From Planctomycetota bacterium (GTDB taxonomy: Bacteria; Planctomycetota; Phycisphaerae; Phycisphaerales; SM1A02), in contig VGYB01000009.1 in assembly GCA_016873115.1 (NCBI GenBank), positions 1 through 55,672 on the forward strand: a stretch of 55,672 nucleotides of DNA, written 5' to 3'. Below, in pieces: positions 1 to 55,672 of this stretch. A model generated the notes under the pieces. It saw only the letters and a program-made list of their open reading frames with translations. It was not told the origin of the DNA and did not search any database. Positions within the stretch are counted from its first letter, which is position 1. Each line of letters opens with the position of its first letter. The position numbers were made by a program, and so were the translations under genes.

Positions 1-411
1 GGCGTTGTTGTTGATGTCCTGAACGGTGCCGCCGTTGGTGAAGCCGGGGTCCAGGGCGGTGCCCCAGCCCGAGCTGGTGGCCAGACCGCTGGCGGTGACC
101 CAACTGTCGAAATCGCGGTCAGTGCTCGAGACCGAGGCACCAGCCATCCACGTGCCGACTTCGCCGTCGGCGGTGAAGGTGTCCTGGTGAACGGCATTCA
201 TGGTGCCGCTGACGGTCGCGTGGTTGTAGGCGTTCAGGAACACCCACGACTGGCCGGTCGGCAGGCCGACATTGTCGAAGTTGGCATAGACCTTGTACTG
301 AATGTTGCCGTTGCTCAGCACCGTACGAACGGAGGTGTAGCCAGTGAAACCAGCTGAAGCGGCTGACGCTGCGACAAGAGCAGCAACCGACGAAACAAAG
401 AAAGCGTTCAT
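1..411 (-). CDS. exported PEP-CTERM-type protein, 3' end cut by window edge
   Basis: A minus-strand frame stays open from the ATG at 411 to base 1 (137 codons, no stop), so the C-terminus lies outside the window. Residues 1 to about 20 form a signal peptide: short N-region, Ala/Val-rich core and ASA-G cleavage area. The mature part matches the complete gene at 700-1362 almost line for line (FTADGEVGTWMAG, SGWGTALDPGF, NGGTVQ), so this is a tandem duplicate. A purine-rich ribosome site (aggaaggga) lies about 10 bases before the ATG. By analogy with the neighbour it should be a surface or matrix protein ending in a sorting tail. The function of the globular part is unknown. Confidence 0.8.
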   Translation of the reverse strand, partial: MNAFFVSSVAALVAASAASAGFTGYTSVRTVLSNGNIQYKVYANFDNVGLPTGQSWVFLNAYNHATVSGTMNAVHQDTFTADGEVGTWMAGASVSSTDRDFDSWVTASGLATSSGWGTALDPGFTNGGTVQDINNNA

Positions 412-641
412 CCCTTTTTCCCTTCCTCTTTTGGTGAATCAAGAAACCAAACTGCCCGGGGGCATACTCATCCCCACAGGCCTCCCTACCGTCGAATCCA
501 TACGGTCCGGCGCAAGGCTTCGTTGCACACTTTTGTGGGAGCGGTACAAATGGCTCCAGAGGACCGGCCCATAAGTCGCTGCGATCGGCTTGGGTGCCGG
601 AGTCGGCGGCCCTTCGCCCGTCGGGCCGTACAAACAAACAA

Positions 642-667
642 GGTGGCCGTCCTTGCGGACGGCCACC
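642..667 (-). terminator. intrinsic terminator after the exported protein gene
   Basis: A perfect 11-bp stem (642-652 with 657-667, loop ttgc) lies about 33 bases past the stop codon of the 700-1362 gene. Read on the minus strand it is followed by ttgtttgttt, a U-rich tail, as expected for Rho-independent termination. It separates the two tandem paralogs, so each is probably its own transcript. Confidence 0.8.
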
Positions 668-699
668 AGGCTAGGTTTGGGGGGAAACTCGCTGTGGTT

Positions 700-1362
700 T
701 CAGCGGCGACGGCGGCCCATGAGGCCAGCCACGCCCAGAAGTGCCAAGGCGCCCGGAGCGGGGACGACGCCGATGGTGAAGGTGCCCTCTCCGAAGATCG
801 CGGTGGTGGTGCCGGCGAGCTTGTAGGCGAGCTTCAGGTAGAAGGTGGCGTAAAGGTCTTCTTCGCCGCCGTTGCGGACGATCTGGGCCAACAGCATGCG
901 GTAGCCGCCCTGGGTGCCACCAGCCATGATCGCATTGGGCGTACCGGGGCTGGCGTCATACCAACCAGCACCGTTGTTGATGTTTTGGACGGTGCCGCCG
1001 TTGGCGAAGCCGGGGTCCAGCGCGGTGCCCCAGCCCGAGCTGGAGGCCAAACCGCTGGCGGTGACCCACGAGTCTTCCGGCCGATCAGTGACCGAGACCG
1101 AGGTACCGGCCATCCACGTGCCGACTTCGCCGTCGGCGGTGAACATGTCCTGATGACGGGCGTTCATGGAGCCCGACTGAGTGGCGAAGTTGAAGGCGTT
1201 CAGGAACACGAGGCTGCTCTGGTCCCAGTTCGCGTAGACCTGATACTGGATGTTGCCGCCAGCAGTGACAGTGCGCTGGACCGAATAGCCGGTGAAACCG
1301 GCGGACGCGACTGAACCAACAATCGCGGCGAGCATGGAGCCCGCAAGGAGGGTCTGCTTCAT
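700..1362 (-). CDS. exported protein with PEP-CTERM-type sorting tail
   Basis: This 220-residue protein has a signal peptide at about 1-21 (MKQ start, hydrophobic core, ASA-GF cleavage area). A globular part of unknown function follows, rich in aromatic residues and small polar loops. The last 21 residues have the layout of a PEP-CTERM sorting signal: a VPAPG motif, a short hydrophobic helix (ALALLGVAGLMG) and an Arg4 end. In that family the tail anchors the precursor in the inner membrane for exosortase processing; that is inference here, as no exosortase lies in the window. It is paralogous to the truncated gene at 1-411. A ribosome site (ggaagaaag) precedes the ATG, and a strong terminator follows at 642-667. 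Confidence 0.85.
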   Translation of the reverse strand: MKQTLLAGSMLAAIVGSVASAGFTGYSVQRTVTAGGNIQYQVYANWDQSSLVFLNAFNFATQSGSMNARHQDMFTADGEVGTWMAGTSVSVTDRPEDSWVTASGLASSSGWGTALDPGFANGGTVQNINNGAGWYDASPGTPNAIMAGGTQGGYRMLLAQIVRNGGEEDLYATFYLKLAYKLAGTTTAIFGEGTFTIGVVPAPGALALLGVAGLMGRRRR

Positions 1363-1588
1363 CTTTCTTCCTTTCGAAACCTAGGGAAATCAGGGAGGGA
1401 CTGCCTTGAGCGGAACACGCACAGGGCGTCCGAAAGTTAGTCCAAGGTCGCCAGTGGTCAAGTAACTCAAGGGCAAAAATCAAAAAAGCACAACTTGGTC
1501 CCTTTTCCACTTCACTCGGACCAGAGCCATAAACCTTGTTGGGTGACGATACGCACGCGGCGGATCGCCAGTTCCCTTCAAACTAGGT

Positions 1589-3136
1589 TCAAGCGAGCAG
1601 GCCGTCAAGCAGAAGCGGCCTGGACCCAACGATTCTTGCACTTCGGACCGTACCCAGTAACTCGACCGCGTTTTCGGGGGCTGGCATGGCCACAATGAGG
1701 TCGCCTGGGCTTCGTCCAATAATCTGCCGGAAGGTCGAGTTGGTCTCGGATGTGGACATTCCTGCCACGCTCAGCGCCACGCGGCCATTCGCGGTGCTTG
1801 CTGGTGCCGATCGTTCGCGGAGGTCCTCGAGGAAGACCGGGACCGTGCGCCCGACCCATTGCTCGTGAACTCGCGCACTCACCCTGCTTTGCAGCGCCAA
1901 CAGCGTGTTGTTGCGGGCGCGCTTGACCTCGTCCGGGACATCATCGGTCAGGCGATCGAACGCCACCGTACCGGGTCGTGGGCTGTACTTGAAGATGAAG
2001 TTGTTCTTGAAGGGGACCCGCTGGACGAGTTCGCAAGTCTGCTCGAAGTCCTCGTCGGTCTCGCCGCAGAATCCCACGATGATGTCGCCGCCGATCGTGC
2101 AGTCGGGAAGCGTGGTGGTGACGCGATCGACGAAGTCGAGGTACTCCGAGACGGTGTAGCCGCGATTCATCGCCTTCAGCATCCGGTCGCTACCGCTCTG
2201 GGCGGGTGCATGCAGGTATTGGCAGATGCGTGGCGAGTCCCTCATGACCTCGAGGATGTCGTTGCCGAAGTCACGCGGATAGCTGGTGACGAACCGGAGA
2301 CGCTGGAGCGCTGGGACCTCCTCGTGGATGCGGTGCAGGAGATCGGCGAAGGTCGTGGTGCGCACGCCGGGGGCGACCGGCTTGCGGAAGGCTGCCAAGC
2401 CGGGACCGACTTGGGGTGCCTCGTTGCCATCGACGGTCAGGGCCATGCCGTGCGCATACCGATAATGGTTGATGGTCTGACCCAGCAGGGTGATTTCGAT
2501 CACGCCAGCATCAACCAGGCGCTTGCACTCGTCGACGACATGTGACGGCGGACGGTGGACTTCTGCGCCTCGGGTGTGTGGGACCACGCAATAGGTGCAG
2601 AACTTGTTGCAGCCACGGGTGATGCGGACATAGGCAGATCTGGACCGTGCGTCGTTGGCCACCGGCTCGAAAGCCCGGCTCAGATCGAGCATCTCAAGAT
2701 TGTCCTCGGCGGCCTCTAGGGTGGCGGAGCGCCGGCTCTTGTTGCCCGCCAATGCAACGCGCTCCGAGCGATCGGCGGCCTCAGCTCGGGCAGCGTTGTC
2801 GATCAAGAGCGGAAGACGGTCGAGTTCGCCGGGTCCGCACATGAGATCGACCTGCGGGTAGCGCTTGAACAGGTCCACGCCATCCCGCTCGGCCATGCAG
2901 CCGATCACTCCAACGATCAGCTGCTCGCCCTGCTTCTTGCGTACCCCTGCCAGGCCGAGCCTGCTGTAGACCTTCTGTTCCGCATGCTCCCGGACGCTGC
3001 AGGTGTTGAACAGCACGACCTCGGCATCATCGGGGTGCGGCACGAACTCGTGACCGAGCGATTGCAACTGTCCACGCACGAGTTCGCTGTCGAGCTCGTT
3101 CATCTGGCAGCCGAAGGTTTCGAGGTACACACGCAT
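1589..3136 (-). CDS. miaB: tRNA-2-methylthio-N6-dimethylallyladenosine synthase MiaB
   Basis: This radical-SAM methylthiotransferase adds the 2-methylthio group to i6A37 of tRNAs reading U-initial codons. The N-terminal UPF0004 domain starts MRVYLETFGCQMN and carries the three Cys of the auxiliary cluster (TFGCQ, FNTCSV, IGCMAE). The radical-SAM core has CNKFCTYC at about residues 177-184 followed by VVPHTRG. The C-terminal part (about 430-505) fits a TRAM RNA-binding domain. At 515 residues it is somewhat longer than the usual 440-480. It is divergent to ftsW with only 29 bp between them. A TATCCT -10 element at 3147-3152 implies almost no 5' leader. Confidence 0.93.
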   Translation of the reverse strand: MRVYLETFGCQMNELDSELVRGQLQSLGHEFVPHPDDAEVVLFNTCSVREHAEQKVYSRLGLAGVRKKQGEQLIVGVIGCMAERDGVDLFKRYPQVDLMCGPGELDRLPLLIDNAARAEAADRSERVALAGNKSRRSATLEAAEDNLEMLDLSRAFEPVANDARSRSAYVRITRGCNKFCTYCVVPHTRGAEVHRPPSHVVDECKRLVDAGVIEITLLGQTINHYRYAHGMALTVDGNEAPQVGPGLAAFRKPVAPGVRTTTFADLLHRIHEEVPALQRLRFVTSYPRDFGNDILEVMRDSPRICQYLHAPAQSGSDRMLKAMNRGYTVSEYLDFVDRVTTTLPDCTIGGDIIVGFCGETDEDFEQTCELVQRVPFKNNFIFKYSPRPGTVAFDRLTDDVPDEVKRARNNTLLALQSRVSARVHEQWVGRTVPVFLEDLRERSAPASTANGRVALSVAGMSTSETNSTFRQIIGRSPGDLIVAMPAPENAVELLGTVRSARIVGSRPLLLDGLLA

Positions 3137-3146
3137 CGGTCGGGCG

Positions 3147-3152
3147 AGGATA
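3147..3152 (-). promoter_or_regulatory. -10 element for miaB
   Basis: TATCCT on the minus strand, 10 bases before the miaB ATG, predicts a leader of only about 3 nt. It lies inside the 29-bp spacer to ftsW. I see no convincing -35 box. Confidence 0.5.
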
Positions 3153-3165
3153 GCGCGACCCGCCG

Positions 3166-4455
3166 TTGGAACTGCAGGATCGCGCCCCTGCGAGCCGATA
3201 TCTGGACGTGCTTCGTGCCGGCCATGGCATCGCTCTGCTCACCTTGACCCTGCTGCTGATCGGCGTGGTGTTTGTGAACAGTGCCGAGGTCACTGTCGCA
3301 CGGGACACTCGCACCACCCTGTCAGCGGTGCTTCTCGACCGGCACACGATCTTCGCGATCGCCTCGTTGGGCTGCCTTCTCCTGGGCATGGTGCTGCCGA
3401 TCGAGCGCATCGCCTCGTGGTCGGGATGGCGCTCGCCGCTGGTCTGGGCGACCGGGCTGAGCCTCATCGGCTTGCTGGCCGTGCATGTGCCGGGACTCGG
3501 CAAGGAAGTCAACGGTGCGAGCCGCTGGGTCAGCCTTGGACCACTGACCTTCCAGCCAAGCGAGCTGGCCAAGTGGCTGATGCCCATCGGTTTGGCTTGG
3601 TACATCGTCCGAGCTGGTGAGCGCATGCAGCGCTTCGTGCCGGGATTCCTGTTGCCGATGACCATCGTGGGCGCTGTTGCACTGGGCATCGCTGGCGAGG
3701 ACCTGGGTACGGCGGTTCTGGTCACGGCGGTGGCCGTGATCATGCTTCTGGCTGGTGGAGCGCGAGTCTGGAATGCCGCCGTGTTCCTGCCGGTTGGCGC
3801 CATCGGCTTTGCGATGCTGGTCGCCATCAGCCCGTATCGCCTGAAACGGATCCTCTCCGTGCTCGACCCGTACAGCGATCCGCAGGGTTCCTGCTACCAC
3901 ATCATCCAAAGCATGGGCGCGATCTCGGGTGGGGGTGTGGTGGGTCGGGGACTGGGCAACAGCGTGCAGAAGTTCGGTTACCTGCCGGAAGGCACGACCG
4001 ACTTCATCTACTCGATCATCTGCGAAGAAATGGGTCTGCTCGGCGCGGTGGCTGTGTTGCTCCTCTACGCCGGCTTGGCTTGGTGCATCGTGCAAGTCGT
4101 GACCAGCCGTCTCAGTGCGCCCGGCGGCGAGAGTCGACCCGCGCTGGATCCGATGAGCCGCGTGCTGGCACTGGGTGTTGGCGCGACGGTCGGGCTCCAG
4201 GCGGTCATCAATGTGGTCGTGGTCACTGGCATGGCGCCCACCAAGGGCATTGCGCTGCCGCTGATCTCGCGCGGCGGCACTGGATGGATGATGACCGCGC
4301 TTTGCCTTGGCATGGTGATCGCCATGGATCGCCGCGTGGCGCGCTCGGAGGCACTGGCAGCCGACGGAGCCACGCCTACTGATGGCTCGAGCCCCGACAC
4401 GATCCATCTCGTGGGCTCCGCATCGGGCGGGCTGCCGGAGCCTGCAGAACCATGA
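3166..4455 (+). CDS. ftsW: peptidoglycan glycosyltransferase FtsW (SEDS family)
   Basis: This polytopic SEDS protein of 429 residues (about 10 membrane helices) polymerises lipid II at the septum. Family signatures include GEDLGTAVLV in the middle and KGIALPLISRGGTG near the C-terminus, corresponding to the usual LPL-IS-GG-S motif. It overlaps murG by 4 bases (ATGA), the FtsW-MurG order seen in dcw clusters, which favours FtsW over RodA. The murC, ddl and ftsQAZ genes normally nearby are absent. The start is TTG; no in-frame ATG occurs in the first helix region, so the exact start is uncertain by a few codons. Confidence 0.9.
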   Translation: MELQDRAPASRYLDVLRAGHGIALLTLTLLLIGVVFVNSAEVTVARDTRTTLSAVLLDRHTIFAIASLGCLLLGMVLPIERIASWSGWRSPLVWATGLSLIGLLAVHVPGLGKEVNGASRWVSLGPLTFQPSELAKWLMPIGLAWYIVRAGERMQRFVPGFLLPMTIVGAVALGIAGEDLGTAVLVTAVAVIMLLAGGARVWNAAVFLPVGAIGFAMLVAISPYRLKRILSVLDPYSDPQGSCYHIIQSMGAISGGGVVGRGLGNSVQKFGYLPEGTTDFIYSIICEEMGLLGAVAVLLLYAGLAWCIVQVVTSRLSAPGGESRPALDPMSRVLALGVGATVGLQAVINVVVVTGMAPTKGIALPLISRGGTGWMMTALCLGMVIAMDRRVARSEALAADGATPTDGSSPDTIHLVGSASGGLPEPAEP

Positions 4456-5621
4456 ACGCAGGCGCAGCGGGCGTTGGCGAGTCGTCCAGCCAGCCGCTCG
4501 CCGTGGCGCCCAAGTGCGTGCTGCTTGCCGGCGGCGGATCGGGCGGCCACATCAGCCCCGGTCTGGCGATCGCCGAGCGCATGAAGGCGATCGATCCGGC
4601 GTGCAGGCCGGTCTTTGTCTGCAGCCAGCGGCCCATCGATGCGCAGATGCTGACCGAAGCCGGCGCTGAGCATGTGGCGATCGCGGCCGAGCCCATGTCG
4701 CTGCGGCCACGCAAGCTGCTGCGGTGCATTCGCTCGTTCATGCAGGGCCGTGCTGAGGTGCTTCGGATGATCGATCAGCTGCAGCCATCGTGGGTGGTTT
4801 CGCTCGGTGGCTTCGTCACCGCACCAGTCGTGCACGCAGCGCAGGCCCGTCGGGTGCCGGTGCTCCTGATGAATCTCGATGCAACGCCCGGCCGCGCGAA
4901 TCGCTGGGTGGCTCGACGCGCCCGCGAGGTCGTGAGCGCGGTTCCCACCCCCACGATCACGGGCTTTGCACGCGAGATCATCGGCATGCCGCTGCGGCGT
5001 CTGGCCTTGGCGCCGGCGGAGCAGGCGTCATGCCGTGAGCAACTCGGTTTGCTGCCGGGCGTGCGCACGCTGCTCGTGACGGGTGCGAGCCAGGGTGCCA
5101 ACAGCCTGAACGACTTCATGCTGCTCTTGGCCCAGCGTGAGCCTGTGTCCTTCACGGACTGGCAGGTGCTGCACCTGTGCGGACCGAGCGTGAGCGGCGG
5201 CGCTGCACGGATCGAAGCGGGGTACCGCGCCGCGGGAGTGCACGCCGTGGTGCTGCCGTTCCTGCACCGCATGGGCCTGGCCTGGGGGGCGGCGGACCTG
5301 GCGCTCAGCCGTGCCGGCGCCAACAGCGTGGGTGAGGCCGCGGCCAATCATGTCCCCACGATCTTCGTGCCGTACCCGTACCACGCCGATCTTCACCAGA
5401 TGCACAACGCCATGCCGCTCGTGGAGCAGGGCGCTGCAGCCCTGGCGAAGGATGCCATCGAGCCCGAGGCCAACCTTCGTGCGCTGGGCGAGCCGACCCT
5501 GAGGCTGATGCGAGACCACGCCGCACGCCACGCCATGCGCGCGCGGCTCCAGGCACGCAGCGAGCCTGATGCCGCCGAGCGAATCGCCCGATTCCTGCTT
5601 GGCGCGGGATCGTTCAGCTGA
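4452..5621 (+). CDS. murG: UDP-GlcNAc:lipid I N-acetylglucosaminyltransferase MurG
   Basis: This GT28-type GT-B glycosyltransferase converts lipid I to lipid II on the inner face of the membrane. The N-terminal Gly-rich loop GGGSGGHISPGLAIAERM at about residues 29-46 matches the MurG G-loop that contacts the lipid pyrophosphate. The C-terminal half holds the UDP-GlcNAc site, including a GASQGANS loop and an SRAGANSVGEAAA segment before PYPYHADLHQ. Its 389 residues are slightly above the usual ~360 because of a short extra N-terminus. It overlaps ftsW by 4 bases, so the two are translationally coupled. Confidence 0.92.
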   Translation: MNAGAAGVGESSSQPLAVAPKCVLLAGGGSGGHISPGLAIAERMKAIDPACRPVFVCSQRPIDAQMLTEAGAEHVAIAAEPMSLRPRKLLRCIRSFMQGRAEVLRMIDQLQPSWVVSLGGFVTAPVVHAAQARRVPVLLMNLDATPGRANRWVARRAREVVSAVPTPTITGFAREIIGMPLRRLALAPAEQASCREQLGLLPGVRTLLVTGASQGANSLNDFMLLLAQREPVSFTDWQVLHLCGPSVSGGAARIEAGYRAAGVHAVVLPFLHRMGLAWGAADLALSRAGANSVGEAAANHVPTIFVPYPYHADLHQMHNAMPLVEQGAAALAKDAIEPEANLRALGEPTLRLMRDHAARHAMRARLQARSEPDAAERIARFLLGAGSFS

Positions 5622-5672
5622 GGCGACGGGACTGCGCTGCATCGATCGCGCGACGCGCGCCCATGGATCGGA

Positions 5673-6713
5673 TCACAGCGCGACCAAGCACTCCGCGAGC
5701 AGGTCGATCGCCGCCTTGAGGTCCTTCTTGTTGATCGACTCCGTGACCGTGTGGATGTAGCGCGTGCCGGCGCCGATGGCGATGCACTTCGCGCCCTTGC
5801 CACTACGCTGGATGGCAGCGCCATCCTGCCCGCCGCGCGGCAGGATCGCGCGCTGGTGCGGGATCTTCTTTCGCTTGGCGATCGCACAGACCTCGGTGAG
5901 CAGTCCGTAGTCGCTGATCATGCTGCCGTCCTGCACCATGATCGCTGCACCCAGACCGTGCTTGGTCACGCGTTGCGAGTCGGGTACGCCGGGGGTGTCA
6001 CACGCCAGGTTCACGTCGAGCCCGATGCCGATCTCGGCGCCGACGGCGTTTGCAGCCGTCATCGCACCGCGAAGTCCCACTTCCTCCTGCGTGGTGAACG
6101 CCACGACCACATCGCGTGAGAGCTGGCCGCGACGCCTGGCGATCGCGCGGATCGCCTCGATGGCCATGAAGCAGGCGAAGCGATTGTCGAGTGCCTTGCT
6201 GATGACCGCGGTGGGAAGGTCCATGAAGGGCTCATCCATCACGACGTAGTCCCCGATCTGCACGCGGCTCCCCGCGTCACCTGCATCACGGCCGAGGTCG
6301 ACGAAGAACTCCTCGGTGCAGGGCACCTTGCTGCGCTCGGCCTCGCTCGAGATGTGGATCGGCTTGCCGCCGGGGTTCATCACGCCCTTGAGGTCGCCTT
6401 TCTCGGTCACCACCAGCACGCGGCGGCTGAAGAGGTTGCGCGCATCGAATCCACCCGCCGGGTTGAGCCAGAGGAAGCCCTGTTCGTCGACATGACGGAC
6501 ATAGAAGCCGATCTCGTCCATGTGCGCGGCCACGAGGATCGGGCCGCTGGATCGCTTGCGGGCCTTGATCGTGCATAGCAGCGAACCCATGGGGTCGATC
6601 GTGACGGAGTCGAAGAGGCCCTTGGTCTCCTTCTGCACGAGTGCGCGAACGCGCTCCTCGCGACCGGGGATGCCTGGGGTTTCGCAGAGTCGTTGCAGCA
6701 GCGAGATGTCCAT
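5673..6713 (-). CDS. M42-family aminopeptidase (glutamyl aminopeptidase/endoglucanase type)
   Basis: This cytosolic dinuclear-metal aminopeptidase (346 residues) belongs to the M42 family, whose members form tetrahedral peptide-trimming particles. Metal and catalytic signatures are visible: AAHMDEIG near residue 65, SKALDNRFA, TTQEEVGLRGA (catalytic Glu pair), GLDVNLA, and YIHTVTES near the C-terminus. Substrate preference cannot be read from sequence. The gene is divergent to ygfZ across a 28-bp spacer holding opposed -10 elements. It is convergent to murG, with no obvious hairpin between them. Confidence 0.9.
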   Translation of the reverse strand: MDISLLQRLCETPGIPGREERVRALVQKETKGLFDSVTIDPMGSLLCTIKARKRSSGPILVAAHMDEIGFYVRHVDEQGFLWLNPAGGFDARNLFSRRVLVVTEKGDLKGVMNPGGKPIHISSEAERSKVPCTEEFFVDLGRDAGDAGSRVQIGDYVVMDEPFMDLPTAVISKALDNRFACFMAIEAIRAIARRRGQLSRDVVVAFTTQEEVGLRGAMTAANAVGAEIGIGLDVNLACDTPGVPDSQRVTKHGLGAAIMVQDGSMISDYGLLTEVCAIAKRKKIPHQRAILPRGGQDGAAIQRSGKGAKCIAIGAGTRYIHTVTESINKKDLKAAIDLLAECLVAL

Positions 6714-6722
6714 GGGTCGGGA

Positions 6723-6732
6723 AACCTATCAT
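6723..6732. promoter_or_regulatory. opposed -10 elements in a 28-bp divergent spacer
   Basis: On the plus strand TATCAT (6727-6732) lies 9 bases before the ygfZ ATG. On the minus strand TAGGTT (complement of 6723-6728) lies 9 bases before the aminopeptidase ATG. The hexamers share two base pairs. Both transcripts would have leaders of only 2-3 nt. No -35 consensus is evident. Confidence 0.45.
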
Positions 6733-6741
6733 GCTCCGCCC

Positions 6742-7971
6742 ATGCACGACGCCCTCCATGCCCTCCATGCCGAGTACGCCCGCGGCGAGGCACAGCGTCG
6801 TGCCGGCGTGGTGGCGCAGGCACCGGGCGCAGGGGAGCGCGGAGCGGGAATCCTTCCCGCCGAGGGTCATGTGCAGTACCTGCCGTGGGCCGACGGTGGT
6901 GAGCCGGTTGCCCTTGTTCCTGCCAGTTACGGCAGCGTGGAAGTGGAGTACGCCGCCCTGCGGCGTGGCTGTGCACTCCTCGATGGAGGTGGACGCGGCG
7001 TGATCCGCGTGGGCGGCAAGGATCGGCTCGATGTGCTCCAGCGCATGCTCACCCAGGACCTCCGAGGGCTCGATGCGGGTGGCGTCAGACGGAGCTTCTG
7101 GCTCAACCGCAAGGGGCGGATCGACGCGGATCTTGCAGTCGTTGCCTTCGGGGATCACTGGCTGCTTGAGTGTGATGCACTCGATGCAGCCCATGCCGCC
7201 ACCAGCATGTCCGCGTTCATCTTCAGCGAGGAGATCGAGCTCGCGTACGAGCCGGCCTTGCGCTGCCTGTCGCTTGCCGGTCCCTCGACCTACGAGGCAC
7301 TGGCTGCGGTGGGTGCGGAGGCGGCGATCCTCGCGCAGGCCGATGCCCGTTCGTGCATGGTGCAGGTGGCCGGGATCCCGTGCCATGCATGGCGCCTCGA
7401 TTGGTTCGGCGTCCCGACGGTGCACCTGGCCTGCGGGGCCGATCGAGTGGCCGAACTCTGGAAGGCACTCGTGGCGCAGGTCGATCTGGCCCATGGCCGA
7501 CGGCGTGTGCGTCCCTGCGGTTGGTACGCGCAGAACATCGCGCGCATCGAGGCGGGCGAGCCATGGTTCCATGTGGACTTCGGCCGCGCGAGCCTGCCGC
7601 ATGAGAGCGGCGTGCTGCGCGAGCGCGTGAGCTTCACCAAGGGGTGCTACCTCGGGCAGGAGATCGTGGCGCGCATGGAGAGCCTGGGCAAGCCCAAGCA
7701 GGTCGTCGCAGCATTGCGGATCGTCGGCGATGCGCTGCCGACGGCAGGGGAGCAGGTCTTCTCGCTCACCGAGGGTGGCGGCCTTGCGGACCACGTCGGT
7801 GCCATCACCAGCAGCACGCTGAGTCCCATGCTGGGAGCCGTCAGCATCGCGCTGGCCACGGTGCGCACGGCTCACGCCGTACCGGGAGGCCTTCTCGCGG
7901 TCAATGCCGAAGGCATGACGGCTCGTGCCGTCGTGCAGCCCAGCCTTCGGTTCGTGGAGCCCACCCCATGA
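6742..7971 (+). CDS. ygfZ: YgfZ/GcvT-like folate-binding protein
   Basis: This tetrahydrofolate-binding protein of the GcvT superfamily helps maintain or repair iron-sulfur enzymes such as MiaB. The family signature KGCYLGQEIVARM is present about two-thirds along the 409 residues. The N-terminal half has the GcvT-like fold (GVIRVGGKDRLDVLQRMLTQD). The start ATG at 6742 was chosen because it follows a -10 element, and because the longer frame upstream is antisense to the aminopeptidase. At 409 residues it is longer than E. coli YgfZ (about 325), with an extra N-terminus. Its stop overlaps the next ATG (ATGA). Confidence 0.85.
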   Translation: MHDALHALHAEYARGEAQRRAGVVAQAPGAGERGAGILPAEGHVQYLPWADGGEPVALVPASYGSVEVEYAALRRGCALLDGGGRGVIRVGGKDRLDVLQRMLTQDLRGLDAGGVRRSFWLNRKGRIDADLAVVAFGDHWLLECDALDAAHAATSMSAFIFSEEIELAYEPALRCLSLAGPSTYEALAAVGAEAAILAQADARSCMVQVAGIPCHAWRLDWFGVPTVHLACGADRVAELWKALVAQVDLAHGRRRVRPCGWYAQNIARIEAGEPWFHVDFGRASLPHESGVLRERVSFTKGCYLGQEIVARMESLGKPKQVVAALRIVGDALPTAGEQVFSLTEGGGLADHVGAITSSTLSPMLGAVSIALATVRTAHAVPGGLLAVNAEGMTARAVVQPSLRFVEPTP

Positions 7972-8162
7972 CGATCGATCTCCTCCCTCGCGCAGTGCTC
8001 ATGCTGCAGGACCTTCCGGCAGGAACGGCTGCCGATGACCTGAGCGTGATCCCAGAGTTCTGGCTCTTCGTGGCGGCGGGCGCGATGACGGTTGGCCTGA
8101 TCGTGGGCATCGCCATCTTCTGGCGGCGCATCAGCACGGAACATGATCGGGAGACGCGATGA
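7968..8162 (+). CDS. small single-span membrane protein
   Basis: This 64-residue protein is coupled to ygfZ by ATGA (7968-7971) and to mvaB by another ATGA (8159-8162). Residues 1-30 are polar to amphipathic. A single hydrophobic helix (FWLFVAAGAMTVGLIVGIAIF) spans about residues 31-51, followed by a basic cytoplasm-type tail (WRRIS...). No family is recognised. The tight coupling on both sides and the clean membrane segment support a real gene rather than a chance frame. Confidence 0.7.
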   Translation: MTIDLLPRAVLMLQDLPAGTAADDLSVIPEFWLFVAAGAMTVGLIVGIAIFWRRISTEHDRETR

Positions 8163-9025
8163 AGCGCATCCGCATCACCGAGGTCGGTCCTCGTGACGGC
8201 CTGCAGAATGAGAGGGCCATCGTGCCGGTGGCCGCCAAGGTGGCGTTCATCGATGCACTGGCTGCGGCCGGGTGCAGAGAGATCGAGGTGACGAGCTTCG
8301 TTCCGCCCAAGTGGGTGCCGCAACTGGCCGATGGTGCCGAGGTTCTTCGAGCCATCACGCGGATGCCGGGGGTGACCTACAGCGCGCTCGTTCCCAACGA
8401 GCGTGGGCTCGACGGTGCACTGGCATGCGGCGTCGATGCGGTGGCTGTCTTCGCTGCGGCAAGCGAGGGCTTCAGCCGACGCAACACCAATGGGTCGATC
8501 GATGAGGTGTTCGCCCGGATCGCGCCAGTGATCCGCGCAGCCAAGGCCGCGGGTGTCCGTGTGCGCGGCTACCTGTCGTGTGTGATCCAGTGTCCGTTCG
8601 ACGGTCCCATCGAGCCTGCGGCGGTCGCCGGTTGCTCGGCGCGACTCCTCGAACTGGGCATCGACGACCTGGACCTGGGCGACACGACCGGCGCGGGTAC
8701 CCCGGACTCGATCGAGGCGATGTACGCCGCCGTCGCCTCGGTGGTCGAGCCCTCAGCCACCATCCTCCATCTGCACGACACGCGCGGACAGGCCTTGCCG
8801 TGCGTCGAGCGCGCGTTGACCTTGGGTGTGAAGGCCTTTGATTCGAGTGCGACCGGTCTCGGTGGCTGCCCCTATGCGCCCGGCGCACCCGGCAATCTGG
8901 CGACCGAGTCGCTGGTGCGCGCCCTGCACGCCGCCGGATGGCAGGCCGGCATCGACGCCGACGCTGTCGCACGGGCCGGTGCCGCGGTACGGGCCTCGTT
9001 CGACGCAGGGACGGCCACCGGATAA
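8159..9025 (+). CDS. mvaB: hydroxymethylglutaryl-CoA lyase
   Basis: This DRE-TIM metallolyase splits HMG-CoA to acetoacetate and acetyl-CoA in leucine degradation. It opens with ITEVGPRDGLQNE, the metal and catalytic Arg-Asp motif. The HMGL signature GLGGCPYAPGAPGNLATE with its catalytic Cys is near residue 236-253. A DLGDTTGAGTP segment and HLHDTRGQ supply further metal ligands. Its 288 residues are close to the usual ~300. It is the last gene of the ygfZ operon. No other leucine-degradation gene is in the window. A related lyase cannot be fully excluded, but the Cys motif is diagnostic. Confidence 0.9.
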   Translation: MKRIRITEVGPRDGLQNERAIVPVAAKVAFIDALAAAGCREIEVTSFVPPKWVPQLADGAEVLRAITRMPGVTYSALVPNERGLDGALACGVDAVAVFAAASEGFSRRNTNGSIDEVFARIAPVIRAAKAAGVRVRGYLSCVIQCPFDGPIEPAAVAGCSARLLELGIDDLDLGDTTGAGTPDSIEAMYAAVASVVEPSATILHLHDTRGQALPCVERALTLGVKAFDSSATGLGGCPYAPGAPGNLATESLVRALHAAGWQAGIDADAVARAGAAVRASFDAGTATG

Positions 9026-9174
9026 CTGCTCCGGGACTCGGGCCTCAACCTTCCGCTGCGTGCCGAGCACCGCTATCCTGAACGACTCGCCGCTTCCGGA
9101 TGTCACGGAAGCCCCCTCATCGGGGACCACGGCGCTCCTGGGCCTCGGCCCGACAGGAACGAATGGAGTCACGC

Positions 9175-9411
9175 ATGTCGCAATTCACCCCGCCTCCTCC
9201 GCCGACCTTCAAGCGCACCGTTGGCGCCAAGGGCAAGTCCTTCATCGACTACAAGCAGGTCGAAGAGCTTCGTCGGGCCATGACGCCCAACGGCAAGCTC
9301 TACGGCCGCAAGCGCCTTGCGCTCGACGCGCAGGCCCAGAAGCAGCTCGCGCTCGCCGTCAAGCGCGCCCGCTTCATGGCACTGCTGCCCTACACCAACG
9401 CCGGCACCTGA
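9175..9411 (+). CDS. rpsR: 30S ribosomal protein bS18
   Basis: This 78-residue small-subunit protein binds near S6 on the 30S platform. The central DYKQVEELRR and C-terminal KRARFMALLPYTNAG blocks are diagnostic. The N-terminus is Pro-rich (TPPPPPTF). An ATG 12 bases upstream is in frame, but the one at 9175 has GGAG about six bases before it. The usual partners rpsF, ssb and rplI are absent. A TATCCT element at 9074-9079 could drive it with a leader of about 95 nt. A strong hairpin follows at 9442-9471. Confidence 0.93.
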   Translation: MSQFTPPPPPTFKRTVGAKGKSFIDYKQVEELRRAMTPNGKLYGRKRLALDAQAQKQLALAVKRARFMALLPYTNAGT

Positions 9412-9441
9412 TCGGCTCGGAGACGCTCAAGCGATCGATTC

Positions 9442-9471
9442 GCAGCCCGTGGCCGCTTGGCCGCGGGCTGC
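9442..9471. terminator. hairpin between rpsR and the TPR gene
   Basis: A 13-bp stem (9442-9454 with 9459-9471, one G-U pair, loop gctt) lies between the convergent rpsR and TPR genes. The U-tracts on either side are poor, so it may act as a bidirectional stem or RNA-end stabiliser rather than a strong terminator. Confidence 0.55.
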
Positions 9472-9507
9472 TGTCATGATGGGCCACGCGGCGGTAGGAA
9501 GACCTGT

Positions 9508-10923
9508 TCAGCGTGCGTTGCCCAAGCCAAGCAGCCCACGCAGACCGCGAATCGCACGGTGCCACATCAGGTGGACGCGCAGGGTGGTCAGTGCGTGGTG
9601 GTCAGGGCTGATCGTGCGCAGTCGTCCGATGCAGGCCGAGGCCAAACGCAGGTCACCGCGACGAAGTCCAGCGACGGCTGCATTGAACGCACTGGTCGCG
9701 CAGTGGCGGTCACGGGCGAGGGCCATCAGTGCCGCCCGCGGATCATCGTGCTCGATTGCCGCGAGGTAGCCGATCAGCCGCGCCACCCGGGGTTGGTTGC
9801 AGAGTTCTCCGGCATCCTTCGGATCACGGCCCACGAAGGCCAGTTCGAACGCCAGCTTGCGTTCCCCCAGGCCAAGCGCCAGTTCGGCCAGCACCACATA
9901 CCCGGTGCTCGGGTGCTCATCCAGGGCGACGGTCGATCCTGTCTCCCGCGTGCGCGCGACCACGGACTGCAGCACGAACTTCGCACCGCCGGCGTCGCCC
10001 AGCCGGATCGCCGCTTCGGCCAAGCCTGCCAGCGCCACGGTATCGCCGGGTTCCATGGCCAGCGAACGCTCGAAACTCGAGTGTGCATCGATGTATCGAG
10101 CCAGCCGCATCAGCGCGAACCCGCGCCGGCGCGCGGCATCGGCCTGGAACTCGCCATGCAGCGATGCGACCTTCAGGGCTTCCTCGGCCTCGTCGAGCCG
10201 ACCGAGCGACTCGAGCACGAGGCCAAGGCCGATGAATGGGGCGCCACTGTCGTCTTCGCCGCTCCCGGCAAGGTCAGGTCGCGGCATCGGGCTCGCGGCG
10301 CAGACGGCGCGGAAGATGCGCAGCGCCTTGCGGTGCTCGCCGCCGAACTGCAGGGCGAAGCCGAGCCGGGTGCGAAGACCGGGCAGTTCGGAACCCTGGC
10401 CCTGTGCATACTCGTAGCACCACGCCGCGCGAAGGTGGTCTCCCTTGCGCGTGCAGACATCGCCCATCTCGATTGCGGTCAGCGGAAGCTGCGCTCCGTA
10501 CTCCTGGGCGGTGTAGTAGGCGACCTCGGCATCGTCGTAGCGCTCCATGGCACTGAGCGCATGGACCTGGAGCGCCCAAGCCGGGTCGTGCGTGCCGTCG
10601 GAGCGCGAGGCTGCCTGCGCCCACTCGAGGCAGAGTTCATGAAGGCCCATTCGTGCAGCGCAGGCCGAAGCCATGGTCTGGGCGAGGCATGGTTCCTCGA
10701 GTTGCTCGGCTGCCTGGGTGTAGGCGCGCAGCGCATCCTCGAGCCGGCTGGAACCTTCGAGCGCCTGACCCAGATGGAGCTGCCATTCAGGGTGCGAGTC
10801 ATCGGCCTGCAAGGCAAGGCGGAGGACCGGGACCGCCACGGCGAACTCCCCCTTGCTCATGCGTTCAAGGGCGTAGCGGACCGCGTCGGATGGCGACTCG
10901 AACTCGCGTCGTTCCTTGGCCAT
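9508..10923 (-). CDS. tetratricopeptide-repeat protein
   Basis: This 471-residue, all-helical protein is built largely of TPR-like units. Repeated patterns of small, aromatic and Ala/Leu residues are visible, for example HLGQALEGSSRLEDALRAY, LGLVLESLGRLDEAEEAL and RLARYIDAHSSFERSLAM. No signal peptide or membrane segment is visible, so it is probably a cytoplasmic scaffold. Its partner is unknown. The C-terminus is basic. A TACCAT element lies exactly six bases before the ATG, which predicts a leaderless transcript. Confidence 0.8.
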   Translation of the reverse strand: MAKERREFESPSDAVRYALERMSKGEFAVAVPVLRLALQADDSHPEWQLHLGQALEGSSRLEDALRAYTQAAEQLEEPCLAQTMASACAARMGLHELCLEWAQAASRSDGTHDPAWALQVHALSAMERYDDAEVAYYTAQEYGAQLPLTAIEMGDVCTRKGDHLRAAWCYEYAQGQGSELPGLRTRLGFALQFGGEHRKALRIFRAVCAASPMPRPDLAGSGEDDSGAPFIGLGLVLESLGRLDEAEEALKVASLHGEFQADAARRRGFALMRLARYIDAHSSFERSLAMEPGDTVALAGLAEAAIRLGDAGGAKFVLQSVVARTRETGSTVALDEHPSTGYVVLAELALGLGERKLAFELAFVGRDPKDAGELCNQPRVARLIGYLAAIEHDDPRAALMALARDRHCATSAFNAAVAGLRRGDLRLASACIGRLRTISPDHHALTTLRVHLMWHRAIRGLRGLLGLGNAR

Positions 10924-10929
10924 GACCAG

Positions 10930-10935
10930 ATGGTA
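10930..10935 (-). promoter_or_regulatory. -10 element, leaderless start of the TPR gene
   Basis: TACCAT on the minus strand is followed by six bases and then the ATG at 10923, placing the expected transcription start at or next to the A of the start codon. No Shine-Dalgarno is possible. Confidence 0.5.
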
Positions 10936-10983
10936 CGCGGCGAGCCACCCAGCGGATCGGGCAATCTGGAGTGGATCGATGGG

Positions 10984-11994
10984 TCAGTAGACCTCGACCA
11001 TGCAGCGGCGGGTGGCGTGGACGCGGCGTCGCACTTGGTCTTCGGTCCAGGCATCGGGCGCGAGGCCCGACAGCTCCTCGTGCAGGCTCAGGTACTGGCC
11101 ACCCAGGCCGTGGCGGGCGAGCATGCGGTAGACACCGACCTGCATGCCAGCGAGCCCGCACAGGTAGACCAGGCCGCGAGGTCCAGCCAAGGTCGGGCGC
11201 AGGCTCTCGACCATGGTGTCCATGAACTGGTGTACATAGGCTCCGCGGCCGGGCGTCGCGGCTGACTCTCGACTCAACACCGTGTGGTAGGTGAAGTTGT
11301 GATGTGCCGCGGCGAGCTCGACGAACCACTCGTCGTAGATCAGGTCGCTGGTGTATGGCGTGCCCATGATCAGGGTGATCGATGAGGTCGAGGGTCGCCA
11401 AGCGGCCCTGGCCGGCGTGCCCTGGGGCGGGCCGACAAGCAGTTCGTGGAGCATGCCGCGGAAGGGCGCGATGCCGGTGCCGGTGGCCACGAAGAGGTAG
11501 TCGTGGGCGTTGCGGTCGGTGGGAAGCAGGAACCGCTTGCCTGCCGGGCCGGTCACCTGCACATGGTCGCCGACCTTGCGATCACACATGAAATTGCTGC
11601 AGAGCCCGAGGAACAGGCCGTGATCCTCGAACGCCTCGCCCGGTCGCTGGGGCTTGCGCTCCTCGATGAGGCGCTTGACCGTGGTGCTCAGCACCCGACC
11701 ATGCCCGTCCTCGCCGTAGCCGGGGCTGGCGATCGAGTAGAGGCGAACCTTGTGCGGCTTGCCGTTCGCATCCGTCCCCGGAGCGACGACGCCGAAGCTC
11801 TGGCCCGCGAGGAACCGACCCTCGAGCGGCGTGCCGCCGACATCGATGCACACATGACGCACGACGCTCGCCGACTTCCCCTTCGTGCACAGGGCCGTCG
11901 AGGTGACGACGGCGGTCGTGGGTGCGGTGGGTGGCACGAGGTGCATGGCTGCCTCGGGCATCCTGGGCTCGTTCACCGTGGCGTGGTCGCTCAT
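10984..11994 (-). CDS. plant-type ferredoxin-NADP+ reductase
   Basis: This FAD enzyme of 336 residues exchanges electrons between ferredoxin or flavodoxin and NADP(H). The motifs match the oxygenic (plant/cyanobacterial) class rather than the bacterial Fpr class. They are RLYSIASPG (FAD), LCSNFMCDRKVGD, GPAGKRFLLP, ATGTGIAPFRGMLHE (NADP pyrophosphate), YLCGLAGM, and a C-terminal MVEVY with the terminal aromatic Tyr that stacks on the flavin. The first ~35 residues are an Ala/Pro/Thr-rich leader. The start at 11994 follows a promoter-like element and excludes a longer frame without homology. No ferredoxin gene is adjacent. Confidence 0.88.
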   Translation of the reverse strand: MSDHATVNEPRMPEAAMHLVPPTAPTTAVVTSTALCTKGKSASVVRHVCIDVGGTPLEGRFLAGQSFGVVAPGTDANGKPHKVRLYSIASPGYGEDGHGRVLSTTVKRLIEERKPQRPGEAFEDHGLFLGLCSNFMCDRKVGDHVQVTGPAGKRFLLPTDRNAHDYLFVATGTGIAPFRGMLHELLVGPPQGTPARAAWRPSTSSITLIMGTPYTSDLIYDEWFVELAAAHHNFTYHTVLSRESAATPGRGAYVHQFMDTMVESLRPTLAGPRGLVYLCGLAGMQVGVYRMLARHGLGGQYLSLHEELSGLAPDAWTEDQVRRRVHATRRCMVEVY

Positions 11995-12004
11995 GGAAGG
12001 GCGG

Positions 12005-12032
12005 ATGCTACGGGATGCAAAAACATCGTCAA
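12005..12032 (-). promoter_or_regulatory. sigma70-type promoter of ferredoxin-NADP reductase
   Basis: Minus strand: -35 TTGACG (12027-12032), 16-bp spacer, -10 TAGCAT (12005-12010). The -10 ends 10 bases before the ATG at 11994, so the leader should be about 3 nt. Confidence 0.65.
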
Positions 12033-12122
12033 TGCGTTTGGAAGCCACACGGGCCGTCGTGCCGATGTCATACTGCACGCGGTCGCATGGATGCGGCCAA
12101 AGTCCCTGACGAGAGGTTGACG

Positions 12123-13496
12123 ATGGCAATGGAATGCTTTGTGATCGAGGGTGGGCAAAGGCTCGGCGGCGAGGTCCGCATCGAGGGTGCCAAGAACGCG
12201 GCACTGCCGCTCCTCTGCTGCTCGCTGCTGACCGATGACACGGTGCAGCTCGACAATGTCAGCGGCCACGCTGACATTGACAACATGCTGACACTGCTGG
12301 GTGAACTCGGCTTGAGTGTCGAGCGCACGCCCGGCCGGATCCGCGTCACCGGCACCAGCAACGACACCTCGGAAGCCAGTTACGAGACGGTCAAGAAGAT
12401 GCGCGCATCGATCAGCGTGCTGGGACCGCTGGTGGCCAAGCGGGGCAAGGCCTTCGTCAGCCTCCCCGGGGGATGCGCGTTCGGTGATCGCCCTGTGGAT
12501 CTGCACCTTCGGGGCCTGCGGGCCCTTGGCGCCAAGATCGCGATGGACGGTGGCTACATCACGGTGAGCGCTGACCGGCTCAAGGGGGCCACGATCTTCC
12601 TCGGTGGTCCCAACGGCTCGAGCGTGGGTGCCACCGAGAATGTGATGTGCGCCGCGACCCTGGCCAAGGGGCGGACGGTGATCGAGGGCGCTGCCTGCGA
12701 GCCCGAGGTCGTCGATGTGGCGCGCCTCCTGCGCTCCATGGGTGCGAAGCTCACCGGCGACGGCAGCCCGCGCATCGTCATCGAGGGGGTGGATGAGCTC
12801 TCCGGTGCATCGCATTCGGTCATGCCCGACCGGATCGTGGCCGGCACCTACGCCATCGCGGCAGCCATGACCAATGGCCAGGTCGTGCTGCACGACTTCC
12901 CCTACGACAGCCTGCTCTGTGCCATCGATCGCTGGAACGAGATCGGCGTGCATGTCAAGAAGATCAACGCTTCGGACAGCGACGAGCGCTGCAGCGTCAA
13001 GGTGACCAGCGACCGGGTCCTGCGACCGACCACGATCACGACCCAGCCGCACCCGGGCTTCCCGACCGACCTCCAGGCCCAGTTCATGGCCCTGCTCACG
13101 CAGGCCCAGGGCAACTCGATCATCACCGAGAAGATCTACACCGAGCGTTTCCTTCATGTGGCCGAACTGGCCCGGATGGGGGCGCAGATGCAGCGCAACC
13201 AGAATGTCTGCGTCGTCACCGGCCGAAGCCATCTGAGCGGCGCCGAGGTCATGGCGAGTGACCTTCGAGCCAGTGCCTGCCTGGTCCTGGCCGGTCTGGC
13301 TGCGGAGGGCGAGACCATCGTCCACCGCGTCTACCACCTCGATCGTGGGTACGCGCGCATGGAGCAGGTCCTCAATCGGCTGGGTGCGAAGGTGCAGCGC
13401 GTGCCCGCCGAGCATGTGCGCGAGATCGCGGCATCACGCGGTCCCGGCCACCGACTGGGCATGGCGGCGTCCCCGTTCACCCAGGACGAGGGCTGA
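12123..13496 (+). CDS. murA: UDP-N-acetylglucosamine 1-carboxyvinyltransferase MurA
   Basis: This enzyme catalyses the first committed step of peptidoglycan synthesis, transferring enolpyruvate from PEP to UDP-GlcNAc. It has 457 residues. The substrate-site Lys-Asn pair is in EGAKNAALPLL near residue 22. The loop LPGGCAFGDRPVDLHLRG keeps the catalytic Cys targeted by fosfomycin. Later blocks such as HPGFPTDLQAQF are typical. The ATG at 12123 was preferred because it has GAGAGG 7-12 bases upstream. A CATACT element at 12069-12074 may be its -10. Its last 63 bases overlap the convergent SpoU gene. Confidence 0.94.
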   Translation: MAMECFVIEGGQRLGGEVRIEGAKNAALPLLCCSLLTDDTVQLDNVSGHADIDNMLTLLGELGLSVERTPGRIRVTGTSNDTSEASYETVKKMRASISVLGPLVAKRGKAFVSLPGGCAFGDRPVDLHLRGLRALGAKIAMDGGYITVSADRLKGATIFLGGPNGSSVGATENVMCAATLAKGRTVIEGAACEPEVVDVARLLRSMGAKLTGDGSPRIVIEGVDELSGASHSVMPDRIVAGTYAIAAAMTNGQVVLHDFPYDSLLCAIDRWNEIGVHVKKINASDSDERCSVKVTSDRVLRPTTITTQPHPGFPTDLQAQFMALLTQAQGNSIITEKIYTERFLHVAELARMGAQMQRNQNVCVVTGRSHLSGAEVMASDLRASACLVLAGLAAEGETIVHRVYHLDRGYARMEQVLNRLGAKVQRVPAEHVREIAASRGPGHRLGMAASPFTQDEG

Positions 13497-14330
13497 GGTC
13501 ACGGCCACATTCAGGCTCGGCAGGTCATCGGCCTCGCGGAGACCATGTACGGCCTGCATGGGCAGGTTCACGGTCGTGCCGCAGGCCTCCATCGTCGCCC
13601 GACGCACGCCTGTGCCTTCTGCGCCGAAGACGAACACGCTCCTTGCCGGCATGGGGACATCCCAGAGGGGCTTGGCGCCTGCACCATCCTCGACAGCGAT
13701 CAGGGTGAATCCGTGGCGATCGCGCAGGCAGGCAAGCGACTCATGCAATGTGCTCGCGCGGGCCCAAGGCACGGTGAAGGTCCGGCCGCTGGCGATCCTG
13801 ATGGCCTTTCGGTTGAGTGGGTCACCGCAGCGCTCGCTCAGGAGCAGGGCAGCATCACCGAAGCACGCGGCGTTGCGGAAGAGGCTTCCGATGTTGTCGG
13901 TGTGCACGATCCCATCCCCGGCCAGCACGGTGCATGCAGCCGGAAGCACTGCAGCGAAGGCATCGAGGTCGGCGCAGGCTGCATCCTCGCTCTTTCGGCG
14001 CTTGGCACTCGGCTCGCCGGGCCGCGAGCAGAGCATGATCGCACCGTCATGCATCCGGTAGCCCGTGAGTGCCGTGAGTTCGTCATGCCCGATGCGGTGG
14101 ACGACCAGGGGGAAGAAGCCCAGCGCATCGCCGATCTCGGCCATGGCATCGTCGCAGGCAAGCAGTTCCAGCGGCCGCACGCGGGGCACCATGCGGGCTC
14201 GACCGACGTCGTCGGCATGCATGGCATGCAGGGCACGCCGAATGACCCGCGGGCTCTCGGCCAGGAACAGGCCGTCGCCACGCAGATCGCTGTCGAAGGC
14301 GTTGGCGAAGAACGGGCTCGGCGCCGGCAT
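13434..14330 (-). CDS. SpoU/TrmH-family RNA 2'-O-methyltransferase
   Basis: This SPOUT methyltransferase (298 residues) has the three knot motifs in order: DNIGSLFRNAACFG (motif 1 with the catalytic Arg), FVFGAEGTGV (motif 2) and DLPSLNVAVTSAL (motif 3). The N-terminal ~125 residues form the substrate-binding part. The target, tRNA or 23S rRNA ribose, cannot be assigned from sequence. It starts 14 bases after the rho stop, so it is probably co-transcribed with rho. Its 3' end overlaps that of murA by 63 bases on the opposite strand. Confidence 0.88.
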   Translation of the reverse strand: MPAPSPFFANAFDSDLRGDGLFLAESPRVIRRALHAMHADDVGRARMVPRVRPLELLACDDAMAEIGDALGFFPLVVHRIGHDELTALTGYRMHDGAIMLCSRPGEPSAKRRKSEDAACADLDAFAAVLPAACTVLAGDGIVHTDNIGSLFRNAACFGDAALLLSERCGDPLNRKAIRIASGRTFTVPWARASTLHESLACLRDRHGFTLIAVEDGAGAKPLWDVPMPARSVFVFGAEGTGVRRATMEACGTTVNLPMQAVHGLREADDLPSLNVAVTSALVLGERGRRHAQSVAGTA

Positions 14331-14344
14331 GGGCGTGCCCGGGC

Positions 14345-16276
14345 TCAGCCGCCGCTGCCGCGGACCAGCGTCTCGTTGTCGGTGGTGCGGTTGACCGCGG
14401 CAACCAGCTGTTCGACCTGCACGAAGGGCGGCATCGTCATCAGGCGGCGGCGCAGCGCGGTCATGGTCTTGAGCTCGCGCTCGCCCATGAGCAGGTGCTC
14501 CTTGCGCGTGCCGCTTGCGGCAAGGTTGATGGAGGGATAGACCCGTCGCTCCGCGATGGAGCGGTCGAGGATCAACTCCATGTTGCCGGTGCCCTTGAAC
14601 TCCTCGAAGATCACCTGGTCCGCGCGGCTGCCAGTGTCAACCAGGCATGTGGCGATGATGGTCAGGCTGCCGCCCTCCTCGGCCTTGCGAGCCGCGCCGA
14701 AGAGCTGCTTGGGGATGTCGAGCGCACGCGAGTCGAGCCCGCCTGACATCGTGCGGCCACCGGTGGAGTAGCGCCGATTGTTGTTGAAGGCCCGGCCCAC
14801 ACGCGTGAGGCTGTCGAGCAGCACCACGACATCCTTGCCGGCCTCGAACAGGCGCCGTGCGCGTTCGATGGACATGATCCCCATCTGCGTGTGGCGCTCG
14901 AGATCCTGATCGTTGCTCGACGCAAGCACGAGCGCGGGCACATTGCGCCGGAAGTCGGTGACTTCCTCGGGGCGCTCGTCGATCAGCAGGGCGATCAGCT
15001 CGACATGCGGATGGTTGTGCTTGATCCCGTGGGCGATCTGCTGCAAGAGGATGGTCTTGCCGGCCTTCGGCGGTGCGACGATCAGGCCGCGCGTACCGAA
15101 CCCGATGGGGCAGAAGAGATCGATGAGCCGGCATGAAGGCGGGCAGCCTCGATACTCCAGGTGCATGCGCGGCTGCGGATCGATGCTCGTGAGTTCGCCG
15201 TAGGGCGGGCGGGCTGCCCACACCGATGGCTCAAGGCCCTCGACCGATTCGATGCCGACCACCATGCGACGGAGCTTCTTCGGGCCGCGACGCCTGCGCA
15301 CGCGGACCATCTGCACATGCACGGTGACTTGATTGCCGTTGCGCAGGTTGAAGCGCTGCACGAACTCCGTCGGCACCTGCGGTTCGTCCTTTGAGGGCAT
15401 CCATCCGTTGCCTCCGAACTGCCGCAATCGGGCCTCGTTGCCCGAGATGTCCAGCACTCCGGTGACCTGCTCGATCGGCGCTGGAGGTTCGGTGGTGTGA
15501 TGGGCGTGATCCGGGTGCTCCCAGCCGCGGTCGTCGCCGTCGTCGTGCTCCGCATCGCTGTCGTCGCTGGGCTGGTCAGGTGCCCGGTCGAGCACGGCTG
15601 CCGCGGTTCGCTGCTGGTGCTGTGCGCGTGGATGCTGATCCCGGCGGGGTTCCGGGTGCTTGGGTGCCGGCGGAGGTGGCGGGGCCAACTCCGGATTCGC
15701 GGCCATGGCGGCTGCTTCGGCTTCTGCCTTGGCGATGCCTTCAAGGTCCGAAGGGTCGAACTTCATCCACGCGCTGCCAACGCGCCGGAAGATGGGCTTG
15801 ACGATGGGGGCCGCTGGTTCGATGGATGGCAGGGGATCGGTCGCGCTGCTTGGCTCGTGGGCAGCACCGTCGCCGTGGTGGATGGCTTCCACCGACACCA
15901 CGGTGGTGGTGGATTCGGCGACCTCGCTCGTCGACGCGACGGGTGGCACGATGGCAGCCAGGGCCTGAGCGTCATCCTGCCGGGCCTTGGTCGGGTGCGA
16001 TGGGCCTGCCCGGGTGGAAGCGCTCATGCTGGCTGGCTTCGTCGAAGCCTTGCCCGCGGACATCGTCCGGGGCTTGCCGGCAGGCTTGCTCGCGGCCTTG
16101 CTCCTGGTCGCCGTACCCGCCCCCCTTGGCGCCGTGCCGGTCACCCGCGCCTTGGTCTTGGAGGGCGAGGCGGCACCCCGTGTCGCCTTGCGGGACGAGG
16201 TCGATGGCTTGGTTGGAGCGGCCTTTGAGGCCTTGGGCTTGGACTCCTTTGAGCCCGCTGTCTTCTTGGTGGCCAT
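14345..16276 (-). CDS. rho: transcription termination factor Rho with long disordered N-terminus
   Basis: This hexameric RNA-dependent ATPase ends untranslated transcripts. Residues 1 to about 275 are low-complexity: first Lys/Ala/Ser/Thr/Pro-rich and basic, then a His/Asp/Glu-rich acidic stretch. The RNA-binding CSD-like domain begins around VTGVLDISG. The motor follows with Walker A APPKAGKT (about 391-398), a Walker B-type [10 protein letters not shown]-loop and R-loop regions, and [19 protein letters not shown]. The whole protein is 643 residues against about 420 in E. coli. The start ATG at 16276 fits; an earlier TTG at 16414 falls inside the promoter -35. It is followed after 14 bases by the SpoU gene. 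Confidence 0.93.
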
Positions 16277-16385
16277 GCAGTGGAAGGCGCCGCACGAACG
16301 GCCGGACCCGCCCAGGGAGGCGAGGCCCACGAACCCGAATTCGTTCAGGGTGCGCGCCGCGGGATCCGCAGCGCCTTCACGGGAG

Positions 16386-16414
16386 AGTAGACCACGCACT
16401 TGGCGCTGCGTCAA
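16386..16414 (-). promoter_or_regulatory. sigma70-type promoter of rho
   Basis: Minus strand: -35 TTGACG (16409-16414), 17-bp spacer, -10 TCTACT (16386-16391). It predicts a leader of about 100 nt before the rho ATG, room for the autogenous control known for Rho in other bacteria. No specific structure is evident in the leader. Confidence 0.65.
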
Positions 16415-16508
16415 GTCGTGTCAGGGGATTCCCGGGACTTTGGTGGGCCCGTGCGATCGTTGCGGTGGAGCCCTTGAGGCGGAAGCTGCGAGCGGCCGCC
16501 CCGGGCCA

Positions 16509-17489
16509 TCAGCCGTCAGCCGTCAACGCTTCCATGGCAACGAGCGTGGCGCAACGGGCATTGTCAAGCAGCAACGCGATGTTGGCATCCAGTGAGCGCC
16601 CATGCGTGCGCGCCGCCACCTGGGCGAGCAGCCACGGTGTGACGAGGCTGCCATCGATGCCCGAGGCCGCGGCCTGCGCGGCGAGCTCGTCTGCCATGGC
16701 CGACGAGACGCCGTGATCAAGCACATGCGCAGCGGGGCACGGATTGGCGAGCACCACGCCCACCTCTGGCAGCAGCGACCAATGCGCCCGGCACGCTGCC
16801 GCAGCATCGCGCGGCGTGGGAACGGTCGCGTGCAAGGGCAGCGTGCCCGCCCCGTCCGTGAATACAGGAAAGGTCGCCGTGGCGAGGCCGATCACCGGAA
16901 CGCCGAGCGTTTCCAGTGCTTCGAGCGTGGCCTTCGGGTCGAGGATGCTCTTCGCACCGCTTGCGACCACGCATGTCGGCGTGCGTGCGAGCGTGCCGAG
17001 GTCGGCGCTGATGTCGAGTGTCTTCGAGAAGCCTCGGTGCACGCCGCCGAGACCGCCCGTGGCGACATGCCGGATCCCGGCCAGGCCGCATGCAACCAGT
17101 GTGGCGCTCACGGTCGTTCCTGCGCAGGATCGAGCGGCACACATCGGCCCCAGATCACGCACGCTCGCCTTGCGGGCATGGCGGTCGGTGGCCAGCCGTT
17201 CGAGGTCGCCGCGCGTGCAGCCGATCGTGAGGGCTCCGTCCACGATGGCCACCGTTGCGGGTACGCCACCGTGGGAGCGGACGGTGCGTTCCATCGCGAA
17301 GCTCAACGACATGTTGAGCGGTACGCCATGGGCGAAGTCAGGGTGAGCGGCAACCACCGGAGGAATCGCCGTGGCGGGATCGCGAGGCAGGCCGTGGGTG
17401 AGCACCGCCGATTCAAGCGCCACGACCGGTCGACCGTTCGCGAGGGCGTCGCGGACCTCGTCGGCGATGAAGAGCGGTGCCTGCGCCAT
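16509..17489 (-). CDS. psuG: pseudouridine-5'-phosphate glycosidase PsuG
   Basis: This enzyme reversibly cleaves pseudouridine 5'-phosphate to uracil and ribose 5-phosphate in nucleoside salvage. Signatures are ALESAVLTHGLP near the N-terminus, ARKASVRDLG, HVATGGLGGVHRG (catalytic region), GAKSILDPKATLE, and LVTPWLLAQV near the end. Its 326 residues include roughly 25 extra around residues 43-68 (AAHPDFAHGVPLNM...) compared with the usual direct run into GGVPATVAIVDG. It begins only three bases after the DEAD-box helicase stop, so it is co-transcribed. The kinase partner PsuK is not in the window. Confidence 0.9.
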   Translation of the reverse strand: MAQAPLFIADEVRDALANGRPVVALESAVLTHGLPRDPATAIPPVVAAHPDFAHGVPLNMSLSFAMERTVRSHGGVPATVAIVDGALTIGCTRGDLERLATDRHARKASVRDLGPMCAARSCAGTTVSATLVACGLAGIRHVATGGLGGVHRGFSKTLDISADLGTLARTPTCVVASGAKSILDPKATLEALETLGVPVIGLATATFPVFTDGAGTLPLHATVPTPRDAAAACRAHWSLLPEVGVVLANPCPAAHVLDHGVSSAMADELAAQAAASGIDGSLVTPWLLAQVAARTHGRSLDANIALLLDNARCATLVAMEALTADG

Positions 17490-17492
17490 GGG

Positions 17493-18836
17493 TCAGCGTC
17501 TTCGCGTGGCCAGTCGGCCGCCGAGTCGCTTGGGCGGAGGGAGCATCGGTACCACGCCGCCGGGGAACTTGGCTTCGTCGGCTGGGTCGACCTTGGTTGT
17601 GGCCATGATGTCTCGTGATTTCGACTCGGCCGAGGCAGCCTTGCGCTGGGCTTCTTCGGCCCGTCGGGCCACGACTGCCTGCGGGATCGGGCCAGGGGTG
17701 AAGTCGCTGTACTCCAGCCGGGGGATCTCGATGTTGGCCAGTCGCTCGATGCCCGTGAGCAGGTCGCCCTGGTCAGGACACACGAAGGTCCACGCGATGC
17801 CATGGCGGCCCGCGCGCGCCGTGCGCCCAATGCGGTGGATGTAGACCTCGGGGTCCTCGGGGACGTCGTAGTTCACCACATGGGTGATGTCGTCGACATC
17901 GAGTCCGCGCGCCGCAAGGTCGCTTGCCACCAGCACGCTGAGCTTGCCGTCGCGCAGCCGGCCCATGACCTGGTCGCGCTTGCGCTGGTACATGTCGCCG
18001 TGCATGGCATGGGCATCGATGCCCTTGTCGCTCAGGTAGAGCGTGACATCATCGACGGCCTTCTTGGTGCGGCAGAAGACGAGCGTCATCCCCGGTTCCT
18101 CGCGGCGCAGGAGGTGCAGGAGCAGCCGGCGCTTGTCCCAGGGTTCCACCCCGAGGTAACTCTGCGCGACCTGCTGCACGGTCAGGCTCTTGGCGACCGT
18201 CACGATCTTCTCGGGGTGGCGCATGTAGCTGCGCGCCAACTTCTCGATCTCGTCGCTGATCGTGGCCGACACGAACACGGTCTGCGGATGGTTGCGCATG
18301 CCGCCGAGGATCTTGCGGATGTCATCGCGGAAGCCGATGTCCAGCATGCGATCGACCTCGTCGAGCACCGCGTAGCGGACATGGTCGTAGGTGAGCAAGC
18401 GTCGCTCGCGCATGTCCATGATGCGGCCCGGCGTGCCCACGATGATCTCCGGATTGCCCTCGAGGAGCGGGATCTGCTGGCGGATGGGCTGGCCACCGTA
18501 GATGGGCACGGCCTTCAGGCCGGTCCGTCCCCCGAGATCACGGAACTCCTTGGCGACCTGGATGGCCAGTTCGCGGGTGGGCACGAGGATGAGTGCAGCG
18601 AAGGCATCGCCGGGCTTGAGCATCTGCAGCGCGGGGAGCGCGAAGGCGGCCGTCTTGCCGGTACCCGTCTTGGCCTGGCCGAGGCAATCCTTGCCCGAGA
18701 GTGCGATCGGGATGAGCTTCGACTGGATGAAGGTCGGGTGCTTGAAGCCGAGCCGGTCGAGGTCGGCCAGGATGCTCTCGTTCAGCCCCAGCTCGGTGAA
18801 GGTGGTCTGCGTGTCGAAGATCTCGCTCTTGTCCAA
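17493..18836 (-). CDS. DEAD-box ATP-dependent RNA helicase
   Basis: This 447-residue cytoplasmic RNA helicase has all core motifs: Q motif (FKHPTFIQSKLIPIAL), Walker A AKTGTGKT, PTRELAIQV, TPGRIMD, motif II as DEVD instead of DEAD, SATI, and HRIGRTARAG. A ~65-residue basic tail ends LATRRR. In the family these proteins unwind short RNA duplexes in ribosome assembly or mRNA decay. The start is TTG at 18836 with AGAGGG just upstream. It heads a transcript with psuG and is divergent from alr. Confidence 0.9.
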   Translation of the reverse strand: MDKSEIFDTQTTFTELGLNESILADLDRLGFKHPTFIQSKLIPIALSGKDCLGQAKTGTGKTAAFALPALQMLKPGDAFAALILVPTRELAIQVAKEFRDLGGRTGLKAVPIYGGQPIRQQIPLLEGNPEIIVGTPGRIMDMRERRLLTYDHVRYAVLDEVDRMLDIGFRDDIRKILGGMRNHPQTVFVSATISDEIEKLARSYMRHPEKIVTVAKSLTVQQVAQSYLGVEPWDKRRLLLHLLRREEPGMTLVFCRTKKAVDDVTLYLSDKGIDAHAMHGDMYQRKRDQVMGRLRDGKLSVLVASDLAARGLDVDDITHVVNYDVPEDPEVYIHRIGRTARAGRHGIAWTFVCPDQGDLLTGIERLANIEIPRLEYSDFTPGPIPQAVVARRAEEAQRKAASAESKSRDIMATTKVDPADEAKFPGGVVPMLPPPKRLGGRLATRRR

Positions 18837-18907
18837 AGTGCCCTCTTTCGGTGCGCGTGGGTGCAGCCCCGTGATAGTAATGCACGGACGGCGCAGGGAC
18901 GCGCACC

Positions 18908-20152
18908 ATGGACTCCACCAGCACGATCACCATCGATCTTCGGGCCGTCGGGCGCAATGTCCGCCGCTTGCGCGCCCTGATCGGCCCTGAGCGGGCCATG
19001 TGCACGGTGCTGAAGGCCGACGCATACGGACTTGGGGCCAACCGGATCTGGCCTGCCATGGTCGAGCACGAAGTTGACATGCTGGCGGTCTACAGCCTGC
19101 CGCAGGCCAACGCCCTGGCGGATGCCGGCTGCACGGCGCCGATCCTCGTGCTCATGCCTGTGCATCGGCTCGACGCCGATGACGCAGCTCGCCCGCAGTT
19201 CATCGCCGGTCAGGTGCACCTCACGATCCATGATGTCGACCAGGCCAAGGCGCTCATCGCCTCGATCCGCGAGTCGGGCCTGCGCATGCGCGTTCCTGTG
19301 CACATCGAACTCGATTCGGGCATGACCCGCGGCGGTGCGCGACCCGCCGAGGCGCAGGACCTGACGCGGCTGGTGTATGCGAGCCGCGAACTTGAGCTCG
19401 CCGGCGTGTTCACGCACTTGGTCGCCAGTGGGAGCGCCGCTGCCACCGATGCACAGATGCACTGCCTCGATGAGTGGATGACTCGGTGCTCGGCTTGGCT
19501 TCCCCGCGGTCTCTTGGTGCATCTGGCGAGCAGCCATGCCACCGTGCGCGATCGGGCGTCGCATCGCGGCATGATCCGCGTGGGGCTCGCGTGGACCGGC
19601 CTGGTCGATGACGAGTGGGGCGCGTTCGGGAGCGACGATGGCCTGGAATCGGTCGTTCGCTGGACGACGAGCGTGGTGCAGGCCAAGCGTGTTCCGGCGG
19701 GAACGCCAGTGGGCTACGGCAGCACCTGGTGCTCTGCACAGGACACGGTGATCGCGCTCCTGCCGGTGGGCTACGCGGATGGCTATCCATCGCCGCAGCC
19801 CGGACTGCAGCAGGTGGTGCGCATCCACGCGCGCGGATCATGGCACACGGTGCCGGTGGTTGGGGCCGTGAACATGGATCAGTTGACCGTCGATGCAGGC
19901 TCGATCGTGGGCAGCTGGGGCGCACCGCAGGAGCTCTACGGCGCTCCAGTCGAACTGCTCGGCACTGACCGCCACCAGGCCACGCATCCGCTTGAGGTGG
20001 CGCGGGTGGCGGGGCGGCTGCCCTACGAGATCCTGTGTGGATTGAGCGCGCGGCTGCCTCGTGTGCATGAGGGTGCGCTGGTGATCGATCCTTCATTGCG
20101 GTCGGTCTCGGTTCCGCGTTCCGCCGCGGCATCGCCCAACGCAGGGAAGTGA
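18908..20152 (+). CDS. alr: alanine racemase
   Basis: This PLP enzyme supplies D-alanine for peptidoglycan. The PLP-binding Lys is in VLKADAYGLG at about residue 38. The catalytic Tyr region appears as VGYGSTW, with PVGYADGYPS and NMDQLTVDAG further on. Its 414 residues exceed the usual 360-390, with an additional C-terminal tail after DPSLRSVSVP. The ATG at 18908 begins cleanly before the TIM-barrel. A short AT-rich patch (gatagtaatg at 18873-18882) in the 71-bp divergent spacer probably serves both directions. The next gene starts six bases after the stop. Confidence 0.92.
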   Translation: MDSTSTITIDLRAVGRNVRRLRALIGPERAMCTVLKADAYGLGANRIWPAMVEHEVDMLAVYSLPQANALADAGCTAPILVLMPVHRLDADDAARPQFIAGQVHLTIHDVDQAKALIASIRESGLRMRVPVHIELDSGMTRGGARPAEAQDLTRLVYASRELELAGVFTHLVASGSAAATDAQMHCLDEWMTRCSAWLPRGLLVHLASSHATVRDRASHRGMIRVGLAWTGLVDDEWGAFGSDDGLESVVRWTTSVVQAKRVPAGTPVGYGSTWCSAQDTVIALLPVGYADGYPSPQPGLQQVVRIHARGSWHTVPVVGAVNMDQLTVDAGSIVGSWGAPQELYGAPVELLGTDRHQATHPLEVARVAGRLPYEILCGLSARLPRVHEGALVIDPSLRSVSVPRSAAASPNAGK

Positions 20153-20158
20153 ACCGCC

Positions 20159-21775
20159 ATGGCTGCCGCGGTGGCCTACCTGACGCAAGCGATGGCCGAC
20201 CTGGCCCGGCAGCTGGCTTTCGCACCCGCCCAGGCGGTCCGCAAGCATGTGGCGAACGCCCTGGTGCTGATCGGCGAGATCGAGCCTGACCGGTCCTATC
20301 CGATGGGGTTCGTGGTGTTCCGCATCACGGAGTTCCGGATCGATCGTGGGATGGATGACCTCGTGCCGGGGGCATCGATCCGCACCGATCTGTGCACCTT
20401 CGTGCTCGAGGTGAGTCGCCGCGCCCCGGTGAAGCCCGATCATGCGACGGGACCGATGGTGACGATCGCCGAGCTCGCCGAGCGGTGGTCCGTCAGTGAG
20501 CGAACCCTCAGGCGGTGGCGTCGATTCGGTCTCGCGCTCGAGTGGTTCGCACCTGACGGAGCGGAGCCCGTGCTCGGCGTGCGTGAGTCGATGGCCAGCG
20601 GCATGCAGGTGCAGCATGCACGCATCGTCGCCCGTGCCGGCAAGTTCCGACATCTCGAACCCGGCGAGCGACGCAAGGTGATCGACGCCGTTGCGCGCGA
20701 GCGATCCCGCGCAACATCGCTTGCGAAGGCCCAGCGCATGGTGGCTGCGGCGCATGGGATCACGCCCGAGGCCGTTCGATTGATCTGGCAGGCCAGCGGA
20801 GCATCGGCCGTTCGGGCCACGCGACCGGATGGTTGGTTCGCGCGATGCGCATCGCGAGGCATCCCGATCGACAGCATCGCTCGCGCTGCCGGATTGAGCG
20901 TGGTGCACACCGCACGCCGCATCGTCGCGGATCGGGCCGCTGGACTTGCGCAGACCCTGCCACAGGTGCCCGCGCTCCCGACCTTCATGCATGCCGAGGC
21001 TGAACGCGTGCTTCTGGGTGCGCCATGGCTGGCAACGGGGCTCGTGGATCGCGCTCCGGAGGATGTGTCGGCGGCCTGTGCCGTGCGACCTCCGTCAAAG
21101 GGGCATGACTTCCCGGCCCTCGCAGCGCTGCGGTTCCTGCTCTGGCGTGCACGCGCCGGAGTGGTCGGCCCGACGCGCCCGGGCTCGGTCGAGCGGGCCG
21201 AACTCGATGCGCGGTGGGCTGCGATGCTGCTGCGGACGCTGGTCGCTTGGCATACGCCCAGTGTGCTGCAGCGGCTGGCGACCATGATCGAAGCACCTGT
21301 GATGCACCTTCCGTCGGAGCCGCTGCGCCAAGCCGTCGAGTTGGCGCAATCGTGCATCGTGCACGCGTCGTTCCAGATCGATCTCTCGACCGTGGCGCCG
21401 CACCGCCTGCGGATCGATCGCGTGGCACATCTGGCGTTCGAGCAGCAGCTCGCGCGCCAGCCGGGACTTCATGCTCCGGGCCGAGCACCCGCGATGCATC
21501 CGCAGCCTGTCCAGCTCAGTGACGCGCTGGCACGCGCCTGCCCATGGATCGCTGCGGTGGCTCCGGGTTGCGGCCAGCGCGCCGGTGCAGTCATGGTCGG
21601 AGGAGCGACCCTTGACCTGCTCTCGGCCTTGCACGGTTGGCAGGGGAACCGTCCCAGATCGATCGATGAACTGGCCGTGGACCATCGGGTGGCCCGTATC
21701 GCCATGCGGGTGCGCGTGACCGAGGCGTCGGATGCGGCGCGCCAGGCGTGGCGCGCCTCCATCGCCGTTCGCTGA
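20159..21775 (+). CDS. multi-HTH regulator resembling planctomycete HTH-sigma proteins
   Basis: This 538-residue, probably cytoplasmic protein has an N-terminal ~90-residue domain (EPDRSYPMGFVVFRITEF, LVPGASIRTDLCTFV). A helix-turn-helix follows at 101-125 (ELAERWSVSERTLRRWRRFG), then an RxFRHLEPGERRKVI segment. Two more HTH-like stretches lie near 188-210 and 226-246. The order matches my recollection of planctomycete proteins in which this front end precedes a sigma-70 core. The C-terminal ~250 residues are helical but lack recognisable region 2 or 4 motifs. I infer a divergent or degenerate sigma-like regulator. It is six bases behind alr, so co-transcribed. Confidence 0.6.
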   Translation: MAAAVAYLTQAMADLARQLAFAPAQAVRKHVANALVLIGEIEPDRSYPMGFVVFRITEFRIDRGMDDLVPGASIRTDLCTFVLEVSRRAPVKPDHATGPMVTIAELAERWSVSERTLRRWRRFGLALEWFAPDGAEPVLGVRESMASGMQVQHARIVARAGKFRHLEPGERRKVIDAVARERSRATSLAKAQRMVAAAHGITPEAVRLIWQASGASAVRATRPDGWFARCASRGIPIDSIARAAGLSVVHTARRIVADRAAGLAQTLPQVPALPTFMHAEAERVLLGAPWLATGLVDRAPEDVSAACAVRPPSKGHDFPALAALRFLLWRARAGVVGPTRPGSVERAELDARWAAMLLRTLVAWHTPSVLQRLATMIEAPVMHLPSEPLRQAVELAQSCIVHASFQIDLSTVAPHRLRIDRVAHLAFEQQLARQPGLHAPGRAPAMHPQPVQLSDALARACPWIAAVAPGCGQRAGAVMVGGATLDLLSALHGWQGNRPRSIDELAVDHRVARIAMRVRVTEASDAARQAWRASIAVR

Positions 21776-21793
21776 TCGACCGCGCGCCAAACG

Positions 21794-21821
21794 CACGACG
21801 CCGCCCAAGGGCGGCGTCGTG
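21794..21821. terminator. bidirectional hairpin between the HTH gene and rpsI
   Basis: A perfect 13-bp stem (21794-21806 with 21809-21821) lies between the convergent genes ending at 21775 and 21868. Its two-base loop means the closing pair must open. U-tracts are weak on both sides (the minus side has gttt). It probably ends both transcripts. Confidence 0.65.
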
Positions 21822-21867
21822 GAGGGTTCGGTGGTCCCCGCAATCGCGGGAGGCCGCAGGTGGCCGA

Positions 21868-22311
21868 TCAGCGCTTCGAGAACTGGAAGCGACGACGGGC
21901 GCCGGCCTGGCCGGGCTTCTTGCGCTCGACCTCGCGCGCATCGCGGGTCAGGAAGCCGTGTTCGCGCATCATGCTCTCGAGGTTGGCGTCGTAGCAGAGC
22001 AGCGCACGGCCGAGGCCCATGATCACCGCGCCTGACTGGCCGGTGAAGCCGCCGCCGGAGCAGGTGACACGCACATTGATCTTGCCCTTCTGGGCGGTCT
22101 TGTCGAGCACATTCATGATCGCCTTGCGATCACGGTCCTCGACGAAGAACTCCTCCATCGGGCGCTCGTTCACCATGAACTCGCCATTGCCAGCCTTCAC
22201 GCGCACGCGTGCGACGGCGGTCTTGCGTCGGCCAGTTCCCCAGTACCAGCCCTGCGCATCAGCGCTGCGGGTGGCGTAGGACTTCTTCGGGGCGATCGTC
22301 TCGGTGGTCAT
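21868..22311 (-). CDS. rpsI: 30S ribosomal protein uS9
   Basis: This small-subunit head protein has a C-terminal tail that reaches the P-site tRNA. Family signatures are WGTGRRKTAVARV, GGGFTGQSGAVIMGLGRAL and the terminal basic RRRFQFSKR, a variant of the usual KKARRAPQFSKR. The N-terminus carries about 20 extra residues before the conserved block. It lies downstream of rplM in the universally conserved L13-S9 order, with 53 bases between them. Confidence 0.95.
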   Translation of the reverse strand: MTTETIAPKKSYATRSADAQGWYWGTGRRKTAVARVRVKAGNGEFMVNERPMEEFFVEDRDRKAIMNVLDKTAQKGKINVRVTCSGGGFTGQSGAVIMGLGRALLCYDANLESMMREHGFLTRDAREVERKKPGQAGARRRFQFSKR

Positions 22312-22364
22312 TCGCGTTCAGTCCTTCGTTGGTCGTCTGTGGTCGTTCGTCGACATGATCCGCT

Positions 22365-22796
22365 TCAGCGTGCCGCCACGGGCTGCTGGGCCTGATGGGT
22401 GTGCTCGGTGCCGGCGAAGACGCGGAGGTTGCGCTGGATGCGACGACCGAGGCGGCCGCGCGGCAGCATGCGGATGACGGCTTCCGTCACCATGCGCGAC
22501 GGATCGTTCTCCTGGAGGTCGGCGTAGGTCCGCACATTGAGGCCGCCCGGGTAGCCGCTCCACTTGCGGAGGGTCTTCTGGTCGGCCTTCTTGCCCGTCA
22601 GCACGACCTTCGCCGCGTTGGTGATGATCACGCAGTCGCCGCAGAGGACATTGGGCGTGTACTCGGGCTTGTGCTTGCCCATGAGCATGGTGGCGACTTC
22701 GGTGGCGAGGCGGCCGAGCACCTTGCCATCGGCGTCGACATGACGCCATGTGGCGGGTACCTGGCCGGGCTTCGCGTGATAGGTCTGGCGGGGCAT
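22365..22796 (-). CDS. rplM: 50S ribosomal protein uL13
   Basis: This early-assembly large-subunit protein of 143 residues is recognised by DADGKVLGRLATEVATMLMGKHKP, VIITNAAKVVLTGKK and MLPRGRLGRRIQRNLRVFAG. The ATG at 22796 (MPRQTYHAK) gives the expected length, with CAGGAA upstream; the longer frame upstream has no homology. It heads the rplM-rpsI operon under a good promoter at 22868-22895 with a leader of about 65 nt. Confidence 0.95.
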   Translation of the reverse strand: MPRQTYHAKPGQVPATWRHVDADGKVLGRLATEVATMLMGKHKPEYTPNVLCGDCVIITNAAKVVLTGKKADQKTLRKWSGYPGGLNVRTYADLQENDPSRMVTEAVIRMLPRGRLGRRIQRNLRVFAGTEHTHQAQQPVAAR

Positions 22797-22867
22797 GATG
22801 AGGCTCGTTTCCTGTGATCCAACCACGGCCCAAGCGCACCCGGCGCCAGTGCAGTGAAGGATCGAGG

Positions 22868-22895
22868 AGGATACAGAAATCACTCGCGCCGTCAA
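22868..22895 (-). promoter_or_regulatory. sigma70-type promoter of rplM-rpsI
   Basis: Minus strand: -35 TTGACG (22890-22895), 16-bp spacer, -10 TATCCT (22868-22873). It is one of the clearest promoters in the window and suggests the local consensus TTGACg-N16/17-TAnnnT. Confidence 0.7.
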
Positions 22896-22989
22896 GGGTG
22901 AAGTGAGTTGGTTATGGGCGACGGGAGGTCCTTCGCAACGGCTGAACGCGGTTCGTGATTGTCGAACGAGCTGAGAAAACAATGATCCG

Positions 22990-22995
22990 TACGAT
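22990..22995 (+). promoter_or_regulatory. -10 element, possible leaderless start of the CPBP gene
   Basis: TACGAT is followed by seven bases and the ATG at 23003. If used, the upstream in-frame ATGs at 22982 and 22994 would not be in the transcript. Confidence 0.35.
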
Positions 22996-23002
22996 GCCCG
23001 GC

Positions 23003-24412
23003 ATGACCATGGCGACCCTCCGCAACCGCGCCCGCCCCGGATCGGTTCGATCTGCGGCGGCGGCCTGGGTCACGATCGTGGTCGGCTGCGCCTGGATCTT
23101 CGGTGGCATTGGGTCGCTGAAGACCGAGTCGGAGCCCGAGACAACGCCGACTGCGCCTGCACTGGTCAGTCCGCAGGCTGACGCTGCCATCCAGCTGGTG
23201 GTGGCCATGAAGTCGTGGGCTGGCGCGGATGCGGTCGGGGCGGGCCTGTCGTCGCTCGACACGCTGAAGACCCAAGGCACCCTTGAGCGGTTGGCCTTCG
23301 CGATCGCGGCACGGTGGTTGGGGGATGATTCGGCTGCGCACGACATGATGCGTGTGCTCGAGGCCGAGTTGCCCGACGATGCCCTGGTATGGCAGGTCCA
23401 GGCATGCTTGGCGCAGGCAGCGGCGACCAGTCCATCGACGGCGGGTGCAGCAACGGCGCTGCCCCCGGGCGTGACGCGCGAGTCGCTCGCGCCGCTGGGA
23501 GCCTCGGCGCGGTTGCTCGAGTCGATGGCCACCGGCGATGCGGCGCTGGCAGCGCAGGTCGCCGAGCGTGCAGCACGCATCGCCATGGCTGTCGTGGGGT
23601 TCTTCGGACTCGCCTTGGTGGCGCTGGCTGTCGGTGTGACCACGCTTGTCGTCCTATTGGTGAGGGCATCGAGCGGGGCGCCGATGTCCCGGCTCGCCCC
23701 GACGCTGTTGGGCCACCAAGGCATCCACATCGAGTTGGTCGCCGCATGGGTCGTGTACGAGGTGATCCTTGGCGCGGTTGCCTCGTCCGTGGACCTGGAG
23801 GGCCTGGGGACGATCGGTGTGATCACCTTCCAGGCGCTCGGACTCCTGGCGTTGGCATGGCCCATCGTGCGCGGGCTGCCGTGGAGCGACCTGCGAAGGG
23901 AGCTTGGCCTGACGCTCGGTGCCGGCATCGTTCGTGAAGCGGCGTGGGGCGTGCTCGCGTGGTGCATGGCCATTCCGATGGTGCTCGTCGGGGTGATGTT
24001 GTCGGCGGTGATGGCATGGCTCTTCGGTGGATCGTTCTCTGGGGCCAGTCATCCGTTGCAGGAGGGATTGCGATCCAGTTCAGCCGGTGGCATCGTCATC
24101 TGGTACCTCGTCGCTGCGGTCGTGGCGCCCGTCCTCGAGGAGATCGTCTTCCGCGGTGCGCTCTATCGAGGCCTCCGCGCCGGGACATCCAGCATGCCGC
24201 TGCTGGGCAGCATGGTGATGTCGGCACTCCTGAGCAGCCTCGTGTTCGCGGCGATCCACCCCCAGGGCATCCTCTTCGTGCCGATCCTTGGGGCCTTGGC
24301 GATGAGTTTCTGCCTGGTACGGGAGATGCGGGGAAGCCTGGTGGCACCCATGGTGGGGCATGCGGTCAACAACGGCCTGATTGTGACCCTGAACCTGATG
24401 CTGCTCGCATGA
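23003..24412 (+). CDS. CPBP-family intramembrane metalloprotease with large N-terminal region
   Basis: This polytopic membrane protein of about 469 residues ends in the CPBP (CAAX-protease/Abi) domain. The glutamyl motif EEIVFRGALYRGLR, a FAAIHPQG His and the VGHAVNNGL His-Asn motif are all intact. Residues 15-35 form a first membrane helix. Then comes a periplasm-type ~150-residue helical region without recognisable domain, followed by about eight more membrane spans. Substrates are unknown. Starts at 22982 and 22994 are equally in frame; 23003 is preferred because of the -10 placement. It is divergent from rplM. Confidence 0.82.
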   Translation: MTMATLRNRARPGSVRSAAAAWVTIVVGCAWIFGGIGSLKTESEPETTPTAPALVSPQADAAIQLVVAMKSWAGADAVGAGLSSLDTLKTQGTLERLAFAIAARWLGDDSAAHDMMRVLEAELPDDALVWQVQACLAQAAATSPSTAGAATALPPGVTRESLAPLGASARLLESMATGDAALAAQVAERAARIAMAVVGFFGLALVALAVGVTTLVVLLVRASSGAPMSRLAPTLLGHQGIHIELVAAWVVYEVILGAVASSVDLEGLGTIGVITFQALGLLALAWPIVRGLPWSDLRRELGLTLGAGIVREAAWGVLAWCMAIPMVLVGVMLSAVMAWLFGGSFSGASHPLQEGLRSSSAGGIVIWYLVAAVVAPVLEEIVFRGALYRGLRAGTSSMPLLGSMVMSALLSSLVFAAIHPQGILFVPILGALAMSFCLVREMRGSLVAPMVGHAVNNGLIVTLNLMLLA

Positions 24413-24516
24413 CCGGGTGAGGATTGGCGGGTGGGCAGGCCGGGTCGCCCTTGCCTTGGGCCAGTCCGGTAGCATCGTTCCCCGAAGGTACGGATGGCAA
24501 CTGGAGGTTCGCGAGA

Positions 24517-25149
24517 ATGAGTTTGCAGGCTGGCGTCCTGGACACCAAGGTCCTCGTCCTCAATCGGCTGTTTGCGGCGGTGCGCGTGATCGATGCGTAC
24601 CGAGCGTTCACGCTCCTGGCCAAGGAGGCCGCCGAGGTCATTTCCGTCGAAGATGGGTCATGGGTCGGCTATTCGTTCGACAGCTGGGCCGAGGCGGCCG
24701 AGTACCAGCGCGAGCACGAGCATGAGGTGCATGACTGGGTCCGCACCACGCGCATCGTGATTGCCGTGCCGAAGGTGATCAGGCTGCTCGGCTATGACCG
24801 CTTCCCCAAGGAGCAGGTCAAGCTGAACCGCCGGAACATCTACGCCCGTGACGGAAACCGCTGCCAATACTGCGGCAAGCACTTCAGCACGAAGGAACTC
24901 ACGCTCGACCATGTTGTCCCGCGCGTGCAGGGCGGCGAGAACAACTGGACCAACCTCGTGTGCGCATGCGTGCGCTGCAACGCACGCAAGGGCGGCCGGA
25001 CGCCGCAGCAGGCGAATTTGCGGCTGATCAAGGTCCCCGTGAAGCCCAAGCGGAATCCCGCGATCGCGCTGCGGCTGGGCAGTCCGCGCTACCAGTCGTG
25101 GAAGGCGTTCCTCGACGAGGCGTACTGGACGGTCGAACTGTCCGAGTGA
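24517..25149 (+). CDS. HNH endonuclease-domain protein
   Basis: This 210-residue protein carries a zinc-bound HNH fold: CQYCGKHF, then LTLDHVVPRVQGGENNWTNLV, then CVRCNARKGGR. Both CxxC pairs, the catalytic His and the Asn are present. The first ~100 residues (VLDTKVLVLNRLFAAVRVIDAYRAF...) form the N-terminal part typical of a widespread stand-alone HNH family of unknown role. GGAGG lies nine bases before the ATG, and a TAGCAT element (24470-24475) further up may be its -10. No methyltransferase or other defence gene is nearby, so a housekeeping DNA-processing role is as likely as restriction. Confidence 0.85.
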   Translation: MSLQAGVLDTKVLVLNRLFAAVRVIDAYRAFTLLAKEAAEVISVEDGSWVGYSFDSWAEAAEYQREHEHEVHDWVRTTRIVIAVPKVIRLLGYDRFPKEQVKLNRRNIYARDGNRCQYCGKHFSTKELTLDHVVPRVQGGENNWTNLVCACVRCNARKGGRTPQQANLRLIKVPVKPKRNPAIALRLGSPRYQSWKAFLDEAYWTVELSE

Positions 25150-25189
25150 CCGGCTCGAGTCGCGCCCCGGCCCCGGAGCGCGTTCGCCA

Positions 25190-25810
25190 TCATCGATCGA
25201 GCGTCAGCACAGGCACGCCGGCAGGCACGAGCGAGCCGACGAGTGCCGCATCGAGCACCCCATGTCCCCAAGGACAAGCCCTGACCGAGGGCTCGCCAAG
25301 GTGATCCACGCATCGTGCGAGGTCATGGAGGATGATCGCGTCAGCAACCGGGCCGAGCGTGCCCAGGAGGCGCCTGAGATGGTCTGCAGCGTGCTCGAGC
25401 ATGCTCGCGGTGAGCAGTGCTGCAGGTGCGAGTGCCACACCGACGCCCTGGTGTTCACGCATGATGCGCAGGGTCGAGTGCAGGTCGCTGACCAGGTGCT
25501 GGGCGTGCGGCACGATCACGAGGCGTTGGGAGCGCTCCTGGGCACGGGAGCGAGCGGAGACCAGCGCGGTGCGGCAGGCCTCGATGCCGGCAGGCATCCA
25601 GTTGCGCAGATCGCCCTCGTCCGGCGTGCCCGACAGGGAACCCGTGAACGCGAGCACCCGAGGGGATCCCTCGGGCCATGTACCCGGTTCGAGCAGGGTG
25701 CCGGGCAGCCACGAGCCCCATGCGGCGCCAGCATGCGTGAGGTCCCCGTTGGCGATGGCCGCGCAGCCACCGGCGCCCATGCGGTCGGCGGTCAGGTTCG
25801 GGTTGGTCAT
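25190..25810 (-). CDS. uncharacterised protein, possible TIM-barrel (AP-endonuclease-2-like)
   Basis: This 206-residue protein has its start codon overlapping the queD stop (ATGA at 25807-25810), so it is the last gene of the rpsP-trmD-rplS-queD transcript. No signal peptide or membrane helix is visible. Segments such as RLVIVPHAQHLVSD, GVGVALAPAALLT and VADAIILHDLARCVDHLG follow the strand-loop order of xylose-isomerase-like TIM-barrels, but the metal ligands (Glu, His, Asp) are not all evident. That assignment is weak. Coupling to queD may be incidental. Confidence 0.6.
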   Translation of the reverse strand: MTNPNLTADRMGAGGCAAIANGDLTHAGAAWGSWLPGTLLEPGTWPEGSPRVLAFTGSLSGTPDEGDLRNWMPAGIEACRTALVSARSRAQERSQRLVIVPHAQHLVSDLHSTLRIMREHQGVGVALAPAALLTASMLEHAADHLRRLLGTLGPVADAIILHDLARCVDHLGEPSVRACPWGHGVLDAALVGSLVPAGVPVLTLDR

Positions 25811-26175
25811 GCAGTGGGCCCGCGGTACTCGCAGCGGCTCGTGCAGGTTTCGTGCACGATCACTTCGGCCAGCATGGGGAGCACCGGCTGGAGCCTGTTC
25901 CAGACCCAGACCGCCAGCATCTCGCTGGTGGGATTGGCGAGTCCGGGCAGATCGTTCAGCAGGCGATGGTCGAGTTCGTCGTGCAAGGGAGCCACGGCCC
26001 GCTTGATGTCGCCGTAGTCCACGAGGTAGCCACGGACAGGATCGAGCGGTCCTTCGATGACCACATCGACCGTGAACGAATGCCCGTGCAGGCGACGGCA
26101 CTTGTGTCCCTCGGGGAAGGAGGGGAGGAAGTGCGCCGCCTCGAACGAGAACGACTTGGCGAGCCTGATCCGCAT
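25807..26175 (-). CDS. queD: 6-carboxy-5,6,7,8-tetrahydropterin synthase QueD
   Basis: This 122-residue T-fold enzyme of the PTPS family turns dihydroneopterin triphosphate into carboxytetrahydropterin for queuosine synthesis. Zinc ligands are visible in FSFEAAHFLP and RRLHGHSF. The catalytic Cys sits just before them (HKCRRLHGH), diagnostic of QueD. LDHRLLND and a C-terminal VHETCTSRCEY complete the pattern. It lies ten bases after rplS. The queC, queE and queF genes are not in the window. Confidence 0.9.
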   Translation of the reverse strand: MRIRLAKSFSFEAAHFLPSFPEGHKCRRLHGHSFTVDVVIEGPLDPVRGYLVDYGDIKRAVAPLHDELDHRLLNDLPGLANPTSEMLAVWVWNRLQPVLPMLAEVIVHETCTSRCEYRGPTA

Positions 26176-26184
26176 GCAGGGGAA

Positions 26185-26562
26185 TCAGGCGCTGGCGTTC
26201 GAGCCTTCGCGGTCTTCACGCAGGCGACGGCTCTTGCCCTGGCGATCGCGCAGGTAGTAGAGCCTTGCACGGCGCACTTCCGCGCGGCGGAGCACTTCCA
26301 CCTTCTCGACGCGGGGGGAGTTGAGCGGGAAGATGCGCTCGACGCCCTCATTGGCGACGATGCGGCGTACCGTGATCATCTTGTTGATGCCACGGCCCTT
26401 CTGGGCGATGAGCACGCCCTGGAAGACCTGCACGCGCTCCTTGTCGCCTTCGATGATCTTGTAGTGCACATCGAGGGTGTCACCCACCTTGAGCTGGGGG
26501 GTGGTTCCTTCGGGCTTGACCTGGCTGGCCACGACATCTTCGAGGATCTTGCTGCGGTTCAT
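26185..26562 (-). CDS. rplS: 50S ribosomal protein bL19
   Basis: This 125-residue large-subunit protein sits at the subunit interface. KVGDTLDVHYKIIEGDKERVQ, FQGVLIAQKGRG, VRRIVANEGVERIFPLNSPRV and RRAEVRRARLYYLRD are family hallmarks. It follows trmD by 39 bases, the normal order of the S16 operon. Confidence 0.95.
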   Translation of the reverse strand: MNRSKILEDVVASQVKPEGTTPQLKVGDTLDVHYKIIEGDKERVQVFQGVLIAQKGRGINKMITVRRIVANEGVERIFPLNSPRVEKVEVLRRAEVRRARLYYLRDRQGKSRRLREDREGSNASA

Positions 26563-26601
26563 GGGAATCTCAACCTTGGGCGCAATGGCCCGGATGGCCG
26601 T

Positions 26602-27369
26602 TCAGCATGGGCACGGTGTGCACAGGCCGTGGTGGCGTGGCGACATGGGCGCATGTCCCAGAGGTCGCGGTTCAAGGAGGTCGGGGCGACGCTCGCGCGT
26701 GCGCTCGACCTGCTGCTCAAGACGCCAGGCCGCGATTGCGGCATGGTCACCATCGAGCAGCACGGGGGGAACGGGTTGCCCGCGCCACTCGCGCGGACGG
26801 GTGTAGTGGGGGCAGTCCAGGAGCGGACGGCCCTGTGGATCGCACAGCGAGAAGCTGTCCTGCGCCGCACTGAGTTCGTGGCCCAGGACACCCGGCTGCA
26901 GGCGGGCGATCGCATCGGCCAGGAGCATGGCGGGAAGCTCGCCACCGGAGACGACGAAGTCACCGATGCTCACTTCCTCGAGCCCGAGCGAATCGATCGC
27001 ACGCTGGTCGATGCCTTCGTAGTGACCGCACACGAGCATGACGCGCGGCGAGGAGGCGAGCTCCTCCACCAGGCGCTGCGTGAGCGGCCGACCGCTGGGC
27101 GAGAGCAGGATGCGGCGCGCTGGGCGTGCATCCATCGCCTGGACGGCTTCGACGGCATCGGCCACCGGACCGGCCATGAGCACCATGCCGGGACCGCCGC
27201 CGAACGGACGGTCGTCGACCTTCTGGTGCTTGTTGCCCGCCCACGCCCGGATGTCGTGCGTGTGGATCTCGATCGCTCCCAACGAGATCGCCCGCCCGGT
27301 CATGCTGGCGTGCAGCACGGCGGGGAACATCTCGGTGAAGAGCGTGAGGATGTCCAGGCGGATGGGCAT
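26602..27369 (-). CDS. trmD: tRNA (guanine-N1-)-methyltransferase TrmD
   Basis: This SPOUT-class dimer makes m1G37, which prevents +1 frameshifting. Its 255 residues include LDILTLFTEMFPAVL, VDDRPFGGGPGMVLM (AdoMet and tRNA contact loop), LVCGHYEGIDQR and EVSIGDFVVSGGELPAM. The C-terminal helical domain is a little short and ends in a His/Arg/Cys-rich tail. It begins 17 bases after rpsP; the rimM gene that normally sits between them is missing. Confidence 0.94.
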   Translation of the reverse strand: MPIRLDILTLFTEMFPAVLHASMTGRAISLGAIEIHTHDIRAWAGNKHQKVDDRPFGGGPGMVLMAGPVADAVEAVQAMDARPARRILLSPSGRPLTQRLVEELASSPRVMLVCGHYEGIDQRAIDSLGLEEVSIGDFVVSGGELPAMLLADAIARLQPGVLGHELSAAQDSFSLCDPQGRPLLDCPHYTRPREWRGQPVPPVLLDGDHAAIAAWRLEQQVERTRERRPDLLEPRPLGHAPMSPRHHGLCTPCPC

Positions 27370-27386
27370 GGCGCGGCGTGTTCAGG

Positions 27387-27731
27387 TCACTCCTTCGCGG
27401 GGGCCGCGGCGGGCTTGAGCTTGGTGTGGCCGCGGGCGCGGGTGACCTCGTACTGCTTCGAGATCGGGCGCTTGCCCTTGCCGACGGTCGGCGTGATGCT
27501 GGCACGCTTGAGCAGGTCGACCACGGTCTCCGAAGGCTGTGCGCCGACCGAGAGCCAGTGCACGATGCGATCGGCGTTCAGGTTCCACTGCTTTCCTTCA
27601 GGGCCGAGCGGATCGAACCAGCCCAGGGCCTCGATGACGGCGCCGTCGCGCGGCGAGCGCTTGTCCATGGCGGACAGGCGATAGAACGGACGATGGATGC
27701 GACCCATCTTCTTCAGTCGAAGGACAACCAT
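27387..27731 (-). CDS. rpsP: 30S ribosomal protein bS16
   Basis: This 114-residue small-subunit assembly protein begins MVVLRLKKMGRIHRPFYRL, with AMDKRSPRDGAVIEALGWFDP and a C-terminal Ala/Pro/Lys-rich tail beyond the core. The ATG at 27731 is fixed by the conserved N-terminus. It heads rpsP-trmD-rplS-queD-unknown, with a likely promoter at 27881-27908 and a leader of about 140 nt. Confidence 0.94.
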   Translation of the reverse strand: MVVLRLKKMGRIHRPFYRLSAMDKRSPRDGAVIEALGWFDPLGPEGKQWNLNADRIVHWLSVGAQPSETVVDLLKRASITPTVGKGKRPISKQYEVTRARGHTKLKPAAAPAKE

Positions 27732-27880
27732 GTGATGACTCCGTGTTGCGCTTCCCTCGGGGCGCCCCGGGCCACAGTGGCCGAGGTCGCTGACCGGGCG
27801 AGCCGTGGAGCCCTGCGACTGGATGGTCGCGATGGATGGGGCCGTGCGGCGCGCCTGCGGGACGCGGATGCGAGTCAAGC

Positions 27881-27908
27881 AGTGTACGGAACCCGCGCCT
27901 CGCTGCAA
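27881..27908 (-). promoter_or_regulatory. probable promoter of the rpsP operon
   Basis: Minus strand: -35 TTGCAG (27903-27908), 16-bp spacer, -10 TACACT (27881-27886). It would give a GC-rich leader of roughly 143 nt before rpsP. The leader contains several inverted stretches but no recognised riboswitch. Confidence 0.5.
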
Positions 27909-27957
27909 GGGGTCGAACCGATTGACGCTTCAAGGCGCGTTATCGGGGCAACAACGG

Positions 27958-27963
27958 TAGCCT
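27958..27963 (+). promoter_or_regulatory. -10 element, leaderless start of the M50 protease gene
   Basis: TAGCCT is followed by seven bases and the ATG at 27971. No -35 box of consensus form is positioned for it. Confidence 0.45.
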
Positions 27964-27970
27964 CTGCGGC

Positions 27971-28630
27971 ATGAGCAGCGGATGGTGGGTGCACCAGTGG
28001 TATCAGGATTACGGGGCTTGGATGGTGGCTGGCTACGCCCTCATCGTGATCTTCAGCATCACGCTGCACGAGTTGGCACACGGCTGGGCCGCGATCTGGC
28101 AAGGCGACCGGACGCCGATCGAGTGCGGCCACATGACCTGGAATCCGCTGGTGCACATGGGGTGGCCTTCACTGCTGATGTTCGCGGTCGTGGGCATCGC
28201 CTGGGGCTTGATGCCGGTCGATCCCTCCCGCATGCGGCATGGCCGGCGCAGCATGGGCTGGGTGGCGTTGGCTGGCCCGGCGATGAACATGCTCATCGCG
28301 TTCATCGCCCTGACTGCGCTTGCGCTGGCTGTGGCGAAGAGCCTTCCGGTCGGCGAACGGACAACGAAACTGCTCTGGATCGCCGGCTACATCAATCTTG
28401 CGCTGGCGATCCTCAATCTCCTGCCCATACCGCCCCTCGATGGTTCGCGCATCGCCGCAGGCGTGTCGATCAGGGCCTACTCGTTCTTCAACCGTCCAGA
28501 GGTCGCGGGCGCATCGATCTTCGTGCTGCTGGCGGTGGTCTTCCTTGGAGGCGGCGACCTGATCTTCGAGGCAGCCATGTCAGGCGTGAAGTGGTACATG
28601 GCGGTTGCGGAGCGATGGCTGAGCACCTGA
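27971..28630 (+). CDS. M50-family site-2-protease-type membrane metalloprotease
   Basis: This 219-residue membrane protein has the zinc motif HELAHG at about residue 36-41 within a hydrophobic helix. The third ligand lies in NLLPIPPLDGSR near 158-169. Five or six hydrophobic segments are visible. There are no PDZ or CBS domains, so it is the compact rhomboid-like-sized M50 type (FwdX/YwhC-like) rather than RseP. The substrate is unknown. It is convergent with the amidohydrolase gene, 11 bases apart. Confidence 0.85.
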   Translation: MSSGWWVHQWYQDYGAWMVAGYALIVIFSITLHELAHGWAAIWQGDRTPIECGHMTWNPLVHMGWPSLLMFAVVGIAWGLMPVDPSRMRHGRRSMGWVALAGPAMNMLIAFIALTALALAVAKSLPVGERTTKLLWIAGYINLALAILNLLPIPPLDGSRIAAGVSIRAYSFFNRPEVAGASIFVLLAVVFLGGGDLIFEAAMSGVKWYMAVAERWLST

Positions 28631-28641
28631 AGCGCAGCCGG

Positions 28642-30150
28642 TCAGCTTGATCGATGCACGATCTCGCCGCCGACGATCGTCATCAGGACGCGCGGCGGTG
28701 CATGCACCCAATCGGCGCTGCGCGGATCGCGATCGAGGATCGTGAGGTCGGCGGGGGCACCGGCTTGCAAGGTGCCACAACCGGCGGGGAACCCGAGGGC
28801 GCGTGCGGCCTCGTGCGTGTAGGCGGTGAGGGCCTCGGTGGGTGTGAGCGATTGTTCGGGCACCACGACCGCACCGATGCGGTCGATCCCGGTGATCGCC
28901 GCGCGCATGCCGGCCATTGGGCAACAGGTCACGATCGGCCAGTCGCTGCCGAAGACCAGCCGCGCGCCGGCGCGCGCGAAGTCACGGAAGCGGAAGAAGC
29001 GATCCATGCGCGAGGCGCCAAGGCGTGATGGCGCGCTCGGAGCATCGTCTGCCTTGTGCAGCGGCTGCATGCTGATGATCCTGCCAGCGCAGCGTGCGAT
29101 GTCCTCCGCGCGTGCGGTCTGCGCGTGCTCGATCCGGCCGACGCGCCGTTCATCGCGCTCGAGTGCATCGAGCGCGGCCGTCAGGGCGGCATCGCCGATC
29201 GCGTGCATGCTCGGGCTGAGGCCGTTGGCCAGGACATGCTCCGCCCAGTCGCGCAGCAGGCCCTCGGCGGCGAGCTCGGTCCAGAGCCCGCGCGTGGACG
29301 GTTCGTCGGCGTACGGCGCATGCATCCGCGCCGTGCGCGAGCCGAGCGTGCCGTCGATGAAGCTCTTGTAGCCGACCACCCACAGGCGATCGGTGCGCTC
29401 GAAGCTCACGCCCTGCGTGACATCGAGCGGCCAGTCGCGGTCGAGCAGCGTGACGGCCATGCGCAGCGGAAGGTCGTGACGGCATGGTGCGAGCACATGC
29501 TCGAGGTCAACGCCGTACTCCATGCTCCCCACGCCGGTCACGCCCAGCGCGTGAAGGTGGCGCACGGCAGCATCGAGCGCCCTGCGGCGCCCATCCACGC
29601 TCGGCGCGGGGATCGCCGGCTTGGCAATGTGCCACGCGGCGGCCTCTCGCAGCAGTCCCGTCGGGGAGCCTGCGGCATCGCGCACGATTTCGCCACCACC
29701 TGGCGTGGACGAGAGATCGAGCCGTGCCATCACGGTGCGGCTGACGACGCACGCATGGTGATCCATGCGCCACGCCACGACATTCCGATCACCGAGGCCA
29801 TCGAACCACGCTGCCGTGGGCTGCTCGCCGCCCCAGCGATCCTCGTTCCAACCCTGTGCAAGCAACCAGCGCCCGGGCTCGAGCGTGGCGTGCCGGGCCC
29901 GGACCCGGCGCTCGACCTCGGCGCGGCTCGTGCAGGACGCCAGGTCGAGCATCTCGAGCCCGAGCCCACCCAGAATCAGGTGCAGGTGGCCATCGATGAG
30001 GCCCGGCACGGCACAGGCGCCCTCAGGCAAGCCGATGGTCGGTGCGCCCTGAGCGCGTTCGCGGATCGAGCCATCCGCCCAATGCAGGCCACGACGCTCA
30101 CCCGAGGTTGGGCACCACACCAACGTGTCGATCGAGCCAGCGTCCGCCAT
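28642..30150 (-). CDS. YtcJ-type amidohydrolase
   Basis: This metal-dependent amidohydrolase has 502 residues. The metal motif appears as VPGLIDGHLHL at about 48-58. GWNEDRWGG is typical of the YtcJ subfamily. HAIGDAALTAALDALE supplies another His, and FGSDWPIV near 400 the Asp. A composite beta-sandwich (residues 1-50 and the C-terminal 60) flanks the barrel. No signal peptide is present, so it is probably cytoplasmic. The substrate is unknown; family members act on N-acyl or cyclic amides. It is divergent from a lipoprotein gene over just 17 bases. Confidence 0.88.
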   Translation of the reverse strand: MADAGSIDTLVWCPTSGERRGLHWADGSIRERAQGAPTIGLPEGACAVPGLIDGHLHLILGGLGLEMLDLASCTSRAEVERRVRARHATLEPGRWLLAQGWNEDRWGGEQPTAAWFDGLGDRNVVAWRMDHHACVVSRTVMARLDLSSTPGGGEIVRDAAGSPTGLLREAAAWHIAKPAIPAPSVDGRRRALDAAVRHLHALGVTGVGSMEYGVDLEHVLAPCRHDLPLRMAVTLLDRDWPLDVTQGVSFERTDRLWVVGYKSFIDGTLGSRTARMHAPYADEPSTRGLWTELAAEGLLRDWAEHVLANGLSPSMHAIGDAALTAALDALERDERRVGRIEHAQTARAEDIARCAGRIISMQPLHKADDAPSAPSRLGASRMDRFFRFRDFARAGARLVFGSDWPIVTCCPMAGMRAAITGIDRIGAVVVPEQSLTPTEALTAYTHEAARALGFPAGCGTLQAGAPADLTILDRDPRSADWVHAPPRVLMTIVGGEIVHRSS

Positions 30151-30155
30151 CGCCC

Positions 30156-30162
30156 TATCCTA
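30156..30162. promoter_or_regulatory. almost fully overlapping divergent -10 elements
   Basis: The sequence ctatcctag carries TATCCT on the plus strand (30156-30161), six bases before the ATG at 30168. On the minus strand it carries TAGGAT (30157-30162), six bases before the ATG at 30150. Both transcripts would be leaderless, and two polymerases could not occupy the site at once. Confidence 0.6.
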
Positions 30163-30167
30163 GAAGC

Positions 30168-30884
30168 ATGATCGCCCGACGAATCGTGCTCCACGCCTCG
30201 CTCCTTGCCTCGATGGCCACCATCGCCTGCAGCGATGCCCAGCCCAAGCCGCCTGCACCCGCGGGCCCCAAGCCGCCAGCGGCGAAGGCGCCAGAGGCCG
30301 CGGGCCAAGCCGCTGCTCCGACCGTGGCAGGTGCAGCGACGAATGCTGCGCCGAGTGCAGAACCATCGTGGCAATTGAGCAGCGCAACGAGCGACGCCAC
30401 CGTCATCGAAGTGGGCGGGCTGAGCTTTCCCAAGCCCACGACCTGGCAGTGGCAGCTGCCCACGATGCAGTTCCGCACGCTGCAGTACACCGTTCCCGGC
30501 CCCGGTGGAGAGGACGGGGGTGCCGCTGAACTCGTGGTGAGCCTCTTCGCAGGCGGCGACGGCGGCCCAATCGATGCCAACATCGAACGATGGGTGCGGC
30601 AGTTCCGCGCGGAGGACGGAGGGGCGGTCGTGCCGGTGCGCGACGACATCACGGTCGCCGGCATGAAGGTGGCACTCATCGAACTCAAGGGCGCGTACCA
30701 GGGCATGGGTGCGGCTGCACCGCGACCGGGCCAGATGCAGTTCGGCGCGATCGTGCAAGCGCCCGGGCGCAATGTGTTCCTGCGGCTGAATGGCCCCGAA
30801 CGCACGGTCGAGCTGCATCGCCAGGACTTCCGTGCCATGGTTGACGGGATGCGTGCCGATCTGGCCGCGCCGGCGGCTCCCTGA
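30168..30884 (+). CDS. putative exported lipoprotein, unknown function
   Basis: This 238-residue protein has a basic N-terminus, a short hydrophobic stretch and a Cys at residue 21 (ASMATIAC), a near-lipobox. A ~50-residue Ala/Pro/Lys-rich linker follows. A ~170-residue folded part then begins around EVGGLSFPKPTTWQW and runs through ELVVSLFAGGDGGPIDANIERWV to the C-terminus. The layout, a thin-shell domain after a disordered tether, suggests an envelope-bound protein. No family is recognised with confidence. Confidence 0.75.
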   Translation: MIARRIVLHASLLASMATIACSDAQPKPPAPAGPKPPAAKAPEAAGQAAAPTVAGAATNAAPSAEPSWQLSSATSDATVIEVGGLSFPKPTTWQWQLPTMQFRTLQYTVPGPGGEDGGAAELVVSLFAGGDGGPIDANIERWVRQFRAEDGGAVVPVRDDITVAGMKVALIELKGAYQGMGAAAPRPGQMQFGAIVQAPGRNVFLRLNGPERTVELHRQDFRAMVDGMRADLAAPAAP

Positions 30885-30912
30885 ACGCGTCGAGCTTGGC
30901 GACATCACGACA

Positions 30913-30934
30913 GCGGGCCGACCGATCGGCCCGC
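30913..30934. terminator. hairpin between the lipoprotein and superoxide dismutase genes
   Basis: A perfect 9-bp GC-rich stem (30913-30921 with 30926-30934, loop ccga) lies between convergent genes ending at 30884 and 30958. U-tracts are weak. Confidence 0.5.
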
Positions 30935-30957
30935 CTGCCTTGTGCGTGGAGCTCGCC

Positions 30958-31605
30958 TCAGCGCTTCCCGGCGGCGTCGAATCGCCTGGAGACCTCGTTC
31001 CAGTTGACCACGCCCCACCAGGCGGTGATGTAGTCGGGGCGGCGGTTCTGGTAGTTGAGGTAGTACGCGTGTTCCCAGACATCCAGGCAGAGGATCGGCG
31101 TGCCTTCGCAGTCGCCGAGGCCAGCCATGAGCGGGTTGTCCTGATTCGGGGTCGAGCAGACGGCGAGCGAGCCGTTGGGCATCGCGCACAGCCACACCCA
31201 GCCTGAGCCGAAGCGGCCCGTGCCAGCCGCCGCGAACTTCTTCTTGAAGTCATCCATCGAGCCGAAGGCCGCGTTGATCGCCTTGGCGAGCGCATCGCTG
31301 GGCTGGCCGCCCGTGCCCGGGGCAGCCATCAACGACCAGAACATGGTGTGGTTCCACGCACCGCCACCGTTGTTGCGCACCGGGTTGCGCAGGCCATCGG
31401 GCAGGGATGCGATGCGGCGGGAGAGTTCGTCGAGCGAGAGCCCGTGCAGGTCGGCATGGGGCTCGAGCGCTGCATTCAGGTTCGTGACATACGCATTGTG
31501 GTGCTTGGTGTGATGGATGTTCATCGTGCGCGCATCGATGACGGGTTCGAGCGCGTTCTCGGCGTACGGCAGCGGGGGAAGGGTGAACGGGTAGTGGTTG
31601 CTCAT
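30958..31605 (-). CDS. superoxide dismutase, Fe/Mn family
   Basis: This 215-residue enzyme dismutates superoxide. The four metal ligands are in [21 protein letters not shown] and [11 protein letters not shown]. The start of the mature fold, [13 protein letters not shown], is typical. No signal peptide is seen, so it is cytosolic. The outer-sphere residues mix Mn-type (GGG before AWNH) and Fe-type (WNHTMFW) features, so metal choice is left open. The gene should be leaderless, with TAGACT six bases before its ATG. Confidence 0.94.
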
Positions 31606-31611
31606 GGCCGC

Positions 31612-31617
31612 AGTCTA
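31612..31617 (-). promoter_or_regulatory. -10 element, leaderless start of the sod gene
   Basis: TAGACT on the minus strand, then six bases, then the ATG at 31605. The same hexamer precedes tRNA-Thr and two other genes in this window. Confidence 0.55.
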
Positions 31618-31669
31618 GGCCGCGCGGTGTGGCAGCGTGTCGTTGCTTGCGGCCGCGCGTCCGGGGAGG

Positions 31670-32527
31670 TCAGCGCAGCTCGAGCCCGTCGAAGCCGAAC
31701 TCGACTCCCTGGGGTAGTTTGCGCGCATCGCGCTCGTGGAGGATGTCGTGCGTCATGTGCACGAGCACGGTGCGAGCCGCTCCGATGCGGGCGGCAGCAT
31801 CGATGGCCTGGTCGATCGTGAGGTGCGTGGGGTGCGACCTGAACCGCAGCCCATCAAGCACGAGCGTGCGGGTGCCCATGAGGTGGTTCCACGACTCGGG
31901 TGGGATGCCGTTCACGTCCGTGGCATAGACGAGTGGGAAGAGCGGCCCCTGTCCATCGAACCTCCAGGCCAGGATCGGCAAGCGGCCATGCAGCATGGGT
32001 ACGGCGGTGGCACGGATCCCGTGGCAATCGAGCGACGCACCCGGTGCGATCCGGATGGCGGCAAGGTCGGCGACCCAGCTGTCGTTGGTGTTGCGGGCGT
32101 GGTCGAAGATGTGCGCGTAGATCCGGCACACCTCGTCGATGGTGCGAGCATCGCCGATCACGGGGATCGAGGTCCCCATCAGGGCGTTGTAGCGACGCAC
32201 CTCGTCCAGGCCCCACACATGGTCGACATGGCTGTGCGTGAGGAGGATGTGGTCGGCGCGATCGATGCGGTGTGCGAGCGCCTGCTGACGGTGGTCGGGG
32301 CCCACATCCAGGAGCACGGTCCGTCGCACTCCCCGGGCATCGGTGAAGCGCAGCATCGCCGAGGTACGCAGCCTGCGATCACGGGGATCGACGCTGGTGC
32401 AGGTCGCGCAGTCGCATCCGATCAGTGGAACGCCAGCCGAGGTTCCCGTGCCCAGGAGCGTGAGCACGGCGTGGGGGTCGCCCGGGGTGTCAAGCTTCGG
32501 CTGCTTCGGTCGATCGCGCTCACCCAT
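31670..32527 (-). CDS. MBL-fold metal-dependent hydrolase (PhnP-like)
   Basis: This metallo-beta-lactamase-fold protein of 285 residues has the metal motif THSHVDHVWGLD (HxHxDH). The front is TLLGTGTSAGVPLIGCDCATC, whose Cys pair plus a later Cys is the structural-zinc pattern seen in the PhnP-like/phosphodiesterase branch. MLHGRLPILAWRF and VYATDVNGIP supply later ligands. Substrate is unresolved; cyclic phosphodiesters are typical of this branch. The start overlaps the thiE stop by eight bases, so the two are coupled. Confidence 0.85.
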   Translation of the reverse strand: MGERDRPKQPKLDTPGDPHAVLTLLGTGTSAGVPLIGCDCATCTSVDPRDRRLRTSAMLRFTDARGVRRTVLLDVGPDHRQQALAHRIDRADHILLTHSHVDHVWGLDEVRRYNALMGTSIPVIGDARTIDEVCRIYAHIFDHARNTNDSWVADLAAIRIAPGASLDCHGIRATAVPMLHGRLPILAWRFDGQGPLFPLVYATDVNGIPPESWNHLMGTRTLVLDGLRFRSHPTHLTIDQAIDAAARIGAARTVLVHMTHDILHERDARKLPQGVEFGFDGLELR

Positions 32528-33554
32528 GGGCGAGCGCTCCGCGCAGCCGGCGCACGGCCTCGGCTGGATCGGGCGCTGCGAGGACCGCACGGCTCACGGC
32601 AATGCCCCGGCACCCGAGTCCGGCGAGTTCACGGGCCTTGGTCTCGTCGATGCCTCCGATGGCCAGATGCGGCGTGCCCGGATGCTCGGCGAGGAAGCGC
32701 ACCAGGTAGCCGGGGCCTGCGATCGGCAGCGCATCCTTGGTATCGGATGGGTACATGCATCCGACGCCGCAGTAGGACGCACCCGCAGCCACCGACTCGG
32801 CGGCCTCGTGCGGATCGTGCGTGCTTGCACCGATGAGCAGCGCCGAACCGGCGATCGCTCGCGCGGCCGCGATTGGCAGGTCGCCTCGGCCCAGATGCAC
32901 GCCGTCGGCATCGCTGGCCAGTGCCACATCGATGCGGTCATTGATGACCAGGCTTGCTGCGGAAGATCGAGTGAGTTCACGAAGCGACTGGGCGCGCGCC
33001 AGGAGTTCGCCTCCCTCAAGGTCCTTCTCACGGAGCTGGAGGCAGTCGGCGCCGCCGTCGAGTGCGGCCTTCGCAGCATCGAGCCAGGGCAGGACGCAGA
33101 TCGACTCGGTCACGAGCACGCAGACCGACCACTGCCGGGGTGCGCTCCCGGCCAGGCGCAGGGCGAGGTCGCGGGCAAGGTCGTAGGTGCGGTAGCGCAC
33201 GCGCTCGATGCGCGTGGCGGCGATCGTGTCATGCAGCTTCAGCGATTCCTCCAGGGAGCGCAGCGCCTCGGTCGCGCGCGAGCCGTTGGCCAGCGCGATG
33301 GCATGCAGCGTCGGCCTGTCATGCTCCGCGGCACCGGTGATGGTCCTGCCCACATCGCCATGCGCATCGCGCGCCGCGAGGAGTCGCGACGGATCCAGGC
33401 TCGCAAGCGCTTGGGCAACCGCATGGCGAGCAGCCTTGAACCCTTCCGAGAGCGCGCGATCACCGACCGAGAACCGGGAGAGGTCCTCGAGCACGCGGAG
33501 CGCCTCGAGGGCCCGATTGCGGTTGGCATCGATGATGCGGAGGGTCGCAGACAC
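32520..33554 (-). CDS. thiE: ThiD2-ThiE fusion: HMP-P kinase plus thiamine-phosphate synthase
   Basis: This protein has two domains in 344 residues. Residues 1 to about 130 carry the conserved LRIIDANRNRALEALRVLEDLSRF and RVRYRTYDLARDL motifs of the ThiD2-type domain, which phosphorylates hydroxymethylpyrimidine phosphate. Residues 140-344 are the ThiE TIM-barrel, with LQLREKDLEGGEL, LVINDRIDVALASDADGVHLG, GASTHDPHEAAESVAAGASYCGVG and AIGGIDETKARELAGLGCRGIAV. It joins the HMP and thiazole branches. The GTG start at 33554 is preferred because the frame beyond it is antisense to atpG. I see no TPP riboswitch. Confidence 0.9.
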   Translation of the reverse strand: MSATLRIIDANRNRALEALRVLEDLSRFSVGDRALSEGFKAARHAVAQALASLDPSRLLAARDAHGDVGRTITGAAEHDRPTLHAIALANGSRATEALRSLEESLKLHDTIAATRIERVRYRTYDLARDLALRLAGSAPRQWSVCVLVTESICVLPWLDAAKAALDGGADCLQLREKDLEGGELLARAQSLRELTRSSAASLVINDRIDVALASDADGVHLGRGDLPIAAARAIAGSALLIGASTHDPHEAAESVAAGASYCGVGCMYPSDTKDALPIAGPGYLVRFLAEHPGTPHLAIGGIDETKARELAGLGCRGIAVSRAVLAAPDPAEAVRRLRGALAHG

Positions 33555-33626
33555 GGTTTCCTGCAGCGTAGGCCGGGGATTCGCGCGCGGCGGCGGCCCG
33601 CCTCGGACGCTACCATTTCCACCCCT

Positions 33627-34490
33627 ATGGCACAGATCCGCGAGATCAAGAAGCGCATGGTCGCCGTCCGCACGATCCAGCGCATCACCAAGACCATGCA
33701 GATGATCGCGACCGCCAAGTTCACGGCGTCGCTGGCCCGGGCCAAGGCCACCCGGCCCTACACCGATCGAATTCGCCAGCTCGTGGGCGAAGTCGCCGCC
33801 ACGGCGGGCGATGTCTCGCACCCGCTCCTGCAGGGTGGTGGTTCGTCGGGCAAGGTGCTGGTGCTCGTCATTGGCAGCGATCGCGGTCTGTGCGGCGCCT
33901 ACAACGGCAATGTGCTGCGCACGGCCATGGTCCGCATCAAGGCGCTGAAGGCCGAAGGCAAGAAGGTGGTCGTCCACACCGCGGGCAAGAAGGCCTTCGC
34001 CTTCTTCAAGTACCAGCAAATGCTGCCCGAGGAGCGTCTGAGCTTCGGTGACCGACCCAAGTTCGAGGACATCCAGGCGCTCGCCGATCGCTACATGGGT
34101 GCGTTCGTCGCGGGCGAGTTCGAGCAGGTCGTGGTCTGCAGCATGCGCTTCGTGAGCAATGCCCGTCAGATCGCCGAGTCGGTGCAGTTGCTCCCGCTCT
34201 CGATGCCGCAAGCGTCGAAGGGTGCAGTGACCGCGTCCTACGAGTTCAGCCCGGGTGCCGCAGAGATCCTTGACGACCTGCTCCCGCGCAGCGTGAAGGT
34301 CAGCCTCTTCCAGGCCTTCAACGACGCCGTGGTCAGCGAGAATGTCATGCGCATGGTGGCGATGAAGGCCGCGACCGACAATGCGTCGGGCCTGGGCCGC
34401 ACGCTCAAGCGCAACTACAACCGCGCACGCCAGGCTCGCATCACGACCGAACTCACCGAGATCGTGTCGGGTGCCGCGGCGCTGGGCTGA
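33627..34490 (+). CDS. atpG: F1F0 ATP synthase gamma subunit
   Basis: This 287-residue central stalk subunit is recognised by REIKKRMVAVRTIQRITKTMQMIATAKF at the N-terminus (shown in part) and by the C-terminal coiled strand MKAATDNASGLGRTL...RQARITTELTEIVSGAAAL. Its length is normal. The surprise is the setting: it stands alone between thiE and a rhodanese gene, whereas atpG is normally between atpA and atpD. A TACCAT element ten bases before the ATG and a strong terminator behind it make it a single-gene unit. Confidence 0.93.
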   Translation: MAQIREIKKRMVAVRTIQRITKTMQMIATAKFTASLARAKATRPYTDRIRQLVGEVAATAGDVSHPLLQGGGSSGKVLVLVIGSDRGLCGAYNGNVLRTAMVRIKALKAEGKKVVVHTAGKKAFAFFKYQQMLPEERLSFGDRPKFEDIQALADRYMGAFVAGEFEQVVVCSMRFVSNARQIAESVQLLPLSMPQASKGAVTASYEFSPGAAEILDDLLPRSVKVSLFQAFNDAVVSENVMRMVAMKAATDNASGLGRTLKRNYNRARQARITTELTEIVSGAAALG

Positions 34491-34514
34491 TCGCGTCTCC
34501 AGTCAAGCAACTTC

Positions 34515-34550
34515 GAGGCCCGTGCCATCCGGCGCGGGCCTCGTTCGTTT
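34515..34550 (+). terminator. intrinsic terminator of atpG
   Basis: An 8-bp perfect outer stem (34515-34522 with 34535-34542), extended inward by a short pairing around catc, is followed by gttcgttt. It lies 25 bases past the atpG stop. Confidence 0.75.
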
Positions 34551-34581
34551 GCGGGCTGCGTGGGCGAGGCAGCGCGCGGAC

Positions 34582-35025
34582 TCAGCCAGGGTCCTTGCCC
34601 GTGACGACTGGCATGCTGGCCTTCGTCCAGCCCTCGAGCCCGCCGCGCAGGGTGTAGACGCTGTCGTAGCCCAGTTCGATGAGCCGCTTGCTCGCGGCGG
34701 GGCCGAGCACATCGTTGGCGTTGGTGCCGTAGACCAGGATCGCGACCGACTTGAACTCGCCGAGTTCGGGAACGGCCACATCGTTCATCGTGGGCATCGG
34801 CATCGATCGCGCACCCTTGATGTGGCCAGCCTCGTACAGCGCCGTGGGGCGGGGATCGATGATCACGACGCGCTTGGACTTGCCCAGAAGCCCCTTCTCC
34901 CGCGTCCCCAAGGCAAGCACCTCGTCGGGGCGGACCAGCGTGAGGTTCTTGTCACTGGTGCTGCGCTCGCACGCTGACAGGGGAAAGGACAGGACGAAAC
35001 AGGCAGCGAGGATTCGAAGGGTCAT
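34582..35025 (-). CDS. rhodanese-like lipoprotein lacking the catalytic Cys
   Basis: This 147-residue protein has a lipoprotein signal: hydrophobic residues 3-15, lipobox LSAC with Cys at 19. It is followed by one rhodanese domain. Structural motifs are present (VVIIDPRPTALYEAGHIKGARSMP and YDSVYTLRGGLEGWTKASMPVV, shown in part). At the active-site loop the usual VVYC-SGNRS reads ILVYGTNANDVLG, with Gly in place of the Cys. Sulfur transfer is therefore unlikely; a binding or structural role is inferred. It is divergent from the DsbD-domain gene over 18 bases. Confidence 0.85.
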   Translation of the reverse strand: MTLRILAACFVLSFPLSACERSTSDKNLTLVRPDEVLALGTREKGLLGKSKRVVIIDPRPTALYEAGHIKGARSMPMPTMNDVAVPELGEFKSVAILVYGTNANDVLGPAASKRLIELGYDSVYTLRGGLEGWTKASMPVVTGKDPG

Positions 35026-35030
35026 GCGGA

Positions 35031-35037
35031 TAGTGTA
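35031..35037. promoter_or_regulatory. overlapping divergent -10 elements
   Basis: Plus strand TAGTGT (35031-35036) lies seven bases before the ATG at 35044. Minus strand TACACT (35032-35037) lies six bases before the ATG at 35025. Five base pairs are shared. Both transcripts would be leaderless. Confidence 0.6.
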
Positions 35038-35043
35038 TGGAGC

Positions 35044-35892
35044 ATGTCGAGCAAGCTCCTGATGTGTCTGGCGTTCGTGGCCGCCGTGCTCGCGCACGGC
35101 GACGCTCCGCTTGCCGCGTCCGAGTCTCGTCCGCAATCGGTGTCCGGGGCGGAGGCCCCGCCGTCACGGCCGGCCAAGCAGCATGTCGAGGTCGCGTTGG
35201 CCCCGGTCATCCTGCGGACACCGGACGGACGGCGCTTCCTCGATGTGCAGTTCGCGATCGAGGCCGGATGGCACATGTACTGGCGCAATCCCGGAGACAG
35301 CGGCCAGCCGCCGCGCCTGGACTGGACACTTCCGGTTGGGTGGTCCGCGGGCGAGCCGATGTATCCCGTTCCCAATCACCTTCCGGACGATGAAGACACC
35401 CTGGCGTTCGAGCGTTCGCTTCGGCTTCTGGTTCCGGTGACCGCGCCCAAGTCGTGGTCTGGTGATGCGGTGATGGTGCGCTTGAACGCGCAGTGGATGA
35501 CCTGCAAGGAATTCTGCGTGGTCGAGCGTCAATCGGTCCAAGCCGAATTGGTCGAGCGGGAGGGATCGATGCCCGAGGGCTATCCCGAACCTGCACCGCC
35601 CGAGGTGTCGGCCAGGCTCCAAGGGGAGGGCGAAGACCGGGTGCTCGTCATCGACGCCTCGGCGCTCGGCGGCACGGTCCGGTGGTTCCCCGACACCCGC
35701 CCGGGGGTGCGCTTTCCCAGCGAGCGCATGCTGCCGATGCCGGGCGGGAGGATCGAGATTCCCGTCCGGATCCGCGTCGTGGATGCGCCAGACCGGCGTC
35801 CCATGGTCCGGGGGATGGTCGTGATCGATGCCGGCAGTGGGGTCCGGGCCCTTGACATCGCTGTCCCCGGGTCTGCCCCGGCGGCAAAGTGA
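35044..35892 (+). CDS. exported stand-alone DsbD N-terminal-type domain protein
   Basis: This 282-residue exported protein has a signal peptide at 1-25 or so (LLMCLAFVAAVLAHGDAPLAAS). The remainder resembles the periplasmic alpha domain of the thiol:disulfide interchange protein DsbD: WHMYWRNPGDSGQPPRLDW, GWSAGEPMYPVPNHL, and a redox pair in WMTCKEFCVVE (CxxxC). The membrane and thioredoxin domains of DsbD are absent and no such gene is adjacent. It probably passes electrons to envelope partners, perhaps the CPVC redoxin encoded 89 bases downstream. Confidence 0.82.
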   Translation: MSSKLLMCLAFVAAVLAHGDAPLAASESRPQSVSGAEAPPSRPAKQHVEVALAPVILRTPDGRRFLDVQFAIEAGWHMYWRNPGDSGQPPRLDWTLPVGWSAGEPMYPVPNHLPDDEDTLAFERSLRLLVPVTAPKSWSGDAVMVRLNAQWMTCKEFCVVERQSVQAELVEREGSMPEGYPEPAPPEVSARLQGEGEDRVLVIDASALGGTVRWFPDTRPGVRFPSERMLPMPGGRIEIPVRIRVVDAPDRRPMVRGMVVIDAGSGVRALDIAVPGSAPAAK

Positions 35893-35981
35893 GCACGGGG
35901 GCATCACCAGGCCCCCACGGCATGGCTAGAGTTCCCCTCAACAGTTCAACCACCGCAGGCTCCAACCAGAAGGAACACCCC

Positions 35982-36599
35982 ATGAAGCATCTCGCCCTGA
36001 TCGCCTCCCTCACCCTCGGTGCCGGCCTTGCGCTGTCGCCGATCATCGCTCCCGCCGCGTTCGCTGTCGAAGCCCGCAAGGCTGCCACCAAGGTTGGCGA
36101 GGCTGCTCCCGACTTCACCCTGAAGGGCGCCGACGGCAAGGAGTACAAGCTCGCTGACTACAAGGGCAAGGTCGTGGTGCTCGAGTGGATCAATCCCGGC
36201 TGCCCGGTCTGTCGCAAAGTGTGCGAGGAGGGCAAGGTCGGCTCGATGATGAAGAGCTGCAAGGAGATGGATGCCGACGTGGTGTTCCTCTTCATCAACA
36301 GCACGGCCGCGACCGCGAACGATCCCAAGTCGAGCGCGGACTACCTCGCCAAGAACAAGATCGAGGCCCCCGCGCTGATCGACGGCGACGGCAAGGTCGG
36401 TCACGCCTACGGTGCGAAGACCACGCCGCACTGCTTCGTCATCGCCAAGGATGGCAAACTCGCCTATGACGGCGCGATCGACAACGAGGGCTCGAAGAAC
36501 TACGTCGTCGAGGCCGTGAAGGCGCTCAAGGAAGGCAAGGCCCCCGAGCCCTCGACCACCAAGCCCTACGGCTGCGGCGTGAAGTACGCCCGCAAGTGA
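35982..36599 (+). CDS. exported thioredoxin-fold redoxin/peroxiredoxin with CPVC
   Basis: This 205-residue protein has a signal peptide (residues 1 to about 28, ending in an APAAFA-type site). An AhpC/TSA-like fold follows: VGEAAPDFTLKGADGKEYKLAD, then VVVLEWINPGCPVCRKVCEEG, then LIDGDGKVGHAYGAKTTPHCFVIAKDGK. CPVC sits where the peroxidatic or CxxC pair belongs, and further Cys follow (KVC, SCK, PHC, YGC). AAGGA precedes the ATG, and TAGAGT at 35927-35932 could be its -10. It may be a thiol peroxidase or a ResA-like reductant carrier; sequence alone does not decide. Confidence 0.85.
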   Translation: MKHLALIASLTLGAGLALSPIIAPAAFAVEARKAATKVGEAAPDFTLKGADGKEYKLADYKGKVVVLEWINPGCPVCRKVCEEGKVGSMMKSCKEMDADVVFLFINSTAATANDPKSSADYLAKNKIEAPALIDGDGKVGHAYGAKTTPHCFVIAKDGKLAYDGAIDNEGSKNYVVEAVKALKEGKAPEPSTTKPYGCGVKYARK

Positions 36600-36667
36600 T
36601 CGCGCCTGGTGTGCGCCCACGGACCGACCGGGGCGCGGCAGCCAGTCGACCAAGCATGGAATGCAAG

Positions 36668-36695
36668 GCGGGGTGCGCCGAGTGGCGCACCCCGC
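36668..36695. terminator. bidirectional hairpin between the redoxin and dnaN genes
   Basis: A perfect 12-bp stem (36668-36679 with 36684-36695, loop gagt) lies between convergent genes ending at 36599 and 36763. The U-tracts are short. Confidence 0.65.
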
Positions 36696-36762
36696 TGTCA
36701 TTCGTGGCATGATGGGTCAGCACCCTGACGGGGCTGGCCACGGTTGCTGCGCGGATGGGAGG

Positions 36763-37869
36763 TCAGCCCACATTGACCGGCATGACCACATACACGAAGT
36801 CCTGCCCGAGTCGGACCACGCCGGGCTTGTTGGGGCTCTTGAGCTCGACGATGACCTCGGGAACATCGGCGATCTTCAGCACATCCGTGATGAAGACGGG
36901 GTTGAAGCCGATCTCGATCGGATCGCCCTCGTACTTGGCGATCGGCAGATCGATGTCCGCCTCGCCCATCTCGGGAACGCGGCTCGACAGGCGGAGCATG
37001 CCGGGCCCGAAGGCCAGGCGCACGCCCTTGCTTTCCTCGCTCGTGAGCAGCGCGGCCCGGCGGATGGCGGCGGCGAACTCGCCCGTATCGAAGGTCGCGC
37101 GCTTGTCGTGGTCCTTGGGGATCACATCCTCGAACGGGGGGAACGTGCCTTCGACGAGGCTGGAGACCAGCGTGGCAGTCTCGCCCACCTGGATCGAGAG
37201 TCGATTGCGGTCACGGCTCACGGTGACGGAAGCGTCGGGATCATCAAGCAGGCGGTTCAGGACCGACAGGCTCTTGGCCGGGACGATGCAGGTCGAATCG
37301 CCATCGGCGGGCGCGCTGCAATCGCCCTTAGCGACCGCAAGCCGGCGACCATCCGTGGCGACCATGCGCAACTTGCGGCCCTTGCGCTCGAGCAGCGTGC
37401 CGGCGATCGCATAGCGCGAGTTGTCGACGCTCGTGGCGAAGGCCGTGCGATGGATGAGCCGGCGCAGCGTGCCGGCGGCCACCTCGAACTCGGTGCCGGC
37501 ATCCTTGGCATCGCGCACACCCGGGAACTCTCTGGGCTCGTAGCCGAAGACCCTGAAGGTCGCATGCTCCCCCTTGATCGTGGTCACGTTGCGCTCGGTC
37601 GAGATCGAGAGCGTGCTGTCATCGCATGCACGGGTGATCTGGGTGAGCTTGTCGGCAGGCAAGAGCGCCTCGCCGGGTTGATCCACCTGCACGCTCGACA
37701 CGTGGATGGTCAGGCCGAGCTCGCCATCGGTCGCCTGGATCGACAGCACGCCATCGGCGGCGGTGAGCTTCAGGCAGAGCATGACGGGCGCGGGGCTGCG
37801 GTTCGGCACGACGCTGGCGGCCATGGCCAGGGCATCGAGCAGGGCGGCGCGGTCGCAGACGATCTTCAT
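36763..37869 (-). CDS. dnaN: DNA polymerase III beta sliding clamp
   Basis: This 368-residue clamp with three repeated domains begins MKIVCDRAALLDALAMAASVV. It shows TRACDDSTLSISTE, LRMVATDGRRLAVAKGD (domain 2) and a C-terminal GQDFVYVVMPVNVG, a variant of the usual Y-MPMRL end. GAGGAAGA precedes the ATG. The usual neighbours dnaA, recF and gyrB are absent, so the gene is detached from any origin region here. TACACT about 60 bases upstream could be its -10. Confidence 0.93.
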   Translation of the reverse strand: MKIVCDRAALLDALAMAASVVPNRSPAPVMLCLKLTAADGVLSIQATDGELGLTIHVSSVQVDQPGEALLPADKLTQITRACDDSTLSISTERNVTTIKGEHATFRVFGYEPREFPGVRDAKDAGTEFEVAAGTLRRLIHRTAFATSVDNSRYAIAGTLLERKGRKLRMVATDGRRLAVAKGDCSAPADGDSTCIVPAKSLSVLNRLLDDPDASVTVSRDRNRLSIQVGETATLVSSLVEGTFPPFEDVIPKDHDKRATFDTGEFAAAIRRAALLTSEESKGVRLAFGPGMLRLSSRVPEMGEADIDLPIAKYEGDPIEIGFNPVFITDVLKIADVPEVIVELKSPNKPGVVRLGQDFVYVVMPVNVG

Positions 37870-37988
37870 GGTCTTCCTCGCTGGATCGGTGGATCGATCA
37901 TGCCGGGCAGCCCCCGGCGGGTCATAGTGTAACGATGGCCCGGTGACACGACCTGTGGTGCGGACGCGGAATCGGCGCTCTGGCGGCC

Positions 37989-37994
37989 TAGACT
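37989..37994 (+). promoter_or_regulatory. -10 element, leaderless start of the zinc-ribbon membrane gene
   Basis: TAGACT is followed by six bases (ccccgc) and the ATG at 38001. There is no Shine-Dalgarno, consistent with leaderless translation. Confidence 0.55.
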
Positions 37995-38000
37995 CCCCGC

Positions 38001-38372
38001 ATGCTGCTGAGACTGCTCCGCCAACTCAATCGTGCCTACGGCTACGCCGTCTTCGCGATCTACCTGGCGGCCTTTGGCATCGCCTTCCTGTTCGTCTTCA
38101 TCTTCCCGCCGGCCACGCTGGCGATGCTCTTCATCTCGATCTTCGGGCTGCTCTTCTTCAACGCGCTTGGATTCGTGCTCCGGACCATCGAACGACGATG
38201 GAACCGAGCGCGACTGGCCAAGGGGATCTGCCCTGTGTGCGGGGCAGCCGCGCTCTCGAGCGTGATCGGCCATGCCGGCGAGACACGGTGCGGTATGTGT
38301 GACGCGTGCCACGACGCACAGGGCGCGTGGATCGGATCCGTGGCCCAGGAGTCCGAGCCGGTGCAGGCGTGA
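38001..38372 (+). CDS. small membrane protein with C-terminal zinc ribbon
   Basis: This 123-residue protein has two closely spaced hydrophobic helices (about 14-36 and 38-60), then a basic loop. A four-Cys ribbon follows: CPVC at about residue 77 and CGMCDAC near 98. Metal binding is inferred from the CxxC spacing. Function is unknown. It ends directly against the convergent rpiB stop, with no spacer. Confidence 0.7.
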   Translation: MLLRLLRQLNRAYGYAVFAIYLAAFGIAFLFVFIFPPATLAMLFISIFGLLFFNALGFVLRTIERRWNRARLAKGICPVCGAAALSSVIGHAGETRCGMCDACHDAQGAWIGSVAQESEPVQA

Positions 38373-38828
38373 TCAGGCCGAGGGCGTCTCGCCGTGTTCG
38401 ATGCGGGTGATCTTGGCCAGGCGGCGCTCATGGCGGCCGCCCTCGAAGGAGGTGGACATCCAGACATCGAGGATGCGTTTGGCCAGGATCGGCCCGATCA
38501 GGTCTGCTGAGAGGCAGAGCACATTGGCATTGTTGTGGCTGCGGGAGAGTTGCGCAGCAAGCTCATCACTGGCGAGGGCGGCACGGATCCCATCGACCTT
38601 GTTGGCGGCGATGCACATGCCGATCCCGGTGCCGCACACCAGGATGCCGCGGTCGGACTCGCCGTGTGCGACGGAGTTCGAGACCAGCCATGCGATGTCC
38701 GGGTAGTCGCACGGTGCACCGCTGCACTCGCCGAGCACCACGGGGTCATGCCCCGCGCCGCGCAGCTGTGCGATGAAGGACTGGACGAGCGAGACACCGC
38801 GATGGTCCGAGCCGAGCGAGATCCTCAT
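38373..38828 (-). CDS. rpiB: ribose-5-phosphate isomerase B
   Basis: This 151-residue enzyme interconverts ribose 5-phosphate and ribulose 5-phosphate. The family pattern is clear: ISLGSDHRGVSLVQSF, GILVCGTGIGMCIAANKV (catalytic Cys) and SRSHNNANVLCLSAD. It overlaps the upstream phosphatase gene by four bases (ATGA), the same pairing found in Bacillus (ywlE-ywlF). Some members act on other sugars such as allose phosphate. Confidence 0.92.
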   Translation of the reverse strand: MRISLGSDHRGVSLVQSFIAQLRGAGHDPVVLGECSGAPCDYPDIAWLVSNSVAHGESDRGILVCGTGIGMCIAANKVDGIRAALASDELAAQLSRSHNNANVLCLSADLIGPILAKRILDVWMSTSFEGGRHERRLAKITRIEHGETPSA

Positions 38829-39280
38829 GACGGGAGCATGGCAGAGATCCGGCTGGGGATCAACTCGGCAAAATGGCGCGCAAGGCCGTCGTAGGCCTCC
38901 TGGCCCGTGCCGATCGGGTCGGCCACATCGCCAGCCGGGTCGAGCAGCTGGATCCGGTCCTTGAGCGTGGGGCGGTCGGCCACCAAGCGACGCGCTGCAT
39001 CGACATGACTGCGGGTCATGCAGAGGATCAGGTCGGCCTTCTCGATCATTTCGCGGCTCAGGGTCTTGCTTCGCCCAGCATGATCGATACCCATGGCTCG
39101 CAGGGCCCGGAGGGCTCCGGGGCTCGGCGGCTGCCCGTCCCAGGCTCCCACCCCCGCGCTCCCGACGAACAGGGCCGACCCGCTCGGAAGGCGCCCCTGT
39201 TCCGCGGCATGGCGCGCAATGGCCTCGGCCATCGGCGAACGGCAGGTGTTGCCGGTGCACACGAACAGGATCGTCTTCAC
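38825..39280 (-). CDS. low-molecular-weight phosphatase, YwlE-like (protein-arginine phosphatase type)
   Basis: This 151-residue LMW-PTP-fold enzyme has the P-loop VCTGNTCRSPMAEA near the N-terminus and a DP pair (LLDPAGDVADPIG) for the general acid. Thr in the P-loop (CTGNTCRS rather than CLGNICRS) is the feature associated with phosphoarginine-specific YwlE. Adjacency to rpiB, as in Bacillus, supports this. No McsB-like kinase gene is in the window. The GTG start at 39280 is fixed by homology and sits seven bases after a TACATT element. Confidence 0.82.
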   Translation of the reverse strand: MKTILFVCTGNTCRSPMAEAIARHAAEQGRLPSGSALFVGSAGVGAWDGQPPSPGALRALRAMGIDHAGRSKTLSREMIEKADLILCMTRSHVDAARRLVADRPTLKDRIQLLDPAGDVADPIGTGQEAYDGLARHFAELIPSRISAMLPS

Positions 39281-39287
39281 ACGGATG

Positions 39288-39293
39288 AATGTA
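39288..39293 (-). promoter_or_regulatory. -10 element, leaderless GTG start of the phosphatase gene
   Basis: TACATT on the minus strand, then seven bases, then the GTG at 39280. Confidence 0.45.
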
Positions 39294-39324
39294 GTGCCGC
39301 GTCGACGGCGTTGCAGCCGGCCCC

Positions 39325-39330
39325 TAGACT
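39325..39330 (+). promoter_or_regulatory. -10 element of the 39357 gene
   Basis: TAGACT lies 26 bases before the GTG at 39357. It gives a leader of about 20 nt that carries AAGGGA, an example of a leadered gene using the same hexamer. Confidence 0.45.
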
Positions 39331-39356
39331 GCACCGGCCCAGAAGGGAACCACCGA

Positions 39357-39938
39357 GTGGACTTCGTCGAATTCGACCTGGCTTGGAGACAGCTCGCACC
39401 CCGTGGCGTCATCGAGGCTGCGGATGGCCCGGCTGCCTTCCGTGTGGCGCTCGAGGAAGGTGCACCAGTCATCGACATCGCGGCCAAGGATCATCCGCGG
39501 GCTGCAAGCCTTCCCGCCGACATCACGCGCATGTCGCGTGCGCGTATGGCTGAGTTCGTCGAGGCGATCGCGCACAAGTTGCACTTGCAGGAGGTACTCG
39601 TCTTCCCGGTGGGCAAGTGGAAGCAGGTCTTCGATGCCGTCAGCGAACCGATGGCCAGGCACGAGCAGTGGGCCGCCGTCGACAGCAGCGCGAGCGTTGA
39701 GTTGAATCGGCGCGATCCGATCGTCTTCGAGCAGGGTGACCATCATGTGCTCCGCGCGCTCGTGCAGTGCGTGCTGGAGTCAGGATCGGAGCCGGCCCAT
39801 GGCATCGGCATCGCCACCACGGGCACATCCCTGGTGATGGAAGTGCTGCCTCCGGGCGAACTCACGATCTACTGCGGCACGCCTGCGCTGGCGCAGCAGG
39901 TGCTTGACCTGATGAGCCACCTGAAGCCCGATGCCTGA
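39357..39938 (+). CDS. conserved-looking protein of unknown function
   Basis: This 193-residue soluble protein has no signal peptide or membrane helix. It starts at GTG with AAGGGA nine bases upstream. The sequence alternates strands and helices (VDFVEFDLAWRQLAPRG, IDIAAKDHPRAASLPADI, GIGIATTGTSLVMEVLPPGEL). It has a polar HxD/DxxE content but no known catalytic signature. I do not recognise a family. The base composition and codon use match the neighbours. Confidence 0.75.
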   Translation: MDFVEFDLAWRQLAPRGVIEAADGPAAFRVALEEGAPVIDIAAKDHPRAASLPADITRMSRARMAEFVEAIAHKLHLQEVLVFPVGKWKQVFDAVSEPMARHEQWAAVDSSASVELNRRDPIVFEQGDHHVLRALVQCVLESGSEPAHGIGIATTGTSLVMEVLPPGELTIYCGTPALAQQVLDLMSHLKPDA

Positions 39939-39994
39939 CGGCGTGGGATCCAGGCAGTGCAGGTCGGCGCGTCGTCGCACTTGATCGCGTGCGA

Positions 39995-41443
39995 TCAGGC
40001 CTGTCCGCGGACCCAATCGACCAGAAGCCGCACCCCCCAACCGGTGGGGCCGGCTGCACAGAGGTCAGTCGCCGATTCGCTGTTCGCGACGCCGGCCATG
40101 TCCAGGTGGGCCCACGGCAGGGTGTCATCCACGAAGAACGACAGGAATGCAGCGCCCTGGATCGGATGCGCCATGCGCGAGGGATTGCTGTTGATGAGGT
40201 CGGCGTGCTGGCCGCGCATGTAGTCGCGGTGCTCGGGCCAGAGCGGCAGGGTCCAGACCTTCTCGCCGGTCGCGGCCGCGCTCTGCTCGAGGCCTGCGCG
40301 CAGCGATGGATCGTTGCAGAAGAGCCCAGCGCTGAAGTGGCCGAGTGCCGTGACCACGCCGCCAGTGAGCGTGGCCAGATCGATGAGGTGCGTTGGCTTG
40401 AGCGTGCGGCACGCCCAGCTCATGGCATCGGCGAGCACCAGGCGGCCCTCGGCATCCGTGTTGGTGACTTCGACGGTCACGCCGTTGTGCATCGTGATGA
40501 TGTCGTCGGGGCGGTAGGACTCGCCGTTGACCATGTTCTCGGCAGCGCCCAGCACCGCCGTCACGCGCACGGGCAGGTCGAGCGCCGCGATGGCCTGCAT
40601 CGCGCCGAGCACGGCGGCGCCACCCATCTTGTCGTACTTCATGCCCTTCATGCCGTTGTTGACCTTGAGGCTGTAGCCGCCGGTGTCGTAGGTCAGCGTC
40701 TTGCCGATGAGCACGAGATGCTTGCCGCGCGCACGGCCCGAGAGCCGGCGGGGAGCGTGCTCAAGCACCGTGATGCAGGGCTTGGCAGCCGAACCCTTGC
40801 CCACATTGACGAGCCCCCCCATGCCGAGTTTCTGTGCTTGGCGGAAGTCGATCACGCGGTGCTTGAGGCCGGCCTTGCGGGCGAGTGCGCGGGCCTGCGC
40901 ATCGACCCATTGCGGGTTGCAGATGTTGGGTGGCGTGGCACCGAACCGACGCGCTGCATTGACGGCCTCGGCGACGACCAGGCCGCGCTCGAACGCCTCG
41001 CGGGTCTTGGCGGCATCGGTCCAGATGGCGAGCGTGGCACGACGCGGCTCCTTGCGCGTGGCCCGGCCATCGAGCTCGTCGAACCGCCACTGCGCGATCG
41101 CGATGCCCTCTGCGAGCGACGAGGCATGCGCCTGCAACTGGACGGGGGCCCGCAGTGCGATCGCGGTGGGCGCGGCGCGGTCGAGCCACTTGGCGAGTTT
41201 GGCACCGATCGTGCGTGCGCCCGAGGCGGTCAAGTCCTTCCTGGTGCCGAGGCCGACGACCAGGCTCGCATGGCCCACGAGCAGGCACTCGCCGGCATCG
41301 GCGCGGAACCCCGGGCTCGCGAACGCAGCACCGACGCTGGCCGCAACCGCGGCATCCTTGGCCGGCGGCGTGCGATCGTCGCTGAAGACGAAGGCGATCT
41401 GGAGCGCGGAACGGACCTGACGGACAGCGATGGACTGGAACAT
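39995..41443 (-). CDS. pepA: leucyl aminopeptidase, M17 family
   Basis: This 482-residue dinuclear-zinc aminopeptidase likely forms a cytosolic hexamer. The catalytic C-terminal domain has GKTLTYDTGGYSLKVN (Lys and Asp ligands), MKYDKMGGAAVLGAM, the signature NTDAEGRLVLADAMSW, and DLATLTGGVVTALG. The N-terminal ~160 residues are the usual regulatory domain. In E. coli PepA also binds DNA, which cannot be judged here. It is divergent from mnmG, with TAGCAT eight bases before its ATG. Confidence 0.92.
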   Translation of the reverse strand: MFQSIAVRQVRSALQIAFVFSDDRTPPAKDAAVAASVGAAFASPGFRADAGECLLVGHASLVVGLGTRKDLTASGARTIGAKLAKWLDRAAPTAIALRAPVQLQAHASSLAEGIAIAQWRFDELDGRATRKEPRRATLAIWTDAAKTREAFERGLVVAEAVNAARRFGATPPNICNPQWVDAQARALARKAGLKHRVIDFRQAQKLGMGGLVNVGKGSAAKPCITVLEHAPRRLSGRARGKHLVLIGKTLTYDTGGYSLKVNNGMKGMKYDKMGGAAVLGAMQAIAALDLPVRVTAVLGAAENMVNGESYRPDDIITMHNGVTVEVTNTDAEGRLVLADAMSWACRTLKPTHLIDLATLTGGVVTALGHFSAGLFCNDPSLRAGLEQSAAATGEKVWTLPLWPEHRDYMRGQHADLINSNPSRMAHPIQGAAFLSFFVDDTLPWAHLDMAGVANSESATDLCAAGPTGWGVRLLVDWVRGQA

Positions 41444-41486
41444 GGAACCGAATGCTAGCCGTGGGGGAACCGCGGGATGGACGGAC

Positions 41487-41492
41487 TATCCT
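41487..41492 (+). promoter_or_regulatory. -10 element, leaderless GTG start of mnmG
   Basis: TATCCT is followed by six bases and GTG at 41499. This placement singles out 41499 among the possible mnmG starts. Confidence 0.5.
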
Positions 41493-41498
41493 TGTGCT

Positions 41499-43445
41499 GT
41501 GGATCTGTCGTTTGATGTCGTCGTGATCGGAGGTGGCCACGCGGGCACCGAGGCAGCGCATGCCGCGGCGAAGGTGCTTCGCGCGCATGGCCTCGGCCGG
41601 GTGGCGCTGGTCACCATGGATGCCTCGCGCATCGGCGCGATGAGCTGCAACCCTGCGATCGGTGGCTTGGCCAAGGGGCAGATGGTGCGCGAGATCGATG
41701 CGCTCGGTGGGCTCATGGGTCGTGCGACCGACGCCACCGGCATCATGTTCAAGATGCTGAACACCTCCAAGGGTGCCGCCGTGCGCGGACCCCGTGCGCA
41801 GTGCGACAAGCATGCGTACGCCGCCGAGGTGCAGCGCTTGGTCGCGTGCGATCCCGGGATCACCGTGATCGAGGGCACCGTCGATGGCTTCGAGGTCGTG
41901 GACGGCGCCATCGTGGGGGCGGTGCTCGCTCCGGGGGCGTGCGTGGTCGTCGCCGATGACTCAGCGATCGAAGCCAATGCGGCGGGCGACCGACTCGCCC
42001 GTGCTCCGTATGGCGATGGCGGCCAGCGCAGCCCGCGAGGTCAAGGCCCGACCACGCTGCGCTGCAGCGCATGCGTCCTCACGACGGGCACCTTCATGCG
42101 TGCGCTCATGCACACCGGCCAGGAGAAGATGGTCGGTGGTCGCATCGGCGAAGGCGCCGCTGTTCCGGTCAGCGCCACCTTGCGTGCACTCGGCTTCGAT
42201 CTCGGCCGGCTCAAGACCGGAACGCCGCCGCGCCTGGCGCGTGGTTCGATTGACTGGGAGTCATTGCCTGCGCAGGTGGGCGATGCTCGCCCCGAACCCT
42301 TCAGCGAAGCCACCGACCGATCGAGGTTTCCCGCACTCCGCCAGGTGGAGTGCCGTGCCACGCAGACCACGCCATGGATGCACCAGCTCATTCGCGACAA
42401 CCTTCACCTGGCCCCGATGTATGCCGGTGAGGTCGAAGCGGAGTGCGGGCCTCGGTACTGCCCGAGCCTGGAGGACAAGGTGGTGCGATTCGCCGATCGC
42501 GACAGCCATCATGTCTTCCTCGAGCCCGAGAGCCTGCATACGGATGAGGTCTATTGCAACGGACTGAGCACGAGCCTTCCGGCCGCGGTGCAGGAGCGGA
42601 TCGTGCGTGGCTTGGCTGGGTGCGAGCGGGCAACCATCCTCAAGTACGGATACGCCGTCGAGTACGACATGGTCTGGCCGCACCAGATCGATGCGACCGG
42701 CGAGACCAAGCTCGTGCGCGGCCTGTTCCTGGCTGGGCAGATCAACGGCACCAGTGGTTACGAGGAAGCGGGTGCGCAGGGGCTCCTCGCAGGCTTGAAT
42801 GCCGCGCGGCGGGTGCGGGGCCATGACGCGGTGCGGCTTGGCCGCGAACAGGCGTACATCGGCGTGATGATGGATGACTTGGTGACCAAGGTGCCGCGTG
42901 AGCCGTACCGCATGTTCACCAGCCGGGCCGAGCATCGCTTGCTGCTGCGAGCCGACAACGCGGCCGATCGGCTCACGCGCGATGCGCGGTCCTGGGGGTT
43001 GATCACCGACGATCACTGGCACGCCTTCGAGGCTGCGCAGGCTGCGCTCGCGGCACTGCGCACACGGCTCGATCCGAAGACCGCATCGGGCCGGGCGCTG
43101 CGGCCTGTTGCGCTCGATCCTGCAACGACTGACGAGGCCTTTGCGCTCGCCCTGGGCATCGATGATGTGGCACTGGCCTCCAAGGCCATGACCGAGGTGC
43201 GCTACGAGGGGTACATCACGCGCATGCACAGCGACATCCGGCGTGCGCAGGATCACGAGCGGGTGAGCGTGCCGATGGATCTCGATCCCTCGGGGGTGAC
43301 TGGCTTGCGTGGCGAGGCCGTGGAGGTGCTCCGCAAGTTCCGTCCGGCCACGCTGGGCCAGGCGGGTCGGCTTGCCGGCATCAATCCCGCGGATGTCAGT
43401 CTGCTCGCGATCGCGATCAAGCGGCATCGCTCCGCCGGTCGTTAG
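41499..43445 (+). CDS. mnmG: tRNA uridine-5-carboxymethylaminomethyl modification enzyme MnmG (GidA)
   Basis: This FAD protein works with MnmE to make cmnm5U34 in tRNAs. It has 648 residues from the GTG. The N-terminal dinucleotide fold is FDVVVIGGGHAGTEAAHAAAK, then SCNPAIGGLAKGQMVREIDALGG (shown in part). The signatures GRIGEGAAVPVS, LKTGTPPRL and NGTSGYEEAGAQGLLAG are typical, as is the C-terminal helical domain. Two in-frame ATGs upstream (41430, 41442) overlap pepA and would add sequence without homology. A short insertion rich in Asp/Gly occurs near residue 155-170. mnmE is not in the window. Confidence 0.93.
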   Translation: MDLSFDVVVIGGGHAGTEAAHAAAKVLRAHGLGRVALVTMDASRIGAMSCNPAIGGLAKGQMVREIDALGGLMGRATDATGIMFKMLNTSKGAAVRGPRAQCDKHAYAAEVQRLVACDPGITVIEGTVDGFEVVDGAIVGAVLAPGACVVVADDSAIEANAAGDRLARAPYGDGGQRSPRGQGPTTLRCSACVLTTGTFMRALMHTGQEKMVGGRIGEGAAVPVSATLRALGFDLGRLKTGTPPRLARGSIDWESLPAQVGDARPEPFSEATDRSRFPALRQVECRATQTTPWMHQLIRDNLHLAPMYAGEVEAECGPRYCPSLEDKVVRFADRDSHHVFLEPESLHTDEVYCNGLSTSLPAAVQERIVRGLAGCERATILKYGYAVEYDMVWPHQIDATGETKLVRGLFLAGQINGTSGYEEAGAQGLLAGLNAARRVRGHDAVRLGREQAYIGVMMDDLVTKVPREPYRMFTSRAEHRLLLRADNAADRLTRDARSWGLITDDHWHAFEAAQAALAALRTRLDPKTASGRALRPVALDPATTDEAFALALGIDDVALASKAMTEVRYEGYITRMHSDIRRAQDHERVSVPMDLDPSGVTGLRGEAVEVLRKFRPATLGQAGRLAGINPADVSLLAIAIKRHRSAGR

Positions 43446-43448
43446 ACT
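43443..43448 (+). promoter_or_regulatory. -10 element of tRNA-Thr
   Basis: TAGACT lies 12 bases before the first tRNA base, predicting a precursor with a 5' leader of about 6 nt. It begins just before the mnmG stop ends. Confidence 0.5.
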
Positions 43449-43460
43449 CTCAGCACCTCC

Positions 43461-43533
43461 GCCGCCGTAGCTCAATTGGCAGAGCACCTGATTTGTAATC
43501 TGGAGGTTGCCGGTTCAATTCCGGTCGGCGGCT
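43461..43533 (+). tRNA. tRNA-Thr (anticodon UGU)
   Basis: This 73-nt cloverleaf has a 7-bp acceptor stem gccgccg/cggcggc with discriminator U, and a D-stem gctc/gagc. The anticodon loop tttgtaa gives TGT (43494-43496, decoding ACA and related Thr codons). The T-stem gccgg/ccggt has loop ttcaatt. The anticodon stem cctga/tctgg contains a U-U mismatch at 29-41. The 3' CCA is not encoded. Confidence 0.93.
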
Positions 43534-43571
43534 TTGGCATCCTCATCGCGAGGTGCGCCGGGTCATGCCAT

Positions 43572-43591
43572 CGCCGCGTCTCCACGCGGCG
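43572..43591 (+). terminator. hairpin downstream of tRNA-Thr
   Basis: A perfect 8-bp stem (43572-43579 with 43584-43591, loop ctcc) lies 38 bases past the tRNA. There is no U-tract, so it may be a pause or processing stem. Confidence 0.35.
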
Positions 43592-43664
43592 GGGCGCGAC
43601 GCGGATTCCCGTCCCAATCCCGCCCATCCGTCGCGCAGTGTGATTGACCCCGCGAAATCCACCC

Positions 43665-43670
43665 TACGAT
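43665..43670 (+). promoter_or_regulatory. -10 element, leaderless start at 43678
   Basis: TACGAT is followed by seven bases and ATG at 43678. A TTGACC at 43644-43649 is 15 bases upstream, a short but possible -35 spacing. An earlier ATG at 43669 lies inside the hexamer. Confidence 0.45.
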
Positions 43671-43677
43671 GACCAGC

Positions 43678-44889
43678 ATGAGTTTCCGTGCGCTGACCCT
43701 TGCGGTACTCGCCCTCTCGCTGGTGGTCTCGCTCGTGAGCACGCTGCTCGGGCTCTTCTTGGCGAGCGACGAAGCATGGCGACTCGCCGGCACGGCGATG
43801 ATCCTCACGGCGATGAGTGGGACCTGGGCGGCCGCTACGCGTGGGGGCGACGCCCGATTGACGCCCTCCGTGCTGTGCATCGTGATCGGGAGTGGTCTCT
43901 CGGCCGCGTGGTTCTGCGTGTCTGTTTGGTCGGGCGGACGACTCTTCGAATCTGTTCTCTCGTCCGGCTTCGCGTGCCTTGGCGCGACCATCGCGGGGGC
44001 CATCTCGATGCGAGCCTTGGCCTTTCCGCTCGCCGTGCGCGCTGGATGGGTGGCGTTTGGACTGCAGATGGCAGCGCTCGTCGCTTGGGTCGCAGCGGCC
44101 TGGAATGTTGGAACCGGGATCGACGACGGACTCCGCGGGTGGCAGTTCATGGCGGTCTCGCCGATCGCGTTCATGATCTGCTTCGGTGAGCCGCGCGAGC
44201 GCGGCGCGACGGCGTGGCAGGTCGCAGGACTTGTTCCGCTCGGAGCAGCGCTCGCGGTCTGGCTCAGCATTGCGAGCGGGCTTGTGCAGCCGTGGAACTT
44301 GAGCGAGCCAGAACGCAGCTCCATGAACCAGAAGGCTGCGTGGGCCGTGCTTCTGGGGACCGTCGCGCTCGCCATCGGCATGGGCCGCGTCTTTCGCCAC
44401 GCCAGTGGTGGGCGCTGGGCCCGCGCGCTGCACCTTACCACGGTCGGCCTCGTCCTCTTGGAGGGCGGGCTCCTCTTCTCCTACATCTCGCTGATGTGGC
44501 GCGGTGATCTGGTCGAGCGCGTGCTCGTGGCGATGATCCCAATGATCGTTTCGGGCGGACTGATCTCGGCCGTGCTGGACCGCATGGCCCGCGCGATCAA
44601 GGTCACGAGCATCTTGGACTTGAAGGACATCCGATGTGACTGCCCACGATGCAAGCATCGGCAGCATGTTGCGACTGACGGACGAATGCACCCGTGCAAT
44701 CGTTGTGGGCTTGGACTCACCATCGTGCTCTCGCAGCGGCAGTGCTTCGCGTGTTCGTATGACCTTGAGGGTTCTCACGGAGCGACAGCCTGTCCCGAGT
44801 GTGGGGCGCCCGTGATCACTCAGCTCGCGGCGCAACCGTTGGGTGCGGCCGCGCCTGCGATGGCGGACCGCGCGCCGCCGATCGGGTGA
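43678..44889 (+). CDS. polytopic membrane protein with C-terminal zinc ribbons
   Basis: This 403-residue protein has roughly eight hydrophobic segments over residues 1-305. A cytoplasmic C-terminus follows with two four-Cys ribbons: CDCPRCKHRQ...CNRCGLGL, then CFACSYDLEG...CPECGAPV. The second resembles the short 'CxxCxYDLxG...CPECG' ribbon found on many planctomycete membrane proteins. Function is unknown; the ribbons suggest protein or nucleic-acid binding. The HAD phosphatase gene begins nine bases after the stop, so they are co-transcribed. Confidence 0.78.
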   Translation: MSFRALTLAVLALSLVVSLVSTLLGLFLASDEAWRLAGTAMILTAMSGTWAAATRGGDARLTPSVLCIVIGSGLSAAWFCVSVWSGGRLFESVLSSGFACLGATIAGAISMRALAFPLAVRAGWVAFGLQMAALVAWVAAAWNVGTGIDDGLRGWQFMAVSPIAFMICFGEPRERGATAWQVAGLVPLGAALAVWLSIASGLVQPWNLSEPERSSMNQKAAWAVLLGTVALAIGMGRVFRHASGGRWARALHLTTVGLVLLEGGLLFSYISLMWRGDLVERVLVAMIPMIVSGGLISAVLDRMARAIKVTSILDLKDIRCDCPRCKHRQHVATDGRMHPCNRCGLGLTIVLSQRQCFACSYDLEGSHGATACPECGAPVITQLAAQPLGAAAPAMADRAPPIG

Positions 44890-44898
44890 GCGCGTGCG

Positions 44899-45564
44899 AT
44901 GAGCACCCACCTCGTCCTGGACTTCGACAGCACGATCGTCACGCTGGAATCGCTCGACGAGCTTGCTGCGATGGCACTCGAAGGCCGTCGCGACCGTGAT
45001 GAGGTGCTCGCACGCATCCGTTCGATCACAGACGCCGGCATGGACGGCTCGCTGCCGATTGACCAGAGCCTGTCGCAGCGCCTGGCGCTCCTGCGCTTTG
45101 ACCGTGCCATGGTGCGTCGGCTCATTGATCGCCTGCACCATGCGGTGAGCCCATCGCTGCTCGCTCATGCCAAGGAGCTGCGCGAGGGTGCGGACCGAGT
45201 CTGGGTCGTCACCAGCGGGTTTCACGAGTGGATCGATCCGGTGGTGGGAGCGCTCGGGATCGAGCGATCGCATGTGCGCGCGAATCGCCTGCTCTGGTCA
45301 GGGGATGGCGAGGTGCTGGGCCTGGATCCATCAAGCGAACTCGCGTCGCCCCGGAGCAAGCCACGCGCCGTTCGCGCGCTCGGACTGTCCGGTCGAGTGA
45401 TCGCTGTGGGCGATGGCATCACCGATTGGGAGATCCGCGACGACGGCGCGGCCCATGAGTTCATCGCCTTCACCGAGACCGCCGAGCGGAGTTCGGTCGT
45501 CTCGCGTGCTGATCACATCGCTCGCGACTTCGGCGCCGTCATGCTCCGCTGGCACGCATCGTGA
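44899..45564 (+). CDS. HAD-family phosphatase, SerB-like
   Basis: This 221-residue HAD hydrolase starts with motif I as LVLDFDSTIVTLESLDEL (nucleophile Asp plus DxDxT/S). Motif II is VVTSGFHEWI, and motif IV is VIAVGDGITDWEIRDDG. The Glu after motif I and the helical cap match phosphoserine phosphatase SerB, which completes serine synthesis. SerB usually reads DxDGT or DSTV here, so the assignment is likely but not certain. It follows the zinc-ribbon membrane protein by nine bases. Confidence 0.8.
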   Translation: MSTHLVLDFDSTIVTLESLDELAAMALEGRRDRDEVLARIRSITDAGMDGSLPIDQSLSQRLALLRFDRAMVRRLIDRLHHAVSPSLLAHAKELREGADRVWVVTSGFHEWIDPVVGALGIERSHVRANRLLWSGDGEVLGLDPSSELASPRSKPRAVRALGLSGRVIAVGDGITDWEIRDDGAAHEFIAFTETAERSSVVSRADHIARDFGAVMLRWHAS

Positions 45565-45599
45565 GGTCAGCGCTGGGGCGATTGCATCGGCCGCCGCGC

Positions 45600-48017
45600 T
45601 CAGCTCCACGCACTGATGAGCGCACCAAGATCCGCGCCGTCCACCACGCCGTCGCCAGTCAGGTCGCCGGGAAGGCCGCTGCCGGAGGAACCCCACGCCG
45701 AGAGAAGAATGCCCAAGTCGGCACCGTTCACTGCGCCGTCACCGTTGAGATCTGGCGAGGGTGGGCAGACCCCGCACCACAGAGTGACCTCGTACCGCGT
45801 GCCGAATGCACCCGGGATGATCGGGGGATCGTCGGGATTGGGCGGGTTGTCGGGGTCCGGCTCGGTGCATGGTTGTCCTGACTGGATCGGTCCTTCCGGG
45901 CTGCCGAGGCTCACGATCGCGAACCACGACTCGTCCGCAGGGACGCAGACGGAGGTGACGAGCGGATCGCACGGTCCGATGGCGTGCCACGCGAGCTCTT
46001 CAAGCGTGGTGGTGCAACTGCCGCGCACGATCGTCAGGCTGGCAGGGAACTCAGCGCGCAGGCTGATCGTGTGACCGCCCGGGGGCAGTGCATACCAATC
46101 GGTGTCGCGCGGAGCGCCGGTGGTGCACCTGCCGGCCACGCGGTCGCCGCAGGCCAGCGCATCGAACACCGGCTCGGGCAGCGTGCACCCATCGTTGATC
46201 CGGTCGTAGCACGCTTCGCCCTCGGGGCGCGCGCCGGGCGGACCCTCGAGTTCGCAGGGCGTGAAGGGGCACCACCATGCGGCATCGCTCACGCAGATCT
46301 GGTCCCAGAGCGCGGCGCCGCACCAACCATCCAGCCGAACGGATCGTGCACAACATGCCTCGTCGTCACAACCGCCGGTGTCGTGGGCGGTGTCACAAGC
46401 ACCGGGCGAGGGGCAGTACAGCCCATCGCACTCCTCGTCCGCAACATCCACGCACGATTGATCCCAACCGATCACGCAGCAGTCCGGCACGATCAGGCAC
46501 ACAGCTTCGCAGCACGCGGTGGTGAAGCAGCCCGGCGTCGGATGCGGTTCGTCGCAGCGGCCCGCCGATCCGTCACCGGGGCCGCAGGTCGTGCCGGCGA
46601 GCGAACCTCCATCGATGGGGTGGCTGGGTGGCGGGCCCCAGGCGGCCAGTGCACGCGCGTGCTCCCGCGCGGCCTGCGCGCGTGATCGATGGGAGAGCGG
46701 AGCTCGATCGGCACCTTGAGTGCTGTGGGTCGTTCCCGCGATCGCGGGCGGTATGGGTTTCGCGTTCGGCGAGGGTTTCGTGTTGGGCGTCGGCATCGCG
46801 GTCGCGGTGGGCTTCGTGTTCGGTGTGGGCTTCGTGCTCGGCGTGGCTCCGAGCGAGGACTGCCCGAACGCGCAGCCAGTCAGGTTCGGCAACGAGATGA
46901 TCGCGTTGCTGCTGATGTCCACGGCCACGATGTCCAGATCGCAATCGCCGTCGGTATCTTCGAGCTCGATGTGCCGAACGAACGGGCTTGGGCGCTTGAG
47001 CACAGGTTCGCCGAAGACAGGCTGCGTCGGCGTGCCCAGATTTTCCATCAGATACAGGCCGCCGTTGATGATGGCGACGCTGGTCACGACATCGAGATCG
47101 CCGTCACGATCGAGATCAGCCACGGCGCAGGTCCATCCGTAGCCGGTGTCAGGCCCCGGGAAAGAAACCTGCCGCGTGAACCGGCCACCATCGTTCCAGC
47201 AGATGACGAGCGGCTGGTGCACCTCCACCGAGAGCAACTGCGCGACCATGTCGTCGTCGCCGTCATCATCCATGTCGGCCAGGACGAAGGTCGTGATCGC
47301 CGGCTGGTCGGGAACGAGCGGCTGGACGGGCGTGTGCACCGGCCAGTCGGCGAGCACGCCATCGCGGTTGCGCCAGATGAGCAAGGACCCCGTCGAGATG
47401 GAGGACGCCACGACATCGATCCACCCATCGCCGTCGACATCCGAAGCGCGCACCTGCTGCAGCGAGCCCGTGCCGCCGAACCAGTCATCGTTGCGCAGGC
47501 GCTGATGGGGAACGAAGCCCCCGTGCCCATCGGCCCGATCGATCCGCAGCGTCGGTCCCGATGCATTGGCGATGACGAGATCGTCGAGACCGTCGCCGGT
47601 GAAGTCGGCCAGATCCATCGTGCGAGGCTCGCGCTCCTGCCCCCAGATGGAGCCGATGCTGAACTGCGCTTGGCCGAGGTTGTCGAGCCGGAGGACGGAA
47701 CCTTGATAGGCACGCAAGGCAAGGAGAACATTGGGCGGTCCAGCGGTTCCTGGCGGCACGACGGCCCAATCGGCTTGGGCGGGTAGCTCCAGCTCACGCC
47801 AAGCGCCGAAGGACGGAGCGCCACCAGTGCCAAGCGACCATCGAATCAGGCGATCGATGTTGCGGCCAGGCACGATCGCATCGAGCGCGCCGTCACCATC
47901 AAGGTCCGCGAGCACCACCTGGTTTGGTGCGTGCGCTGGTGGCAGCACGGAACCGCTGTTGGGACCGAACGGGATGTCGGTCGCGAGCATCCAGGCGATC
48001 GCGGCGATCGTGTTCAC
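45600..48017 (-). CDS. secreted FG-GAP/VCBS repeat protein with Cys-rich modules and dockerin-like end
   Basis: This 805-residue protein has six calcium-type DxDGDGxxD repeats (ADLDGDGALD, ADFTGDGLDD, SDVDGDGWID, ADMDDDGDDD, ADLDRDGDLD, EDTDGDCDLD) over residues ~34-360, as in beta-propeller FG-GAP domains. A Pro/Thr/Lys linker of short near-repeats (TPNTKP) follows at ~385-415. Two Cys-rich modules come at ~490-590. A further beta-rich domain precedes two dockerin-like units (DLNGDGAVNGADLGILLSAW and DLTGDGVVDGADLGALISAW). The start is GTG, and the N-terminal signal is short and weak. CATACT six bases before it could be the -10. Likely cell-surface, function unknown. Confidence 0.85.
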   Translation of the reverse strand: MNTIAAIAWMLATDIPFGPNSGSVLPPAHAPNQVVLADLDGDGALDAIVPGRNIDRLIRWSLGTGGAPSFGAWRELELPAQADWAVVPPGTAGPPNVLLALRAYQGSVLRLDNLGQAQFSIGSIWGQEREPRTMDLADFTGDGLDDLVIANASGPTLRIDRADGHGGFVPHQRLRNDDWFGGTGSLQQVRASDVDGDGWIDVVASSISTGSLLIWRNRDGVLADWPVHTPVQPLVPDQPAITTFVLADMDDDGDDDMVAQLLSVEVHQPLVICWNDGGRFTRQVSFPGPDTGYGWTCAVADLDRDGDLDVVTSVAIINGGLYLMENLGTPTQPVFGEPVLKRPSPFVRHIELEDTDGDCDLDIVAVDISSNAIISLPNLTGCAFGQSSLGATPSTKPTPNTKPTATAMPTPNTKPSPNAKPIPPAIAGTTHSTQGADRAPLSHRSRAQAAREHARALAAWGPPPSHPIDGGSLAGTTCGPGDGSAGRCDEPHPTPGCFTTACCEAVCLIVPDCCVIGWDQSCVDVADEECDGLYCPSPGACDTAHDTGGCDDEACCARSVRLDGWCGAALWDQICVSDAAWWCPFTPCELEGPPGARPEGEACYDRINDGCTLPEPVFDALACGDRVAGRCTTGAPRDTDWYALPPGGHTISLRAEFPASLTIVRGSCTTTLEELAWHAIGPCDPLVTSVCVPADESWFAIVSLGSPEGPIQSGQPCTEPDPDNPPNPDDPPIIPGAFGTRYEVTLWCGVCPPSPDLNGDGAVNGADLGILLSAWGSSGSGLPGDLTGDGVVDGADLGALISAWS
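46735..46855 (-). repeat. low-complexity Pro/Thr/Lys linker repeats
   Basis: Short imperfect units (about 18-27 bases, reading ggcttcgtgttcgg-like on the plus strand) encode the TPNTKPT-type linker inside the 45600-48017 gene. They could slip and vary in copy number. Confidence 0.6.
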
Positions 48018-48071
48018 GGCATCAGTATGTCGAGCCCGCTGTGCGACGCCATCCCGTCGCTGGCAGTTGAT

Positions 48072-48108
48072 CCAAAAACAAATCCCCCCCGGCGCAGGGC
48101 CGGGGGGG
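48072..48108 (-). terminator. strong intrinsic terminator after the 812-residue protein gene
   Basis: A 10-bp stem of seven G-C pairs plus ggc/gcc (48084-48093 with 48099-48108, loop gcagg) is followed on the minus strand by a tttgttttt run. It lies 28 bases past the stop at 48136 and isolates the two giant genes. Confidence 0.85.
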
Positions 48109-48135
48109 AAGTGATCTCAGGAGACTGGCTTCGGA

Positions 48136-50574
48136 TTACGGGCAGGCCGTTCCGAAGACCGCGAGCAGGGCGCCAAGGTCAGCACCGTCGGTATTGCCGT
48201 CACCGTTGACGTCGCCACCGCCCGTGCCCCAGGCCGCGAGGAGGGCGCCAAGGTCAGCACCGTCACGCACACCGTCGTCGTTGAAGTCGCCGGGGCAGCT
48301 GTTGCCACCCGAGCAGGCAGCAGCGGCGCCGTTGACGATGACGGGCCACTGGTACGAGTTGTTACCAATGGGCTGGAAGACGTTCTGCGCGGTGCCCGTG
48401 CAGAGGGTGTAGCGGAGGAAGCAGTTGCTCGGGTTGGCACCCACCGCCACGCCGATGCCGCTACGGTAGCCCGCGCCAGAGGGAACGCCCTGGACGGTGC
48501 CGTTGTAGAGGTTCGGAGTGTCCATGACGAAGACGAGGTCGGTCTCGTTCTCGACACAGATCGGCTCATCAGGCTCGAAGTTGGCCATGTAGACGCCAGA
48601 GGGCACCAGGACATTCCACGACTGCACCAGGACAAGGTCGCCGTTGGCGGAGCCAGTTTCGGCGAAGTTGGTCGGGTTGCCGCCGTTGGTGTCGCGGTAG
48701 ATCGAGAGCTTCACCGGGATCATGAGGTCCGTCGCACCGTAGCCGCAGGTACCACCGACCGGGGTCGCCGAACGGAGGGCAGCCACGCCGAAGTTGACGC
48801 AGGTGATTTCCTTCAGCAGGTTCGCGCCGGTGATGATCGTCGCGAACGAGTTGTCGGTGCTGCCGCCAGTGTTGTTACCGCAGCCGGTCGCACAACCCTG
48901 CACGAAGTTGCCGGTCGGAGCGGCAGCCACGGAGAGCTGCCGATTGTCCGGTCCGGGGGCCGAGCAGGTCGTGTCCAGCGTGCTTGGGCAGGATGCCGGC
49001 ACACCGGTGACCTTGAGCGAGTACTCGTTTTGGCTGCCGCTGCCGCAGGCCAGTGAGCCGTCGTCGAAGTCGGGTGCGACGACGACGTAGTACGCGCCAG
49101 CCTTCGCGCAAGCTGTGAAGGTCTCGGGGCAGCCGGCGGCCGTGGTGCCCAATGTGAACGTGCTGCCGCACTCGCCACCAAGCATCAATGCGAACCCGAA
49201 GGTCTCGCTGCGCATGTCGACCGTGACGGTCTGGTCGCTGGTCAGGTTGAGGCGATACCAGTCGAGGTCACGAGTCACATTGCCGGTCGTTGCATCGACC
49301 CACGTGCGGAACGTGCCCTTGACCGTGCTGCCGAGAGAGATGAACTCCGTCGGTGCGCCGTTGGGGAGGTCATTGCAACCACCGTTGGAGTCCGAACCGC
49401 AGGCTTCGGCTTCGGTCGCGTTGTTCGCGTCGAGCGAGCAGGCCGATGGCAGGTCGATCGTGAACGTGCCTGCGCCGGTTTCACCATCGGTGTACGAACC
49501 CATGCGCAGGAGGTAGGTGTTGCCCTGGGCGACCTGCACCGTCATCGCCGACGCGTAGGGCGTGACGCCGTCGGTCAGGAAGCACTGGTTGCCGTCATCG
49601 TTGCAGCCGACCAGTACCGACACGAGGTTGTTGTAGTCGAACGAGGCCGGGTTCGTGCCGAGGTTGTACATCGCGAACTTGTTGTCGTACGGAGTGGTAC
49701 CGCACGAGGACACCACCACCACGCCGTTGGCGGCGGGCACGAACTTCCACCACACATCGTTGTAGAAGAAGTCGTTGCCAGAAGCGCAGTTGGCGGCGGC
49801 GTGGTCTGGGCCGTCCATCGTCGCACCAACGGAGTTGAAGTTGACCGTGCCGTCACCCTCGATGAGGGTCGCGTTCGGCGCGCAGTTGTTGGTCGGGCCA
49901 ACAGGTTCGCACGAGTAGTAACCGCACTCGGGGATCGCGATGTCGACGCAGTTCTGGTCCCACGCGACATCACAGCACGACGGCAGGAGGCTGCACACGG
50001 TGTTGCAGCAGGCAATGTTGTCGCAACCTGGGGTCGACTGGGCCACATTGCATGCACCGCCGCTGCCGCAGCCCGCGGAGCCTGCGGTAAAGGTCAGCAA
50101 GAGGGATCCTGAGCCGGTGGCACCGTTGTACCCACCAATGCGGACGAAGTACGTCGAGCCGGGGTTGACGACGAAGTCGAGCATTTCGGCGTGGTAGGCC
50201 TGGCAACCACCGCTGTTGGCGGCATCGCCGTTGCAGCCGACCTGGGTCAGCGAGGCGCACTCACCTTCGTAGAGCACGATCGAGGTGTCGTACGAACCCG
50301 ACTGGCAGGTCGTGATGTCGATGGTGCCGGGGGTGCCGGAAGCGACCCACTTGAACCACACATCCTGCTGGGTGTTCACCCAGTTCAGGTAGGTGCCCGG
50401 GCACTGCGCGTCAGTGACGGGCGGGCCGGCGCTGGCGGTGGCAGTCGCGGTGTTGAAGGACGAGGCAACGCCCGAAACCAAGGTCGGAGCGGTGGTGCAC
50501 TCATCTTGGGCAAGGGCCGTACCTGCGGCGCACAGTGCAGCGGTCAGGCTGCCGAAGAGACAAAGACGATTCAT
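48136..50574 (-). CDS. large secreted Cys-rich protein with dockerin-like end
   Basis: This 812-residue protein has a clear signal peptide (residues 1-23, cleavage after ALA). Two similar beta-sandwich units follow (DVWFKWVASGTPGTIDITTC and DVWWKFVPAANGVVVVSSC, each with a YD-S/K-L/MY follow-up and VGCN). A Cys-rich module with paired CC and WDQxCV lies between them near residues 180-215. Further pre-peptidase-like beta domains come next. The protein ends in two dockerin-like units (DFNDDGVRDGADLGALLAAW, DVNGDGNTDGADLGALLAVF). AAGGAGA precedes the ATG. It is presumably a surface or matrix protein; no enzymatic motif is seen. Confidence 0.85.
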   Translation of the reverse strand: MNRLCLFGSLTAALCAAGTALAQDECTTAPTLVSGVASSFNTATATASAGPPVTDAQCPGTYLNWVNTQQDVWFKWVASGTPGTIDITTCQSGSYDTSIVLYEGECASLTQVGCNGDAANSGGCQAYHAEMLDFVVNPGSTYFVRIGGYNGATGSGSLLLTFTAGSAGCGSGGACNVAQSTPGCDNIACCNTVCSLLPSCCDVAWDQNCVDIAIPECGYYSCEPVGPTNNCAPNATLIEGDGTVNFNSVGATMDGPDHAAANCASGNDFFYNDVWWKFVPAANGVVVVSSCGTTPYDNKFAMYNLGTNPASFDYNNLVSVLVGCNDDGNQCFLTDGVTPYASAMTVQVAQGNTYLLRMGSYTDGETGAGTFTIDLPSACSLDANNATEAEACGSDSNGGCNDLPNGAPTEFISLGSTVKGTFRTWVDATTGNVTRDLDWYRLNLTSDQTVTVDMRSETFGFALMLGGECGSTFTLGTTAAGCPETFTACAKAGAYYVVVAPDFDDGSLACGSGSQNEYSLKVTGVPASCPSTLDTTCSAPGPDNRQLSVAAAPTGNFVQGCATGCGNNTGGSTDNSFATIITGANLLKEITCVNFGVAALRSATPVGGTCGYGATDLMIPVKLSIYRDTNGGNPTNFAETGSANGDLVLVQSWNVLVPSGVYMANFEPDEPICVENETDLVFVMDTPNLYNGTVQGVPSGAGYRSGIGVAVGANPSNCFLRYTLCTGTAQNVFQPIGNNSYQWPVIVNGAAAACSGGNSCPGDFNDDGVRDGADLGALLAAWGTGGGDVNGDGNTDGADLGALLAVFGTACP

Positions 50575-50861
50575 GGTTCAGTTCTCCTTGAGTAGCGATC
50601 ACAGATTCGGACTTGTCCGAGCACGAACACGCAAGCACACCATGGCGTCCGTGGACAAGGTGCGACACGACGCTGAAACATGGCATCGACCGAAGCGAAG
50701 GTGCGAAAAAGTTGGTGAAAATCGAAGAGTTCTTGGCAATCGCGTCATGTGGGCAGGACCTGGGTTCGGTTCGGGGGATTGGGCCGGGTTCTTTGCTTCA
50801 AGGCGCATCTAAACGTCTGATAACAATACATTCGAGCCGATGAATCTGAGATTCCGTCCGA

Positions 50862-50867
50862 TAGCAT
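50862..50867 (+). promoter_or_regulatory. -10 element, leaderless start of the SDR gene
   Basis: TAGCAT is followed by six bases and the ATG at 50874. The 299-base gap before it (50575-50873) otherwise holds the ribosome site and leader of the 50574 gene and an AT-rich patch near 50815-50832. I see no further gene there. Confidence 0.5.
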
Positions 50868-50873
50868 CAGGTC

Positions 50874-51725
50874 ATGGGTGGTTTGGCTGATCGAGTCGCC
50901 ATCATTACTGGGGCCAGTTCTGGCATCGGAGCCGCCACGGCGCGGGCGTGCGCTGCATCGGGCATGCGGTTGGTTCTGGTCGCTCGGCGTGAGGACCGGC
51001 TGCGCGAGATCGCAGCGGCCTGTGAAGCCATCGGAGGCAGGGCCTACGCGGTGACCCTCGATGTGGCCGCCGCTGGTGCCTCCGACCAGATCCTGGATCG
51101 GGCGGTGTCGGCCTTTGACCGAGTGGATGTGGTCTTCGCCAATGCCGGGTATGGCACGCGGGCGGGCTTGATCGACATGACCGAGAGCGATCTGCGGACC
51201 ATGTTCGAGGTGAACTTCTTCGCGGCGCTCTCCCTGTGTCGCGCTGCGGCACGACAGTGGATTGCGGCGGCCCAGGCGGGGCACCTGATCATGTCGTCAA
51301 GCTGCATCGGCAAGTTCCCACTGGCGTACCACGGCGCCTATTGCGCGACCAAGGCTTCCCAGGCGATGGCCTGTGCGGCGCTGCGCGCGGAGTTGCAGGG
51401 GCACCGGATCGCGGTGAGCAGCGTGCATCCGATCACCACGCGCACCGAGTTCTTCACGGAGTCCGATCGGCGCTCGGGCGTGGATCGTCCGGTGGCCGAT
51501 GTCCCCGACCATGCTCCGTCGTTCCTGGTCCAGTCTCCTGAGCGGGTGGCGGCAGCCGTGGTGCGGTGCATGCATCGTCCCGTTCCCGAGGTGTGGACGA
51601 GTTCACTGGTCCGATGCAGTGCGGCGTTGTTCACGGCGTGTCCGTGGCTCCTGCATCGCATGCTTGATTGGCAGGCTGGGGCAGAACGCCGTCAGGGCAT
51701 GCGCCAGTCCGGTGGCGCGCCGTGA
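50874..51725 (+). CDS. short-chain dehydrogenase/reductase
   Basis: This 283-residue classical SDR is an NAD(P)-dependent oxidoreductase. The cofactor motif is IITGASSGIGAATARA at residues 11-26, VALVARRED-type residues follow (LVLVARREDRL), then NAGYG. The catalytic triad is visible as MSSSCIG...YHGAYCATK. The Arg pair after the second strand suggests NADP preference. The C-terminal ~60 residues may associate with a membrane or substrate. Substrate is unknown. Confidence 0.9.
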   Translation: MGGLADRVAIITGASSGIGAATARACAASGMRLVLVARREDRLREIAAACEAIGGRAYAVTLDVAAAGASDQILDRAVSAFDRVDVVFANAGYGTRAGLIDMTESDLRTMFEVNFFAALSLCRAAARQWIAAAQAGHLIMSSSCIGKFPLAYHGAYCATKASQAMACAALRAELQGHRIAVSSVHPITTRTEFFTESDRRSGVDRPVADVPDHAPSFLVQSPERVAAAVVRCMHRPVPEVWTSSLVRCSAALFTACPWLLHRMLDWQAGAERRQGMRQSGGAP

Positions 51726-51742
51726 TCGTTCATGACATGGCT

Positions 51743-52753
51743 CTACGCACAGTGAGGTCGGTCTGGGCCCACATCGAGCATGAACTGGCGCTTGGCGCAC
51801 TTGGCCGCGTACATGTTGGTGTCGGCGTCGTGCAGGGCGGCATCGATGTCGCGGGAACCATCGAGCGATGACCAGCCCACGCTGGCTTGGATGCCAGCAA
51901 TCGCCAACGACTCCTGCAGGCGAGCAGCGGCCCATCGGGTGGCTGGGGCATCGGATTCCATGAGGAGCACCGCAAACTCGTCGCCACCAAGCCGGGCGAT
52001 CACATCGGAGTCGCGGAACGACGATCGGATGACCTGTGCAGCGTGACGCAGCAGGGCGTCGCCGGCGTGATGGCCGTAGGCATCGTTCGTCCGCTTGAGT
52101 TCATCGAGGTCGATCATGATCAGTCCGGCTGACGAGCCGTAGCGCCGGATGCGTCCCGCCTCCGCGTAAGCGATCGTCTGCCATCCTCTGCGGTTGTACA
52201 GGCGCGAAAGGTCATCCACGGTGCTCTCGCTCTCGGCTCGCTCGGCTCGGCGACGGAGCGAGTCCGCGTCGTGCGCCGCCTGGAGCGCGAATCCAACCAC
52301 CCTGGCCGCATGCGTGATGAGCGGAAGGTGTGGAGTGATGTCGGTGGCGGCATGTCGGCCGAGCCCAGCGAGGGTCCCGAAGCACTCGTGCGCGCCGTGC
52401 TCCGGAGCCCAAACCAATGGGGTCCCGGCGTACAGGTTCGCGCCGCAGTCACGCATCAGCTTCCGTGGCTCCAAGGCGGCCGAACCGTCCGAAGCCGTGG
52501 TCATGAGCACGCATCCGGTCCCGACCATCGTCCCGCACGGGGTAACCGGTGCCCCGTACACCTGTCCGGGCACCACGCCGAGGTCCGCGTCGGCCGAGAC
52601 ATGCAACACGACATGCTCGCCACGTCGCGAGCGAGCGACGAACCATGTCTTGATGGGAGTGGCTTCGGACAGCAGCGCAAGCGTTTCGCTGATCATGGTT
52701 CCGGACGGCGCAGCCGATCGTCCGGTGCTGTCCTGCGGGCACTGAAGTTCCAT
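51743..52753 (-). CDS. diguanylate cyclase (GAF-like sensor plus GGDEF)
   Basis: This 336-residue protein makes cyclic di-GMP from GTP. The C-terminal domain has the intact active-site loop RLGGDEFAVLL. An inhibitory I-site RDSD sits five residues before it, implying product feedback. DLDELKRTNDAYGHHAGD supplies metal and base contacts. The N-terminal ~160 residues resemble a degenerate GAF sensor (VVPGQVYGAPVTPCGTMVG), followed by a linking helix. There is no membrane helix, so it is cytosolic. It is convergent with the SDR gene. The signal is unknown. Confidence 0.9.
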   Translation of the reverse strand: MELQCPQDSTGRSAAPSGTMISETLALLSEATPIKTWFVARSRRGEHVVLHVSADADLGVVPGQVYGAPVTPCGTMVGTGCVLMTTASDGSAALEPRKLMRDCGANLYAGTPLVWAPEHGAHECFGTLAGLGRHAATDITPHLPLITHAARVVGFALQAAHDADSLRRRAERAESESTVDDLSRLYNRRGWQTIAYAEAGRIRRYGSSAGLIMIDLDELKRTNDAYGHHAGDALLRHAAQVIRSSFRDSDVIARLGGDEFAVLLMESDAPATRWAAARLQESLAIAGIQASVGWSSLDGSRDIDAALHDADTNMYAAKCAKRQFMLDVGPDRPHCA

Positions 52754-52832
52754 GGGAACACCATCCGATTCCGGCCGCTGCGTTGCAAGTCTCCAATCGA
52801 CGGCTCCCGCTTGGCGCAGGCGGTTTCCGGAC

Positions 52833-52838
52833 TAGGAT
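52833..52838 (+). promoter_or_regulatory. -10 element, leaderless start of the planctomycete cytochrome gene
   Basis: TAGGAT is followed by seven bases and ATG at 52846. The alternative ATG at 52837 overlaps the hexamer. Confidence 0.45.
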
Positions 52839-52845
52839 GACGAAC

Positions 52846-55672
52846 ATGGACCTCCCCCCCCGGTTGTTCTTGGCTGCCTCCATGCTGGCTGTGGGCAGTG
52901 CGTGGCTGGCATCGACCGGTGGGGCTTGGACAGCGCGTGCTCGACCCCAAGCCGGCCCTGCGGCGCTCGCGGGCGAGATCCGTTTCGGCCGGGATGTTCG
53001 TCCCATCCTGAGTGACCGCTGCTTCCTGTGTCACGGTCCCGACCGGGCCAAGCGGCAGGCCGGGCTGCGGCTCGATTCCTTCGAGGCCGCCACCGCGCCA
53101 CGCCCGGATGGCGCGGCGATCGTTCCAGGTGCACCCGAGCGAAGCGCGCTGTTCGCGAGGATTCACGATGCAGACCCCGATCTGGTCATGCCGCCGCCTG
53201 ATAGCGGCAAGCGGCCGCTGAGCGACGATGAACGCGCCCTGCTTGTCCAGTGGATCGAGGCCGGTGCACCGTACGACGCGCATTGGTCCTTCCAGCCGCC
53301 CACACGGCCCGACCATGGTTCAGCCGAGGCCGATCAGGCCGACTCGTGGGGACGCACGCCGATCGATCGATTCATCTTGGATCGTTGGCAGGGCGCGGGC
53401 ATCGCGCCCGGACCAGAGGCCGATCGCGCCACCTTGGCGCGTCGCGTGTTCCTTGATCTGACGGGCTTGCCGCCGACCGATCGCGAACTTGCGGCGTACC
53501 TGGCGGATGATCGCCCCGATGCCTACGAGAGGCTCGTGGCCATGCTGCTCGAAGAGGAGCCGTATGTCACGCGCTATGCCGAGCGCATGGCAGTGCCCTG
53601 GCTCGACCTGGCCCGGTATGCCGACACCTGCGGCATCCACATGGATGCGGGTCGCCAGATCTGGCCGTGGCGCGATTGGGTGCTCCAGGCGTACCGGTCG
53701 AACATGCCGTACGACCGATTCGTGATCGACCAGCTTGCCGGCGACCTCATTCCCGGTGCCACGCAGGCTCAGGTGATCGCCAGCGGATTCAACCGCAACC
53801 ATGTCACGACGGATGAAGGGGGCGCGATTCCGCAGGAGTATCTCGTCGAGTACTGGGTCGACCGCACCAACACGACTGCCTCGGTGTTCCTTGGCCTGAC
53901 GATGGGCTGCGCACGCTGTCACGATCACAAGTTCGATCCCGTGACGACGGAGGAGTACTACTCGATGCTGGCCTTCTTCAACAGCATCGAGGAGCCCGGG
54001 CTCTATTCGCAAGTGCCCGATCCGAACCGCGCACTCGAACCATTCATCGCCGTGTCCGATCCACAGGTGGATGCCACGCTGTCGGAACTGGCAACGCAAC
54101 GCATGCAGGCCGTTGCCGTGCGAGACCAGGGTGCCGAGGAAGACCGTGGGCTGCTCGACAGCTTTGTCGAGCGTTGGCGCTCCAAGGACGGCATCGCGTG
54201 GACGCGTCCGGCCGTCCTGCGGGCCGTCAGCGCCGGTGGCGCGACATTGACCGCGCAGGACGATGGATCGGTGCTGGCCTCGGGCACGAACCCGGATTTC
54301 GACGAACACATCATCACGCTCAGGTTCCCCGAGACCGGGGTGCGGCTGATCGCGCTCGAAGCGCTGCCTGACCAGAGCTTTGGTGGTCGTGTGGGTCGCG
54401 CACCCAACGGCAATGCCGTGCTGAACTCGATCAGCGCGGAGGCCGTGAGCCTTGCGGATCCGAGCGTGCGCACGCCGGTGCGCTTCGTGTGGGCGTGGGC
54501 CAGCCATGAGCAGCCCAACGGGGACTTCCGCGCGGTCAACGCGTTGGATGCGGCCGATGGCAGGCAATGGGCCCTCGAGGGGCATGCGCATGGTCAGGGT
54601 CGCGTGGCGTACTTCCTGACCGAGGCGCCGATCGGATTTGCCGCGGGAACGCAACTCGAACTCAAGCTCAGCTACCAGTCGCCCTACGCCCAGCACACGA
54701 TCGGCCGTGTTCGTGTGCACATGGCTCCCGCCGATGATCGTGTGCTGGCCCAGTTGCCGATCGCCACCAGCGACTGGTACCTGAGCGAGGTCTTCGGCAG
54801 CGGATCGCTCGACGCCGCGCTCGCCGAGCATGGCCCGGGCCGCGAAGCCCGGTTCAACCGTCACGCGAAGTTCGGCAACGGCGGCTGGCGTCACGCCCCG
54901 GACATCCGCGAGGGTCAAGTGGCCGGTCTGGCCCAGGGCGTTGGCGCCGAGTACATCGCCCGCCAGGTCTTCGCGCCGACCGCACGCACGCTGTCACTCT
55001 CGCTTGGCAGCGATGACCGGATCATCGTGTGGCGCAACGGCGAGCGGGTTCACGCGAACGACACCGACCGTGCGGTCGCGCCCGATCAGGATCGCATCAC
55101 CGTCGAGGTGCCGGCCGGTGAGAGCCAGTTGGTCTTCAAGATCGTCAACACGGGCGGACCGGGGGCCTTCTACGCGCGGAACGATCGGCCCGAAACCATG
55201 CTGGCACCGACGGACCTGGGGCTCCTGATGCCCGATCTCACCGTCCATGACGATGCCGTGCAGTCGGCCCGTGACGGCTGGCGGGTGCAGCACTCGCCGC
55301 GCTACCGCGAGGCCGCCCAGCGGGTGGCGTCCATCGATGAGCGCATCGAGCGAACCAAGGCCGAGTCGCCCCGGACCATGGTGATGGATGAATTCGACGC
55401 GCCGCGTGACACCTATGTCCTGATGCGCGGCTCGTACACCGCACCTGATACCAATCGCAAGGTCACGCGGGACATCCCCCGAGTGCTGGGCACCTGGCCC
55501 GAGGACTTGCCGCGCAATCGCCTCGGTCTGGCGCAGTGGATCGTGAGTGATCGCAATCCGCTCACCGCGCGCGTGACGGTGAACCGTGCGTGGGAGCTGC
55601 TCTTCGGACGCGGGCTCGTACGGACCAGCGAGGACTTCGGATTGCAGGGCGATCCGCCCACCCACCCTGAAC
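52846..55672 (+). CDS. planctomycete cytochrome c / DUF1549-DUF1553 protein, 3' end cut by window
   Basis: The frame stays open for 942 codons to the window edge. A signal peptide (about 1-28) is followed by the PSC1 cytochrome domain, with heme motif CFLCHG and a distal Met in LVMPPPDSGKRPLS. The PSD1/DUF1549 domain then begins at PIDRFILDRW, with LARYADTCGIH, WPWRDWVLQAY and a second heme-type CARCHDHKFDP. A ~350-residue beta-rich insert separates it from the start of DUF1553 (ARVTVNRAWELLFGRGLVRTSEDFG, shown in part). These exported proteins are expanded in Planctomycetota, often beside sulfatases and DUF1501 genes. Their role in polymer breakdown is proposed, not proven. Confidence 0.92.
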   Translation, partial: MDLPPRLFLAASMLAVGSAWLASTGGAWTARARPQAGPAALAGEIRFGRDVRPILSDRCFLCHGPDRAKRQAGLRLDSFEAATAPRPDGAAIVPGAPERSALFARIHDADPDLVMPPPDSGKRPLSDDERALLVQWIEAGAPYDAHWSFQPPTRPDHGSAEADQADSWGRTPIDRFILDRWQGAGIAPGPEADRATLARRVFLDLTGLPPTDRELAAYLADDRPDAYERLVAMLLEEEPYVTRYAERMAVPWLDLARYADTCGIHMDAGRQIWPWRDWVLQAYRSNMPYDRFVIDQLAGDLIPGATQAQVIASGFNRNHVTTDEGGAIPQEYLVEYWVDRTNTTASVFLGLTMGCARCHDHKFDPVTTEEYYSMLAFFNSIEEPGLYSQVPDPNRALEPFIAVSDPQVDATLSELATQRMQAVAVRDQGAEEDRGLLDSFVERWRSKDGIAWTRPAVLRAVSAGGATLTAQDDGSVLASGTNPDFDEHIITLRFPETGVRLIALEALPDQSFGGRVGRAPNGNAVLNSISAEAVSLADPSVRTPVRFVWAWASHEQPNGDFRAVNALDAADGRQWALEGHAHGQGRVAYFLTEAPIGFAAGTQLELKLSYQSPYAQHTIGRVRVHMAPADDRVLAQLPIATSDWYLSEVFGSGSLDAALAEHGPGREARFNRHAKFGNGGWRHAPDIREGQVAGLAQGVGAEYIARQVFAPTARTLSLSLGSDDRIIVWRNGERVHANDTDRAVAPDQDRITVEVPAGESQLVFKIVNTGGPGAFYARNDRPETMLAPTDLGLLMPDLTVHDDAVQSARDGWRVQHSPRYREAAQRVASIDERIERTKAESPRTMVMDEFDAPRDTYVLMRGSYTAPDTNRKVTRDIPRVLGTWPEDLPRNRLGLAQWIVSDRNPLTARVTVNRAWELLFGRGLVRTSEDFGLQGDPPTHPE

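Follow-up and report, generated by a model that had tools for sequence, protein, structure and literature searches.

A probable bidirectional promoter built on one shared -10 element between two divergent, putatively leaderless genes of a Phycisphaerales bacterium

The planctomycete genome considered here (2.36 Mb in 87 contigs) carries, within the window, that is, the whole stretch of 55,672 nucleotides that was analysed, a pair of divergent genes whose start codons are separated by only 17 bp. On the minus strand lies an amidohydrolase gene (28642-30150), encoding a protein of 502 aa with an Amidohydro_3 domain (Pfam PF07969, E = 1.4e-70) and starting with ATG at 30150. Its open reading frame is slightly longer (505 aa), with an in-frame TAG at 30162-30160, four codons 5' of the ATG. 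As this stop codon is part of the TAGGAT motif described below, and no ATG, GTG or TTG occurs between the two, a start upstream of 30150 is ruled out. The closest named relatives, found in three records, share 84-86% amidohydrolase identity. The genes flanking the pair encode an M50 peptidase on one side and a superoxide dismutase on the other.

The second gene, on the plus strand (30168-30884), encodes a lipoprotein of 238 aa. Its N-terminus, MIARRIVLHASLLASMATIAC, following the ATG at 30168, is signal-peptide-like as judged by eye, and this start is identical within the genus. A longer open reading frame with a GTG start (30042-30884) was considered for the lipoprotein and rejected, since the signal-peptide-like stretch begins at the ATG at 30168 and the genus keeps both this ATG and the -10 element in front of it. 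Searches of Pfam and NCBIfam with the lipoprotein gave zero matches. Its AlphaFold model (mean pLDDT 79.1) returned 31 Foldseek matches in the PDB at E ≤ 0.001, including 3lyd, PsbP, Mog1, LpqN and DcrB; these had E values from 1.9e-6 to 9.0e-4, with query TM-scores of only 0.31-0.44. A PsbP/Mog1/LpqN/DcrB-like fold is therefore predicted from the model, a name at the fold level only, which leaves the pairing of the two genes unexplained. Relatives of the lipoprotein were found in 34 of the 61 genomes searched. The amidohydrolase/lipoprotein pair is also present in records L132, L199 and L136, titled Bacteroidia, Limnohabitans and Chitinophaga, respectively, and these titles look misassigned.

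The spacer between the two genes, CGCCCTATCCTAGAAGC (30151-30167), comprises at once the putative promoter core and the entire intergenic region. The divergent start codons occupy 30150-30148 (minus strand) and 30168-30170 (plus strand), the A of each being 30150 and 30168, so that the block from ATG to ATG can be written as CAT-CGCCC-TATCCTA-GAAGC-ATG, a mirror-symmetric frame of the type CAT-N5-TANNNTA-N5-ATG. At its centre lies the symmetric core TATCCTA (30156-30162), which conforms to TANNNTA on both strands. It contains a candidate -10 hexamer for each gene: TATCCT (30156-30161, plus strand) for the lipoprotein and TAGGAT (30157-30162, minus strand) for the amidohydrolase. The 17-bp gap reported in the earlier note agrees with the sequence, as do the overlap of the two hexamers by five of six bases (30157-30161) and the distance of six bases from each hexamer to its own ATG.

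In bacteria, bidirectional promoters with a shared -10 element were reportedly described by Warman et al. in 2021. In such promoters the divergent starts lie 7-25 bp apart, most often 18 (PMC10268837, PMC12825309), and the commonest form has reciprocal -7T/-11A bases together with a -18T opposite the A of the other start (PMC10268837). At the spacer, a start-to-start distance of 18 bp is predicted if both mRNAs are leaderless. With starts assumed at 30168 and 30150, the -7T and -11A bases are reciprocal, being T30161 and A30157 in the plus direction and T at 30157 and A at 30161 in the minus direction. A T is found at -18 in both directions (plus strand at 30150, minus strand at 30168), because the two ATGs are 18 bp apart. 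The near-symmetric -10, the predicted 18-bp distance, the reciprocal -7T/-11A pair and the -18T are thus features that the site has in common with the shared -10 promoters of the literature. Unlike in those promoters, both of its predicted starts coincide with the A of a start codon, and the core makes up the whole intergenic region. The spacer site also differs from them in having no detectable -35 element, in being kept through a genus and in being known from sequence alone.

Each half of the site was compared with the start regions of the genome at large. The sample comprised 455,672 bp, namely the window and 20 further stretches of 20 kb. Counted without gene calling, TANNNT preceded ATG 48 times at a distance of 6 nt and 46 times at 7 nt, an approximately sevenfold enrichment over the baseline at distances of 0-5 and 12-24 nt (mean 6.7). 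Before GTG the counts were 13 and 11 at 6 and 7 nt, against 3-12 at other distances, and before TTG there were 4 and 4 in the same sample, with no excess. When only open reading frames of at least 100 aa were considered, 81 sites with TANNNT 6-7 nt before the ATG were obtained. A corresponding count in the loci of relatives (383,957 bases; open reading frames of at least 100 aa) gave 22 at 6 nt and 28 at 7 nt, and at most 12 at each other distance between 0 and 19 nt. The excess at 6-7 nt spans many different hexamer interiors. These counts point to TANNNT 6-7 nt before ATG as the signature of leaderless genes, and to widespread leaderless initiation in this Phycisphaerales genome.

The two hexamers of the spacer were scored with a weight matrix of the four flexible positions against 77 other leaderless -10 sites of the genome. 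TATCCT fell at the 77th percentile and TAGGAT at the 73rd. Given these scores and the genome-wide excess of TANNNT, either side of the shared site, taken alone, would be an ordinary leaderless promoter. The earlier note had placed the -35 regions of both promoters inside the opposing coding sequences, which holds as geometry; as to a signal there, no excess of TTG was seen at the expected -35 place upstream of the 81 leaderless -10 sites of the genome. A sigma-70 scan of positions 28000-32000 for a TTGACA-like -35 element 16-18 nt upstream likewise gave none, and this is a weak result, as shuffled sequences averaged only 0.4. This class of leaderless TANNNT promoter may work without a -35 element.

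The spacer site is present in eight of the nine genomes of the genus; in the ninth (G006), neither the amidohydrolase nor the lipoprotein was matched. Among the eight, 14 of the 17 spacer bases are invariant, compared with 16 of 64 third codon positions in the two adjoining genes (8/32 on each side), a difference with a Fisher p of 2.5e-5 that is only indicative, since the genomes are related. Variation is confined to three positions: the first base of the spacer, which differs in G005 only; the centre of the core, changed in G002 (TATGCTA); and the base two places beyond the core, which differs in three genomes. The TA...TA of the core, and with it the TANNNTA pattern, is unchanged in all eight.

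These substitutions bear on whether TAGGAT might act in translation rather than transcription. The stretch TAGGATAGGGCG-ATG on the amidohydrolase side holds AGGA 7 nt before the ATG, a plausible distance for a Shine-Dalgarno sequence, in which case the amidohydrolase would have a conventional, longer leader. In G002 the hexamer becomes TAGCAT, which lacks AGGA and yet retains TANNNT, and this speaks against a Shine-Dalgarno role. Relatives carry TAGCAT, TACGAT or TATCGT at the same place, and the genome-wide excess at 6-7 nt is likewise one of TANNNT with many interiors. A Shine-Dalgarno sequence is thus a most improbable explanation of the motif.

The frequency of the whole arrangement was also determined. 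The exact pattern CAT-N5-TANNNTA-N5-ATG was found at a single place in the genome (2.36 Mb), and at two, 30148-30170 and 35023-35046, when five or six bases were allowed on either side. A broader search for CAT-N0-14-TANNNTA-N5-6-ATG gave 12 strand-hits in the genome, four of which (two sites, each on both strands) had the 5-6 spacing, a modest excess. The earlier note had proposed a search for the same arrangement in related genomes. Within the genus (nine genomes), 16 sites of the N5-6 type were found, as compared with two of N9-10 spacing and none at all of the reversed pattern, whereas in 52 genomes outside the genus the 76 sites found were barely above the controls (51 reversed, 50 with N9-10 spacing). 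Because the excess outside the genus is only slight, the device is not claimed to be widespread. The exact N5 pattern was matched in 21 of the 61 genomes. The pattern CAT-N5-ATNNNAT-N5-ATG, tried as another control, was rejected, as it occurred in 46 of 61 genomes and was therefore commoner than the pattern itself; we think that this excess perhaps comes from the common coding triplets (ATC, GAT) that it contains. It is conservation, rather than the modest excess of counts in the genome, that makes the shared site a convincing candidate.

The second shared core, TAGTGTA (35031-35037), lies in the block CAT-GCGGA-TAGTGTA-TGGAGC-ATG, between a gene for a rhodanese-domain protein with a lipoprotein-like start (ATG at 35025, minus strand) and a gene for a DsbD_N-domain protein (ATG at 35044, plus strand). 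The pattern is found in eight of the nine genus genomes; in G004, which is without it, the DsbD_N protein (P0004) was unmatched. Its plus-strand hexamer TAGTGT scores below all 77 compared sites and is a poor match. The two N5-6 sites, the only ones in the genome, are 4.9 kb apart, and they are on the same contig in G005 and G008 as well.

A near-palindrome conserved between divergent genes might instead be an operator, at which a repressor or activator would control both genes. The core occurs among relatives as TATCCTA, TATGCTA, TATCGTA and TACGATA; its interior varies and only TA...TA is constant, as is expected of a -10 element and not of an operator. The distance from the core to the ATG is moreover the genome-wide distance of leaderless -10 elements, and the genome has no more than two copies of the pattern, which differ in their interiors. 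An operator is for these reasons very improbable, and the preferred interpretation of the core continues to be that of a -10 element.

A more serious alternative is that the promoter acts in one direction. TATCCT would then drive the lipoprotein gene only, TAGGAT would be accidental, and the amidohydrolase transcript would start inside the lipoprotein gene. If the element were used for the lipoprotein only, the base following its hexamer would be free, and this seventh base was hence examined in relatives. A total of 110 loci was inspected (30 and 80 from two sources, partly from the same organisms); the divergent pair was present in 80, or 67 after merging identical upstream DNA. An in-frame lipoprotein ATG with TANNNT 6-8 nt before it was found in 32 of the 67, although in several relatives the ATG was chosen for the preceding TANNNT and not all such starts are signal-peptide-like; the 35 loci without such an ATG stayed outside the count. 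The persistence of this element, together with an amidohydrolase ATG whose distance from it ranges from 4 to 143 nt, is what one-way use would lead one to expect.

The seventh base tells otherwise. It was A, which completes the reverse -10, in 23 of the 32 loci, and in 16 of 25 when the seven genus loci from which the idea came were left out. Elsewhere A followed the hexamer at about 5% of sites (4 of 77 in the genome; 2 of 50 before other genes in the loci of relatives); the 77 sites used here and for the weight matrix leave out both hexamers of each shared site. As relatedness inflates such locus counts, the loci were clustered by amidohydrolase identity (70%). This gave 33 clusters, 14 of them with a lipoprotein -10, and A was the majority base in 7 of the 14, with one further cluster split 2 and 2. 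At the background rate, the binomial probability of 7 in 14 is 2.5e-6, and that of the 6 in 13 left without the genus is 2.5e-5.

Retention of the symmetric base followed the position of the amidohydrolase start. Where the amidohydrolase ATG was near the element (mostly 4-13 nt), the base was present in 8 of 9 clusters, the split cluster included, and where the ATG was at least 20 nt away it was present in none of 5. The contrast has a Fisher p of 0.003, rising to 0.02 when the split cluster is placed with those lacking the base, with a cut between near and far that was set post hoc. Exceptions to the trend are L052, in a near cluster without the symmetric A, and L143, which has the A with its amidohydrolase ATG 23 nt away. 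The shared site can be compared with the natural situation in L166, where 31 bp separate the two ATGs and each gene has a TANNNT of its own 6 nt before its ATG. Retention of the symmetric base with nearness of the ATG would be expected if selection maintained two-way use. With the typical -10 score of TAGGAT and the separate elements of L166, it renders the one-way alternative unlikely, and use of the element in both directions is favoured. In most related clusters with a symmetric element the amidohydrolase ATG lies 10-13 nt from it, so that a leader of 4-7 nt is predicted in several of them, and the exact dual-leaderless form would be limited to the genus, L164 and the L173 group.

We consider, with a probability of roughly 0.8, that the spacer is a bidirectional promoter in which one near-palindromic -10 element, TANNNTA, serves two leaderless mRNAs, probably with low, parallel expression of both genes. 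The housekeeping sigma factor would be able to bind the TANNNTA core both ways round. Transcription in the plus direction would begin at A30168 and give the lipoprotein gene an mRNA with no leader, and transcription in the minus direction would begin at A30150 and do the same for the amidohydrolase gene. With the starts 18 bp apart, the -7T/-11A bases of one direction would pair with the -11A/-7T bases of the other, and the start A of each direction would supply the -18T of the opposite promoter. Ribosomes would then initiate at the AUG that forms the 5' end of each mRNA, with no Shine-Dalgarno sequence involved. The proposals of the earlier note that divergent leaderless promoters share one -10 site, and that they form a minimal symmetrical promoter, are supported by genome statistics and by conservation.

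The same note held that only one polymerase could use the site at a time, and with this we agree, as overlapping -10 elements exclude joint occupancy. From this it had drawn a mutually exclusive switch, in which competition for the single -10 would alternate the two genes, one being off when the other is up. Strong activation of one direction can indeed repress the other in E. coli (PMC12825309). In the five bidirectional promoters of that organism covered there, however, repression of one direction occurred only when the other was strongly activated, and basal activity was too low for more than little competition (PMC12825309). Moreover, neither of the two flanking genes (M50 peptidase, superoxide dismutase) encodes a regulator. 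The switch is thus unsupported and quite improbable. Under the proposed bidirectional promoter, occupancy would be exclusive at any moment, and the likely outcome would be low and parallel expression of both genes, not switching.

Leaderless promoters of the TANNNT type are said to be found in Mycobacterium tuberculosis. They have been described in Deinococcus (PMC12340547) and, in a bacterial survey, in Actinobacteria (PMC3160421); the present sites resemble them in the genome-wide enrichment of TANNNT some 12 nt ahead of start codons and in the high GC content of the genome. The words 'divergent', 'bidirectional' and 'Planctomyc' are absent from PMC12340547, and 'divergent' and 'Planctomyc' from PMC3160421, as judged by a word search. 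The single planctomycete of one comparative study was assigned a leaderless or S1 signal (PMC5397173). Among open-licence papers, no mapped leaderless starts or promoter motifs were found for Planctomycetes, and no promoter with two leaderless products was found described. The nearest case found was lysG/lysE of M. tuberculosis, which is similar in having divergent genes with overlapping promoters, one start being leaderless, and different in its 108-bp spacer and its control by a regulator; there, a second, distinct promoter gives rise to the leaderless lysE transcript (PMC5648196). Bidirectional promoters with a shared -10 and leaderless promoters of the TANNNT type are both known already. 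The site described here is real and conserved, and it is probably a bidirectional promoter of this known type in a predicted dual-leaderless form.

A broader proposal is put forward tentatively, as a possibility that we hold at somewhat below even odds. Two start codons and the -10 element between them may, in Phycisphaerales, have become fused into one mirror-symmetric unit (CAT-N5/6-TANNNTA-N5/6-ATG), which would serve a pair of genes both as promoter and as signal for the start of translation and would be kept whole by selection. If so, the symmetric base would be retained as long as the starts lie near each other, and each gene would have a -10 of its own once they are apart. A conserved gene pair would then be tied to one initiation site with neither -35, leader nor ribosome-binding site.

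Bidirectional promoters are known from transcript maps, and whether their symmetry is kept for two-way use can be asked here from evolution alone, because the symmetric base goes with the nearness of both start codons. The counts around start codons suggest that leaderless initiation, with no -35 element to be seen, is common in this Phycisphaerales genome, and the putative promoter of 17 bp illustrates how small a control region for two genes can be.
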